A stretch of DNA of 64,000 nt from Astropecten irregularis. Its lineage: Eukaryota; Echinodermata; Asteroidea; Paxillosida; Astropectinidae. Below are positions 1 through 64,000 of the stretch, piece after piece (positions within the stretch are counted from its first letter, which is position 1; the number at the start of each line of letters is the position of its first letter). The stretch covers positions 7,163,036-7,227,035 of the forward strand of contig OZ020262.1 of NCBI GenBank assembly GCA_963971285.1. Direction: 5' to 3'. The position numbers were made by a program, and so were the translations under genes. The notes under the pieces are model-generated. The model was not told the origin of the DNA. It did no database searches and saw nothing but the letters and a program-made list of their open reading frames with translations.

Positions 1-300
1 AGCATAACATTCACAAGGAGTTTTGGCTGGAATGGTGATTTCTTTTTTTTACCAAGGTTTTTGGTGCTCAAGTTAGGCAAATTTTGGTGCTTAAGCAGCT
101 CTATGAAATTGGTCCCAGTTGTACCTGGAAAAAAAAATAGCAAAAAATAGTTCATGGACAACTCTTTCAGAGCAAAATTCGAAAGAAAACCTCAAAATTA
201 TACTTAATCAATTTTGTTAAAATAAGAAATTATTTTGGACAATGAAGTTTAAAACAACTATCTCATAAAGAAGTACAAACAACATTAAACGTGCTCTCAC
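1..300. other. PRKX intron 3 (partial)
   Basis: Intronic sequence. The first ~111 bases match the right half of the inverted-repeat element at 44264-44511, including the end GCTTAAGCAGCTCTATGAAATT. Nothing else coding is seen. Confidence 0.7.
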
Positions 301-564
301 CTGTCTTTTATCCTTTTCGCAAATCCAAAATCGGTGAGTTTCACGTGGCCCTCGCGATCAATTAAAATATTTTCAGGTTTCAAATCCCTGTAAACAATGT
401 CCTCTTTGTGCAAATAGTCTAGAGCGGAGGTTATTTCCAGCGTGAAAAACTTGGCTATGGAGGCCTTGAAACGCCCCATACTGCGTAGATAGGTGAAAAG
501 TTCTCCGCCACATACATATTCCAGAAGCATGTACAGGAATGTATCGTTGTGGTACGACCAATAT
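301..564 (-). CDS. PRKX: PRKX-like kinase, coding exon 3 (hinge to DFG)
   Basis: The exon starts after TTACAG, completes the leucine codon and reads [16 protein letters not shown]..., through YRDLKPEN to FGFAKRIKD, ending two bases into an arginine codon before GTGAGA. It contains the catalytic aspartate, the metal-binding asparagine and the DFG. The next exon should start around the TWTLCGTPE activation loop and lies left of position 1. Confidence 0.92.
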
Positions 565-3500
565 CTGTAATAAACAAATAAACAAACAAATTACAGAATG
601 GTGTTATCGAAATTCAATCAAAATTGCTCTTACAATGTTTTGGAAATATGCTATCCCCAACCTAAAGTGCTTAGAAATTGACTATGAAAAAAATAATGAT
701 GCGGCTTTTCAGGTTCGAACCCCACTTGTGTCGCGAATGCACATGCCGTGCACAATCAAATACAACTTGTCCATAGGTTCGAATCCCACTTCAGCCTGTG
801 TTTTTTTTTTCTCTCAAGCGCACAAAAAAACAAACTTTTTAACACTAGGCATGTTGAGAAGGCCAAATCTAACTTACTTCCTTTTGATTTTCAAACAACG
901 AAACGAAACGATTATATTGACGTACTGAGAGTTTTTCGCTTTGTTGTTTTCCTATCCGGCATAACAATAGACTTAAATCAGAACAATGCATGCCTTACAT
1001 AAGATTGGTTTGTATTGCTTAGCAGTTCCTGGTAGTAGAATTTTTCTTTGTTCACCTTTCAATGACTTAAAAATCAGTCAGTTTCCATTGTGTTTATTTG
1101 ATGAGATATAGCAATTTGTTGAATTACATGTACAGCACTTCCTTGTTCAGTTTTCTAAAAGCGGCGACCTTCCTTCTTAATATCTCCAGCCAAAACAGAT
1201 ATCGCGCTTTCAAATTTAACAGAACTGAAAGTCACCAATAATACATGTACATCACACTTCCCCTTTGTATAACATGTACCCGTTCTGCTATGAAACATTT
1301 ATATATATATAAATCTCATTTTTCTGTTCAAAGTTCCATTTACAATGAATGCATGTACAAAAATTCTTGACAAAAGCTTGGGACAAAATTTGTTATGCTT
1401 GTTTGTGGGTTCTCCTAAATCTACATGTAAAGGTTTGAAAAACAAAATCTGGCAGAGTTTAAAAATAAAATAACATTTGATCATGGATTCAGGATTTTTA
1501 TAGAGTGAACATTTTTTACTTTTCTTAGAATCCAGTTCAGCAGCTGATTTCACTTAACTTCAAATGTTGTGAATGCAATATTTTGTTGCATGACTTATGC
1601 AACATTTTCTTGCCTTTGGTTGCACAAGTTCTGCCAATTTTACGAAAAATTTGTACGTTGCGTAAGTTACGCAACATTTCGTGAAATCGGCTGCAGCTCT
1701 TTTGGGAGAATTCCAGACCCTTTCTAGACAAAATACCAAAAAGTTACTCATGAGCAGAGTATATTCTTTGAAGCAATGGTTTGAAAGTAATCCTCCAACA
1801 AAAGAAGGCTGCTCATGGTCAGAATCTAACATTTCATGTCTACATTTTCCAGCTCAAAAAAAAATTGGACAAAAGACAGCAAAAGGGCCGAGCAAACACA
1901 GCGGCTTTATTCAGAAATGGCCTTGTAACAAAGATCCCACGGACAATGTACACATCTTTCTGAATGTCCTGGTCATAAATAACAAGATGAGGAAAAAAAA
2001 CACACAGACGACGATTTAATTCATGCCGACAATTTTGTTGAGTGGTCGGCAGACGATTACTACGCATGTGTAAATTACACCATTATGCAACTGCCATTGA
2101 CTGAGAATTAACGACTGACTATTAACACTAACGGTTACGGCCCCAGGGGTAAGACATTGGGTCTATGGTTGTTAGGGTACTACGGTGCATCAGACGGAGT
2201 GAGGGATCCTTATAAATGCTGTCTAATACACTCCAAGGACCAGTAATTACCCACACGGCAGGAAAAGGGTAAGAATAAAATAGGGGTGGGACGGTCGATA
2301 GAAGCATGGTCCAGAACATAAGTAGGATTTCAATTCGACAACAAGACTTGCCAGACTTTGAAACCAAATTCAAGAATAACTGCGTGTTTAGTATTTAACT
2401 TGTTTTTTAAGAATTTTTCTTCGGCCATTAATTTGTTGTACTCAGTTTGGAAACCATGAGTTTTCCTAAAGCCTCTTAGAAACAGTTGGCACAAAATAGC
2501 CTAAATGTTACTCAAATGGAAACTATTTTATAGTTCAGTACATCTGCACATTTTATGATCGTAATCCTTCATTCAAAAGTAAATAAAACAGAATATACAG
2601 AAGTGATAAGCCTACATTTATACAATATTTGTCTGCAGGAGAATAACAACATAAATTTGCACCTCGTTACTAACATGGGGATTGACGGTTGCCATGTTAC
2701 ACACTCGCACATAGGAAACCTTCATAGGGCTTTTACGAAACAGAGGCTCAGGCTCCAGCTCTGACATACAGGCTGCGTTCGAGCGAGCTACTCGTGTTAA
2801 CACGAGTATACTCCTGAGCGCTCGCCGCTCGAACGGCCGGAGTACGACACTCGGGTCAGCGAGAGTATACTCTCCAGCGTTGGGGAGTATACTCCTGCAC
2901 CGGAGAGTATTGCGTGCGCATCACACTCGTGTCACCGGGAGTAACCGCTCGAACGCAGCCACATATGCAGAAAATATAGGTTGTGGTTTTTCATTGAAGC
3001 TGAAGCTCCGTTTTCCTTTTCAAACCAGAGAATCTACAAGTTTCCGAACCCCAGCCAAAAGCCTCTATTTTGATACCCTTTATTTTAGAATTTAATCACG
3101 AAATGGAGCTGGAGCCTGAAACGGAGCCTGAGCCTCTGTTTCGTAGACACCCAATGTAACCTGTACACGCTACCTCCATGATGCTTCATACATATACACC
3201 TGTACATACATGTACTACTGAACATGTAGGCTTACAAGGTAAAACTTCAAGTCATTAGGAGTTGAAAGGCATCAAAGTGTGGATAATTATTGCATCTACC
3301 AGATGCTCTTGCCTGTGCACGTAGCTCGCAGAAACCAAACTCGATAGGAAACCGAGAAATGAAAATGGCAAATACACAATCCCAACCACCCTACAATACA
3401 GTAATGTACATCAGGATGGTGATACAATTTAGACACAAATTTAGAAATTTGTAAAATTTGAAATTCAAGTCACTAGGCGCTACAGGAAGGTAATATTTTT

Positions 3501-6500
3501 AAGGGTTTTATATTGGTATAAGGCCTAACATACCAAAACAAAAATCTTCACAGATTTACGTATAACTTACTGGGTATAGAGAGGGTAATAGTAGAAACAT
3601 ACTGTAAAAATATTTCTGCCTGAAATGCTGTATTTATCCAGAAAAGAGTAAAACCAATCACCAAAATAATTTTGATCGTGGAAAGATAAAAAAATTAGAC
3701 AGATTCCCACAAAACTTGGCGTAACAATTGCAATGGTTTTCCGCTGTTTTCTATTGTTTCCAATGATCAATTGAGCTGAAAATTTCACATGTTTTTTTTA
3801 TTCCATGACAAATCGAATTATGAGCAGCCTACATTTGCTCTGTCACCTTTACAAATGTTGTACACCCCCTTTAAGCCCCTTCCAAATATATACAATTTAC
3901 AAATCTCCATGGTTACTAAATGAGAAAACGCCATGGTTACACTCTATAATATCACAAACTTCAACGACCCATGTATACGTGTTACACCCGACACCCACTC
4001 ATGCAGAAACTGTTGTGGCAATTCCACAAATGGACAAGGAACAAAGTAAACAGCTTAATCTTGATGTGGGCTAAGTCGATAAGATATTGATTCATCAGGC
4101 TTCTCAGCAGCTACATGTACATCATCATAATAGACTGCAAATACAGTAGGGCAGATATGCATGTATAGGTGTAGCTCTTAAAGGTAGTATCATACTTTGA
4201 TAGCATACCGAAACACAAATCTTCACAGATTTACCTTTAACTTACAGGGTGTGAAGACGGTGATGGTAGAAACATACCATTAAAGTTTTTCTGTCTAAAA
4301 TGCTGTATTTATCCAGAAAAGAGTAAAACCAGCGACCAAAAGTATTTTTGATCTTTTAAAGATCAAAAATAAAAGAGAAAAGACTTAAAAACTATTGTGG
4401 CCGTTTTCACTGTTTTCTCAAAAAGTGGGCACCGTTTGGAACAGAAATTTTCACAGATGACTATATCTTTCTTGATATTTTTGCCCATGAATCTGTATTT
4501 CTTTGACAAAAACCAAAGTATGATACTATCTACTGCAACTTACATGTATACTGCAACTTGACTGAACATTCTAATTGATACACTTCAATTAAAGGAATTT
4601 TTAAGAGTCTGAAAAAATGTAAGTAGAGGTATAAAACGTGCCGATCAGTCAACATTAATTCAGTAGCAAAATGGCAAGTGAAATGTCTGAGGTTATCAAG
4701 TTGGTGACAAACAAATGTTAGCAGACGTTTTTTTGTTGATTGACCAAATTTTTAGGATCCCAAGTCCAAGACATCAATTTTGGATAAAGAGGGAAACTCG
4801 TTCATATGATTAATTTACTGGTAATAGGGGACGGGAATATTGTATGATTGGAGGATACCAGTGAAATTGAGGACTTAGTGTCCAGGCCTCCAGGGAAAGA
4901 AATGTGTCTCCTATTTGATCCTAGGCTCAAGGCAGTCTATAGGTTTCCATTGATTTATCGGGTTGCTCAGACACTAGATGACCGCTTGAGAGGCGACTGA
5001 ACAAACAGCGGGGACCCCAGCAACAATTTGTGCAATGCCCAGCCCACCTGTGACTTGGACAGACAATGCATGGCCGCCATCGTTTTGGACACAGGCCGAC
5101 ACTTCCCATTCAAAGAGAGTATTGATCCCCAGTGGGGGATGTCTTCTGAAGTCATTTATGTTCGTGGAAAAGACTACTGTTGATGTCATGTTTAATAAGC
5201 CGCGTTTGTTCAATAAATTTGCATCTATAGGACTCGTCCTCTACAACGCAGAAAAAACCTATATGTTGACATACACCACTGAGCTTAGCACAATAATTTC
5301 TAAGTGTTGTGTATCACAAATGACAAAAACTCTTTGCCTTCAAATTTGGACTCCAACTACAATGTACATGGACAAAAGTTAGCACTATAGAAAGTGTACA
5401 GAAAAATGACTTCCTTGGACGTTGGAGTTACAGTAGGAGGGCCTGACACGCTTTGATCCTAGCAGGATCTTTGTCAAAGGCTAATAGCTAAAAATGACTT
5501 TCATGTTTTGCATAATTTTAGAAGCACTTGTACTACCTTTCTAGTACCTTAAATATTGTCATTCAGTACATAAAGATATCGCTCGAAGCACATGAGACTA
5601 AACAGGCACATAACGGGTCAGAACATCACCCACATCACCTTGAAAAGAAGAAAACTACCAGAACCGCTATCTATTTTTGGCAGTGAAATGCACAAACCTA
5701 AGCACGCCTTCAGAAATGCAGCCGTTCTCGGCAATTTAGGATATCAGTCACGATTTACTTGGCAGAATTCTTTCTTTGAGTCCACAGGTAAAGGCGATTT
5801 ATCCTTTAAGTATTTCTGTCCGACCATAGAGGTGTACGACCCAACAAAAGGAGTTTTGGCTTGTTGATAAGCAACCCTTCGGGCCATTTGCAATTAAGGC
5901 TCCATTCAATGTGGCTGTCACAGCTCCCGCTAGCCAGTCAGTTTGGCAAGCTCACATCACAACTCTGCGACAACTTCAAGGACAAATGTCCCCATTTCAC
6001 AAAGCTTGAACAATTTAATAGGGTGTGCATCGTTTTGCGTATTTGTATGTGCGTGTTGTTATTGTCACCATAGCAACTTGTTCAGTGATATCACACTTCC
6101 TTGGCGGTTTAAGAAAATTTTACATGTAGCAAAAAATCGTCTGCATGATCATGTAAACATAACCTGACAAAAAAGTAAATTCACAAAATAACCTTAACTA
6201 TTCTTTATATTTCAAACCAAAAGGACAATGGGTATATCAAAAATACAATTTTTTTCAAGAGAATAATTTTGAAATAAATACATACAAAATACAATGTATG
6301 TATGGCTACCAACAGGCTTTGCATGCGACCATCAAAGTTGGAGGATGTGTTCGTGGATTTTTTTGTGATCCCTGAAATCTCGGCCCACCAGAGAGTGAAC
6401 GAGTATTGTCCGATGATGCAACACACAATCAGCATTTGTCCGATAATAGGCAATCACAGTGGACGGCATACCGGCCCCCTCTAAAGAAATGGTAAATTAC

Positions 6501-9500
6501 AGGCTTGAAAGGCCCACAATGTCCCTGCAGGATCTTCAAAACATACCAGCCCCTCCAAAGAGATCGAGCAAGGAACAATTTGGGATAAAATTGCACCGGT
6601 CCCCAAACAAGTCTCAACTGTGAAAAGAACATAAAAAAAAACACTGGTAGGCGGACAATGTAATAGGTTGGGTTGGCTGGGCGCTGGGGATGGAATGGTA
6701 AGGCCCCTTGTTGAACAATTGGCCAGCCTCCATACTGCTTGTTAACAGACTGAAAACAACTTAAAGGGGATGGAGGGTTCATTTAAAACAAGCTTCAAGA
6801 CTATTTTTTAGCAGCACGTCTCACTTCTGGGTGGATGCACAACTGCAAAATGGACTTTGCAAACGTTAATCTTAACATCCTTTTTTTCCAATCAACTGAA
6901 TCTAAACGACTTGAATTTAATGTGGTGGAACTGATTTTAGTGATTTACCCTTCGGGCGGCAATCAAATTTGGATTTTATTTCCAGTGACTGACACAAAAG
7001 ACCATTTCATCCTAGCTCGATGGTGGTTTATGAAACGGAGGCTCAGGCTCCATTTCGTGAATCCATCCATTCTAAAATAACGGGTATCAAAATAGAGGCT
7101 TTTGGCTGCGGTTCGGAAGTCGATTCTCTGGTTTGAAAAAGGAAAACAGAGCTTCAGCTTCAATGAAAAACCACAACCTATAGGCTTATTTTCAGCATGG
7201 ATGACAGAGCTGGAGCCGGAGTATTGTAAATCCCCTAGGCCGAAGAAACCGCAGCCTTCCATTTCTTTTACAAGTAGAACATATTACCAAACAACTAATG
7301 TAGCCCACATACATGAATACAACAACAGCCTCTTCAACTGAAGAGTCTATGGACATTAGGTCTGTACAGCTTAACTGACCTAGCACTAAGCTTATTTGCT
7401 TAGCAGCACTCCACCAAGTGCATAGCAAACATAGTTATCACCTGCTCTGTGTGGTTACTGTATTACAAGATGGATGTGTCAACAGTACGCAGAGCAAAGG
7501 CCAAGCAATGCTAGATAAGTGCTACACAAACCAACATCATGTAAAGTGTGGGCAATAGCCAAGATGACATTTTGAGCAATTCGCTTAATTGTCTCAACCG
7601 GAAACTATCAGAAATTTATCAGAATTTTCGTTAGGATCACTTCTTTGACTTGAAAGATGGAAAAGGAATCTATTTAAACCATATTTTTGGTCTTGACAAA
7701 TATATGTACAGTGTAGGAAGTTTTATTGGAACAAGGTACTGTACATGTGGACTTTTTTGGACGGTATTTCCGATACGGCAGATGTTTGAAGCTAAAATTC
7801 TCCAAAAATGTCCTGGGGTTGATTTCCTCCATGATTTCACCAAACTCATCTTAACTTACTATCAATCATAGGACTTGTGATGCATTACAGCCCAACGTAG
7901 GATACAATTGTTTAACCTTCGTAACTCGAAATACGATCATTCGTAGGGCTTTGTGAAATCAATCACAGAATCGATACGGCTAATGGTAACGAGTGATTCA
8001 TATTGTGTGCAAGATGTGTGTCTTTTAAAGGTCATACTTTGGTAAGACACCAAAACAGAAATTTTCACAGATTTACGTATAACTTACAGGGTATGAAAAT
8101 GGTGGTGGTAGAAACATACTGTTGAAATGTTTGTGCCTGAAATGATGTATTTATCCAGAAATTAATACACTGTAAAACAACGACCGAAATACTTTTTGAT
8201 CTTTTAAAAGATAAAAAATAAAAGAGAAAAGACTTAAGAAATACTGTGGGCGTTTAAGCCAGATTAAGATTGGTAGTGGCTTTTGGGGATGGGCACTTAC
8301 AAAGCCTTATATACACCAATGTGAACATCGAAACTGTACCATGACCAAAAAGTCTTGACTTTTCAAATTCTTTCACAAGGTTGAAGTCAGGATTTTTTCT
8401 AGAGCATTCTTTATCCCAAACAAAAACGCATTCAAGTAAAGATGTTCACTGTAAAAAAACAAAACCAATTTCTTGTTAAGCTTCCTGTGTGTCATTATAG
8501 TAAGAATGAAATTGGTAAGGCAGGTTCCTGATGACTGGTTTCGTTGTCGCTATCCGTCACGTCTTTTTATAGATTTTTTGGATGCTGTTTGCTGCCACGA
8601 ACGATTTTGACAATGTCATCATCTTCATTAGGACCGAGTCGGAGTTTCCAGCACGCCTGAATTCAATACAGGAAGCGAAAGCAGCAACGAAACCATTGAA
8701 CTTCCTACAGAATGCAGTTACACTGATTAATGGCGTGCTGTTTTGATCCGAGTAATAAATAGGATTGTACGTCTTTCTTTTTCAACGGAAGGATATTCAT
8801 TCTCAATGACAAGCTGTTGTTTTGGACAAATTGTTAAAAATACAGCAAGGCAATGACCAGGGGCAGCAAGGCAATGACCAGGGGCACTAAGACAATGACT
8901 AGGGGCAGCAAGGCAATGACCAGGGGCAGCAAGGCAATGACCAGGGGCACTAAGACAATGACTAGGGGCAGCAAGGCAATGACCAGGGGCCGCAAGGCAA
9001 TGACCAAGGACACCAAGGCAATGACCAGTAGCACCAAGGCAATGACCAAGGCACCCCAACCCCTTTCAAGTACGGTATAACCTTCTCCCTTTCCTCTTTG
9101 AATTTTGAATCCAGAACACTATTAACAGCAACTAGAGAAAGTTAACTATGAACACAAAATTTAAGTACCATCAGCTACATGTAGATTTCTCTTGTCTAAA
9201 ACTTGTGTAAAGTAAAATCAAATCTACACGTAAGGTGCGCAATGACAATAACTATATCAAGCATTCTATTGCTAAACTTTTTCTCCAGGTTAGTGCTTGA
9301 CATGTCCAGAGAAATGAACTCAACTTCTTGACGTCAACTCTGAACTAGCAGAGTACACACCAACAGTACCTTGACTCCAAAACTAATGGTCAGATCAGTT
9401 GCAAGATATTTCTTATTGTAAAATTAATTCTGATGCTTTATCCATCCCATTCTGAGCCTTAACTGTCAAAATAGAACTTGTGCTCAAAACTTACAGACAC

Positions 9501-12500
9501 AATTTTGAATTTTCAGATGATGCATAATGCATATTTATGGCCATCGGCTGATTTTTCAACGGGAAGACAATTTTTCTGGGAAAATGTTTTGTCCAAAGGC
9601 AAAAAAGGTCAATGAAAATGGGACAGCCATTTTGTTTTTATGAAGGTCACAGTACAGAGCAATTTCAAGATACCCTGCAAGAAAATATTTCACACAGATG
9701 TGATATTAATGAGTGCAAAGTCTTAACGTTGTTTTTTGGACCCGACATACTTTCAGCTTGAGAAGCAATCTTTCACTGAAAAAACAAAATTCAAGGCGAA
9801 ACATGCTCAAGATGTTGGAACAAACAACGGAGGTAAACATACCATAGTTTTTGTTTCAGCATTGTTTACTTGAATGACCAACTTCATACTTATAAGTAAT
9901 AAACTGACGTAAATATTTGGAGTTAGGAGGGCCTGACATTTCCAGGACTAGAAGGACCTTTCTCAAAGGCTAAATGACTAGAGGACAAGAACATACAAAG
10001 TAACACGCATGTTCTTGTCCTCTTGTCATTTAGCCTTTGACTTTGAGAAAGATCCTGCTAGGATCGAAACCTCAGGCCCAAATAACCAACAGTTATTTGG
10101 AAGATAAGAGTTTTATGCTGAGACCCACAGAAATGTGGAATTTTTGACTTACAGATTGACTATGAACGGATGCTTGATGGACATCAGAATGGACTTCTCG
10201 CTGAGGACGTGATCACACTGCTTTAACTTCACCACGTCCGCTATCGAGTGAATCTTCAGTGCCATGTACTCCTTCAACAGCTTATCTTTCACCAGCAGCA
10301 CCCGACCAAATGTACCAGTGCCTAAAAATAAAACCAAATTTGCACATTTTAGTTGGCGGTTTGATTTATTGAACAAGACATTTTGTGCTAAGCAATTTTG
10401 TTGTTGTGCTTAACAGGGCAGGACCGTCCTGAATGAGTCAAAACCATTGTATTGCACTCTACTCATTGACCCTACTGCCGTGAGTCTTCAGAAATTCAAC
10501 GATATTTATACAGTGAATGCCACTACAAACGAACATCGCTATACCAAACATTTGGCTATACCGAACATCATCCTTGGCTCCCAATTTCATAACTATAGGC
10601 CTAATGTATAGGCCTCTGAACAGTTTTCACTAGTATTACGAACGACCACTATAACAAATGAGTTCTGTGCGTCCCGGCGTGTTCGTTATAGTGGCATTTC
10701 ACAGTCGTAGCATTTTGGTGGATTTAGGACAGAAACACTAATCAATGCCAGCAAATTATTGTAAAATGCAAAATTAATTTACATTAATACAATTACGGTT
10801 CAATCATGAACGGTTAGTAATGACATACCAACTGAAGTCATTTGAATACAATGAACTTGGAATTATTATTGTCATAATGTCCTTCTTCGACAACATACTG
10901 TTCATGCAGTCTAGAACTCTACAACGGAAGAACATTGTACTAGGCCTATTAACTCAATCCACAACCACATAACATGGGTCGCTGAAATTTATCCTCCGAC
11001 TTCTACCAAAACAAATTGGGAGCCTATTAGGAGGCGGGAAGGCTGTTTTGTGCTGTTGACAAGCTTAGGCTCATACCCTGTCTGAACCTCTGAAGAACAA
11101 CAGGCTTTTCAGCTGTTATCACTTAACCTCTAAATGGCCGAACTCCCCCAGAGGTTCGGTGGGGGTGTTTAAGTGTTGTCATGGCAGCTAATACCACACA
11201 GTAACTGGTTCCACTTTATTATTGGGGGCAACCCCAGGAAGGTACCTGAATCAACTGTGTATAAAAAGCATAGCGCTACAAACAGCTCTATGGTTATAGT
11301 GCAGCAAAATGTCCTTGCAACAGGGTCATGCAATGAACTATGTTTTGTAATCTGATACCAGTGTCTTGAGTTAAATGCAAGCATATCTACACCACCACCA
11401 GACTATGCCTCAGGGCCACCAATTTCAGGTTAATCAGTCAGGGTGGCAGACTTGCACGTATTTTTTTGTAATTGGGGTCTAAACAAGTTAAATGGAGCAG
11501 GATGCTATACAATGAATGTCCCTGCAGCTATTTGGGTAGACCCTTGCTTTGCTTCTAAGCAATTCAGATCAATTCACACTTGAGATCAATCTTAGTGCTT
11601 CGTGAAATCTGGGCCAAGTCTACCAAAAGAGTTCATAAATTAACAACAGCAGATCACCGGTGATGTTTGTGGGTCATAAAGTACATTGGAAAATGACTAT
11701 TAAATGGTCCATTACCCACTCACAACATGCAGAGGAAAAAACGGGTACCCAGCCTCCCTGACAACAAGCCTTGATATATTATTTCCCCTCGGCGATGAAT
11801 TCTTATGATGACCAAGGTACATGTACTTACGTTCGGACAGTGCAGGAGGGATTAACTTTATAAGCCACACTCACGGGATTATTGGAAGGGGAGGAATTAG
11901 GCTCGAAGGCCTCTTTTTTAGGTAGAAATGAGGAAAGTTAAGATCTGGAAAATCTGGGGAACTAAGTAAATTGTTGATCAGCTCCTTTGTGAAATTGGAC
12001 ATGTACTGATGTGCCCAACTAACGTAATCAGTGCAATTTAACTACTTCTTATTCATCTGGACAATAGGTAGGACACTATATGCACACTGAGGAGAGTGGA
12101 CAGTCATGCCCTTGAAGTGTGGGGTCAGGGGCCCTCTTTGAGGTATGCTTGGACTGTGGTGCAGCACTGACCAATGCATACATGTTCTCCACACACAATT
12201 ACAGTATGTAACTCAAGCAGTCAAGGGGCATCACAAAGAGCTAAGCAAGAGAAAAGACTGGGATCTAGAACAATTCAATGCATGAAGCTCCGAAGCTGAG
12301 GGTACATGTATGTTCACACGAGCTGCTACATGTAACTTCACTGCTAACTTGGCAGTGAAAATTTGCGGCCGTTGGAATGAAATTTTAGCTAACTTCTCAA
12401 ACTTCTCTGCTTAGAAGTCAGTCAGTTAACAGTAAAAAATTTTGCTGTTGCTAGGAGGACCTTGGCGGCACTGATAACATCAATTAACAACAATTGCAAT

Positions 12501-15500
12501 CGAAGATGTCTCCTTTAAGCTGGTCCAGACCAGACAGTTGTTATCATCAACCCGACTCATGGCACTTAAAACAACCAGATGGCATCTTGAGCAAATTATC
12601 ATGCCCGGCTGAAAGTCTTAGCATAAGTGAGAAGATGGTGCAAGGTTTTTTTGAGATGGCGTGTGTGTGGGAGCAAGTGTGAAGTATAAAGCTAGGCATC
12701 CGTGCGTAACGTCGTGCGTAACGTGTGAAAATTCAGAATCGAGAAACAGTAGCATCTCACTGGTGCTATAAATCTGGCCTTCGCAACTGGGAACTAACGT
12801 CATGAAAACATAGACTGTCTGACATTTAATAGCTACCACAACCGTGAGAGACCCCATCGAAAACATTGTTTGCCATTTGATTGGGACTTAAACTTGTTTT
12901 TCATGGTTAACATACGGAAAAATTGATTAAAAATCTGATTAAAAAAACGTTGGATATACAGGGGCCAGTTTGTTTCAGGAACGCGATCAGTGATTCTGCG
13001 CGCAAAAGCTGCTCTGGATATCATTTTAACGTATCCTGCCTACAACATGGATTTGTACGATCAAAAATGGCAACCAAGATCTGCGGCGAAACAAACACAA
13101 TATATACACAGAACATCATCATGTACAGAAATGTTAAACTTCATAGGATAAAATGCACTATAGCAAAGATCCCTTACAATTATCACAAAAAAACACAAAT
13201 TCTCATTTGTACAAATAAAACCTACCCTTAACATTCACAGTCTAGTTTAATAACCTTCTTCCCTAAAAACGGGAGATGATTGCCAATTTGTAGACAGTTA
13301 CTCACATTTTTCATTAAATTAAAATATGCAGCGTGCTAGAAAAGAATTTCTATTTCAGCAAAATACAATTACGGCAATCCAATGCATGTACTACTGTACG
13401 TTAATTAATTGACCGCATTAAGGTTAATCGTACACAATTTCCAACGGTCTAAATAATACGGGTTGTGCGCAAGGCACAAAGGGGGGGGGCAGGGCAATTA
13501 TTCAGCACGCCAACAATGTTCTACACAAGGCTACTACACACATGGACTGTGTATCATTTATAAATGTCAGCATTTCAATTGATACAAATGAGGCATGCCA
13601 GAATTTCCACACCAGCGTAGATATGATAACAGGATCCTGGGAGCTCCCCTGCCCTGTCAACAATGCCTGCTGCCTGGCCAGGCAGACCAGCGTGGCCTTC
13701 TCCCCTTAACTGGGTCTCTATTAATCCTTTTGACTGTCTCGTTAACGATGTCCCGCAATTATCTAACTACACACAAGCTTCCCAAGGTAACACGCCTGCA
13801 GACCTACATACAACCAATCAATGCATTAATAACTGCACTGTCATAAAACTCGCAGGGCTAAAGGAGAAACTATTCATAAATTTATGACCTTCCATTTTTT
13901 CATCAAAACTTAATAACGATGGCCATTTCTTATGGATATGCTGACAGAAACACAAATCTGGGACTGAGAAATATTTCAAATTTTATCAGAAATCTTTTCT
14001 TAAAATTTTTTGGGAGCTGTGCATAACTTCCCATGAGTTGTTATTGTGCAGGAACTTTAAAGTAGAGGTCGTCTGCAAACCTATTTCCAGCCAAAATTCT
14101 TCGGTCTGAGGAGTAAAAAATGCTAAGCAAATTTATTCCGGTAAGCACAAACCAAGTGAAGACCATTCACAAGCAACACAGAATTGTGATTAATGACTTG
14201 AAAGCTAAGCAGCTTAGCGTTTTTAGGCTCAGTAGGCCTAACAAAACCCTGAAAGATTTTGTTTGCACTATTATTATTGATGATTCAACTTTGATCTTTT
14301 TTCGACTAGGTGCTGTAAATAATGCTGGCTACAGGCTGCTACCCGGATAATGTCAGAATTCCTCGAATGAAAAAACAACAACACAAATCTCCTCTGGGTG
14401 ACCTTTGACATCTGACCTGCTGGTTGACCTGGGAGGTCATAGACAAAGGTCAAAGAGGGGACACGGAGACATGGAGCATCATATATCAAATGTTCCAGGG
14501 AGGTAGAGTCTCGAAAACTCCAGGGGTTTAAAAGTCCCCTCCTTAGGCCTATGTGCCCGTTCAAAAATGTACAGCCGCGGACAAATTTAAAAATTATCTC
14601 TTAACCTTGGTGGCAATCAACAGAGCTACATTCATTACAAGCAGATTTTAAAGAAGATAATTTGCCCCAATCAAGCAGGTAATCAGTTGATTGAATTTCA
14701 GGCAAAAGTGCCCGGGATATTTGCTGTGATGGTAGACACAAAGGCAGTGAATAATCTCGTCTCTGCCTAGCTGATGAGGAGACAGCAGGGTTCCTAGCTG
14801 ACGCACCCGGACTGACCCTGGCTAGAGAAATCAAATTCCTTCCAAAGGGCTGACTCAGATGCCTTGCCAGAGCTTAGCTTTAAGACAAACTCGGGAATTC
14901 TGGGAATTTTAGGGGGGGAGATGGAACACTCTCATCTGGCAGTTCACAACTAGTGGGGGAGCCCGGGACTTAAAGATAAAAAGACGTTGCTCCAGGTGAC
15001 AGCTGATCTGTCACTTAGCCAGCGGAGGACACTGGGGTTGCCAGGGGCAACCGCATCATCCCGCTGGTTCCTACTTAGCAACATCCTCTGGAGAATGTCC
15101 AACTATGTAGTAAGAAATTCAATTTGTCCCCGATCGTAATGTCGTCCGATTGAAACCCAATCTGTCTCAATACACTTCCCCTGTAAATGCCATTTAATAC
15201 CCGTCTACTTTCAGAGGGATGGTGTCCTCCTAGATGTGAATTTATTATTATACAATGATCCATGTTACTAATCATTTTAAAGTCGCCATCAGACGATATT
15301 TGATTTCGGCATATTTCACGGTCAGGGTGCCACCTGGGGTGTTTATTGATCAAAGAAATCCTGACATTCTTTTAATAAACAAAAACAAACGATTCCAGCC
15401 ACACAACTGGGCACACTTTGTGACGAGAGCACAGTACACATGTTGTTCCTTTCGTTCTTATTTCTGCACTGCTCAAACTCGAAGACTAAGATTAACGTAC

Positions 15501-16521
15501 GTAATCAAATTTATCACGAGAGATGGTATTTAACGATATGAAAAGTGCCGCCAATGCACTAACTGCATTATTTGCTATTTAATTCATCAGAAAATCTTGG
15601 GTTCCGAATTCCAAAGCCTCTTCGTTGAAATTGGATGAATATGCTGCATCATGGGTAAAACAGATGCTACTCATTCAAGCCAATTTGGTCTGTTATCCTG
15701 TATCGTCATGCTGCTACTAGTGCTAGTCTTATGGTAATCACATCGGGCTACACGCTATGATCAGGCACCTGACTTTTCAAAAATTGTATAGCTTCGTGTA
15801 TTAAATAAAATGCTTGGAGTTAGGAGGGCCTGACGTGTTTCAATTCTAGCAGGATCTTTTCGAAGGCTTAAATAAAGATCCTGCTAGTGCTAGGATTGGA
15901 AACACGTTAGGCCCTCCTATTTTTCCTAAGTCCAACTTCCAAGCATTTTATAAATTTCAGGTAATTATTTTGGCTGATGAGCAGAGTTTGCAGCAAATTA
16001 CTTTCCTGGCAAAAACAAAATATATCAACGTCCGTCTGATTTTTCAGACCTAGGCCTATCCAATTATAAATTTATGTTTTGCAAGATTCGTAATTATCTG
16101 CTCCCACTGGAAATAGAAATTTGGGGAGTTTTGTTTCCGCAAAGCATTGTGGGATACATCTGGGTCAAACTGCAAGTTCACAACCACAGTACACAAAGTC
16201 AAAGAGGATTTCATTTAGATTGACCGAGCGTAAGCGCATGGTGGCGCCCTAGCGACCCTTGTGCATCCCATAATTCATAGCGATCACTTTTTGCAATATT
16301 TGAAGTTATAGGCCTCGGCATGCATAGATAAATTGCAAAGTAAAATAAGAGTTAACTTGTCATTTCGGAGGCAGAAACTCACCCAGAATAGACAGCATTT
16401 CAAGGTCCTCAAGTTTATACTTCCGCTCGTTCTGAGGATCTGGCGGAGGAAGGTCCTTCAACTTGCTGGACGATCCTGACCGTTTCAAAGATTTCCCTTT
16501 GGCTATCCTTGACGAAGCCAT
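301..16521 (-). CDS. PRKX: PRKX / Pka-C3-like cAMP-dependent-type Ser/Thr kinase, 5' part of gene (3' end off window)
   Basis: AGC-family serine/threonine kinase related to the PKA catalytic subunit, phosphorylating cytoplasmic and nuclear substrates. Three exons join in frame: 16521-16383, 10321-10153 and 564-301 (190 complete codons). Visible landmarks are the glycine-rich loop LGTGTFGRV spanning the exon 1/2 junction, the VAIK-type lysine in MALKIHS, the C-helix glutamate in SEKSIL, the hinge [10 protein letters not shown], the catalytic loop YRDLKPEN and the DFG motif in LTDFGFAK. The GTGTFGRV loop and the KLKQ..HV..EK helix resemble PRKX and fly Pka-C3 more than the main PKA-C. The N-terminus is short and basic (about 45 residues before the loop). 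The activation-loop threonine, APE motif and C-terminal FxxF tail are not in the window, so activity cannot be judged. Assignment to PRKX rather than a sister PKA-like kinase is by motif recall only. Confidence 0.88.
2727..3151. mobile_element. Inverted-repeat element family C, interrupted copy
   Basis: Ends TTACGAAACAGAGGCTCAGGC at the left and the near-reverse complement GCCTGAGCCTCTGTTTCGTA at the right. The internal GAAGCTGAAGCTCCGTTTTC segment is shared with copies at 7024, 24414, 32600, 34682, 37441 and 62051. Split by the insertion at 2771-2960. Non-coding, so non-autonomous. Confidence 0.75.
2771..2960. mobile_element. 190 bp MITE nested in family C, perfect 15 bp TIRs
   Basis: Starts GGCTGCGTTCGAGCG and ends with its exact reverse complement CGCTCGAACGCAGCC. 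The flanking trinucleotide ACA occurs on both sides (2768-2770 and 2961-2963), and removing the element restores the family C sequence. CG-rich compared with its host. No coding capacity. Confidence 0.85.
3498..3880. mobile_element. Element related to family B (diverged)
   Basis: Shares with 27695-28007 the stretch from CTTCACAGATTTACGTATAA through TTGATCGTGGAAAGAT and CCAATGATCAATTGAGCTGA to GAGCAGCCT. Ends are degenerate (TTTTAAGGG / CCCTTTAA). Confidence 0.65.
4180..4532 (+). mobile_element. MITE family A, near full-length
   Basis: ~353 bp, starting AAAGGTAGTATCATACTTTG and ending CAAAGTATGATACTATCT, an imperfect terminal inverted repeat. Contains a central TTTTGATCTTTTAAAGATC palindrome. 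No open reading frame. Confidence 0.8.
7024..7240. mobile_element. Inverted-repeat element family C
   Basis: GGTTTATGAAACGGAGGCTC at the left end, with an internal GAAAACAGAGCTTCAGCTTC segment. Right end degraded after GAGCTGGAGCCGGAG. Confidence 0.7.
8027..8260 (+). mobile_element. MITE family A, truncated copy
   Basis: 5' part only: AAAGGTCATACTTTGGTAAG through the ACAGGGTATGAAAATGGTGG and GATCTTTTAAAAGAT segments, then unrelated sequence. Confidence 0.7.
8846..9055 (+). repeat. Minisatellite, 21 bp unit, ~10 copies
   Basis: Units of the form GGCAATGACCAGGGGCAGCAA with C/T and AGC/ACT variants alternating in a higher-order pattern. Open on both strands only because the unit is a multiple of three. 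Diverged single units recur at 32228-32315 and 49550-49580. Confidence 0.9.
9917..10090. mobile_element. Foldback element family D
   Basis: Left arm GGAGTTAGGAGGGCCTGAC..., right arm ...GATCGAAACCTCAGGCCC, with inner arms CTAAATGACTAGAGGACAAG / CTTGTCCTCTTGTCATTTAG. Almost the whole element can fold on itself. Confidence 0.75.
10153..10321 (-). CDS. PRKX: PRKX-like kinase, coding exon 2 (N-lobe)
   Basis: The exon follows a TTTTTAG acceptor and reads [20 protein letters not shown]... to KHPFIVN, ending two bases into a leucine codon before a GTAAGT donor (10152-10147). It carries the ATP-anchoring lysine and the C-helix glutamate of the kinase N-lobe. Confidence 0.9.
14399..14452. promoter_or_regulatory. 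Cluster of nuclear-receptor half-sites in PRKX intron 1
   Basis: Five or six TGACCT/AGGTCA-type hexamers in 54 bases: TGACCTTTGACA (DR1-like) at 14399-14410, TGACCT at 14413 and 14425, AGGTCA at 14434 and 14447. Function is inferred only from motif density. Confidence 0.4.
15807..15950. mobile_element. Foldback element family D, near-perfect palindrome
   Basis: AAAATGCTTGGAGTTAGGAG ... CCAAGCATTTT. Arms include AGGGCCTGACGTGTTTC / GGAAACACGTTAGGCCCT around a central AAAGATCCTGCTAG. Best-preserved member of the family. Confidence 0.8.
16383..16521 (-). CDS. PRKX: PRKX-like kinase, coding exon 1
   Basis: The ATG (complement of 16521-16519) opens [14 protein letters not shown]..., a lysine/serine-rich N-terminus that leads to [11 protein letters not shown]. 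The exon ends after the first base of a glycine codon and is followed by a perfect GTGAGT donor (16382-16377). There is no in-frame ATG just upstream. Spliced to exon 2 it completes the LGTGTFG loop, which confirms the junction. Confidence 0.88.
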
Positions 16522-18511
16522 CGCAACTTCCAATCACGAACAAATCTTCCTTGTCTTAAATTAAATGTCAGTTTGCTAAAGTTAGATTTAGAAGTAGGCC
16601 AAACAGTGACAATTGTCTTGTCATTTGGTTAAAATTGAAATTTGTGCATTGAATGTTTGAGTTCAGGAAGATACATCTTGTGTTATTAACTCTCCAACCA
16701 TGAGCACTTCAAACTTGTTAACTTCCTTCAGTTTAGAATCTTGCTTGATGACATCTTCACTCTAGTCTAGGCCAGGACACAGTCACAGAGATGTACAAAC
16801 TAATCTCCACTTAGCATTCTTAGCTGGCTGATGGTGGGTGTACTACCGAGACGGCGTGCAGTGTGGCCGGCTTGTCTGTCACACGGTCGGTCGGTCTACT
16901 CATGGGTCGGCAAGAATGCCAGCAAATCCAACTCCGAGTGAAGTTTTTATTAAACACATGGCGATCGTAATAAACGTAAACTCACTCAACTTCAAGTTCC
17001 CAAAACTGGGCCAAAGTACACTACAGCAACACCATTTTTGCACGTGCACCGAGACTCGAAGTCCGAGATTATAACTATTTAATTTGATCTAGTTATACTA
17101 GAATCCTTCGAAGCATGATGGAAATCTCTGCTGTGGTCGTCAGTCGAGCAGTCAAACTCCAATTATATCCCCGGTAGCAGCACAAACGGAAATGGTACCT
17201 GCTTAGCGTTCGGCGTGCACTCAACCATCAAACAACCACAATCCGCTCTGGTATCTCACTCTGCGTCATCCAGTCAGTTTTTACCCCCCACCAAACTCCA
17301 CCAAAAGACCTCTTGCAACGGCAAACGAGATGGCCTCCCCCACGGCCGACGGTACGGAGAAAACATCAATGCTCTTCCATTATTGACAGAACCTGTTGAC
17401 GTGTGTACCGCCGTTAAAAAATGCAGCCAATATCACTTGTAATGTACTTTTTATGACACCGTGCACAGCTAGCTTTCTCCCATTGAAAAGCAGCTGATCG
17501 ATCGTGGAGTTATGTTTTGTAGCATGCAAAGCGCGCCACTCATGACGTCATTTAAAGTCTTTGGTGGTCCATTTTAAATCCCACGCTTCTTCCGGGCCAA
17601 CACGGAAAAATCAAACAGCGCCCTCTATACAGAAAAGTACAGCAACCGGTTGAAATGAATACCGCCCTCAATTAAAACCAGATTTTGTGATAATACAGAT
17701 TTATATCGATTCTATCCTGCGTGTCATTGTCATTTTGTGCATATCGAAATGATTATTAATACAATTTCGACCTTTGCCTGAATACTAATTAATTGCGACG
17801 TGCGTTCTGCGGGCTGCAGACATAAACTGCAGCTGTTGGGGAATAAAAAATAACAGTATATTGCATTGTGCTAGTTGACACCCAGCATAATGTTCTAATA
17901 TAATTATTCAGAAACGTCCCGCGCGAAATGTCGCAATGGATTTTGGTCCAAGTTCGATGTTAGTGATTTTGTATGCTGTTGAATTGACATAGATTTCTTC
18001 TTCACACGAATAACGGTTCGGATTTCTTGGTTTCGTTCGGGAAAATAATAAATTAATGCTTTGGATTTACTGAGTGCGTGGATGTATTCATTCCAAGTTG
18101 ACCAGCCGTTATTGGCGTTGCTCGCTGCAGACGTTTTGGGCGGTGAACTCGTTCACGTGTTCGGTCATAGTCTACCTTTGGAACCGCTTGACTCAGAACG
18201 CCCATTTTGTTTGCTTTATTTTATGGGAAATACCAGCTTGTGTCGTTGATGGAGTTGTTAATGTGAGCTGTTAGCGGTGTTTTCGAATCTAGTTTGTGGT
18301 GAGAGCCTGGCTATAGGTGACGAGTTCTTGTTTGAAAAATAGGGCTTCTGACACGGCGAACAAGTTCACCAGTAAGCAGAACCAACACCACAAGCTCTGA
18401 CCTTCGCCGAATACGGGCAGAACGACGTCTAAATTAAATTGTAACGGACGGAAGAAGAAGAGGAATAGCAGCTAGTTTGTTCGGAGTTGAGAACGAAAAA
18501 GGAGACCAGAA
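16522..18511. promoter_or_regulatory. Head-to-head intergenic interval, inferred divergent promoter region
   Basis: The kinase start codon (16521, minus strand) and the filamin start codon (18512, plus strand) are 1,990 bases apart and face away from each other. Both promoters and 5' UTRs should therefore lie here, unless upstream non-coding exons exist. The stretch 16840-17600 is visibly richer in CG dinucleotides than the flanking introns. No TATA box sits at a convincing distance from either start, and the transcription start sites cannot be placed from sequence. Confidence 0.55.
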
Positions 18512-18869
18512 ATGTCCGGCGACATCATGGAGATGCTGGCATCACAAAACGGCATGCCAACAACCGGCGGCGGTACCGCTGACCCCCAGTCGCAGCGCTG
18601 GGTTGAAATACAGCAGAAGACGTTCGTGAACTGGTGTAACGAGCAGCTCAAGCCCACTGGCAAGCGTCTGGAGAACCTAGAGACGGACTTAGAGGATGGT
18701 TTGATCTTGATTGCTCTGATGGACCAGATGATGGCATCCAGGGGCGGAGCTCTGTATAAGCGACAGAGCCGATACTGTAAGAATCCTAAGATGCGGGCTC
18801 AGAAACTGGAGAATATCACACACGCATTGCAGATGATGGAACGCGAAGGCATCAAACTCGTCAACATCG
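18512..18869 (+). CDS. jbug: Filamin/jbug exon 1 (start, CH1)
   Basis: The ATG at 18512 lies downstream of a purine-rich leader with an in-frame stop upstream. The exon encodes a glycine-rich N-terminus, then WVEIQQKTFVNWCNEQLK and LEDGLILIALMDQM of CH1. It ends KLVNI + G before GTAAGA. Confidence 0.93.
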
Positions 18870-21800
18870 GTAAGATGGTTACTTACGTCTTACAGTATCT
18901 TCTCCTACGATGATCGTAACCCTTGATATGACATAGGTCCACCATTTTAGACTAAGGGTTACGATTATCGTAACATAAATAGGTGTGATCCGCTTGTAAC
19001 AAATTTTATAATTAATCGTGTGTTATCTCAGTTGGCTCTTAATGAAGTGGACCTCCCAACTTGGCGGCCAAACTTTGGCCATCTCGCGCTCGATCTTTGG
19101 AGTTGCGAAGCACTGGAATAATAACTGGTGAACAACCTTTTTTCAGCAGAGTCAGTTTTACCATATTTCTTCCTCCATGGTTTTACGAAATGTTGGCCAG
19201 TGGCTTGCAAATAACGGTGCTTGGCTGTTGTTAAGCGGCCACAAAACGTGTCAGAAGAATTTAACAACCTTCTAACTTGGCCAGTAAATTTTGAATACTG
19301 AGACATTTCTTACAATAATTTAGCATAATTAAGCATAATTTCAGTTGTCTTTTTCAGTGTAATAAAAATTAAACCCCGGTTTTGACAATATTTTTGGAAC
19401 ATTTGGCAAATCTTGAATTTTGGTAACTGACAAAAAACAATTGTTTTTATTTGGACTTTAATGCGAAATGAATAACTGATAGAAATAGGATTTGATGACA
19501 AAACTGGAAGCTAAACATATACTTGTAACATTCTTTTATGGTAACAATTTCCTTATGGTTAAAACAAATAGTAATGAATTTGATATTTTTAATAAGGAAT
19601 AGAAATTATAATATATCACTCTATTCTGTTGTGCGTGAAATATTACTTCCATTTATAATTTTATTGATCCATTTTCCCTTTTACAATTAAACAGTTTTGA
19701 AACCATCTGTTGCCTAAAAAATACAACAAAAGAACGAACACTACCTAGATATTATTGATTCTTTGTTATTAATAAAAATGATGGCCACCTTTCGTTTGCT
19801 GCAAACATGTGTGACCTTCAGGAAAAAACAATAACAGTAATGAAATGTCAGGCAAACAATTTAATATTTCGTATACAATAACAAATCGTCTGTACTTTAT
19901 GTTTTAGAGAAAACAATATTTATGATTATGATTAATTTTGAGGTTTAATAGAATTGTTGAAATGCATTTTGTGTACTTACTTTTCATCTATTTGTTGTAT
20001 TCTTAAATTTCTCCTGAATTATTTATCCTAATATTTATCATAACATTACTCATACCAATCGTCAGAGTTGTTGAGCTTGGGTCATATGTTGAAGAGGAAT
20101 AACCTTGTCCCTTTTTTATGGGTGGGGCTTTCTTCCCTGCAGAAAAATCAAAGCCTTCTATTCTAAGGTTGGGCTCCCCTGACATTTTAAAGGGTTGATG
20201 TGGCTGGCCTCCAAGGCATCCTGGATGTCTGCAGCTTGAAGTTAAAGCTGTAGTTGTCACAGTTCAGCTTCCCAAAAGTAGGGATGCTAAGCCTCTGGGA
20301 TAACTATTAACTTCAGTAACTCTAAAGAGCGACACCAGTAAGACTCCTTCTCAATCTTCTCTCTCCTTAAAAGAGGGACACTGGTTAGACTTCTTCCTAC
20401 CAGACCCTTCTCTCTCCTTAAAAGGGTCTTATCAGACCATTCTCTCTCCTAAAAAGAGCGACACTGGTTAGACTCTGTCCAATCAGACCATTCTCTCTCC
20501 TTAAAAGAAGGACATTGCTTAGACTCCTTCCAATCAGACCCTTCTCTCTACTTAAAAGAAGGACACTGCTTAGACTCCTTCCAATCAGACCCTTCTCTCT
20601 CCTTTAAAGAAGGACACTGCTTAGACTCCTTCCAATCAGACCCTTCTCTCTCCTCCTTTGCCCAGGAACGGAGGACATCGTCGGGGGCAACATGAAGCTC
20701 ATCCTGGGGCTGATGTGGAGGCTGATTCAGAAGTACCAGATCAGCGCTAACACCGGCTCCTCGAAGCAGACCAAAGTGCCCAGTAAGAAGTCCATGTTGG
20801 ATTGGATGGATGCTGTCCTCCCAGACAGGCACATCTCCAATTTCACCTCAGACTGGAATGATGGCACGGCACTCAGGTATGCATCTGTAAGAGGTTTGTC
20901 TCAGTCAGGGTCTTGCTTTACAGCTTCCTCCATTTTGATAGGTCTTCAGATAGGTCCTCTTCCTGGGGCCTTATGATGGACAATCCTGGTTGCTGACCCT
21001 TGGGCATCCTGTTTTTGGTTCACGTCCAACATCATGAAGGGAGGACTTTAATCCTAGGATAACAGGAAGGCAGAGGAAGGCGAAGATAAAAATGGGGGTG
21101 TTGACATCAATATTTGGAGTTAAACAACAACATCCTACCCATACACAGATGCCAAAAAAAAAAGAGCAGCTGAAAACAGAAGTAGATGGAGGACTATGGT
21201 GGCCAACCTTCACTGTGAGGACGGCACATGATGATGATTATAATGTAGATGTGGAGCTTGAATCAAATGTAAATAATGCTTTTTCTGTTTGGTTTGCTGT
21301 TTTCCACATAGCGCTTTGATCAACTATTGCGATCCCTCTCTGATGACCGACTTCAAGGCCTTGGATCCGGCCAACGCCCTGGACAACTGTGTTCGAGCCA
21401 TGCACCTCGCCAAAGAGAAATTTGAAATCCCGATGATCGTCTCTCCTGAGGATATGTGCAACCGTCACATCGATGAGCTGAGCGGAATGACCTACCTGTC
21501 CTACTTCTTGAGGAACGAAGGGCCTGGCTGGTATGCCACCCTCAACTGGATCAGGAAGAAAGTTCCCGAACTCAATGTACAGAACTTTCAGGTAAGAATG
21601 ATTACTTAGGAAAGTTTTGAGGCTTGGTGACAATTGGTATGTGGATCGGTTTGCGGAATCGCCATGTTCGTACTTTCGCACTTCTATTTCGTTCGCACTT
21701 CTCGTAAGGTCTTAATGTTTCAACTAGCCTGCTCTAGTCATCATCAGGAGATGATTACTCAGCCCAAACAAATCCTAGCTTCTGTCATTCAAGCGATTTA

Positions 21801-24800
21801 ATAACTTTCCTCAATTATTGAAATAAATGTATAAATCGCCAATCAGGCTTGTACTACATAAGTTTTAATGTATCACACATCCCCCTATTTAAAACAAAAT
21901 ACGGTAGGCAAATTGTCTAAAATAAATAAGTCAAACATATGTTTGTCTTGTCACTTAGCATTTGATAAAGATTCTACTAGGATCGAAACATGTCAGGCCC
22001 TCCCAACTCTATAGCATTTTATAGATTTCAGGTCATTATTTTTGCTGATGAGCAGTTTGCATAGCAGTTTATTACTTGTATAGTCCTATACTCTTTATGA
22101 AATAGGTGGCTTTGAAAAGAGTTGGTTAACTCAACATTCCGTCCAATATGCTCTAGTCATCTTTAAGAGACGTACCCTTATGTACTTCTGTCATCCAGAA
22201 CCTTAAATCTAACCAAAGTCTAAAATATTATGTTAATAGTGTAAAGTAATTTTCAGTTAGTTTTTGGCTATTTGCTGTGTAGCTTGTGATGTGTTACAAA
22301 TCTAAAAAAAAAAAGAGTGTAAATTCTCCTGCATTGAAATGAATCAAAAACTGTCTAAATCGTAGCAGAAACAATATAGATCACATAATAAGAATTTGAA
22401 AGTGAATATTGAACAAAAACCAAAAATAAAATAGCATAATTTATCATCCTGCTCCATATGCAAGTTGAGAAATCTTGTGTCAATTTCAAAAACTGTTTTG
22501 ATGAGAAAATCAAGGCAGAACACTTGTATTCCACGTCAGTCGTCACTATGACCTATGAACAGTACGGATGTTTGTATACCTCTGGGTGTGACAGTAGCAC
22601 TATGCTAAAGTCCAGTCTCTGTGGATGATATCATTACAGTAGTATAGGAGGATAGCAGTTTGTACTGTGTGCTCATTACCCATGCATATATTGACATTGC
22701 TGTTAATATTTAACAGGAAACACCATGAACAGGAAATCAGAAAGCTTTTTAATCTAACAAAGTGGAAAATATGTTACAATGTCCGACTATAACATTCTAC
22801 ACTTTGATACTGTAGTCAATATGCACATAAAATATGTTAACACCCTTTTTTATTATTTATTTCTTTGGCAAATGATTAATTTTCAAGAATTAATGGGACT
22901 GAAAGTGCTTGGGGTTATATTCGAAGGAGTAGTCTGACACAAAGTGTGAACAATGGGAAACACCTTTAGTTTCAATTTCGAAAACTGATGGAATAATCCT
23001 TATAATTTGCAAGGTTTTCAAAGATTTTCCTACAATTTTCTTATTTTCCAGATTTTTTTGTTTAATACTTATTTGAACTTATAATATTTTTTGCATAATG
23101 ATTTTTTTTAATGAAAATTCCAGGAATATTTCTATTTTGTTTCAATTTTTGACATTGATGAGTCCACAAAGATATGAAAAAAGGAGATCACTGGAATAGA
23201 AAAACAATTTTGATCTTCGGAAATCAAAATCCTGTGTAAAGATTTGTACCGTGGCAGGGATTTTCACTGTTTCCTCAAAAAGTTGGCACTGTATGGGACT
23301 GAAAATTTCACAGATGACTGTTACTGTTTCATACATTTTTGCTCATGAATCTGTATTTCGTTGACAAAAACAAAGTATGGAATAACCGGTTTGGATGTGT
23401 TTTCTACAGAGTGATTGGAATGATGGCCGAGTGCTCTGTGCTCTGGCTGAGGCTGTGGCTGAGGGATCCTGTCCAGAGTGGAGGGACCTCAATAAGAACG
23501 ACAGGCTCGCCAACTGCCAAAAAGGTCAGTGGAAAAGAACGTCTTGTGTTAGAACTCAAGCAGGTGGAATGGGATGCTAATTTATTCAAGTGTTTGAAAG
23601 GTAGTATCATACTTTGGTAGCATACCGAAACGGACATCTTCACATATTTACCTATAACTTACAGGGTATAAAGATGGTGATGGTAGAAACATACTGTTGA
23701 CATGTTTCTGCCTGAAATGCTGTATTTATCCAGAAAAGAGTAAAACCCAGTGACCAAAATAATTTTTGATCTTTTAAAGATCAAAAATAAAAGAGAAAAG
23801 ACTTAAGAAATATTGTGGCCGTTTTTCACTGTTTTCACAAAACGTTGGCACCGTAGGCCTATAGGACTGAAATGTTCACAGTTGGAAATACCAAGGATCA
23901 ATTTGCACTTGAAGTATAAAGACATAAAGTGTACTATTGAATAACTTACCAATGTGATTACAAAGTAGAATTAATATAAGTCTTCAGATGATTTCAGTGA
24001 CCACTGGATACTTTGTATGCTGATTGGTCCAAAGTTCCCTGTCAGCAAATGTGTGTAGCGCCCTCTGTTGGCTGGAAGATCTTCTGTGCCACAATAAATA
24101 ACATGAAATTGTCAATTACTCACAAATTCTGATTTCATTTTGCTCGTTTCAGTGAACTGAAATTAACCACACCCTATTCCAATTGTGGAATTCATTCATT
24201 TTTAATTCCATGTTTTGTGGAAATCAGTTTGGTGAGAATGCAGTAATTTGAAAATGCCATAAAATGCTATTCTTATAATGTCTGTTGAAACATTCACTAC
24301 AAACTGTTTTTATAGATATTTTTAAAGTAGATTTCAGAGGCAAAAGCTTGCAAAAGAGAAGAAGGGCAGGAACAAATTCCTTTGCCACATCACTCCTGTA
24401 AAATGTATCTGTTGGGGTTTTTCGAAATGGAGGCTTAGGCTCAGGCTCTGACATGCATGTGCTGAAAATATAGATTGTGGTTTTTCATTGAAGCTGAAGC
24501 TCTGTTTTCCTTTTCAAACCAGAGAATCTACTTCTGAACCGCAGCCAAGAGTCTTTATTTTGATAACTGTTTATTTTAAAAATGGATTCACGAAATGGAA
24601 CCGGAGCCGGAGCTGGAGCCTGAGCCTGAGCCTGAGCCTGAGGCTGAGCCCGAGCCTCGGTTTCATAAACCCCTGTGTCTATATCTTCACCCTGTAGACA
24701 TCGAGTCTACAAAACTTCACAATTCTAGAATATTTCCTGAAATTTCAATCAATTTCATTTCCTTGAAAAGACCAGAAATCTATTCCTATCCTTGACACAG

Positions 24801-27800
24801 ACACTGATGAGTCAATAATGAATTTAGAGGAAAAAAAGAGAATACATTTTTCGAGCGAGTGTCATGTAAAAATACAGAAGTTAAAATAGAAAGCCAAATT
24901 CAATTACGATTGAGGCCGACCGGCTCGTATTTGTAGGACCTTGAAAAGTGTCAACGCGCCAGCCGAATTCCAGAGTTTCTTCAGCTGCTGAAATCTTTTC
25001 ATAAAATAACAGCGGTCGCCGGGATTGTGAGCCGGTGGCCCAGGTACAAAAATTTCCCGTCTGTGGCAACAATGCTACTGTAAACTACTTGAATGAGTGT
25101 TTAGGGATGGAAATAGGCCGGAATATTTCAGTATTTAGGTCATGATGACCCTTTCATTCGGGGTAAATTTTCCCGACTGCTTGGATAATCTTTTGTCGGC
25201 GGACTTGGGGTATGAAAATCGTATTTGTGACGGGTGGATTAACTAAGGGTGTGTGACAAGTTATGAGTGGGCATAGGCGGGGTTATTAGCATACGTGTGG
25301 CTTTCGCATTTTAGTTGAGTGTCTGACTTAATCCTAGCCACTGGAATGTTGGATATATTTCTCATTCATGACTATACAGGGAAACTATTTTTTTCTTTCG
25401 TGAATATCAAATTAATTATTTCATTGCTCTTCCACTTGAAAAAAACTGAAGAGGATTGAAACAAAACATGGGTTCTTACTACCCAGAACAAAGATTCATT
25501 GACTGATAGGGAGGTGCTATCATAGAGCTGCTGGATAGCTCAGATGGTAGCTAGAGTGCTGCAGTCGATTTCACGAAACTTTACGCAGTTGCGTAAAGTA
25601 CGCCACTTACGCCACAAATTTGGTGGCGTAAGTGGACTTACGCAACTGCGTAAAGTTTCGTGAAATCGACCACTGGTATGGCATGGGTGACACCACTTCT
25701 GACTGGCACCCTGAGCAAAGATAGTTGACTACACGGATGCCTCATCATAGGGCTGGATAGCTCAGATGGTAGATCACTGATATGGCAGTTAATGGGCACC
25801 CTGAGCAAAGATAGTTGACTAAAGGGAGTCCATCATATGGCTGGATAGCTTCCCCAAAACAGAAGATATTGGTTCAAAAAAAAAGAGTTTTTGCAGCTTA
25901 CAGAATGTTCAATGCTTTACATTTGTTAAATGTAGGAGAGGGAATTTAAACATAAAGCAACAGTCACATTTGTAGGGTGAGATGACTTCAGCCCTGTTAC
26001 CATGGAAACAAGAAAAGAAGATGATATATAGCACCCTCCAAATTTCAAACAGCGCCCTCGTTGGGCGAAGGATATGCCCAGTAACATAAATTCTGGAAGC
26101 ATATGGAAAAAAACTCAAACCCTACTGTGGGAACTACTCACTGCAACTTAACTCCCACACAGGACAATTGGCCCATCCCCAACCCTCACCCTCTTTAACC
26201 ATGGCTGCCTAGTGATGCTTGACTGACCCTGTGGAATGGTACCATGCATAATACAAGGCTATGGATTCATCTCACACCCCTGTCCATTGTGAGAAACCAC
26301 TCAACCATGACCACACACACACACAGAGGGGTCCCATTACTGGTGCCCAGTTAGGGGAATGGAACAGTAGTGCATTATGTACTGGAGTGCTGAGTGCTGC
26401 TACCGACTACCAACATGATCAAGTTTTGACAAGTAGCTTCCCATGTACTAACTGTGCGCTTCTGAATTGGTGGCAAAGTTTCTCAAGTCTCTGTGTTAAA
26501 ACCCATGCGCTTCATCCAATCTACGTACTATAGGCCCAGTAACTGTTATCAAGACTAAGCCCTCCTGCAGCCCGGTTTGTTTTAACCTTCCCAAAGGGCG
26601 CTCTGTGTTATATTCGTGGGATTAATTTCTGCTGGTGATTTCTGACAGTTGTGGAATATCATGACGTGACTATTGTGGAATATATTGTACTTTAATTTCT
26701 CACGGTGGAGTGGTTTGAAGTTGATGGCGTAAGTGGGAACGCATAAGAGAGTGTGTAGTGCCTCGAATTTGATATCAGGTAAGAATTGTCAGTAAATTCA
26801 CCAGCCTAATACCAGTGTGTTGACATGGTCTTGCTTGTTTAAAGATGGGTGCTTTAACTACCAGTGGACAGACACTCTAATTGTGATAACATGTGTCAAC
26901 TTGACAAGTAAGGAAAAGATATTGGCACTTCAAAGTGCCTACCTCTACTATGCTAGAACAACCTCAAATTTTGAAGATTTCCATACACGGTCTACAAAAT
27001 AAACCAGTTTACATTTTTCATTTGACTTAGAATGGACACTTTGAAAGTTTACTTTTACAAATTTAGTTTAACCTGTGAAAACCGAAAAGCGTTTACTTAG
27101 AAAACAAAGGAATTTGATGATGAAATGTGTTATTTTTTTAGTATGGGATTGGTTTTATACTTGACCTACTTTCCTGAAAGAACGTGAATTTTGTCAGTTT
27201 GGGGTAAGATGAGCATCAAAAACAGTTTTGGGGAAAATGTTTGTAACCTGGTGTCATTTCTGTGTTGCCTTAAAAATGTGTTATCTGCGTTGAATTTCAT
27301 TTTCATTCATTCATTTGTTGCTTGCATTAATTTTTCAATTCATAAGTGTTATACAAATGCATAAATTTCATATAATTTTAAAATTGCGGTGGCCTTTTCA
27401 GTTGTGCAGAAAAGCCATTTGCCAACACTGTGCAGGGCAATAACTGGTTGCTATCAAATGATATATTTATAAATTATCAAGTATTGATTTATTGACCAAT
27501 TTTTATTCGTCACTATTTATCAGCTGCTTACTGTATTTGCGGGACGCAAATCAATGTATCATTAAATATATACATGTATCCAGCATCATTTTGGTAAAAA
27601 AAAAACATTTCAATACATTTCATTGGTGTGCGTTTTGCTGTTGGTTTTGAAAAAAAAATCCTGAATTTGCAGAAATGACTAATCTGAGCTGATATTAAAG
27701 GGCATGAACAGGACTGGTAAAAAACCAAAAACAGAAATGTTCACAGATTTATGTTTAACTTATCCAGAAAAGAGTAAAACCAAACACCAAAACATTTTTG

Positions 27801-30800
27801 ATCGTGGAAAGATTAAAAATGAGACAGCTATTCCCACACAATTTGCCATAACAATTGCAACGGTTTTTCACTGTTTTCTACTGTTTCCAATGATCAATTG
27901 AGCTGAAAATTTCACAGGTTTGTTTTTATTCCAAGACAAATCAAATTATGAGCAGCCTGCAGCTGCTCTGTCACCATTACCAATGTTGTACTGTACATGC
28001 CCTTTAATAATGACTTAAAAAAACAACCTTTGCATGTGTAACAAGTTTGCAGTTTCACACTCGACCGATTTTGAAAAAAAAAATGCAAAAAACACAATTT
28101 CACCTTTTTATCCTCTAGTGATTGCGGAAAAAAATATTGCAGAGTGTCACTTTAGGAAAAACAAAATCTATATTTCAAGCTAAAGTTCACTGACCCGGAT
28201 TTTGTGACCCGAGTTGACCCCTGTCGTCCGGGAGATGCTACCGGCGTGATCATGGCCTCCTCGACTTTCTCTTCTTCTTCCTCGTCGACGACGAGGAAAA
28301 AATACAAGTATGGGTCCTCCTCCAACATCCAGCAAGGATCGCAGTGGATGCAGTCGCTGCCCGTGCACCACGTCAACGGCGACGTGTCGTCGGTCCAGGC
28401 TGGACAGGGCCGCAGCAAATCGCTGCAGTACGGCCACATGAATGGTATGTCCATCGCTGCTGTCATCTGTGGTATAACTTCGTTGGGCGCCGACGGATGC
28501 TAGCTGCTTCCTGCTGTAACAAATATTCATGCATACTAACACCTTTAGTATTTAGTTGTTCGCTAAAAAACTCCCAACATGCAGAACTTTAGGATAAGTT
28601 ATTTATTAATCTTACTTGATGGAGAAACGTTCAACTTTTTGCTAGATCTCGTTTTGACTTCTGTTTTGTTTTTGGTACACTGGTCAATAACAACATTAAT
28701 TTGATACTAGAATAGAGGTTGTTCATTGTGGGAAATTGTCAGAAGTTATGGGTTTTGATGGCTCACGATGTTGGCTGAAAGGTAGCGTTTCGGGCTTCGG
28801 CTGGAGACTGCTAGCCTTTATCAAGCTGAAGAAGACACTTGCTGGACAGGACATACACCAATCAATGACCAAGACCCAACTCGGGCAAAACCAAGTATGG
28901 ATATAAATTGAGACCCACAAGTATCTTCATCAGCTTGATAAAGGCTAGCAGTCTGCAGCTGAAATGTTGCTACCTTTCAGCCAACACCGTGACTTTTGTG
29001 AGCCATGGAACAGTTAGCTTCCAAACTTTAGTTTAAGGCACACACATGTACAAACTTCTTTAGCTAATCACAGAATTGACCACACATCTTCGGCTGCTGG
29101 GAATTTAACTTTGGAAAGTAACTTTAATTGAAACCTACTATGTGTACTAATTCCATCCTAGCTTTCGTCCTATAATAATTTTTCTCAGAGAAGACTTGTA
29201 ATTGCAATCATTTCTTCCAGTTTAACAAGAGACAAGTTTCTGAAGTCATTTATCTTTTTCCTTGATTTTCTTTTCATTCATTCTTTCTTCTTTCTTTTGT
29301 TGTGTCTTAACTGTTCTTTCTATTGTTCTTTCTATTGCTCTTCCTATTGCTCTTTCGTTTGTTCTTTCTTTTGTTCTTTCTTTTGTTCTTTTGTGTAATG
29401 TGTTGGGCCGGACTGCAGTTGCAATAGTGGTTGTACAGCAATTTTAACTAACTTGCTGCCAAATTAAGGCCGTGTTGTAAATCAGTTATAAAAGTAATTT
29501 CTGTAACCCAGTTTGCAAACTATTGTATTTTTTCAAAATAAATATGTTAAAAACCAATGAATAATGATTGGATGGACATTATTGTGGCTTGACCTGGCGG
29601 AACGACCTCACACAGGACTTAAAAAATCACAGTCATTGACCAATGGAACAAGCTTTAGAATATTTCTTCAGCTCCGAAATCCCGCCCGAGGTGCCATCAT
29701 TAACTTTCTGCTGTCAGAGTATTTGGTACACATGCACCATTTATAAAACTAGCCCTGCAAGGAATAAGCATGTATCCAACACACAAAATAGCCGAGTTCT
29801 TTTCACTGTTGCATAAACACCCTTTTTTAAATCCCACTATTCAATTTTGGGACTCGACTCGACAGAATGAGATTTACAGGCTTGTGAACTCTGGTTGGCC
29901 GATTGCGCAAATCAGTGGCTTATCTTCCGCTTGAATAAAGCTCGGCAAAAAGAGAGATTGTGCTGCAAAGGAGAGAGAGTTTTCAAGTCCCCAGAAGAGG
30001 TTAAGCTGGTATTGTGTTAGGGGAATGTAAAATGCTGCTTGAAGTTAAGTAGGATAACTGAATACTTCCAACCCAGTACATGGTGGGCACTGGATAAAAA
30101 GGTTTATATGTGTTAAAGGTAGTATCATACTTTGGTAGCATACCGCAACAGAAATGTTCACAGATTTACCTATAACTTACAGGGTATCAAGATGGTGGTG
30201 GTAGAAACATACCATTAAAATCTTTCTACCTGAAATGCTGTATTTATCCAGAGAAGAGTCAAACCAATTACCCAAAACAATTTTGATCTTTTAAAGATAA
30301 AAAATAACAGTGAAAAATTTTAAAAACACTGTGGTCGTTTTTCACTGTTTTCTCAAAAAGTGGGCACCGTATGGGGCTGAACATTTCACAGATGGCTGTT
30401 TCTGTATCTGCCTTGATATTATTGCCCATGAATCAAAATTTCTTTGACAAAAACCAAAGTATGATATTACCTTTGGAACAGAGATAAGGTTCAATGCATA
30501 TTATGGTTATTAGAATATGAAGTGGGCGGTGTTTTCATTGAAATGGTTTGTGAACATGTTTATAATTGCACTTTGCAGTCAACCCTGTTAGCCCTGTGAG
30601 TTTGGCTCGGATTCTTGCCCAAAATTTCACAGGAATTCCACAGAAACCTTGTATTTAACTCAATAGAAATGTTGCTTTTAGTAAAATTTGGATTTCTTCG
30701 GGAATACATGCATTCTGAGTGTATGAACATGTATGTTACCGACTTGTGTACACCCAAGATTAGCGAATTTGTTTCACCTTTCCTTGCGATAAAGATCCTG

Positions 30801-33800
30801 CTAGGATCGAACTGTATCAGGCCTCCTAACTCCAAGCATTTTATAAATTTCAGGTCATTATTTTGGCTGATGAGCAGTTTATTACTTGTATTTCCTTGCA
30901 TTAATAAACTTTTATAGTTTTGTGTGTGTCTGACCTTTCTAACATCAGTAAATATAGAACTAACACTTGTTGGTGTGATAATTTATAACTTTGTATGATA
31001 TATTTGATGTTGATTATTAACTTTCCTTACCTTTTAATGGTATGCATCTTCAATTTCTTGAATCCCTAACAATGCTGTTATCTGTTTCAAACAGTTTTGG
31101 CATTTTATGGGTCCATCGGTGGTAAACAGGTGGATTTTTTTCCAATCAATTAAGCCGAGTCTGTGGAGTTCTGTCAGGTTGTCCTTTTGGCTGCTTTTGA
31201 TGCCAGTCCCACAAAGAAAACTGCAGACACAAAAGACAAAATGAAAAACTATTCAAATGAAATATGTACATTATAGAAAACTTGGCCCAGAAAGTTTGAT
31301 GGAAGGACACACTGCTGGTTGATTGTACAGTATACTCAGCAAGAATAAACTAGTGACGAAAAAAGTCAGTTAGCAACCAATTCTTTGAATTCAGTTCATT
31401 TTTTAACCTGAATCACTTTCAGTGAATACTGTCTGTTTTTTTTTTACGGAAAAGGGCGAAAAAAGGTAAAGCTTATGTTTTGCGTGGAATAATGATATAT
31501 GGATCCTTTTAACATTAATGTAATATATGTCGGTGGAGGGCAAGCCTAATTTGCATAATCCTATCGCCCAACGAAAAAAACATTGATAACAAAATTAACA
31601 ATGATTAATGTATTACTTAGTTTGTCGCTGCTGGGCCAAAAAGTGCTTAACTCAAAAATGTTTGATTTACGAAAAAGATAAAGCATTGCCAGTCAAAATT
31701 ATGCATCATCTGTTTTTGCTTAATTCAATTTTGTGCTAAGCATTTTTAATTCGCTTAGCAGCTCCATAAAATGAATCTGAAGTGATTTTGGTATTATTCT
31801 TGGTGGCTAGCAGGGATCGATGCGAGTGGCCACACACAAAACAAAAATCTGAAAACACCGAGGAAAAAGCTGACAATTTTAAAAGTTCCTATATCTGTGT
31901 ACAGAGCAGGTATACAAAAAAGCTGAAATTCTGAGTTAAAATCTGAACCAACAAATTCGGAAATCAGATAAAAAATCTTGCATCCTTGGGCTAGAGACGA
32001 TGACCGTGTTTTGATTTTTGATGCAGGTATTGAAGCGGGTAAGCAGATCGGTGTTAAGCACACCCTGAGTGCTAGGGAGTTGTCTAGTCCTGATGTGGAC
32101 GAGCTAGGGGTGATGTCATATGCTGCCCGGTTTCAGCACACCGCACCGTGGCCTAAAGAGACGTCTTACGTGTTGCACAGCGAGCCACCACCACCAAAGG
32201 TAAATTGTGAGGTTTGCTCCGTGAAAATGACCAGGGGCACCATGGTGTCAAAACTATGACCAGGGGCATCAAGGCAATGATCGTTCGGAGGCATTAAAGG
32301 CAATGACCAGGGGCACCTTTAGGCAGTTAGTGCATTTGGAAAACTTTAAAAGCACTGCGGAATTTGTTTGCATATCAAGTAACAAACATTTAACTTACAC
32401 AATGATTCTGTACAAATTTGTAAGTTTATAGAAATGCATCATCTTCATAATATTTATTATTTTTTCAACAATCAGGTACACTGGGCTGAGTGTGTACAAT
32501 TGACAAGTGTCCGCGTACAAGATCGGGTGACATCGGGGAACAACGCACTGAAAACTACTCTTCAAGCAATCGTCAACGTTCCGGTAAGCACATAAATGCC
32601 GGCGCCGGCTCCATTTCACGAATCCAATCCAAAATAACAGGTATCAAAATAGAGGCTTTTGGCTGTGGTTTGGAAGTAGATTCTCTAGCTCGAAAAAGAA
32701 AACAGAGCTTCAGCTTCAATGAAAAACCACAAGCTATATTTTAAGCACATGGATGACAGAGACAAAGCCGGAGCCGAAGCCAAGCTTTGAGAAAGGCCCC
32801 TTGATTCTCATTGGCTTCAATTTTATTTGTCTGTGACACTGTACTCCAGTCAGCCACATTGTGGCCATCTCTGGCTTCTCAGGGTCAGGCTAGAACATGC
32901 TTGAGGGAAATGAGCAAAGTATCTCGCTCAAGAACACAAGACGTTTGATCCACAGGCTAAAATTGACTTCTCATCAGTGTGTCTGATATTGGGACCACAT
33001 CTTCTTGTGATTTCACCTGTTCTGTTTCCACTGATCTATGACAGGTGGTGTTGAGACTCAGCGTCATCAACAGGAAGGCATCCCTGAAGGACATCAGAGC
33101 AGAGCTCCAGGCTCCTGGACAACCCATTCACATCAACCTCAAGGCTCTGTCTGAAGATCAGGTGGAGACCACATTCACACCCTTGCAGGAGGGGCTGCAC
33201 AAGGTATAAAGAGGGTTGAAGAGGAGAAGGGATGGAATTTTGGGAGGGTTGCTTCCCTCAAGCGGAGGTTGATGACTTCCACACAAGGCCGGCTTGATTG
33301 GGACGGGACTAGGAGGAATATGACAGAAATCTGCTGACTTATGGGTCAAGATGAGGGTTAATGCTTCTTTGGACTTGACTCCAGAGTCTTGAAACCGGAA
33401 TCTGTTTACACCTAAACTGGAAGTCTTGGGACCTGACCCCAACAGCTTGGTGACCAGGCTTGGAGTCTGGAGGCCTTAATACCCCCAGAAGGCTTGGTAT
33501 ATTAGCTTGAAAGTCTTCAGGCCTCACGCAACAGTCTGTAGACTTGATCCTTAAGTCTAGCCCATCCTTAAGCTTGACCCAATGATATTAGGACCTGACC
33601 CAACGTCTCAGGAGTAGACTTTCAAGTCTTAATTGAGACCTGACCCCAAAGCTTCAGTCCTGTCCCCAAAGAACTAGGACCTGACAAAGGGTTAGGGTAA
33701 AATAGGCTTAGCTGCTAGCTGCTACCTGCACATTAAAACTTGGCAAATGAAATGTTCATGAAACTTGTCTGGTTTGTTTGTCTCAGTTAACGATATGGTG

Positions 33801-36800
33801 TCGGGATGAGGTTGTGGATGGCTTCCCGATTGACATCCTAGTGGAGCCGGACAGGACATCGCATCCACAGAACGTTCGTATTGGAACCATGTCCTCTGCT
33901 TCCGTTGGAGAACAGCTACAGTTCCAAGGTATAAAAAACCATCACCAAAAGATGTCCCAAATTCTTCACTGGTTCATTGAATTTATTATCTATGTAGTTA
34001 ATCTTTTCATTTACTCACAATTTATTTTCTTATGTTCAGAGAAAGCTGAATTAAATTGCCCCGACCTAAAAAGAGGTTCAACTCGTGAAGATTGATTTTA
34101 ATTTTTGTGAAGGCATTTTCTAAGACAAAAAGCAAACAAACATATGATGTGATAAAAGTGAAATTTAATCAATCTTTCAAAAAATTATGGTCCAGTTTGA
34201 GCTTAAACAAGAGAAGATTTCCCTTAAACTAAAGTTTGACTTTTTGCCTGCTTGATAATTGTTAAGATTTACAGACTTAAAAATACATTCTTTTTTCACA
34301 AAAGAAGTATTTTTTTGTAACTGGTGACAATTTTCACACCTATACAGAAATTAAACATGGAAAGGAATTTGTTCACAAGAAGTTTAAAGTGTTAAATTTG
34401 TTTGAAGAAAGACAAATTATCGTCTCTTGAAACTTTTTTTCTGCAGTTGATGTCGTTGATGCGGGCCATGGTGATTTGTCCGTGGAGATCTCCAATGGTT
34501 ACACGCAGCTGCCTGTGCGTGTCGTACGCCAAGGCAAAATATACACGGTCCATACGATGGCCAAGGAGTGTGGTACCTATAACGTCTACATCAAATGGAA
34601 TGGAGAACCCATCACAGGTAAGGGTGCCAGACTATTTCACTTCGATCAGATGTCTGCCAGACAGAATTTGGGCCAAATTATGGGCTTTTTCGAAAAGGAG
34701 GCTTAGGCTCACTGGCTCATCAGTCATCCATGTGCTGAAAATACAGGTTGTGGTTTTTCATTGAAGCTGAAGCTCTGTTTCCTTTTCAAACCAGAGATTC
34801 TACTTCCAAACTGCAGCCAAAAGCCTCTGTTTTGATACCCGTTATTTTAGAATGGATTCACAAAATGGAGCCAGAGCCAGAGCCAGAGCCTGAACCTCAG
34901 TTTCAAAAAGGCCTTATGATACAACTGATGAAATTCTTCAATTCAACCTTTGGGAAAGATCCTGCTCGGATCAAAGTGTCAGGCCCTCCTAACTCAAAGC
35001 ATTTTATATATTTCAGGGCATTTTCATTTTTTGTTGGTTGATGAACAGTTTGCAGTAGATATGACTTGTATACAATTCTTAAATACAAATGAAAATGAGC
35101 AAGAAGTCTAGACACTTACAGATTAAAACTTGATAACAAATGGACTTCCCAGTCCTAGAGCCCCAGTTTTAACTATTTACCTGTTTTGTTTTGTTTGATG
35201 TTGCAGAGGATCCAATGCATATTGAAGTGCACGACGCCTCACAGTGCATTGCTACCGGTGAGGGTTTGACCAAGGCTAAGGAAGACCAGCCAGCCATCTT
35301 TGTCGTAGACACACGCCAAGCAGGCAAAGGGGAACTCAGAGTAGTTGTAGAAGGTTAGCTCATCCGGCTTCTGTGGCATAATAATAACAATCGTCATAAC
35401 AATCATCATAACAATCGTCATAACAATCGTCATAACAATTGTCATAATTATTAACAACGTAGAATTGAAATCAATTCAATAAAACATTGTTAGCATGCTT
35501 AGGTTACTGACTTACTGCTTTGCTTGCCTCATGCATGGTGCATTTTATGCAAAATAATTGTAATATTTATGCCGTAATATTTTAGTGCTAACAAGAAAAG
35601 TTTTGGCTATGGGACTTTAAAGAAACTCATTTGGGCTTTACGAAACCAGGCTTGAGGCTAGGCTTGGGACTTGAGACATCCGAATCTGTTGTCTAAAGCT
35701 AGGTCTAGGTCCATCGGAAATACGCAAAGACACCAAGACCTAGCCGTAGCTCTGGAAGCCCGTTTCGGACACAGCCTTAGTTGGCTACTGCCATTTGAGG
35801 CCCACAAAATGAAACGAAGGGATTGGGCCATGCCACAAATCCAACAAAAGGCTATAGCTTTGCCGCTACTTCATATATTAGTTTGATAAACGTCTGATTT
35901 GATCGTCATTTTCTGAACTTTGATGCAGGTCCTCACTCCATTGCCAAGTGCAGTATCGACAGAAACAGTAACGGCACCTACACGGTGACCTACGTACCGG
36001 TCGAGGTGGGACTGTTTGGGATCAAGGTCACGTGGAACGGCAAGGACATCCCCGGTACGTTGTGATGTCTGTCACACATCGTATGTCACAGTGTTACAGT
36101 CATCATATTAGTGTCTCAGATAGCCGTCACAACGGTGTCGATATAGTCACAAATTCAAAATGTGTTGATTTGTCACACCAATACAGATTTGTCACAACAG
36201 CTAGCATGTGTCACATCCAGGTGACATCTGTCACATGTCATCTGTATTTGTGACAAGTTTGACAATTATTTCCCCCAAATGGCATATTTTATGTTCTCAT
36301 GTTACACTCCTTCAAGCTGTCAAATGATAAATTCCTCTGATCTTTGACCACAACTTGCTTCGTGTCATCTCCCCACAGGCAGCCCGTTCCGTCCCAGGGT
36401 AACAGATCCAAGGAAAGTACGAGTGGTCGGTGGCCACGTCCCAGGGATGGGAGACAATGGCTTGATTCACATGACCACAAGCAAGTCCTACCTGCTGGAA
36501 CTCAGCACGGCAGAGGCTGGACCAGGTAAGATGTCATCAGAGGAACGGCTTCCTGCTGACTGGACTTGAAACCTGTGGTTCTGTCCTCCGAATGGATCCA
36601 TAATTCCTTCAAGAAGATTCTTGTTAATCCAAGACCTTGGTTCATCCTTGGTTTCATCTTTCAGCCTCTCAATGTCCAAGCACTTGCTACCTACACAAGA
36701 AATACAAATTGAAGGATTTGTCTCTAAGTCATAATATGAATTAAGTTGCATTTTTCCTTTGTCTAATTGGCATATAGCTTCCTGGGATGGACTGGACAAT

Positions 36801-39473
36801 TTGAAACCTGTTCAGAGAGGGCTACCATGGAGCCATAAAACATGCCGGGATTGACAACATGTATCATGATTTGATATTCCATATTAAAGAGGGTTAAGCT
36901 AACGACATCGTGTGTGAATGTTCTCTCTTTATTCTTATGGTTGTTAGGCAAGATGGTTGCCGAGCTACAGACGCCTAGCAACAGGAGGAGGCAGATTCCC
37001 TTGGATGTGGAGGCGGACGGAAGAGTCACCATCCGATTTGTCCCGGAAGAAGAAGGTAAGGGGTTAACAATTTCACGCCAAGTACCTCAAAAATGACTCA
37101 AAAGTCTAAGACTCTTCATCTTGCAGAAGTTAGACTGTTTCAATCGATAATCCATGTTTGTTGGACTGGTTCTGTAGGAGACTACATACTGAGAGTGCTG
37201 TGGTCTGGTAACCCCATCAAGGGTTCCCCGTACAAGATGACCAGCAAGAGGCTGCGGGTACCGGTGGACCACACCCAGGTCAAATGTCACGGGGTCGGCT
37301 TGCAACAGAGTAAAGTCTTTCAGCAGAGCGAATTCATCGTGGACGGATCACAAGCAGGGCCAGGTACTTAAACTTCCCCCCCAAAAAAATTCTTTTGGAA
37401 AATGTACTATATGATTCTAAATAAATTTATACGAGCTGATCAGAAGATTGATAGGTATCAGGCTTATCAAAATAGAGGCTTTTGGAACCAGGATACACTG
37501 CATCGAGCAAGAAGATCGAGCTTCGGCTTCGACGAAAAACCACAGCCTCTATTTCCAGCTTTTGATTGACGGACACCAAGTCGGAGTGGAAGCCAAGGTT
37601 TTTAAGAAGACCCTTTCCAAATTCTAGGGAAAAACCTTGTTTTGTTGTAAGCCTTTTGAAGCCCTTGTCTCCCATAAAACTGATTTCTTGAGCTCCATCT
37701 CATTTGTATATAAACGAGGTTTGTGTTATCTTGGCCGATATTTCAGGTATCCCCGGTTGTCGGATGAGCGGAGTCAAGTCGGATGTTGTCGTGACCCTCA
37801 TCCCTCAAGGAGGCAACATCTACAAGGCTGTCTACACCCCCGAGGTTCCAGGTAAGAAGAGAAATGATGATTAAATGACATGAGCCTCTTTGAAGCTGTC
37901 ACAAGAACTTGATGAGATGAGAGTAGAGATGTCAAGATGCTGGATAGAAGTTGTGTTTGTGCTTTTAATGGCAGCTAGCAGGCTAGGGCTGTATGCTCCC
38001 CACCAAGCTGAGGCCGTGTCCGAAACGGGCTTCCAGAGCTACGGCTATGTCTATTGTCTTGGTGTCTCCGCGTAATTCCAATGGAACGAAGACCTAGACC
38101 TAGCTCTAGACAACAGATTCGGATGCAGCCTAAGATGTCATTTTGGAAGTTGACACCTTAGGACCTCACCTCACACTTCTCCGTCCTTAACTCTTCCAGG
38201 TGCCTACCTTCTTCACCTGACGTGGTCGGACAAGCAGGTGCCCGGGGCACCCTTCAAGGTGAATGTCTTGCCCAGTGCCCAGGCCAGCCGGGTGACGGCC
38301 AGCGGCGCTGCCCTCAAGACCATAGTGGCAAACCAGACCTCACGACTGGTCATCGACAGCAGGGAAGCTGGATCAGGTTGGTCTTTCTTTCCCTGTCAAA
38401 AATACCTTGAAAACATAGTTCCTATCATTCGAAATAAAATAAGAGAGTTCAAAATTAACAAAAAAAGTTGTTGAAAAGTGACTGAAGTGAGATTCAAACC
38501 TGCCACCTCTGGAGTGGTAGATTTTGTTTGAGTTTGGAGGTTTCCTAGCCAAACTGAGTAGGGGGCTAGGGTTAGTATCATGACATTTTAAAACAAATTC
38601 TCGAATGAAATATTGAAAGTTGTTGTTTTTACAGGGGAACTGACGGCAAGATGTGTTGGGCCAAACACCATGGCAGAGGTGCACATCGGAGACAATCGGA
38701 ACGGTACCTACTCCTTACTGATCTGCCCCTCCGAGCCAGGACGCCACACCCTGGAAGTCAAATATGGCGAGGACCACATTCAAGGTAGGTTAGAATGGGA
38801 AGCCTGGGTAGTGTGGGGCTTGGGGCTTGGTGAGTGCGGAGGAAGATCTCTTAATTGTTGTCGTTGTCCATATCTTGAGTTTTTTGTTTGTGATCATCAG
38901 GAAGCCCCTTCTTGCTGAGGGTTGCTGCTGCCCCTGACGCCAGCAAGGTACGCTGCTTTGGACCAGGTCTGAACCACGGTCTTCTATCCACGTTCAACGG
39001 CAGGTTCATCTGCGAGACGAAAGGAGCCGGAGCTGGCCAGCTTAAAGTGCGTGTGCACGGCCCAAAAGGTATGTCGACACTGGAGGGCGCTCTTTCATCT
39101 TTCTTAGTTTGTGTGGACGTGCAGTCGACAGTTGAAGTGGTTGCAGACGTTCTGAAAGCAAGAATGCTTGGTTTGGCTTCCCTGACTGAAAGATTCTGGT
39201 TTGTTTTGTTCCCCTTCAGGAGCCTTTAAGGTGGAGATGCGAAGGAGCGACACCAAAGACCGGACCATCGACGTCCGTTACAACCCAGAGGAGAGCGGAG
39301 AGTACGCCATCCAGATCAAATGGTCAGACAAGCACGTGCCGGGCTCCCCCTTCCTCGTCAAAGTGACGGACACCAGGGAGGAGCTTGAAGCCCTCCGGCA
39401 GGAGATGCTGGCGTCCAACGGGAGGGTGGGACGGCAGTATAACTCGGAGGACGGATGGTCTGAGGACATCTGA
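18512..39473 (+). CDS. jbug: Jitterbug-type filamin: 3 CH domains + 7 filamin repeats (19 exons, 1,094 aa)
   Basis: Actin-binding scaffold of the filamin superfamily, acting in the cortical cytoskeleton. All 19 exons join with matching phase (3,285 coding bases including stop). CH1 spans residues ~28-140 (QKTFVNWCNEQLK, LEDGLILIALMDQM) and CH2 ~150-262 (MLDWMDAVLPD, SDWNDGTAL). A third CH spans ~263-360 (ATLNWIRKKVPE, SDWNDGRVLCAL, VDELGVMSY). Seven Ig-like filamin repeats follow (~385-1,060), several ending in the GSPF/GSPY/GAPF strand typical of the family. The protein ends in a charged tail (...GWSEDI). Vertebrate filamins have two CH domains and 24 repeats. Three CH domains match my recollection of fly Jitterbug. 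The dimerisation repeat and hinge segments of vertebrate filamin A are not seen. The orthology call needs a tree, but the domain order is read directly. Confidence 0.9.
18870..20665. other. Filamin intron 1
   Basis: Intron with AT-rich unique sequence. The last ~330 bases are a ~60 bp tandem repeat that runs directly into the splice acceptor of exon 2 (separate entry). No coding exon is seen. Confidence 0.75.
20330..20660 (+). repeat. ~60 bp intronic tandem repeat ending in a splice acceptor
   Basis: About six units of the type CCAATCAGACCCTTCTCTCT + CCTTAAAAGAAGGACACTGC + TTAGACTCCTT. The last unit's pyrimidine block runs straight into the CTTTGCCCAG acceptor of filamin exon 2. Confidence 0.85.
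20666..20876 (+). CDS. jbug: Filamin/jbug exon 2 (end CH1, start CH2)
   Basis: Acceptor CTTTGCCCAG. The exon completes the glycine codon and encodes NMKLILGLMWRLIQKY, which closes CH1. It then gives KSMLDWMDAVLPD and SDWNDGTAL, which open CH2. It ends two bases into a serine codon before GTATGC. Confidence 0.93.
21312..21591 (+). CDS. jbug: Filamin/jbug exon 3 (end CH2, start CH3)
   Basis: Acceptor TTCCACATAG. The exon reads ALINYCDPSLMTDFKALDP, PEDM, and DELSGMTYLSYF (end of CH2), then ATLNWIRKKVPELNVQNFQ (first helix of CH3). It ends in phase 0 before GTAAGA. Confidence 0.93.
21950..22080. mobile_element. Family D fragment
   Basis: AAGATTCTACTAGGATCGAA, then GTCAGGCCCTCCCAACTC and the shared 3' flank TTTCAGGTCATTATTTTTGC TGATGAGCAG. 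Also found at 30787 and 34940. Confidence 0.65.
23185..23379 (+). mobile_element. MITE family A, 3' half, upstream of filamin exon 4
   Basis: Contains GGGACTGAAAATTTCACAGA and GACAAAAACAAAGTATGG. Ends about 30 bases before the exon 4 acceptor. Confidence 0.7.
23410..23524 (+). CDS. jbug: Filamin/jbug exon 4 (CH3 core)
   Basis: Acceptor TTTTCTACAG. The exon encodes SDWNDGRVLCALAEAVAEG and CPEWRDLNKNDRLANCQK, then one base of the next codon before GTCAGT. This small exon is flanked on both sides by fragments of the same mobile element (23185-23379 and 23597-23885). Confidence 0.9.
23597..23885 (+). mobile_element. MITE family A, 5' part, downstream of filamin exon 4
   Basis: Starts AAAGGTAGTATCATACTTTG 72 bases after exon 4 and runs to GACTGAAATGTTCACAG, where it stops. 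Same orientation as the 3' half before the exon. Confidence 0.75.
24414..24673. mobile_element. Inverted-repeat element family C with GAGCCT expansion
   Basis: GGGGTTTTTCGAAATGGAGG ... CCTCGGTTTCATAAACCCC, with a run of GAGCCT-type hexamers in the right arm. This run gives a spurious (EP)n frame. Confidence 0.78.
25564..25670. mobile_element. 107 bp near-perfect palindrome (foldback element)
   Basis: Starts GTCGATTTCACGAAACTTTA and ends with its reverse complement TAAAGTTTCGTGAAATCGAC. The ~53 base arms meet at CACAAATTTGGTG, and each arm repeats TTTACGCAGTTGCGTAAAG. Degraded relatives at ~1570-1690 and 47310-47440 share GATTTCACGAA ends. Confidence 0.8.
27695..28007. mobile_element. MITE family B, 313 bp
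   Basis: Perfect 12 bp termini TTAAAGGGCATG / CATGCCCTTTAA. The internal part is homologous to family A (TCCAGAAAAGAGTAAAACCA...TTTTTGATC...) although its termini differ. Ends ~245 bases before the candidate alternative first exon. Confidence 0.8.
28252..28444 (+). CDS. Candidate alternative first exon of the filamin gene
   Basis: The ATG at 28252 opens 64 codons beginning MASSTFSSSSSSTTRKKYKY. The segment is serine-rich and basic, without a recognised domain, and ends HMN + G at a good donor (GTATGT). It leaves the same phase as exon 4, so it can splice directly into exon 5 (HMN-GIEAGKQIG...). That would give a protein with all seven filamin repeats but without CH1, CH2 and the first half of CH3. 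GC content and codon regularity are clearly higher than in the surrounding intron. Used as an internal exon it would interrupt CH3, so a first-exon role is preferred. No transcript evidence is available. Confidence 0.5.
28757..29007. mobile_element. Foldback element, 250 bp
   Basis: Left TGGCTCACGATGTTGGCTGA..., right TTTCAGCCAACACCGTGAC..GTGAGCCA. Inner arms CTGCTAGCCTTTATCAAGCT / AGCTTGATAAAGGCTAGCAG are perfectly complementary. Confidence 0.8.
30115..30474 (+). mobile_element. MITE family A, full-length
   Basis: 360 bp between AAAGGTAGTATCATACTTTG and CAAAGTATGATATTACCTTT, giving ~20 bp near-perfect TIRs. The best reference copy in the window. Confidence 0.85.
30787..30905. mobile_element. 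Family D fragment
   Basis: AAGATCCTGCTAGGATCGAA ... GGCCTCCTAACTCCAAGCAT with the same 3' flank as 21950 and 34940. Confidence 0.65.
32027..32199 (+). CDS. jbug: Filamin/jbug exon 5 (end of CH3)
   Basis: Acceptor TTTTGATGCAG. The exon encodes GIEAGKQIGVKHTLSAREL, then SPDVDELGVMSYAARFQ, the closing helices of a CH domain, and a proline run (SEPPPPK). It ends in phase 0 before GTAAAT. Confidence 0.92.
32476..32583 (+). CDS. jbug: Filamin/jbug exon 6 (linker, repeat 1 start)
   Basis: A 36-codon phase 0-0 exon (VHWAECVQLTSVRVQD...), following AACAATCAG and preceding GTAAGC. It leads into the first, divergent filamin repeat. Confidence 0.88.
32600..32800. mobile_element. Family C, left end truncated
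   Basis: Begins 17 bases after the filamin exon 6 donor. Contains GGTATCAAAATAGAGGCTTT and CAGAGCTTCAGCTTCAATGA. Confidence 0.7.
33045..33203 (+). CDS. jbug: Filamin/jbug exon 7 (repeat 1)
   Basis: A 53-codon phase 0-0 exon (VVLRLSVINRKASLKDIRAE to TFTPLQEGLHK). TFTPLQEGLHKLTIW across the next junction is the typical E/F-strand pattern of a filamin repeat. Confidence 0.9.
33787..33928 (+). CDS. jbug: Filamin/jbug exon 8 (repeat 1 end / repeat 2 start)
   Basis: Begins LTIWCRDEVVDGFPIDILVE, the final strands of repeat 1, then starts repeat 2. It ends in phase 1 (FQ + G) before GTATAA. From here to the stop nearly every junction is phase 1. Confidence 0.9.
34447..34617 (+). CDS. jbug: Filamin/jbug exon 9 (repeat 2)
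   Basis: Phase 1-1, 57 codons: VDVVDAGHGDLSVEISNGYT to CGTYNVYIKWNGEPIT. DAGxGxLxV and YxVxIKWxGxPI are the conserved filamin-repeat signatures. Confidence 0.92.
34682..35070. mobile_element. Family C element followed by family D fragment
   Basis: 34682-34914 is a family C copy (GGCTTTTTCGAAAAGGAGGC ... CTCAGTTTCAAAAAGGCC). 34940-35070 is a family D fragment (AAGATCCTGCTCGGATC...). Both lie in filamin intron 9. Confidence 0.7.
35207..35353 (+). CDS. jbug: Filamin/jbug exon 10 (repeat 3, first half)
   Basis: Phase 1-1, 49 codons. Ends FVVDTRQAGKGELRVVVE, the C-D strand signature of a filamin repeat. Confidence 0.92.
35372..35452 (+). repeat. 12 bp tandem repeat
   Basis: About six copies of CATAACAATCGT with C/T variants, starting 19 bases after the filamin exon 10 donor. 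Confidence 0.85.
35640..35815 (+). repeat. Dispersed repeat, copy 1 (filamin intron 10)
   Basis: Shares AGACCTAGCCGTAGCTCTGG and CCCGTTTCGGACACAGCCT with the reverse complement of 37985-38140, so one family sits in two introns in opposite orientation. Confidence 0.7.
35929..36054 (+). CDS. jbug: Filamin/jbug exon 11 (repeat 3, second half)
   Basis: Phase 1-1, 42 codons: NSNGTYTVTYVPVEVGLFG then IKVTWNGKDIP, a near-consensus filamin E-G strand region. Confidence 0.92.
36379..36525 (+). CDS. jbug: Filamin/jbug exon 12 (repeat 4, first half)
   Basis: Phase 1-1, 49 codons, starting GSPFRPRV (end of repeat 3) and running to ELSTAEAGP of repeat 4. Confidence 0.92.
36948..37055 (+). CDS. jbug: Filamin/jbug exon 13 (repeat 4)
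   Basis: Phase 1-1, 36 codons: GKMVAELQTPSNRRRQIPLD to TIRFVPEEE, strands D-E of repeat 4. Confidence 0.9.
37178..37363 (+). CDS. jbug: Filamin/jbug exon 14 (repeat 4 end / repeat 5 start)
   Basis: Phase 1-1, 62 codons: GDYILRVLWSGNPIKGSPY closes repeat 4, then VKCHGVGLQQSKVFQQSEF opens repeat 5. Confidence 0.92.
37441..37614. mobile_element. Family C fragment (filamin intron 14)
   Basis: TATCAAAATAGAGGCTTTTG, AGCTTCGGCTTCGACGAAAA and CACAGCCTCTATTT match the internal part of family C. The termini are eroded. Confidence 0.6.
37747..37851 (+). CDS. jbug: Filamin/jbug exon 15 (repeat 5)
   Basis: Phase 1-1, 35 codons (GIPGCRMSGVKSDVVVTLIP to YKAVYTPEVP), the middle strands of repeat 5. Confidence 0.9.
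37985..38140 (-). repeat. Dispersed repeat, copy 2 (filamin intron 15), inverted
   Basis: Contains GGCCGTGTCCGAAACGGGCT and CCAGAGCTACGGCTATGTCT, the reverse-complement relative of 35640-35815. Confidence 0.7.
38200..38376 (+). CDS. jbug: Filamin/jbug exon 16 (repeat 5 end / repeat 6 start)
   Basis: Phase 1-1, 59 codons: LLHLTWSDKQVPGAPFKVNV, then the start of repeat 6 to DSREAGS. The donor is a weaker GTTGGT. Confidence 0.9.
38440..38585 (-). repeat. tRNA-derived SINE-like fragment
   Basis: The minus strand reads CTACCACTCCAGAGGTGGCA then GGTTTGAATC, a tRNA-type B-box, followed by CACTTCAGTCACTTTTC, as in the copy at 46060. Confidence 0.55.
38635..38784 (+). CDS. jbug: Filamin/jbug exon 17 (repeat 6)
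   Basis: Phase 1-1, 50 codons: GELTARCVGPNTMAEVHIGD, then NGTYSLLICPSEPGRHTLEV of repeat 6. Confidence 0.9.
38901..39068 (+). CDS. jbug: Filamin/jbug exon 18 (repeat 6 end / repeat 7 start)
   Basis: Phase 1-1, 56 codons: GSPFLLRV, then VRCFGPGLNHGLLSTFNGRF and TKGAGAGQLKVRVHGPK, a strongly conserved filamin-repeat start. Confidence 0.92.
39220..39473 (+). CDS. jbug: Filamin/jbug exon 19 (repeat 7, C-terminal tail, stop)
   Basis: Encodes DVRYNPEESGEYAIQIKWSD and VPGSPFLVKV, then a charged helix-prone tail (REELEALRQEMLAS...) ending GWSEDI and TGA at 39471-39473. Confidence 0.93.
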
Positions 39474-40617
39474 GACTTCCAAACTCATCCCAGAGCTTCT
39501 TTCAACAATGCCTCAGATCCGTAAAAAGGAACTGTCGTTCCATCACGGCAGACCAAGGAAACAGACTCAACCCATGATGTACTCTCCTTGCTTGTTCAGA
39601 TTTAAGATCGATAAACTTGATTCAAATTTCTGAAGCCTCACTGGAATCTGGACAAAGCCATGGAACTAAAATCCAAAGCCCTGACTATGCCCAGGGTCTT
39701 AAGGAACAATTCATGAACAATATTACAGAGAATTTCTAGAATTCTATTACTTACAGGCTTCCTATTGAGACAATTGATACAAAATTCCCAGTGAAATGTT
39801 TAATATTAAATTATTTCTACTTAACTGTTTTTAAAATCAAATACCACTTTTACCCTTCAATATTTGATGTCTCATTCAGACGTTTTGATTTTCAGAATTT
39901 GAGTAAAATGTTGATGTACAATTCATTTTGTTTTCATTTAAGAATTTTTTCAAAACTTTTGGATTGTACATTTTTGGAAGTGAATGCCAGCCTCCATTAT
40001 AAAGAAATGATGTATAATTTAAAGTGGACCTTTTCATATTTACAAGCCGTAAATCTGAGTATTTGAACAAATGTAACCCTTTGTGGAAAAAATACTCAAT
40101 TGTATTAAAATAATTAATAATCATATCATAATTAAGGTTTTTTGCCCATTTTAAGAACATATTATGTTATCTTGATTCTGTCATATCCTTTTGTGTGAAG
40201 TATTATGGGATATATATCGATGTATTTGTTAAGATTATGTGACCAAATAATTATGCTATCCATACTTGCATTATTCCTTTAAAAAAAAAATTGTTCATTT
40301 TGCTACGCATAAATTTATAAAGAGTACAGTCATACAAAAACTAGCATTTTGTACACTTTGTAACTGCTATGCTTGTTAATGCTTTTGCATAATTTGAAAG
40401 TAGGAATTTGGCCTCAGACATCAATATATTGAGGTAATGACAGTATAGAAATGAACATTTTCAGAAAAGATGGGGCTAGTGATTCATTAAAAAAAGTCCA
40501 ATTCAAAGGCAGCATATATATTGTTTGTTTTCAAGGGAAAAGTTTGAACGAACATTAAAGAAAATATCCTCCATTTTTTAAAGAAGTTTCCTTTTTTTTT
40601 TTAATACGGGCAGTTTT

Positions 40618-40979
40618 AAAGGTAGTATCATACTCTGGCTTTTATCAAAGGAATGCAGATTTATTGGCAAAAATATCAAGACAGATACAGCAACAGTCAT
40701 CTGTGAAAATTTCAGTCCCATACGGTGCCCACTTTTTGAGAAAACAGTGAAAAACGGACACAGTATTTCTTAAGTCTTTTCTCTTTTATTTTTGATCTTT
40801 TAAAAGATCATCAAGATTTTTGGTCGTTGTTTTTACTCTTTTCTGGATAAATACAGCATTTCAGGCGAAAACATTTTAACGGTGGGTTTCTACTAGCATC
40901 ATCGTCATACCCTGTAAGTTATACGTAAATCTGTGAACATTTCTATTTTGGCTTCTTACCGAAGTATGATACAACCTTT
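40618..40979 (-). mobile_element. MITE family A, full-length, inside inferred filamin 3' UTR
   Basis: Reverse orientation relative to the other copies: AAAGGTAGTATCATACTCTG ... GAAGTATGATACAACCTTT. The internal GGGACTGAAATTTTCACAG segment is read on the minus strand. Confidence 0.82.
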
Positions 40980-43900
40980 AAGCATTTTTCTCTGGATTGA
41001 AGGGAGCTGAAATATGTTTTAGTGCTTGCTGATCGTAACATGCTTGTTAATACACAGATATAGCAGCAGGTTTTTTTAAATATAAAAGTAATCGTCGTTG
41101 TAATATATTAACCAAAACAAAAGCTGATAGAATAATTTCAATGTATTGAAACGAGCGGCTACTCAATAATATTCCATGTAAGATATTACTCCTTGTACAT
41201 AAATTAAAATAATCTCAACATTTAATTGTATTTGTCATTTAAACTGTATTTGGCATAATTTATGAATATTCATATCAATTGAGATGGGGATGGCTGCGAT
41301 CTTTAAAGATGGTATTAAGCAAAATTGGATAGATCGGCCGGTTGTGATAATTGCTTAGAAATGTCGTTTATGAAATCTGCTTTAGCATCGAGAACACGAG
41401 ACATTACCAAAAACAGGGAAATCAAGCTTTTAATATTGTAGTTTTTTTGTTAAGAAACAAGATTTTTTTTGTTCAGGCCATGGGTTGTATTTGCTTACGG
41501 TAATTAAAACCTAGATATTATTTTCAAGCCTTTGAATAGAAACTACTGCATGCGGCACTTTAATGTACACTGAAGTTTAAAGTTTAGTTTCTGCGGTGAC
41601 TCAACTCATTCTTAAATACAAAATGAATACAAGAAATGTACAAATAATGTTATTTATGATAGCCTTAATATACTCAATGGTTGGTATTTTGGGTTCTCTA
41701 ACTTGATATTTTATTACTTAATGCCAATTTGTTATAAAAATTTGCCACGGTCACTAAAAAAATACCACAAAAATGTACACAAATACTGTTTTGCCTATCT
41801 CTGACATTATGGAGTGTAGTGGTTTTTGTGAGTTTGTGAACCATTTGTTTATTATTTTGGCACTTTTGGAAGTATTTGTTAATTGCAACACTATTCAATT
41901 AAAAACCACACTTACTTAAACTAATTTATCCAAGAATTCATTTTGCAAATTGGAGTACACCACTTATGGTAAAAACTGTTAATCTGTAAATTTGAGTCAA
42001 AATGAAAACTGGTAGGAAAGGGATACTGCATTTATTTTTGAAATAAATGTTACAATTTGTCTGACATACCTTCAGAAGTCCGAATCAAGCTCCCCTGGGA
42101 TACAAATCTTCTTGGCGATAGGCCGCATGTCTTAAGGGACGTTTCATTTCGTGAGTTGAACTACGAGACGTCCTACCAAGACCATTGCTCGTTGTGTTGT
42201 GTGGGCAATTTCTATAAAGTAAATTTGGAGTAAAAAAAGAAAAAAGTTCGCAAGATGAATTGTAAGAACGGCATTTCTCACCTTGTCAAATGCAAGGAGA
42301 GAAATATGACTTAACAGGAGAAGTGGTTCTTACATATTCTGGTTTCCATAGTTTCTTTAGAACTTGAGACTTTGACAAGGCAAAGTGGAGAATCTCAAGC
42401 AAATTTGTGATTTTAATGAAATTTAGAAACAGTGGCTGGGTTAACTTTGAAGTTCAGCCGAGGTAATGCCCCAGTGCCCAGGGGTTTGTAAAATGAAAAA
42501 TATTTACAAGAAAACTGTCGCTGTGATTATACATACCGGTCATCATTTGTTTCTTGGTGGAAAGTGTTTTAAGCTGTTTTCAATCCATTTGTTTGTCTCA
42601 TTGTTTGTTTATCTATTTGCTTATTATGATCATTTTTGAAGGAATAACAATGCCATGTTATTAAGTTTGGGAATGCCTGTATGAACATTTTTTTGAATGC
42701 TGTTTTCGGGAAGTTATGTCGGAAGTGTAAAACCAGTACTAATCTATACTACTCTAATACTACTATTTGTAATAATGTGGAAATTAATCAAGAATAAATT
42801 ATGATTCAAAGTTCGCCGAAAAAACATTTCAGAACAGAGTTTAGTTTTTCAGATTCTTACCTAGACTCAATGACAGTTGTGTTTTTCCCTTGAAAGTTGA
42901 TCGCGAAACTGCGCAGAAAAAAGGAAACGGTATCTCAATTCTGAGCATATGAAAATAACATGAACATTTGAAAAAGACATTTTCCACACTTTTCTTTACC
43001 GTTGTCAAGGTAACGTGCACCTGTCTTGGCAATGTGCCAACTTCTTTGTTTTCATGATCCACATTCCTTGACTACTCTTTGGAATAAAAACAACAATCTT
43101 AGAAAAACTCAGAAAAAAAACCAACAAAATTTAGAATCGGCCCAACTTAATATTCTTACGTTTCTCATTTATTAGTCATCAGAAAAAAATAGCATCCCTA
43201 AGTCTAAAAAACAAAAAATCTTCCAAAAATTGTTAAATCTATCGTACGAAATTATGAAAAAATATGAAATTATCATCTCGGTATGAATTATTGGTAATCA
43301 AAGGCACTGTTCACAGTGAATTAATCGATTTATTTAAAATTAATTTGAAGGCTGCATTTATAAAGAGTATCTTGTAATAGAGCATAAATATACAAAAACT
43401 TTCCTACATCTGCACAAAAAAAACACACAATTTTACCTTCAATTTTTTTACCCAAAGGCACTGACAATTGCTCGTGAATACAATATAGCTAAATATACAT
43501 AATTATTCCTCTTCATTCTTATTAATTAAGTACACATTACAATTATTAAGTATAATTTTACTTTGGACTAAAATCTCACAGTAAGTACAAACCCTGATTT
43601 GTTTTGGTCACTAAAATATCAAAATATGCTGCTTTTTTATAATTTTTATAAATGTTTTTTATAAATAGCTCCGATTCTAGACATTTGACTCGGGGTAGGG
43701 TCAATTTCCAAGAAACTAACGAGAACAGGGTACATATTTGCGTGCAAAAGCAACAAAATGAAAACAACAATTACAAAACTTGATTTTTGTGTTGATATTT
43801 TGCAGCATCATATTTTTTTCCGAGAAGTTTTGAATTTTCGCGCGAAGCCAGTTTAAGTAACTTTAAATTCTCCTTCATCACATTTGCTTGACTTTGTGGC

Positions 43901-44263
43901 CGACATCACAATCTTTCCATAGAATATAAACCGTTTGAAGCATTTTTCAAATAATATGCAAGCCCTTGCGTGCAATCAATAAGCTTAAAAAATCCCAAAT
44001 AATTAGTGCAATTATTTGTAATGAAAACAAAGAAAACAAATATATATATATATATAGAACTTAGCTCCGAATGTGCACAACATATTACAATTCTGAATAT
44101 AAAAAAAATGAAAAAACATTTTTTGACTAGCATTTCACTCAATTCCCAAACTAAATTTCTCACTTTCCTGAATACTTGTACTTAATTTATACTGATTTAA
44201 GCCTGCACTCAGATATACATCCCTTCTGAATTCAACGACTTCTGAATTCAACTCGTGCAAAGC

Positions 44264-44511
44264 CAATTTCATAGAGCTGCTTAAGCACAAAATTTGCTTA
44301 AGCATGAAAAGTCTAACTTGATCAAATAGAGTTACCAACCAAATTTTCATGTGATGTTAACTGCTTGTGACTTGTATTCGGCCATTGTTTGCAGAGCATG
44401 ACATTCACAAAAAGGCTGGCATACTGATTTTATTTACCAGGGTTTTTGGTGCTTAAGCAGATTTTAGTTGCTTAAGCAGATTTTAGTTGCTTAAGCAGCT
44501 CTATGAAATTG
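44264..44511. mobile_element. 248 bp inverted-repeat element (GCTTAAGC family)
   Basis: Starts CAATTTCATAGAGCTGCTTA and ends with its reverse complement TAAGCAGCTCTATGAAATTG. GCTTAAGCAGATTTTAGTT is tandemly doubled near the right end. The window's first 111 bases are the right half of another copy, and a decayed piece lies at ~56985-57120. Confidence 0.82.
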
Positions 44512-44979
44512 ACTCTTGTTTTGATTAAAGGCACTATTAAATATGAATACTATGTACAAGTCGAATCAATGAAAAAAAAAACAACAACAAAGAATCAACA
44601 AGAAAACAATCAGAAAAAAATTAATTTAACAGAAATTTGAAACTGAAAAACACGATCAACCAACAAAAATATAAATCACATGATGCAAAAAAAGGTACAA
44701 ATTTGACTGAAGTACTGTTTTTTAAACTGAAGCTGAATTTAACCACAATTAGATTTATAAAAAAACCTCAAAAAGTATTTTAATTTCTTATTACCCCTAT
44801 GTAATAATAATATTTCTAACCAATATAAAATCAAAATGCTGCTCAAGTATAATTTAATATTTTTTGGGATATCTACATCTGGTCGAATCTAGTTTTGAAT
44901 AATATGAACTTGGTAGGCACTGATCAATATCATATATATAGATACATATACAAAAATAAAAATTAGGAACAAGTATTAA

Positions 44980-45475
44980 CCGGTCTGAACCGGTTCTGCC
45001 CAGACTGGATCAGGTTTGTCTGAGCTTGCTAAGAAATTAATGGGAATGGTTTAGAAGTACTGGTCTCAGCACCAGTTGGAACTGGTTCTTTGAAAACTTG
45101 GTTAACACTCTAATTAAAACCATGAAAACTGTACTGGTTTGGAATAAGTACCGGTCTACACCAGTTTAAACTGGTTCAAAGGGAGTCCGGTCAAATCCGG
45201 TCTCAACTGGTTAACAACTGCATATAAATGGTATGATTATCAAAAGTACTGGTGAACCTCAGTCTGAACTTGCTCAATGTGAACGGGATCAAGTCCAGTC
45301 TGAACCGGTTTGGAACTGGATATGAACGATAGAAGTACTGGTCTAAACCAGTCTGAACTGGTTTAATGAATACAATGCACATGCGAGGCCTAGCTTGGGT
45401 ATTCCTGCACCCACAAACGTCAAGAAGTACTGGTCTTCACCAGATAGAACCAGATTGAACCGGTCAGACCCGCGA
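44980..45475. repeat. Degenerate ACTGGTCT/AACCGGTT repeat array in myosin 3' region
   Basis: Many imperfect copies of AAGTACTGGTCTNAACCAG and GTCTGAACTGGTT over ~500 bases immediately after the myosin stop. Both orientations of ACCAGT/ACTGGT occur, so local hairpins are possible. Confidence 0.75.
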
Positions 45476-45489
45476 CCTGCGTAGACATT

Positions 45490-45576
45490 TTACTTGCGAT
45501 TGTTGGCTCTTTGCTTGTTCATGTTTGTCAACATCTGGCTGATGTAGGAAGTCAAAAGGTCATCCATCTTGTAACC
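45490..45576 (-). CDS. MYO7A: Myosin VII exon 42 (C-terminus, stop)
   Basis: [20 protein letters not shown] then KQRANNRK and TAA (complement of 45492-45490). This matches the conserved class VII C-terminus. Confidence 0.95.
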   Translation of the reverse strand, partial: GYKMDDLLTSYISQMLTNMNKQRANNRK

Positions 45577-48500
45577 CTAGAAACAGAAAAATCAAACTCA
45601 AAACTCGAACTCGAAAACTCAAAACAAACTCAAAAACTCAAAGTAGAAAACTCAGAATTCAAAAACTCAAAACTCAAAACTCAAACATTCGAAACACAAA
45701 AACTCGGAACTCAAAACTAGAAAATTTGAAAACTGGAAATTTGAAAAGTCAAAATGCAAAACTCAAATTCTTGAAAGCTAACAACTTGAAAACATGCTAT
45801 AAACTTGAAGAATAAAAAACTCAAATTTGAAAACTTGGGAACTCAAAGCTCCCAACATTCTGAACTTGAAAAGTCAAACTTCAAAAACTCAAAACTCAAC
45901 AATAATGAAAATCAAGAAAGAGTTTTTCTTACCAAGGAAGTCTCACAAAGTAGCTTGGTCCCTCTGACTAGGTTGCCAATGGTCATGTGGAAGTATGTGT
46001 TGCCACTGCTCCAGTTGGAGATCTTGGTGAAAGAGTACGTGGCCAGGGTCTCCTGCTCAACCAAACACAAACAAAACAAGTCACTGAAAGGAGAATTCGA
46101 ACCTGCGACCTCTGGAATGCAGTACCGGTGCTCTACCAACTCCGATGTTTCATCTATCCTAGCTTGTGTCAATGTTCACTGATTCTGTTTTTTATGTAAT
46201 TTTTCAGGATGTGGATGGGTCTGAATGGAAGGGACTGAGCGATGAGGGTCAGGGTTGAATCATGTCTGAACGTACCTTGCTCCGAGGGTCAATCAGGTTG
46301 ACTCCCAGCTTGTTGATGGCAATCAGGAGAATCTCTGGCATGGTAGGCTCCGAGGTTTGCTGTCAATGAAAAAGAAAGCCAACAGTCAGTACATTCCAGT
46401 ACATTCGGGGAAGTTTACTGAAACGTAACGAGCAGAGAAGTTTACTGAGCACAAACAAGAGAAACATCTTGCCAGTCCATGAAGGACGGAAGCGGGAACG
46501 CAGAGGCACAAACACTGACTTACCCTAACTTCAAAGAATGCCGAGCCGAACGTGGGCCACCGGTAGACGATCTTCAGGAATGCTATCTTGGCTTCATCCC
46601 GGGACTTGCCCGAGTGTCTGTTGTAGGCAGCCACTATGGCCTGTTGGAAGAGAACAAGAGGAGGACCGTGATTCTTGTGTCCTTAAGGCAGGCACTTTGC
46701 AGTGTACTTCTCTCCGAGATAATTAAAAGAATGGACCACCTAGTCACTGCTTGATGTTGAAAAGATTAACTTGATCAGTTGACACAGTTTAACTGAAGCT
46801 TGGGTCTCTCTACCTGATGCCTCAAGGAAGTGGTCATTCTTTGTCCGGCCAGGTGGCTGATCATTTCTTTGTCTTTCTGTTCACTCACCCTCTTCCAGTC
46901 CTCCGGGGACATACTCCGGATCATATCAGCCGGCAGGAGTTCCTTCATCATCCTAGGGATGTTCTGGAACTCGGACTTGTCGTCGCCGCAGCGCACACGG
47001 TACTGGAGGGCGGCCAGCTGGGCTGCCTCCTCCTTGGAGGCCTTGTGGTAGCCTCGCAGGAGCTTGGGCATCTCCTGGTGGTAGTGGAAGATGACGTCGG
47101 CGTTGGGGTCCCGTCCTGGTACCGTGTTGGTCCACAGCTTCTTCATGAAGAAGACCTGGTAGGTCAGGACTGGCATGGAGCCTGCAAAACGTTTCATGCA
47201 GACGTCAGCTAATTGGCAATAACCTTCCTAATTAACGGAGAGAAACTTTAATGCTGGTTGGGCCCAGCCTCTGAAAAGGCCCAAGTTTGTCAGCCCTGGG
47301 GTCGATTTCACGAAGTCCTACAATCGATAGTAATTCGAGTTACGAAGAATAACTTGTCATATCCTGGTAATCCTGCATAGGGCTGCAATGCATCATAAGT
47401 CCTACGATTGATAGTAAGTTACGATGAGTTTGGAGAAATCGAGCCCTGAACTTCTCTACGATAGAGCTTAGAATCAATAAGGCCTGGCTTCTGGAAACTG
47501 TCCATGATCAATGAAGACTCATTCTGTCAATCAAATTAGCAGCAACTCTGATCCAGGACAGCAGGTACTTTAAGTTGACAGTTCAAGGCTAGGGATTATA
47601 GAAGCCCAACAGTCCAGGCCTAGCCTGTCTTTTTTGTGGCCGTGCCCAACCGGTATTTAAGTTTCTTTTCCATAGCGAAAATGAATTTAGAATGAAATTA
47701 CTGCCTTGAAAGCAATCTAACCTTCCCTTGTCATTCATCTCTGATCGTTTCAAGTTAACTTAAGACCTACCTTCACGGCTGGGTCTTGCTTTACGAATCC
47801 AGTCCGTCAGATGACGCACAAAGTCAAAGAAGAAATCACCCTCGGGAACGCTGATCACTGGAAATAAAATTACGAGAAAATAAACTCACAAATCAAAGAC
47901 AAATGAAGTCTTTGCTCTCTCACAAAATTTATTGTAAATTTGACTAACATCCCGTTCCCTCCGACTGGACAAACAAATTTCTTCAGGAGAAGTTTGGATA
48001 CCTTTGTCGGCGATCTTGACAAACAGGCTGAACCCTTCCGAGGATTTCAGTCGCAGTCGCTGGCCGATGTTCTGGCAGAAGTCCTTGGCCCTCGTGCCGG
48101 AGTCCACCTCAAAGGCCTGGATACAGGGATGAAAATTGTAGCAACTCTGTGAAAGGCTAGGGCTTGGGCTAGTGACGGACCACCCTCCAATGGTGTATAG
48201 CTTGGCTTTGGCTTTGTATCCAATGATGCTTAGGCGATATCCAAATCACCAGGCTGAGGCTTGAAATTACACACGAGTCTATGAGAAGTGGCTGCAGCTG
48301 CTACCATAGACTTATGTGCACATTTAAGCCATAGCCGCATAATTCCATCTACATGCTTTAATGGCTCAGTGCGCCACCAATGAGGGCGCCATATGTAATA
48401 ATGTGTTACATATAATTACGATACTGGATGGCACAATACAGTTGCTTCCATATATATTAATTTGTCAGAGTCGCAGTTGTAACCCCTGCTTTCCGATGGG

Positions 48501-51500
48501 AATGTTCCATAGATTGGGTCAATAGCTTGGGGTCATGAAGTCACTAAGGGTCAACGTACCTCGTCAGTGTCATCAGGGAAGTAGACCTTGTGGAAGATCT
48601 GCGTGGTCTTGTGTTGGATGGCCTCCACCTCCACGAGATGGGGCGGGTACTTGCGCTGGCCGTAGCGGATGGTCTTCTGCAGCCGATGCAGACAGTCGGC
48701 TGCCAGGTTGTTGGTGCCGGACCTGAGGAACTTGGTGACCTCTGGCATCAGGGTCTGACTGCAAGCGAAGATCCCCGTCACCAGCCACATCAACTCCCAA
48801 CCTCGCTCCTCACTCAACCTATAAACCAGACAAGCCCCAAATAATACAACACCACTGGCTTTTCTAGACAAAGATTTTGGTACCTAAGGCACTAAAAATC
48901 AATCTGCTCGAGGTGGAAGAATCAGAATGCCCCTAGAGTGCCAAATGCTACAACTTTTGTAAGACAATGAAATGGCTTCCTACTTTTTGATGTCTCTTTC
49001 ATCCTTCAAAAAAAAAAAGTAAACTAGTAATTTATTTCTTCAATGCTTGGAGTTGGGAGGGCCTGACGTTTCGATCCCAGCAGGATCTTTCTCAAAGCCA
49101 AAATGACGAGAGGACAATAATGTGCAAGTATGACGATGCACATAAATGGATGAGAGGATCAGGACAAAGGGGGACAGAGTGACCAGGGAAACATGAAAAG
49201 CACGTATTTCTTCCTCTAAATCTCTGGAAAAGCACTCTGAAATCCACCTACTTGAGTCTGTTATCGGTGAGCTGCTTGATGACCTGGCAATATATCTCAT
49301 CCTTGAGCGGTTCGTTCTTCAACGGCGACTCGAAGATCTTGTCCGTGAGGTCGTTGCCGTGACGGTAGGACCTCTTGGTCGGGAAGTCGCCCATGTACTT
49401 CAGGATAGGTACAGAGTGGTCAAGGAATTTTCATGGAGGATGTTGGAGGTGGGTAGAATTGTAAGTCACATGGAGTGACGAACACATCAAATCCAACCTT
49501 TGTTGGGGCACTTGATGTGTTAGGTACACCAAGGAAAGTGCGGCACCATGGGCACCAAGGCAATGACCAGGGGCACCGTAGTCATTTGTCTAAAATATCT
49601 ATGTTTCATCAAACAAAACAAAACTTTGAAAGGAAGGAAACTTGGTCTGAAATTTTGTCGGGAAAAGGTTAATTTTTTTAAACTGCAGAATTGCAAAGGA
49701 TATCTTCGAAGGCATCGCAGGCTTGCTGTGCTAGCTCAGGGTTGTTGAGAAGCTTCTTGAGCAGAGGCTGACGAATCTGTTCCTTGGTGTGGCTCCACAG
49801 GTTATCCTGAAAAAGGATGAGAGTTAAAAGAAGGGGGCTTAGCGATGGCTTCTTGGTCGTGGTAAAGAAGACAGTGATGAAGGGAGTTAGAGTGATTCAT
49901 GGACGCTTACCCTGGTGCGGCGTTTGACGGCTCGGCTGAGGGTGCGCTTGGGAGGCGGTCTGAAGTGATCGATGGCAAACTCCTCCAGAGTGTGCTGGTG
50001 CTGATGCGGCTCGCCGTTCTTCATGGCCTCCTCGTGAGAAGCCAACATCCTGTCGGACATCTCCTGGGGTTGCATGGTGAACAGAGCCTGGAAGGTTGGG
50101 GAGGGAAAGAGGAGAGGAACAACATGGTCAATAAGACAGCTTAGGATTACATCTGAGAGGAACAGGGGAGAAGGCCTTGGTAAGAGTCTTGAGGTCGATC
50201 GGTCGGGGTATACTCACCACGATCTCCGCTGCTGGCTTGGTGGTTGTGGGAAGGACGTAGACACACTCGGTGGGGAAGTCCCCTTTGCGGCCGGTCCGGT
50301 CGTTCTCACCATAGCACCAGCCACTCTCCATCAGTGCGTCCCCATTCTCCTGCTCCAAGATGATCAGGTCCCCCCGCTGGAAGCTGAGGAAGGACGACCC
50401 TTGACCTGAAGGATAAAGGTTTCAAGTTTCAAGTCACAATCCCGTCCAGGTAAAGGAATACAATAGGCATTTGCTGAGTAAATCCTGCTAACCTTAAAGT
50501 GTTTCCAACCTCAACTCCTATTCTGCAAGGTTTTTTGAGCTAAAATCTCTGAGAATCTAACAAGATCTCTTTTATCTTTGAAACTGGCAAAGACCTTCAA
50601 CTCGGAAAATTGTTAAAAGGCCCTACAAAGGATCATCAAGTTCCGTGGGCACTACCCAGGGATTCTTTGGGAAGTCATGGCATCTAGCGCAGAGCTCGAC
50701 AAATTTATAAAATAACTGGTAGCCCACCGGACTACCACACCTTGAAATCTGGTAGCCCAGTGCTTTAAACTGGTAGTCCTACCATCCAACCATTTAAAAC
50801 AAAAAAAATGTAAAACAAATTCTTAGTTTGATCATATTCCTTATCATGATTTTTTTTTCTTCTTGTCAGATGGGGCACTAGGCCTACCACACACAAAAAA
50901 AGTTTCAAAAATTAGCGGTTGCCCGAGCTCCGATTTATAAAAATGAATGATAGCGCTATATTGCGCACGTGTTGATAATGTGCACGATCAATGGATGCAT
51001 AGCGATGTAGGAGTGTGTAAAACATGCTACAACGATCGTTGCGCCGACGTATACAATCAGTTTCTGGTCTCGATCTTCGTGCGTGTTTGGGAATCTTGCG
51101 ATGATTTGGTGCCGGCAACCTTACAGAATATTCAGTCAGAATCGTTCATAACTTGCTCAGCGCGATATGTCACATTTATTACCGAAAAAACCTGCATTGA
51201 AGCAGGCCGAAATCCACGGACCACGGTACCGAGCGCGACTTGATTGCATGCACCAAATACACACATTGTACGTGCGACATGTAGGCTTCCACTTCCGGCC
51301 CGATTGCGAATTGGCGACTGTGTACAGGTGCATAACGTATGCTTTGAATGGTGCGGCGCGGATAGACATCGTGGAATTTTCTGGATGCAATTCTGCTGCT
51401 GCATGGACCGGGCCAACACGGCCACGTGGTGTGCATGCGGTGTGCAGGATGCATCGTACGCGATATGTTTACGTATTCTTTCGAGCGATCGTCCTTTCGG

Positions 51501-54500
51501 TAAGTTCAGTAACTATAATAAGTACGTGTTTGCGAAAAAATGGTAGTCCGGCGGGCTCTTCCCCCAGAAACTCTGGTTGCCCGGCGGCCTCGCGTGGTTG
51601 TCCCGGGCGTCCGGGCCCGGGATTTGTCGAGCTCTGTAGCGACCGTACCTTGGTCTGGGTTATCTTGGAGGGCGACCACATAGCGGGATTTCTTCTTCAT
51701 GCCTTCCAGGAAGAAGACAATGAGGTCGCGGATGTCCTCGGCGTTGGAGGAGGTGAAGGTGTACTCGTCTCCTTTGACGGTCAGCAACGTGAAACTCTGA
51801 CCATGTAGCTTGCCCGTCCTGGAAAGGGGAAACATAACAAAATGTGAGCTACAAGGATCTGGACCACTGGCAGCAAGGTCAAGTCACTCTTCAGGACTAA
51901 GGTTATTTCCTAGTTTTGGTAAGGTCACCTTCTTTTGAATGATTACAGAATTCAGACAACTGTCACAACTTTGGTTGGAATTTGACATGGTTCAATGGCG
52001 CATCACCCATGATGCATTGCATTACCCATGATGCATTGCATTACCCATAATGCTGTGCATTACCCACAATGCATCCCTTACCTGCTGCTAGACACCTGGG
52101 TGATCTCAGGGAAGGACAGTTCCAGCAGCACTTGCTCCAGATCGTCCACGACGTACACCCCGGTCCAGTTGACGGCGACGATCACATCGTTCTTCGGCAG
52201 GCTGGGTCCCGAGAACTTGAAGGCCTCGTAGAAGCGTGAAAAGAGCAGCGGCCACTTGAAACGGGCATAGTTCACCACGTCCTCCTTCACACGCATCTTG
52301 TCAACATACTCCTTGACATAGTAGCTCTGCGAAGCAAACATTCAAATAAAGTTATAAGATATAAGATGGATGACTGAAAGGATCAAAGACCAATCAAACA
52401 GGCAGACCAACGAAAGGACTTACGTTTCGGAGCTCATTCATGACCATCTGGTGCCAGCGCTCTAAGGTCTTGGAGCCCGTCATTGAGCTGTCTGGGATGT
52501 ACGTAGGCAGGAGGTTCATGAGCCTGTCGTAGATCATGTCCCCGCCGTAATCCACGTAGTACTGCTGGGCTGCGATGCCTGCCAAGTCGGCATCCTGAGT
52601 TTGGATGAAAAAAAAGACAAGTTTATGGTCTTGGAAATTTCTCTTCTCGCGGCATGTTCTGGACGCAAGTTAAGGTATGAAATGGAACACAATCTTGCGT
52701 GTTCTTTTACTTTTATTTCGCTTGAAATTCTCACCTTGTCACATCTGTACTCCCCGAATTTGATCCCTCGGACGATCTGCTGGTAGATGAGGTTGGTGCC
52801 GATGGGGTCCTCCGTGGGGTCGTGCCATGGAGCGAAGATCTCCTTGCGGAAGAACAGGCGCCAGGGAGCATTACGCTCCTGGGCACCTTGTTCCTTGGCG
52901 TACTGCTCACACTGGGAGATGGCGTCCATGACGTGGTCCCCTCCGCTACCCAGAGATGACACCTAAATCAAAGTAGAGAGCGAGTACTCTCATGAGTCAA
53001 GACTTGGACCAAATCAAGGTTACTGTTAAGTTAGGTTTGAGAGGCAATCCCTGAGGGAATCCGAAGATAAAAGCCATGGCTTCAGAGAGTGTTCCCTTCT
53101 GTTGTCCTTTGTTTACCTTGTCGAAGAGTGCCACGTAGAGTGAGAAGCCAAATTGGTCCCGGAGGCCGATCTTGTCGGCGAGCTGGTTGCAGAGCTCCCT
53201 GGCAGTCGTGGCAGAGTCAGCCAAGAGGGTTTTGGTGGTACCGTCCATGAAGGTTATCGGCAGCATAAGGGGCTTCTTGGACTTTGTGGCCTGATGTCGA
53301 CAGAGGAAATAAAAGGCAGAGAACGTAAGTCTTAGAAAAGTGTATTCCTGGTTTTTACAGACTTTTAGTGGGCACAAAATGGCTAAGGTGCTACTTCTAG
53401 AGTTGGCCCTCCTTACCTGGAGCTCCAGCCAGCTTGGAGGCTGTGTCCTCGGTCCGTTGGCGAAGGTCCGCCGGAGCCTCTCCTCGCAGTAAGGCGCGTA
53501 GCCCGGTGGTCCTTCACTGATGAAACACCGCAGGTACTTCACAAACTACCAAAGACAACCCCAGAGAACAAAAAACACAATTCACATCAAATCCAGACAC
53601 TTTCACAAAAACTGAACTCACTTCATCTACCAAATTTTGTTGTATGGATGATAAAGGTCTTTACCCTGTCGGTCGGAGCAAAGCAGCCCACACAGAGTGA
53701 CAGAAGGATCCAGCCCCTGGCATGGCTGCTCTTGGAAGGGTTGTTTGTCAACTGCTTGCAGATCATACAGTAAATCTCATCCCTGAAAAAAAAAAAAAAA
53801 AAAAATTCACTCAAACTCACAGAAAATTTGCCAAAAAACCAATGCTCAAGCTCCTGGTTTGCTTCTCGGTTCAAATAATTTAAATAACCCATGTGACCAT
53901 CGTCTGACCAATCGGAAGCCCTGAACTATGCCGCACGATTGATCATTGACACATCCCGATGTTCATTCCTTTAAGAATCAGAAAATGAAAAACAAACAAA
54001 AACGGCAAACAAATTCCAATCCCGATTCAGAATGGAAAACAAATCATTCACTGCCAAGGGTCAAGGGACTGACCTCAGCTCCGGCCGCAGGATTCCGTGA
54101 CCAATGATGAAGTGCAGCTTCTCCAAGTTGGAGGTCGGCCGGTCGATGACCATAGTGTTGCCGTACTCCACCTCGTCCCCGTCGCGGATCCGGTCGGCAA
54201 CCTCCTGCGTGATCTTGGACTTCTTCTTCAGGGTGAGAGACACCAGTTTCTTGCGCATGGTGCTCTTATTGGCACGACCGGTACCCACTTGCATGGTCGA
54301 AGGCATCTGGAATGAACAAAACACAAGGTTTGAATGTGGGCCTGTTATGAGCATATAAAAGGGTACAGCATTGTCGATCAGTCAGTCAGACTGACCGACT
54401 GACTGATTGATTGGTTCAAGCTTACCATCCCATCATCCTTCATGTTCTCCCTTGCTTCCTCCAGTTCCTTCTTGCCTCGTGTCCTCCCGAGAGTGTTGTA

Positions 54501-57500
54501 GATCTTCGTCATGACTGACTTGCCATCCTAGAAAAGACAGAAAAACAATTTTAACCCTCAGAAACTCCCAAACCCTCCAGCTGGAGTGAAAAAGACAGAA
54601 TGACTATCTGCTTTGCTGATTTTTGTACCACAGTCATTTGGAGGATTAAGGCCATTCCGACTCAGATACAAGAAGCATGAATGGTTGTAATAAAGCTTCT
54701 TCTAGACTCTTAGAGGATCAACGATGTTGCAAGAGGAGGGTTGAAAGATGCTTACCCGATCTGCCACTGAGGCCTGGGCTTTGGGTTCGGCCAGATCGCC
54801 CATGAAACGAAGTATGGTGATCCACACAGCCATTGCAGCCTGAAACAAAATAAAAAAAGTCAGTTCCATCATAAGTCTTTGGTCTCAAAATGAAGCAAGT
54901 GAATTCTGAACAGATGCTCTAGCATTCCAGGTCATTGGTCACAGAAAATACAGAGACACTGGAGTATTACATTTTGGCTACAAATTATGCAAAAATATGA
55001 CAAATTAGTCCCACCAACCTGTCGGTCGTTCTCGTTTCGCAGGTCAAGCAGGGGTTCCTTCAAGGGTCGCTTGATGAAGGATGTGTTGGCTCCCGCCTGG
55101 AAGTAGGTGGCCGCAAACTTGGCAAACTTGTATTCGGAGATGTCCTCCTCGGACTCTGGAACAGCCGGGGCCATCATGTCATCATCCGGGCCAAATTCGA
55201 TGGCGGCCCGGCGTGACTTCTCCAAATCCTGACACAAGGAAAGGACAGCAAGATAGATATTTAACAGAGTGTGACAAGATCTCAGGACAGAGGCATCTAG
55301 AGATTGAGACACTACCAGCTTCTGAAGACCTGATGAAACAGAGGAGGTTTCTAAGCGAGTGAGGCAACCAACCTTTTGAGGCAACCAGCCTCTTGAGACA
55401 ACCAGTGTCTTGAGACTTGGTTAAAAGAGAGGAGGAAAGTAGAGATAAAAAGAACTAGTGCCTGGCAAGATGTCAGGACAGAGGCACAAGGGAGAGTGAA
55501 GTTTAACCACTAGACTTTAGAGCCTCACCTCAAATCCTCTGGGTCCTCTGGCCTGTTGGCCGTCATCGTCAAAGGTTCCAAAGAGGTCGTCCACAACATC
55601 GGCTGTTGACTGCTCCGTGTTGCGCTTCCTCTCGGCCTCCTCGATGGCTGCCATCTTGGCGATGCGCTCCTGTTCCTCCTCCTGTTCCCGTCTCAGGTCA
55701 GCTTCTTCCATCTCCTGGATTCGCTGTTGCATTCTGCGCTCTGCTTCCTCCTACAGTCATAGAGAACAAAAAATCAGATTAGATCAGGTCTGAGCTTGAG
55801 GTCAAATTCAGAAGAAAAACATTTTGAACTTGAATCAAAAGTTATGGTCTTGATTTCAACTTGGACTTGATGGCAGAGTATATACCAGGTAAGTTTAAGT
55901 CTTGCTGGGCTTCAATCGAGACCAAACTTGAGCCCTGGTATCTTCAGTCTTGAAATCAGCTGCACTTGCAGTCCACTCGTTTTGTCCCGACATAGAGACT
56001 ACAGGCAAGGTTCACATCTTGACTGAAGCCTGGACTTGAGTCAAGCCCAAGACTGACATCAAATGTCTTGAACCCTGAATCTACAAGGTCGAGACATACC
56101 TTGGCCTTCTTGGCGCCAATCTGTTTCTTCAGCTTCTTCTCCTCCTCCAGTCGGATGCGCTCGGCCTCCTTGCGTCGCCTGTAGTCTGCCAGCTGCTTGT
56201 GGTAGACGCGGCGCTGCAGGATCATACGGAAACCAGCCTGGATCTTGACGATGCTGGACAGGTAGTGGCTGATCTCAGCACGGATCAGGAAGCCGCGACA
56301 GTGAGCCTGAAAAAGAGACCAACCAAATTTCAATTAGGCTAACCCTTCAACAACAGATGGCGCTATACAATTTATTCACAAAAATGCAGAAACGGCTACA
56401 GAGGGCGATACATTTGGAGTATAAAAACAAATCTAAATAATAATTAATACATCATGTGCTGGATCAGGTTGGATTCAAACCCACGACCTCCTGCTTACTA
56501 GTGCAGACACCATACCACTAGACCAATAAAATACTATCTAATCCGACGAATTGCAAGAGGCTTGCAAAGTACAATACTTGACGTTTGGGAATAAAAAAGG
56601 AACATAAAGTTTTAGTGAAATCCTAACAACATCAGATAAAAAGTGTTACAGAATTGAAATGAATCACAGGAACGTGACCCGTGATAAGGACTTGGGTTGT
56701 TATCATCATTGCCAACCTACCTGGAATCTGAGAAGACGTTTCCGCATGAACTGGTAGCGGTAGCTCAAGACCCTCCCACGAAGGACGGCCTGAAGACGCT
56801 GGTAACCACGCTTCATCTGGTGGTGAGGACCATGAGAGGAAAAAACAAATCAATATCTTGAAAGAATGGAAAATAAGCAAATTGTTGGCCAAAAGAAAGT
56901 CAGTTTCTACAATTTGAACAAACCAACAAAGAATGGCTGCATGTGCAGTGACTATTCCCGTCTTTTTCAACTCTCTTGGGGTATGTTTAAAGAGCTGCTT
57001 AAGCCCACAAACTGGCTTAGCACAACAATCTCTCATTAGCGGACATGGATTACCAGCTAATAGCATAATGTACACGCTGAACGGTTTAGTTTTATTTTTG
57101 CTTAGAAGGAAAATAGGCTGAGCATAATTTTGGATGACCGGACCCTGATCATAAAAAAATAGGGAACTTTTCAAAGCCCCACCTTGAGATAGCGTATCCT
57201 CTGGGCGTATTTGCGCCAGGCCTTGGCGATGATGGTGACGCTCTTCCTCATCTCCAGGAAGCGCTTGCGATAGAACCAACCCCTGAAGGTCTTCTGGATG
57301 ATGATGCATTTGCCCGTCAGGGCCTTGTCTCTCTCCTGCTCCAGGTAGAGATCGTGGGCATCCTGAGATGGACGACAAGAGGAAGAAAAAGAGGAAAGAC
57401 ATCCAGGGTGTCAGGACAAAATCTCAAGCTGAAGTGGATCCACAAGTCAGTTAAGTGTCCCCGGTTAAGAGTGAGAGCTTGAGAAGGCAGTACGCTCACA

Positions 57501-60500
57501 GATAACCAGATCCTGCCTTGATGTAAGGACAGAGACTCCAAGGAGAGTGAAGTTCCTAGCCTTTTGGAGACTTGACAGAAAGGGAGGAAGAAGGTACTGA
57601 GGAAAAAAGCTTGTGCCTGGCTAAATTTGGTTCCTACGAGATTAACTTGTCAAGGATAGCTTTCAAATTGCCTTGTTCAAGATAGAAGAGGTTTGTCTTT
57701 CCAAGACTCAAAGACCTCCTAAAAAAACATGGTATCAATACTTCAGACACTTCCAACTCTAGAAACATCCGAAATCTTGTTTTCCTGTAAAGAAACAGTT
57801 TCATGGAGGCTGACCTTGAGAAAGACCTTCTGGTGGCCCATCTGCCAGTCCTGGTTGCCCAGGTGAGCCTGACAGATCTTGGTGGAGGCTGCTTTGCAGT
57901 TCTCTTTGTGGGACGGCTGGATGCCATTGACCAGCATCCGGTATCGGTCGATGAACTCCTTGAAGGTGTGGCGGATCGGGTAGCCGGCTCGTCGGATCCT
58001 GGACATCGAAGTCAAATAATCATCAATAATTTAGCATAAAGGTAAAATTCATAAGATTTTGATGACAGATTCTGATAAAAAGTAAGACTTGGGCAAAATT
58101 TGTGAAATAAGTTTGAGAGGGTTATCTCTAAGTGACGAAAGAACCGGAGACTTACCTAATGGTTTCCATCATCCCGGAGTATCGCAGCTGCCTCACGACC
58201 AATTCCCGCTCAAACTCCTTTTGAAACAAAGAGAAGGCCAATCCCAAATAAAGTTACATTTTGGAAGACTTGAATTCATTTTCATTTTTGGGCGGATAGA
58301 GAAAGTGGGAGGAGATAGCAACTTTTATCAATTTGTTGCCACCGTGAAAACTTGACAAGAACCTCATTTCTGAATGGTGGACTTTTGGACTCTCGGTGCT
58401 AATTTATGACGTATGAAAGAGGGAACAGAACAAGTAAATCACTGTATTTACCAAAGTAAGTCCCAGCATGCTTCACAATACTATCCATAGACATCTGGGC
58501 AAACGATATCACTCTAAGACCTTCTGAACTAATAGAGTACACAGCCTCAGATTCTTTGACCAAATTCCAGACTTTAAGTCTGCTACTTTTGTGTTGAATC
58601 CCTTGCCAATTCAAAAACAGTGATGGAGTATGAGCTTGGGATTATTGATAATGATTGATAGGTAGGCTATCGTGAAGGATTCCCAAACATGCAGACAAAT
58701 GTCAATGGGAATGTGCCCGCGAGACTGTCATCATCGGTCAAGCTTACCCGCGGTCTCTTGTGCTCGTTGGGCTTGATGCAGCGCACAAAGAACGGCTGGC
58801 ACTGGCTGAGAGTGTGCATCAGGGCGTCCAGGGACTTCTTGAACTGGGTGCCCAGAGTCGGCGACTTCTTGCGAGTGTCGCCGCTGAGCTTGATGTCCGT
58901 CTCGAAGAGGCGCCGCAGGAACTTGTTGCCGGCCGTGTCGATGAGCTTCACGAAGTCAGGGCTGAAGGTGTCTCTGTTTTTGTCCAGAAATCCTGACGGA
59001 TGAAAGATGAAACAAGGTTGGAGCTTTAAGGATGAAACTTGTAGGGTTTGTTTGAGATCAAGCTAGAAGCTACTCTCAAGGTAGGACTCCTGGGGATGCA
59101 TGTGAGTCCCACCGACCAGGAATCTAGTGTCTTACCTATTGCCTCATAGTACACGGTGCCCGCAAAGTGGTTGATTCCAAACCGGGTGCTGTGGGCTCCC
59201 GCGGATCGGACGAAGAGAGGGTTGCGTCCATGCTGCCCGTTCAGCTTATCCAACATGGTCTTATCCGTGCCCTAAAGATAACACAAATCAATAGTTGATG
59301 TCACACTCACTTTATCTTGCAAACAAGTATCACAGTACAAAATGAGACATGCATCTGATTGTATGACCTTTGACCTCGTATGCATACACACGTGACCTCT
59401 GACACTGACCTTAGGAAAGCGGCTCTCTTCGTCCACCAGGGCGATGATGTTCATGGGCTTGGCAGCGATCATATCCAGGGTCTCCTGGTTGTCAACGAAC
59501 TTGATGTGCTGCCACTTGATGCCCTCTCGGTCATACTCTTCCTGTGAGGGTCAAAGGTCAAGGAAAGGTCAAGGAAAGTTCAAGGAAAGGTCAATAAGCT
59601 GTCTGCTAATCTGCAGAAGATCATGGACCTTGGTTGCGGTTTGCTCAGCTCAGCTCGGCAATGAAAAAATTGTTTTTACCTGTTCCAGCTTGAATATGTG
59701 TCTCACAAAGAACTGTTGGAGATTCTCGTTGGCATAGTTGATGCACATCTGTTCAAAACTGGAAAGAAACCAAAAAAGTAGCGAAGTTATAAAATCTGAT
59801 TTGAGAAATTGAATGGCCATAAGAGTTTATGATTTTGGAGTCAGAAAGAATATTTCAATAAAATGGAATCCCAGATGGAGACTTTAAGTGTACTCTGCCA
59901 AAGCTCTACCATCAGAGCTATCCAGTGTTGTCAGTGAATACCTACTGTCAATTATCTCAATAACTAGGTGGTAGTCAAAAGCCTTAACCCATTAACTGCC
60001 ATGAAGTGAGGGATCTCATCCAATCAGATATACATTCGAGAACTTAAAACCATTTACAGTAACTTAGAGAGCACTTAGTAGGATGTAATTGCTGAATGTC
60101 ACAAAGTCAGACTTATAGAAGCTCTGCATATCCTGGGACTCTCTTACCTGTTCTTTCCGAAGTTTTCAAATCCAAAGATGTCGAGGAGGCCGATGCTGAG
60201 TCGATTGTCATTGCGGTCCTCTTGGGGTCTGAAGGTGGCCTCGTTGAGCTTGGTGACGATCCAGATGAACATGCGGCCGTAGATGGCCTTGACCAGGGCA
60301 TCCCGCATGTCGGTGGCCTTGTGTCGACTGACCGGGGAGATGATGACCTCTCCTTGGGCCGTGGTGGACTTGGTGGTCAGGGCTTCTTCCAGGGCACGCT
60401 GGTTTATCTACAAAAAGATAAATCAAATGAGCACACAATGAGCAATGAGATAATGTAATGCAGGAAGTCTTTGCTTGTGGTTCTGCAAAGAACTAAAGGT

Positions 60501-63500
60501 GTAACTCAAAAGTTCTCTGATTATGTTCAAGAGAGAGAATGCTACCCTGGACTTTGTAGTATTAATACTATTGCAGTAACATAAATACTTCCAAGTTCCG
60601 CTTCAGAACTGAAGACATTTATCCCACTTCTGACACCAAAAAGCTTCTATAGCATTCAAGATCAACTAATGCCTTCTCTCATGAGATACACTAATCCCAC
60701 TTCTGACACCACAAAAGGGCCATGACTGCACGTACCTCCAGGAGCTTTGAGATTCTGCCTGTCTCCAAGTGACTCCGGAAGCCTGTTGCGTCCAGGTTGG
60801 CCGTCTCGATGGCTTCGTAGTCGATGTTGCCGAAGTGCAAGATGGCAGCCAGCAGCCTCATAATGTCCCAAATTTCGTTCTCGCTGAATGTCAGGATCTT
60901 CATGGCCGAGCGGATGTCGGCGAACTCCTTCTTGTCGTTGCGACCATCGCACGTAATACAGTTGCCCTGGCAACCAACGAGAAAAAGACAATTGCATGAC
61001 CGAGAACTTAAATCCCAAACAGCGGCAATACATTTTCAATCAGAATGTATGATTTAGTTTCATTAATTTCAAATTTGTTGCCAGTTTTCAGAAGTCATTA
61101 ATTCTGATTCCGGTCTCGTGTCACGCCAGTTTCTCTCAGACAGAGTGATGGATGCTTCCCCCATTGAATACCCACCTGTATTAAATAGTTGTAGTCGTCA
61201 GCGTTGCCGAGTTCAAGTTTGCCCTTCTCGTCAGGAGTGAGACCTTCGAGTATGCAGTAGAAGATGTGGTAATTACGTTCATCAGGGAGCTAGAGGGAAT
61301 AAAAGATGAACGAGTCAGATGAATCAGGTCCGGATCCAACCTCCAGAAACATCTGGAGTTGAAGAATTTTAGCATTTGTAGTCAATTTTTCTCTCAGCTA
61401 CATTGCTAAAGAGCACCACTGACTCGACTCACCTGCCCCACCAATCTGGACTTCTCCAAGAGGTACTGGTCGATCTTAGCTCCCTCGATCACGCCCTTGC
61501 TGCTGAAGTGGATGTCGATGTACTTCCCAAACCGACTCGAGTTATCGTTTCGTATCGTCTTTGCATTCCCAAAAGCTACGAGGTGAAACAACAAAAATAG
61601 GAATTGAAGATCTCCTACGGTTGACTAAACTTCCTAGATACTTTGCCTGGAGCTGTCTAGCAAGCATCTGCCGATGCTTCCTTAATCTGCTCCAGTGCTA
61701 CAGTATTCAGAACTGGTGCCCAATCCTTATAGTTTTATCCATCAATTTGTGAAAGAGAAATAATCTGTAAGGAAATGGATTTTGGGAGTACCTTCCATGA
61801 TGGGATTGGATTCGATGATCTGCTGCTCGATCCAGGAGTGCTGTCCGCTGACGGCTGCCAGGAACTGCAGAATCAGCTTGGTGCTCTCAGTCTTGCCCGC
61901 CCCGCTCTCACCGCTACCAGAGAAAAAAACAACCAAACAACCAAGAACGATTAATCATCAAATCGATTGCTGCAATAAAATGAATAAGCTTTCTTCATGA
62001 TTGTATCAATGATTCCTGAATTCTTTTCTCAAATAAAAGCAAGATACTAAGGGGGTTTACGAAACAGAGGCTCAGGCTCCGGCTCCATTTCGTGAATCCA
62101 GTCAAAACTACCAGGTTTCAAAATAGAGGCTTTTGGCTGCAATTCGGAAGTAGATACTCTAGTTTGAAAAAGAAAACAGAGCTTCAGCAGCTTCAATTAA
62201 AAACCACAACCTATATTTTCAGCATAAAGGATGACAGAGCTGGAGCCTGAGCTTCCGTTTCGTACACCCCTAGGATCTATTCCACAACTCCATATTGACG
62301 ACATTTATAATCTGTAACAGCGCCCTCTAGTGTTTTACCTGATGATGACGCACTGGTCACGCTGGCCACGTATCATGCGGTAGTAGGCGTTGTCGGCGAT
62401 GGCGAAGATGTGAGGGGGTAGCTCCCCGATGCGTTTGTCTTTGTACTGGTTTATCTGATCCACATTGTAGATAGGTAGAACTTGGTAAGGATTCACCGCT
62501 ACCAGAATCGAACCTGTAAATGTCTGTATTCAAAACAGCAAATCACACAATTCAACGAGTCAATTTTGGTATGAGAAATGGGTACAGTGGTATCGGAGGT
62601 GAAACTTAACACAGTTTAACACGGAGATGAACTTTGATAGCCAATTTCGTTTCACACAGTAGACTAAAAGCTAGGGAAACTACAACAGGTCTAGGCGAGG
62701 CTTAAGATAACATTTGTTCTTGGTTCAAACTCGCTCCTGGTTTGGAAAAAGCAGGGGAGGACTTACGTATATGAGGTTGTTGTTGTATCTGATGAGAAGG
62801 TTGCGTAGGATGCCGGCTTCGTGGAGGTCGCCCAGCCGGATCATGTCTTCCACTCCCTCCACTGAGGAGATGTGCATGGTACGGAGCTTGGAGGCCACAT
62901 CGCGAGACAGCCAATGGTCCTGGAGTTCAAAAAGTAGGTTGTTAATAAGCTACCAAGCTTCAAGGCTAAGGATGGTGGGGTTTAAGAGCATACTGGTGAA
63001 AATCATCCTGGGTTTGAAGGTAGGTACTTGAATGCCCTTCACATCAACCCTAACCCATCTGCATACCACAGTTTTACCACGCAATGTTTTTCCTATGGAT
63101 AAGTCTGGTATCCTGAATACCACAATATACCACGGTGTGGTTTGTGTGGTAATGCTTGGTTTATGATTCAGTCCCCCTGTGGAGACTGTGATAATGTGTG
63201 GTAAGCAGCTCTGGTCTTGTGTGGTAGGTGCAGAGGGTTAGGGTTAAAGTGAGAGTTCCCTTGAGAGAATCAGACGGTGGAGGTGAGAGACGTCATCCTT
63301 TGGAGAAAGTCGTTGTCTGGTGACAACCTAGAAGATCTCCACCCAACTATAGATGCTCTTACATTAGTCAAATTTCAGAGCACTAACCAACAATGCAGAA
63401 CTCATGTGACTCTTAGTGGATGTCGCGTAGGGGTCTAATTATAGACTTACATTGCCCTCATCGTCCAGTAACTGGAGCTGTCCAGAATCGGCAATCTTCA

Positions 63501-63947
63501 CCGTCGCTCCGATGGGGACCTTCTGATTGCCGCTCTTCCTGGGGTCCTCCAACCACACACAGTCTCCCTGGAATCACAACCAACAAGAAATCATCAAAAA
63601 ATGAAATCTCTCCATTTCAAAACAGGGAGTGGGAATTTTGAATTCGGACGGATGGTTTGACTAAAGCAGGTTTTGAACCTGCAACCCAGGATATTCGAGC
63701 CAGTTGCTCTACCTGTGAATGACCTTCTTCTAGTTATCTTTTCTCAGTGTGCCAATTGGAAGTCACAATAAACATCTTTATTAAAAAAAATTTGTCATTT
63801 TCCTGCAAAAACCACCCAAAATGCTTATAAGACGGGTCTGAGCTTAAAAAAATCACCCAACACAGTTAACTTATACAAAAGTTGCCTGTCAAATGTTTAT
63901 TTCAATGACTACAAAACAATTGAACTGACCTTTGTTAGGATCACCAT
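45490..63947 (-). CDS. MYO7A: Class VII unconventional myosin (MYO7A/crinkled type), complete, 42 exons
   Basis: Actin-based motor for bundled-actin protrusions and adhesion complexes. It starts MVILTKGDCVW like vertebrate myosin VIIa. Motor domain: residues ~60-727, with P-loop GESGAGKT, switch I NDNSSR, switch II DIFGFE and converter [10 protein letters not shown]. Five IQ motifs: ~735-860. Charged helix: ~860-960. First MyTH4: ~990-1,230 ([12 protein letters not shown]); FERM1: ~1,260-1,575; SH3: ~1,583-1,640; second MyTH4: ~1,700-1,850; FERM2: ~1,855-2,177 (ends NNRK-stop). Predicted length is ~2,175-2,180 residues, close to the usual ~2,170-2,215. Intron phases agree at every junction except exon 21/22 (see findings). 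The intron after exon 33 is AT-AC. VIIa rather than VIIb is inferred from remembered similarity, and invertebrates may have an undivided class VII gene. Confidence 0.95.
45577..45932. repeat. AACTCAAA-type satellite filling the last myosin intron
   Basis: Essentially the whole 356-base terminal intron is built of degenerate AAACTCAAA / GAAAACTTG units. On the transcript strand this is TTTGAGTTT-rich and supplies the pyrimidine tract of exon 42. Confidence 0.8.
45933..46052 (-). CDS. MYO7A: Myosin VII exon 41 (FERM2)
   Basis: 40 codons: [20 protein letters not shown], then [21 protein letters not shown] tRNA-derived repeat abuts its acceptor side. Confidence 0.95.
46060..46170 (-). repeat. 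tRNA-derived SINE-like element next to exon 41
   Basis: The minus strand reads GAGTTGGTAGAGCACCGGTA (A-box-like), then CCAGAGGTCGCAGGTTCGAA (B-box GGTTCGAAT), then a CTTTCAGTGACTTGTTTTGT tail. It lacks a full acceptor stem, so it is not called as a tRNA gene. Confidence 0.65.
46276..46359 (-). CDS. MYO7A: Myosin VII exon 40 (FERM2)
   Basis: 28 codons: [20 protein letters not shown] then NLIDPRSK. Confidence 0.94.
46524..46640 (-). CDS. MYO7A: Myosin VII exon 39 (FERM2)
   Basis: 39 codons: [20 protein letters not shown], then [19 protein letters not shown]. Confidence 0.95.
46889..47181 (-). CDS. MYO7A: Myosin VII exon 38 (FERM2)
   Basis: The largest coding exon: [20 protein letters not shown], then [20 protein letters not shown], to [12 protein letters not shown]. 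It ends AAG AGG in phase 0 before GTGAGT. Confidence 0.95.
47771..47857 (-). CDS. MYO7A: Myosin VII exon 37 (FERM2)
   Basis: [20 protein letters not shown] then IRKARPSRE + G; phase 1-1. Confidence 0.94.
48002..48116 (-). CDS. MYO7A: Myosin VII exon 36 (FERM2)
   Basis: [20 protein letters not shown], then [16 protein letters not shown] + G. Confidence 0.95.
48560..48818 (-). CDS. MYO7A: Myosin VII exon 35 (MyTH4-2 end / FERM2 start)
   Basis: [20 protein letters not shown], then [20 protein letters not shown] and [13 protein letters not shown]. Confidence 0.95.
49046..49110. mobile_element. Family D fragment (myosin intron 34)
   Basis: CTTGGAGTTGGGAGGGCCTG, then CGATCCCAGCAGGATCTTTC, TCAAAGCCAAAATGACGAG. 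Confidence 0.65.
49252..49408 (-). CDS. MYO7A: Myosin VII exon 34 (MyTH4-2), AC acceptor
   Basis: After ...CTCTGTAC, reads [14 protein letters not shown], then [20 protein letters not shown] and [12 protein letters not shown] + two bases. The MyTH4 motif [13 protein letters not shown] is intact. Confidence 0.93.
49409..49703 (-). other. U12-type AT-AC intron of the myosin VII gene
   Basis: 295-base intron with donor ATATCCTTT (49703-49695), branch-site-like TTCCTTGAC (49427-49419) and acceptor AC (49410-49409), 11 bases after the branch adenosine. Splicing here restores DAFE-AILKYMG. No GT-AG alternative fits. Confidence 0.88.
49704..49806 (-). CDS. MYO7A: Myosin VII exon 33 (MyTH4-2), U12-type donor
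   Basis: [20 protein letters not shown] to QQACDAFE + G. The following intron starts ATATCCTTT, not GT. No GT gives the conserved continuation, but the AT donor does ([13 protein letters not shown]). Confidence 0.92.
49911..50087 (-). CDS. MYO7A: Myosin VII exon 32 (linker, MyTH4-2 start)
   Basis: 59 codons: [20 protein letters not shown], then [20 protein letters not shown]. EEFxxDxFRPPPKxTLSR is typical of class VII. Confidence 0.94.
50218..50405 (-). CDS. MYO7A: Myosin VII exon 31 (SH3)
   Basis: [58 protein letters not shown]3 signature RGDLIIL...GWxxGxN...GxFP. Confidence 0.95.
50690..51636. mobile_element. 947 bp non-autonomous DNA transposon, 15 bp TIRs, 5 bp TSD
   Basis: CAGAGCTCGACAAAT at 50690-50704 and its exact reverse complement ATTTGTCGAGCTCTG at 51622-51636. 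Flanking duplication TAGCG at 50685-50689 and 51637-51641. Subterminal CTGGTAGCCCACCGG / GGTAGTCCGGCGGGCT segments are related. The interior is CG-rich and has only short open frames without recognisable motifs. Confidence 0.88.
51649..51818 (-). CDS. MYO7A: Myosin VII exon 30 (FERM1 end)
   Basis: [20 protein letters not shown], then [20 protein letters not shown] to DNPDQ + G. The donor GTACGG is followed within 12 bases by the end of a 947 bp mobile element. Confidence 0.94.
52000..52080 (+). repeat. 22 bp tandem repeat
   Basis: Four copies of ATTACCCATGATGCATTGC with variants, ending two bases before myosin exon 29. Confidence 0.85.
52082..52326 (-). CDS. MYO7A: Myosin VII exon 29 (FERM1)
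   Basis: [40 protein letters not shown] to [11 protein letters not shown] + two bases. The intron just beyond begins with a 22 bp tandem repeat (52000-52078). Confidence 0.95.
52424..52594 (-). CDS. MYO7A: Myosin VII exon 28 (FERM1)
   Basis: 57 codons: [20 protein letters not shown], then [12 protein letters not shown] and [13 protein letters not shown]. Confidence 0.94.
52735..52962 (-). CDS. MYO7A: Myosin VII exon 27 (FERM1)
   Basis: 76 codons: [58 protein letters not shown]. Confidence 0.95.
53117..53290 (-). CDS. MYO7A: Myosin VII exon 26 (FERM1 start)
   Basis: 58 codons: [20 protein letters not shown], then [20 protein letters not shown] to FDK. The ubiquitin-like F1 lobe of FERM1. 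Confidence 0.95.
53417..53545 (-). CDS. MYO7A: Myosin VII exon 25
   Basis: 43 codons: [20 protein letters not shown], then [11 protein letters not shown]. Confidence 0.95.
53665..53782 (-). CDS. MYO7A: Myosin VII exon 24 (MyTH4-1)
   Basis: [20 protein letters not shown], then [17 protein letters not shown]. The DEIYCQ/MICKQLTxN motif is diagnostic of MyTH4. Its pyrimidine tract is a 20-base T run (53805-53786). Confidence 0.95.
53786..53805 (+). repeat. A20 homopolymer forming a splice pyrimidine tract
   Basis: Twenty A on the plus strand. On the transcript it is a T20 tract directly before the CAG acceptor of myosin exon 24. Confidence 0.9.
54074..54306 (-). CDS. MYO7A: Myosin VII exon 23 (MyTH4-1)
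   Basis: [20 protein letters not shown], then [20 protein letters not shown] to PEL + two bases. [14 protein letters not shown] is a MyTH4 landmark. Confidence 0.94.
54426..54527 (-). CDS. MYO7A: Myosin VII exon 22 (MyTH4-1)
   Basis: 34 codons, read in phase 0 after [28 protein letters not shown] to KDDGM. In phase 2 it would hit a stop after five codons. Confidence 0.88.
54757..54839 (-). CDS. MYO7A: Myosin VII exon 21 (MyTH4-1); 3' boundary uncertain
   Basis: [20 protein letters not shown], then AQASVAD and two bases before GTAAGC (54756). This strong donor leaves phase 2, but exon 22 must be read in phase 0. A weaker in-phase donor (GTGGCA after 54768) would give ...AQAS-DGKSVM instead. 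Confidence 0.8.
55019..55228 (-). CDS. MYO7A: Myosin VII exon 20 (linker, MyTH4-1 start)
   Basis: 70 codons: acidic [20 protein letters not shown], then [17 protein letters not shown]. Confidence 0.93.
55529..55750 (-). CDS. MYO7A: Myosin VII exon 19 (single-alpha-helix segment)
   Basis: 74 codons, highly charged: [20 protein letters not shown], then [11 protein letters not shown], then [20 protein letters not shown]. Resembles the post-IQ stable helix and linker of class VII. Confidence 0.92.
56100..56306 (-). CDS. MYO7A: Myosin VII exon 18 (IQ 4-5, helix start)
   Basis: [34 protein letters not shown], then the charged [20 protein letters not shown] helix. Confidence 0.93.
56721..56816 (-). 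CDS. MYO7A: Myosin VII exon 17 (IQ 3)
   Basis: 32 codons: [20 protein letters not shown] to RLLRFQ. Confidence 0.93.
57183..57362 (-). CDS. MYO7A: Myosin VII exon 16 (IQ 1-2)
   Basis: 60 codons: [34 protein letters not shown] (IQ1), [20 protein letters not shown] (IQ2). Calmodulin-type light-chain sites. Confidence 0.93.
57815..57998 (-). CDS. MYO7A: Myosin VII exon 15 (converter)
   Basis: [20 protein letters not shown] to [13 protein letters not shown]. This is the converter and the end of the motor domain. Confidence 0.95.
58156..58217 (-). CDS. MYO7A: Myosin VII exon 14
   Basis: A 62-base exon: [20 protein letters not shown] plus two bases. It contains the [11 protein letters not shown] motif across the junction. 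Confidence 0.95.
58748..58992 (-). CDS. MYO7A: Myosin VII exon 13 (actin-binding region)
   Basis: [20 protein letters not shown], then [20 protein letters not shown]. The FVRCIKPNE block is intact. Confidence 0.96.
59136..59271 (-). CDS. MYO7A: Myosin VII exon 12
   Basis: [17 protein letters not shown] to [16 protein letters not shown] + G, upper to lower 50K region. Confidence 0.95.
59410..59541 (-). CDS. MYO7A: Myosin VII exon 11
   Basis: 44 codons: [20 protein letters not shown] to [11 protein letters not shown]. Both flanking introns contain TGACCT/AGGTCA-type repeats (see findings). Confidence 0.95.
59548..59600 (+). repeat. 13 bp AGGTCAAGGAA tandem repeat
   Basis: GGTCAAAGGTCAAGGAAAGG, then TCAAGGAAAGTTCAAGGAA, then AGGTCAATAAG, upstream of the exon 11 acceptor in myosin intron 10. 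The unit contains nuclear-receptor-type half-sites. Confidence 0.8.
59680..59758 (-). CDS. MYO7A: Myosin VII exon 10 (relay)
   Basis: [20 protein letters not shown] then HIFKLEQ, the relay helix. Confidence 0.96.
60148..60407 (-). CDS. MYO7A: Myosin VII exon 9 (switch II)
   Basis: [13 protein letters not shown] to [16 protein letters not shown], ending two bases into a serine. The DIFGFE switch II is intact. Confidence 0.96.
60736..60966 (-). CDS. MYO7A: Myosin VII exon 8
   Basis: 77 codons: [20 protein letters not shown], then [20 protein letters not shown] to ISKLLE. Confidence 0.95.
61176..61289 (-). CDS. MYO7A: Myosin VII exon 7
   Basis: 38 codons, phase 0-0: [16 protein letters not shown] to DDYNYLIQ. 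Confidence 0.95.
61433..61575 (-). CDS. MYO7A: Myosin VII exon 6 (switch I)
   Basis: [20 protein letters not shown], then [18 protein letters not shown]. Switch I is intact; donor GTGAGT. Confidence 0.96.
61792..61913 (-). CDS. MYO7A: Myosin VII exon 5 (P-loop)
   Basis: Completes the serine and gives [20 protein letters not shown] to IESNPIME. The ATP-binding P-loop is intact. Confidence 0.96.
62051..62270. mobile_element. Family C element, near full-length (myosin intron 4)
   Basis: GGGTTTACGAAACAGAGGCT ... AGCTTCCGTTTCGTACACCCC, with the family's internal AAATAGAGGCTTTTGGCTGC segment. A clean two-ended reference copy. Confidence 0.8.
62339..62523 (-). CDS. MYO7A: Myosin VII exon 4
   Basis: Reads [14 protein letters not shown], then [17 protein letters not shown] and DQCVIIS. 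It ends two bases into the serine before the P-loop, with donor GTAAAA. Confidence 0.95.
62767..62919 (-). CDS. MYO7A: Myosin VII exon 3
   Basis: 51 codons, phase 0-0: [20 protein letters not shown] and [12 protein letters not shown], the conserved entry to the motor core. Confidence 0.95.
63451..63567 (-). CDS. MYO7A: Myosin VII exon 2
   Basis: 39 codons, phase 0-0: [20 protein letters not shown] to LQLLDDEGN, the N-terminal SH3-like subdomain. Confidence 0.93.
63930..63947 (-). CDS. MYO7A: Myosin VII exon 1 (start)
   Basis: The ATG (complement of 63947-63945) gives MVILTK before a GTCAGT donor. Only 53 bases of upstream sequence remain in the window, so the promoter and any 5' non-coding exon lie to the right. 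A CTTTAG about 36 bases upstream could be an acceptor for an untranslated first exon. Confidence 0.85.
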
Positions 63948-64000
63948 GGTGATTCCCGCCTTGCGAAGGCAACAAATCCGCTAAAGATCAACTGTGCGTC

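What the first reader, a model, noticed from the sequence alone, without database searches (positions are those of the whole stretch)
49409..49703. U12-type AT-AC intron inside the second MyTH4 domain of myosin VII
The exon 33 donor reads G|ATATCCTTT, the consensus minor-spliceosome AT donor. The intron ends TTCCTTGACCACTCTGTAC|, giving a branch site matching the TTCCTTRAC consensus 11 bases from an AC terminus. Only this splice gives the conserved [13 protein letters not shown]. All other introns in the three genes look GT-AG. I cannot check whether this minor intron is conserved in other myosin VII genes.
Basis: partly seen in the sequence, partly recalled or inferred. Interest (0 to 1): 0.72.

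Follow-up and report, generated by a model that had tools for sequence, protein, structure and literature searches.

The report
AT-AC minor intron in myosin VII
A gene for the cell motor myosin VII carries one rare intron of the kind removed by the cell's second, minor splicing machine, and a second myosin VII gene in the same genome has the same rare intron at the same spot; it is a well-made example of a known kind of intron.

Summary
On the minus strand, 49703-49409 (295 nt, phase 1) reads GAAG|ATATCCTTT...TTCCTTGACCACTCTGTAC|CTATCC. Splicing it out gives DAFEAILKYMGD, which aligns without a gap at the junction to a solved myosin VIIa tail. With AT-AC forbidden, the best spliced alignment loses 31 points and alters the peptide. 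Donor and branch site match the consensus 9 of 9; the branch A lies 11 nt from the end.

New evidence: a diverged second myosin VII gene on another contig (54.2% identical over 365 positions) has an AT-AC intron at the same residue and phase. The genome encodes U11, U12, U4atac and U6atac, which can pair with these sites, and has matches to CENATAC/CCDC84. In both genes retention brings an in-frame stop within ten codons.

So it is a U12-type AT-AC intron, most simply older than this duplication: a new member of a known kind. No RNA evidence and no other species could be examined; the class of the human MYO7A counterpart stays open.

The parts
49409..49703 (-). U12-type AT-AC intron, 295 nt, phase 1, in the myosin VII tail (second MyTH4)
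49695..49703 (-). 5' splice site ATATCCTTT (9 of 9 to the recalled U12 AT-AC consensus)
49419..49427 (-). branch site TTCCTTGAC, branch A at 49420, 11 nt from the intron end
49409..49410 (-). terminal AC (3' splice site)
49704..49806 (-). upstream coding exon [10 protein letters not shown]...QACDAFE plus the first base of the next codon
49252..49408 (-). downstream coding exon (A)[12 protein letters not shown]...TDNRL, followed by a GT donor
49678..49703 (-). codons read if the intron is retained: DILCNSAV and then an in-frame TAA
   Evidence: (ORF 49678-49896)

Best explanation
This is a genuine U12-type AT-AC intron in the tail of a myosin VII gene. Shown from sequence: perfect minor-class donor and branch site, AC end, correct frame, the same class of intron at the same residue and phase in a second myosin VII gene, and the four minor-class snRNAs in the genome. 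Inferred from established knowledge of the minor spliceosome: the U11/U12 di-snRNP binds donor and branch site together, U6atac replaces U11, and the intron is removed, probably with CENATAC help as for other AT-AN introns. Also inferred: because minor introns are spliced slowly and both copies hit an early stop if retained, splicing of this intron is a necessary and possibly limiting step for making full-length myosin VII with its second MyTH4-FERM cargo-binding unit.
For: Boundaries and frame. Contiguous match across the junction to 5mv9_A, myosin VIIa (E 1.3e-32; 365 residues of tail E 8e-175). The spliced aligner prefers AT-AC although it was charged more than GT-AG: 1264 against 1233 here and 789 against 741 in the paralogue when AT-AC is forbidden. 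Branch score 9 of 9 here against 5 or 6 of 9 in the five other introns of this tail; paralogue 8 of 9 with the branch A 10 nt from its end. Paralogue AAAG|ATATCCTTTT...TGCCTTAACTGGTCACAC|CAATCC. U12 132.2 bits, U6atac 139.2, U11 100.7, U4atac 87.4, all over the gathering score, one hit each (the tool says that such counts are lower bounds; loci rescanned). Predicted pairing of own snRNAs with the window and paralogue sites: U11 to donor -7.6 and -8.4, U6atac to donor -6.5 and -8.4, U12 to branch -7.3 and -7.2 kcal/mol, against -4.6, -3.9 and -4.6 for one made-up U2-type control each. CCDC84/CENATAC family: five matches on one contig, all over the cut-off.
Against: No RNA evidence, and no second species was available. 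The donor motif by itself is as common as chance. The spliced aligner also chose a second AT-AC intron in the paralogue (17473336-17472342) that I reject as an artefact: its branch score is 5 of 9, and a GT-AG intron fits there at a position shared with the window gene; so the aligner's choice alone is weak evidence. One GT-AG intron of the paralogue reaches 7 of 9 for the branch motif at 24 nt, so branch score alone does not separate classes cleanly. Pyrimidine content before the 3' end does not set this intron apart (0.59 against 0.50 to 0.86 in five others). Pairing energies rest on one control sequence each.
Confidence: 0.95

Rival explanations
1. The site is an AT-AC intron removed by the major (U2) spliceosome.
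For: Such introns exist: passages of PMC8280824 mention 85 major AT-AC introns and related subtypes in human cells.
Against: Donor and branch match the U12 consensus 9 of 9 each, and the paralogue's branch 8 of 9; own U11, U6atac and U12 are predicted to pair better with these sites than with the one U2-type control each.
Confidence: 0.03
2. A GT-AG or GC-AG splice removes this stretch instead (or in competition, as in a twintron) and gives a slightly different peptide.
For: One in-frame GT-AG pair (49684/49397) and four in-frame GC-AG pairs exist in the enumeration. Depletion of CENATAC is reported to activate alternative major splice sites at A-type minor introns (PMC8280824, passage).
Against: These pairs replace AILK by other residues or delete residues. 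With AT-AC forbidden the score falls by 31 (GC-AG allowed) or 33 (GT-AG only) here and by 48 or 52 in the paralogue. The acceptor they use sits inside the conserved codons. In the paralogue the GT-AG/GC-AG solutions need an extra, different exon.
Confidence: 0.02
3. The interval is not spliced, or the locus is a pseudogene.
For: None beyond the lack of RNA data.
Against: Retention brings an in-frame stop after DILCNSAV; the tail is otherwise open and matches myosin VIIa over 365 residues and on to within a few residues of the C-terminus.
Confidence: 0.01

Closest known systems
U12-type AT-AC (A-type) minor introns
   Same: ATATCCTTT donor, TTCCTTRAC branch, AC end, short branch-to-end distance, phase 1; one minor intron found among major ones in the stretch of gene examined
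   Different: Nothing in mechanism. Myosin VII was not named in the main text of the minor-intron papers in which I searched for myosin terms (PMC6558932, PMC2831892, PMC7367187, PMC6717393, PMC2846911, PMC10639083, PMC8280824; listing); gene lists in supplements could not be opened
Minor intron of Myo10
   Same: A MyTH4-FERM myosin gene with a minor intron; increased retention reported in SMA mice (PMC6558932, passage)
   Different: Different myosin class; the place of the Myo10 minor intron was not found, so no statement on homology
Paralogous myosin VII gene on contig C1 of the same genome
   Same: AT-AC, phase 1, same residue (template residue 64), in-frame stop on retention
   Different: 669 nt instead of 295; one branch mismatch; contains a tRNA-like element

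Membership tests
U12-type AT-AC intron | 5' splice site matching ATATCCTTT (consensus recalled) | tested here: met
   9 of 9; paralogue also ATATCCTTT
U12-type AT-AC intron | Branch site matching TTCCTTRAC (consensus recalled) close to the 3' end | tested here: met
   9 of 9, branch A 11 nt from the end; paralogue 8 of 9 at 10 nt
U12-type AT-AC intron | AC at the 3' end giving an open, conserved reading frame | tested here: met
U12-type AT-AC intron | Organism possesses the minor-class snRNAs | tested here: met
   U11, U12, U4atac, U6atac, one hit each over the gathering score
U12-type AT-AC intron | Intron class kept at the same position in related genes | tested here: met
   met in the one myosin VII paralogue found; other species not available
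U12-type AT-AC intron | Excision depends on U12/U6atac in cells | not testable with these tools
   needs RNA work
Myosin VII, second MyTH4-FERM | Protein match over the tail | tested here: met
   5mv9_A E 8e-175 over 365 residues; 70.3% identical over 364 aligned positions

The most novel reading that the evidence does not exclude
The myosin VII gene of early chordates, perhaps of early animals, already had this AT-AC minor intron, and vertebrate MYO7A keeps an intron at exactly this codon but has turned it into a major-class intron; meanwhile in this animal both myosin VII genes are gated by the minor spliceosome, since retention truncates the protein before its second cargo-binding unit. The interrupted alanine is residue 88 of 5mv9_A (counted); if that chain ends at the natural end of the 2215-residue human protein (recalled), it is residue 1776, so the intron would fall at c.5326/5327, where I recall, without support from any call, that human splice variants are numbered.
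Probability: 0.3. Interest if true: 0.45.

Novelty: new member of a known kind. Interest (0 to 1): 0.3.

Why it matters
It adds a clear AT-AC minor intron, present in both copies after a gene duplication, in a gene class whose human member causes Usher syndrome 1B (established knowledge). It gives gene-model builders a concrete exon pair that GT-AG-only prediction would get wrong in both copies, and it offers a direct case for testing class conversion (U12 to U2) between this lineage and vertebrates.

Tried and rejected
Human exon boundary: five literature searches for MYO7A variants numbered c.5326+ or c.5327- gave nothing of use. One search was badly posed (word starts); two searches listed only 30 of 106 and 30 of 104 papers, and searches found 1 unrelated paper and none. 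Two hits that I opened were chance digits. The claim stays recalled.

Literature on myosin VII or lancelet minor introns: the listings (20 of 316 papers; 20 of 409; 20 of 437; 25 of 254) showed no paper whose title or abstract opening names a myosin VII minor intron. I saw listings and passages only, and supplements could not be opened. The Ciona paper PMC2760879 counts 40 AT-AC introns, but its myosin passages concern other genes. The U12DB paper is not held.

Other ATATCCTTT in the window (40183, plus strand): no coding exon recognised there (all three frames hold stops in the 200 nt around it), and the candidate branch sites lie 2.9 and 3.7 kb away; I take it for chance. The RTATCCTT at 26075 (minus) has no branch candidate within 5 kb, that at 8796 (minus) has one at 4.8 kb with one mismatch and spacing 19; their coding context was not checked. 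TTCCTTGAC at 59544-59576 is a short tandem repeat.

A second AT-AC intron proposed by my aligner in the paralogue was rejected. The intron at 48001-47858 starts GTATCC, but its best branch score is 6 of 9, and the paralogue's counterpart starts GTATGT; treated as major class. The donor of the first intron (49904) is weak, and a GGTAAG donor lies a few bases upstream, so that boundary is uncertain. In the run with GT-AG only, my traceback failed for the window gene; only its score (1231) is usable.

Homologous position in other MyTH4 domains: L013 reads through it without an intron, as does the first MyTH4 of this gene (L017, weak match); in L016 and L011 a weak match covers or begins at it. 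L012, L014 and L015 gave no usable alignment there.

Age of the duplication: a five-sequence tree joins the two genes of this genome with support 81, but the paralogue has a long branch and the outgroup is remote, so I claim only that the duplication is not recent.

Full report
What was claimed and what is there. The gene lies on the minus strand. The sequence reads GCCTTCGAAG|ATATCCTTTGCA ... AAATTCCTTGACCACTCTGTAC|CTATCCTGAAG. Removing 295 nt in phase 1 gives [27 protein letters not shown] listed donor/acceptor pairs near the two sites (GT-AG, GC-AG, AT-AC, AT-AG) that keep both flanking exons in frame without a stop: 13 were printed, and only 49704/49408 gives the conserved peptide.

Protein evidence for the junction. 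The spliced 88 residues match myosin VIIa of PDB entry 5mv9 at E 1.3e-32 with no gap at the junction, and 365 residues of the tail match at E 8e-175. A spliced aligner that I wrote, which charges AT-AC more than GT-AG, chose AT-AC here; forbidding AT-AC lowered the score from 1264 to 1233 and forced a GC donor and the peptide DILCNS in place of AILK; with GT-AG alone the score was 1231. The five other introns of this stretch all came out GT-AG, with best branch matches of 5 or 6 of 9 against 9 of 9 here. Four more introns downstream are GT-AG as read by eye.

Chance. The donor motif alone is at chance level in the window: 4 RTATCCTT against 4.1 expected, and ATATCCTTT with up to one mismatch is, if anything, rarer than expected (16 against 22.9). 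The joint occurrence of a 9 of 9 donor at the exon edge and a 9 of 9 branch site within 17 places before an end has a probability of about 8e-6 times 1.9e-4 from base composition.

The paralogue. A Pfam MyTH4 search of the same genome (14 matches) led to a second myosin VII gene on contig C1. Its second MyTH4 reads TGCTTTCAAAG|ATATCCTTTTAAA ... GTCTGCCTTAACTGGTCACAC|CAATCCTGAAG. The aligner placed an AT-AC intron at the same template residue (64) and phase (1), 669 nt long, branch score 8 of 9 and branch A 10 nt from the end; without AT-AC the score fell from 789 to 741. The two tails are 54.2% identical over 365 aligned positions; the window gene is 70.3% identical to the 5mv9 chain and the paralogue 48.6%, each over 364 positions. 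So the intron has most simply persisted in both copies through long divergence. Of six introns in the window tail, five have a counterpart in the paralogue at the same or the neighbouring residue and in the same phase (one of these five only in the run without AT-AC). The aligner's default run gave the paralogue a second AT-AC intron, which I reject because a GT-AG intron fits at the position shared with the window gene and the branch score is only 5 of 9. One GT-AG intron of the paralogue has a branch score of 7 of 9, so the score is not a clean divider by itself.

The machinery. The genome holds one match each, over the curated score, to U12 (132.2 bits), U6atac (139.2), U4atac (87.4) and U11 (100.7); the tool calls such counts lower bounds. 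A scan of the fetched loci agrees. Its U11 begins AAAAAGGG, its U6atac contains AAAGGAGAGAAGG and its U12 contains GUAAGGAA; these are predicted to pair with the donor and branch sites of both introns more stably than with one made-up major-class control each. CCDC84/CENATAC, reported to promote AT-AN minor introns (PMC8280824, abstract and passages), has five family matches on one contig. Pyrimidine content before the 3' end did not set this intron apart from its neighbours (0.59 against 0.50 to 0.86).

How it most likely works. Shown: sequence signals, frame, snRNA genes, the same intron in the paralogue. Inferred from the established minor-spliceosome pathway: U11/U12 recognises both sites, U6atac takes over the donor, and the exons are joined. 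If retained, the reading frame runs [12 protein letters not shown] in the window gene and DILLNPYH-stop in the paralogue (read), removing the second MyTH4-FERM unit. A regulatory role for slow splicing is an inference; A-type minor introns are reported to have relatively high basal retention (PMC8280824, abstract).

What is known. U12-type AT-AC introns are a well-described class; [quoted passage not shown] Myo10, another MyTH4-FERM myosin, is a known minor-intron gene in mouse (PMC6558932, passage). I found no paper that names a myosin VII minor intron (listings), but those listings were partial and gene lists in supplements were out of reach, so I do not claim that it is unreported.

Open question. 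The interrupted alanine is residue 88 of 5mv9_A (counted), a chain of 527 residues whose last four lie beyond the match. With recalled human numbering this is residue 1776, c.5326/5327 in phase 1. I recall human splice variants numbered from c.5327, which would mean that human MYO7A has an intron at the same codon, but five searches found no support. If so, and if it is GT-AG with major-class sites, this would be a clean case of class conversion.

Verdict. Observation and interpretation are right; the intron is a well-formed new member of a known kind. Its presence in both copies of a duplicated gene is the main added value. Interest is moderate to low.

Noticed in passing
L010 2751-2828 (contig C1 paralogue, inside its AT-AC intron): A tRNA-like element scores 39.3 bits with the Rfam tRNA model and is seen by ARAGORN without a clear anticodon; near-identical stretches of about 40 bases lie on either side of it at about 2955 and 2695. 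Probably a tRNA-derived short interspersed repeat that landed in the minor intron.
   Followed up: partly
window 48001-47858, minus strand: Neighbouring GT-AG intron starts GTATCC like a U12 GT donor but lacks a good branch match (6 of 9); could be a decayed or converted minor intron.
   Followed up: partly
window 59544-59576, minus strand: Short tandem repeat holding TTCCTTGAC, which mimics the U12 branch motif.
   Followed up: no
window about 46140-46080, minus strand: A stretch with tRNA promoter-like boxes (GTTGGTAGAGCACCGG ... GGTTCGAATT) inside an intron of the myosin VII gene, read by eye; not scanned for tRNAs.
   Followed up: no
window 49471-49490 and 49512-49531: An imperfect inverted repeat (20-nt arms, 80% complementary, 21 nt apart) inside the minor intron; meaning unknown, may be chance.
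   Followed up: no
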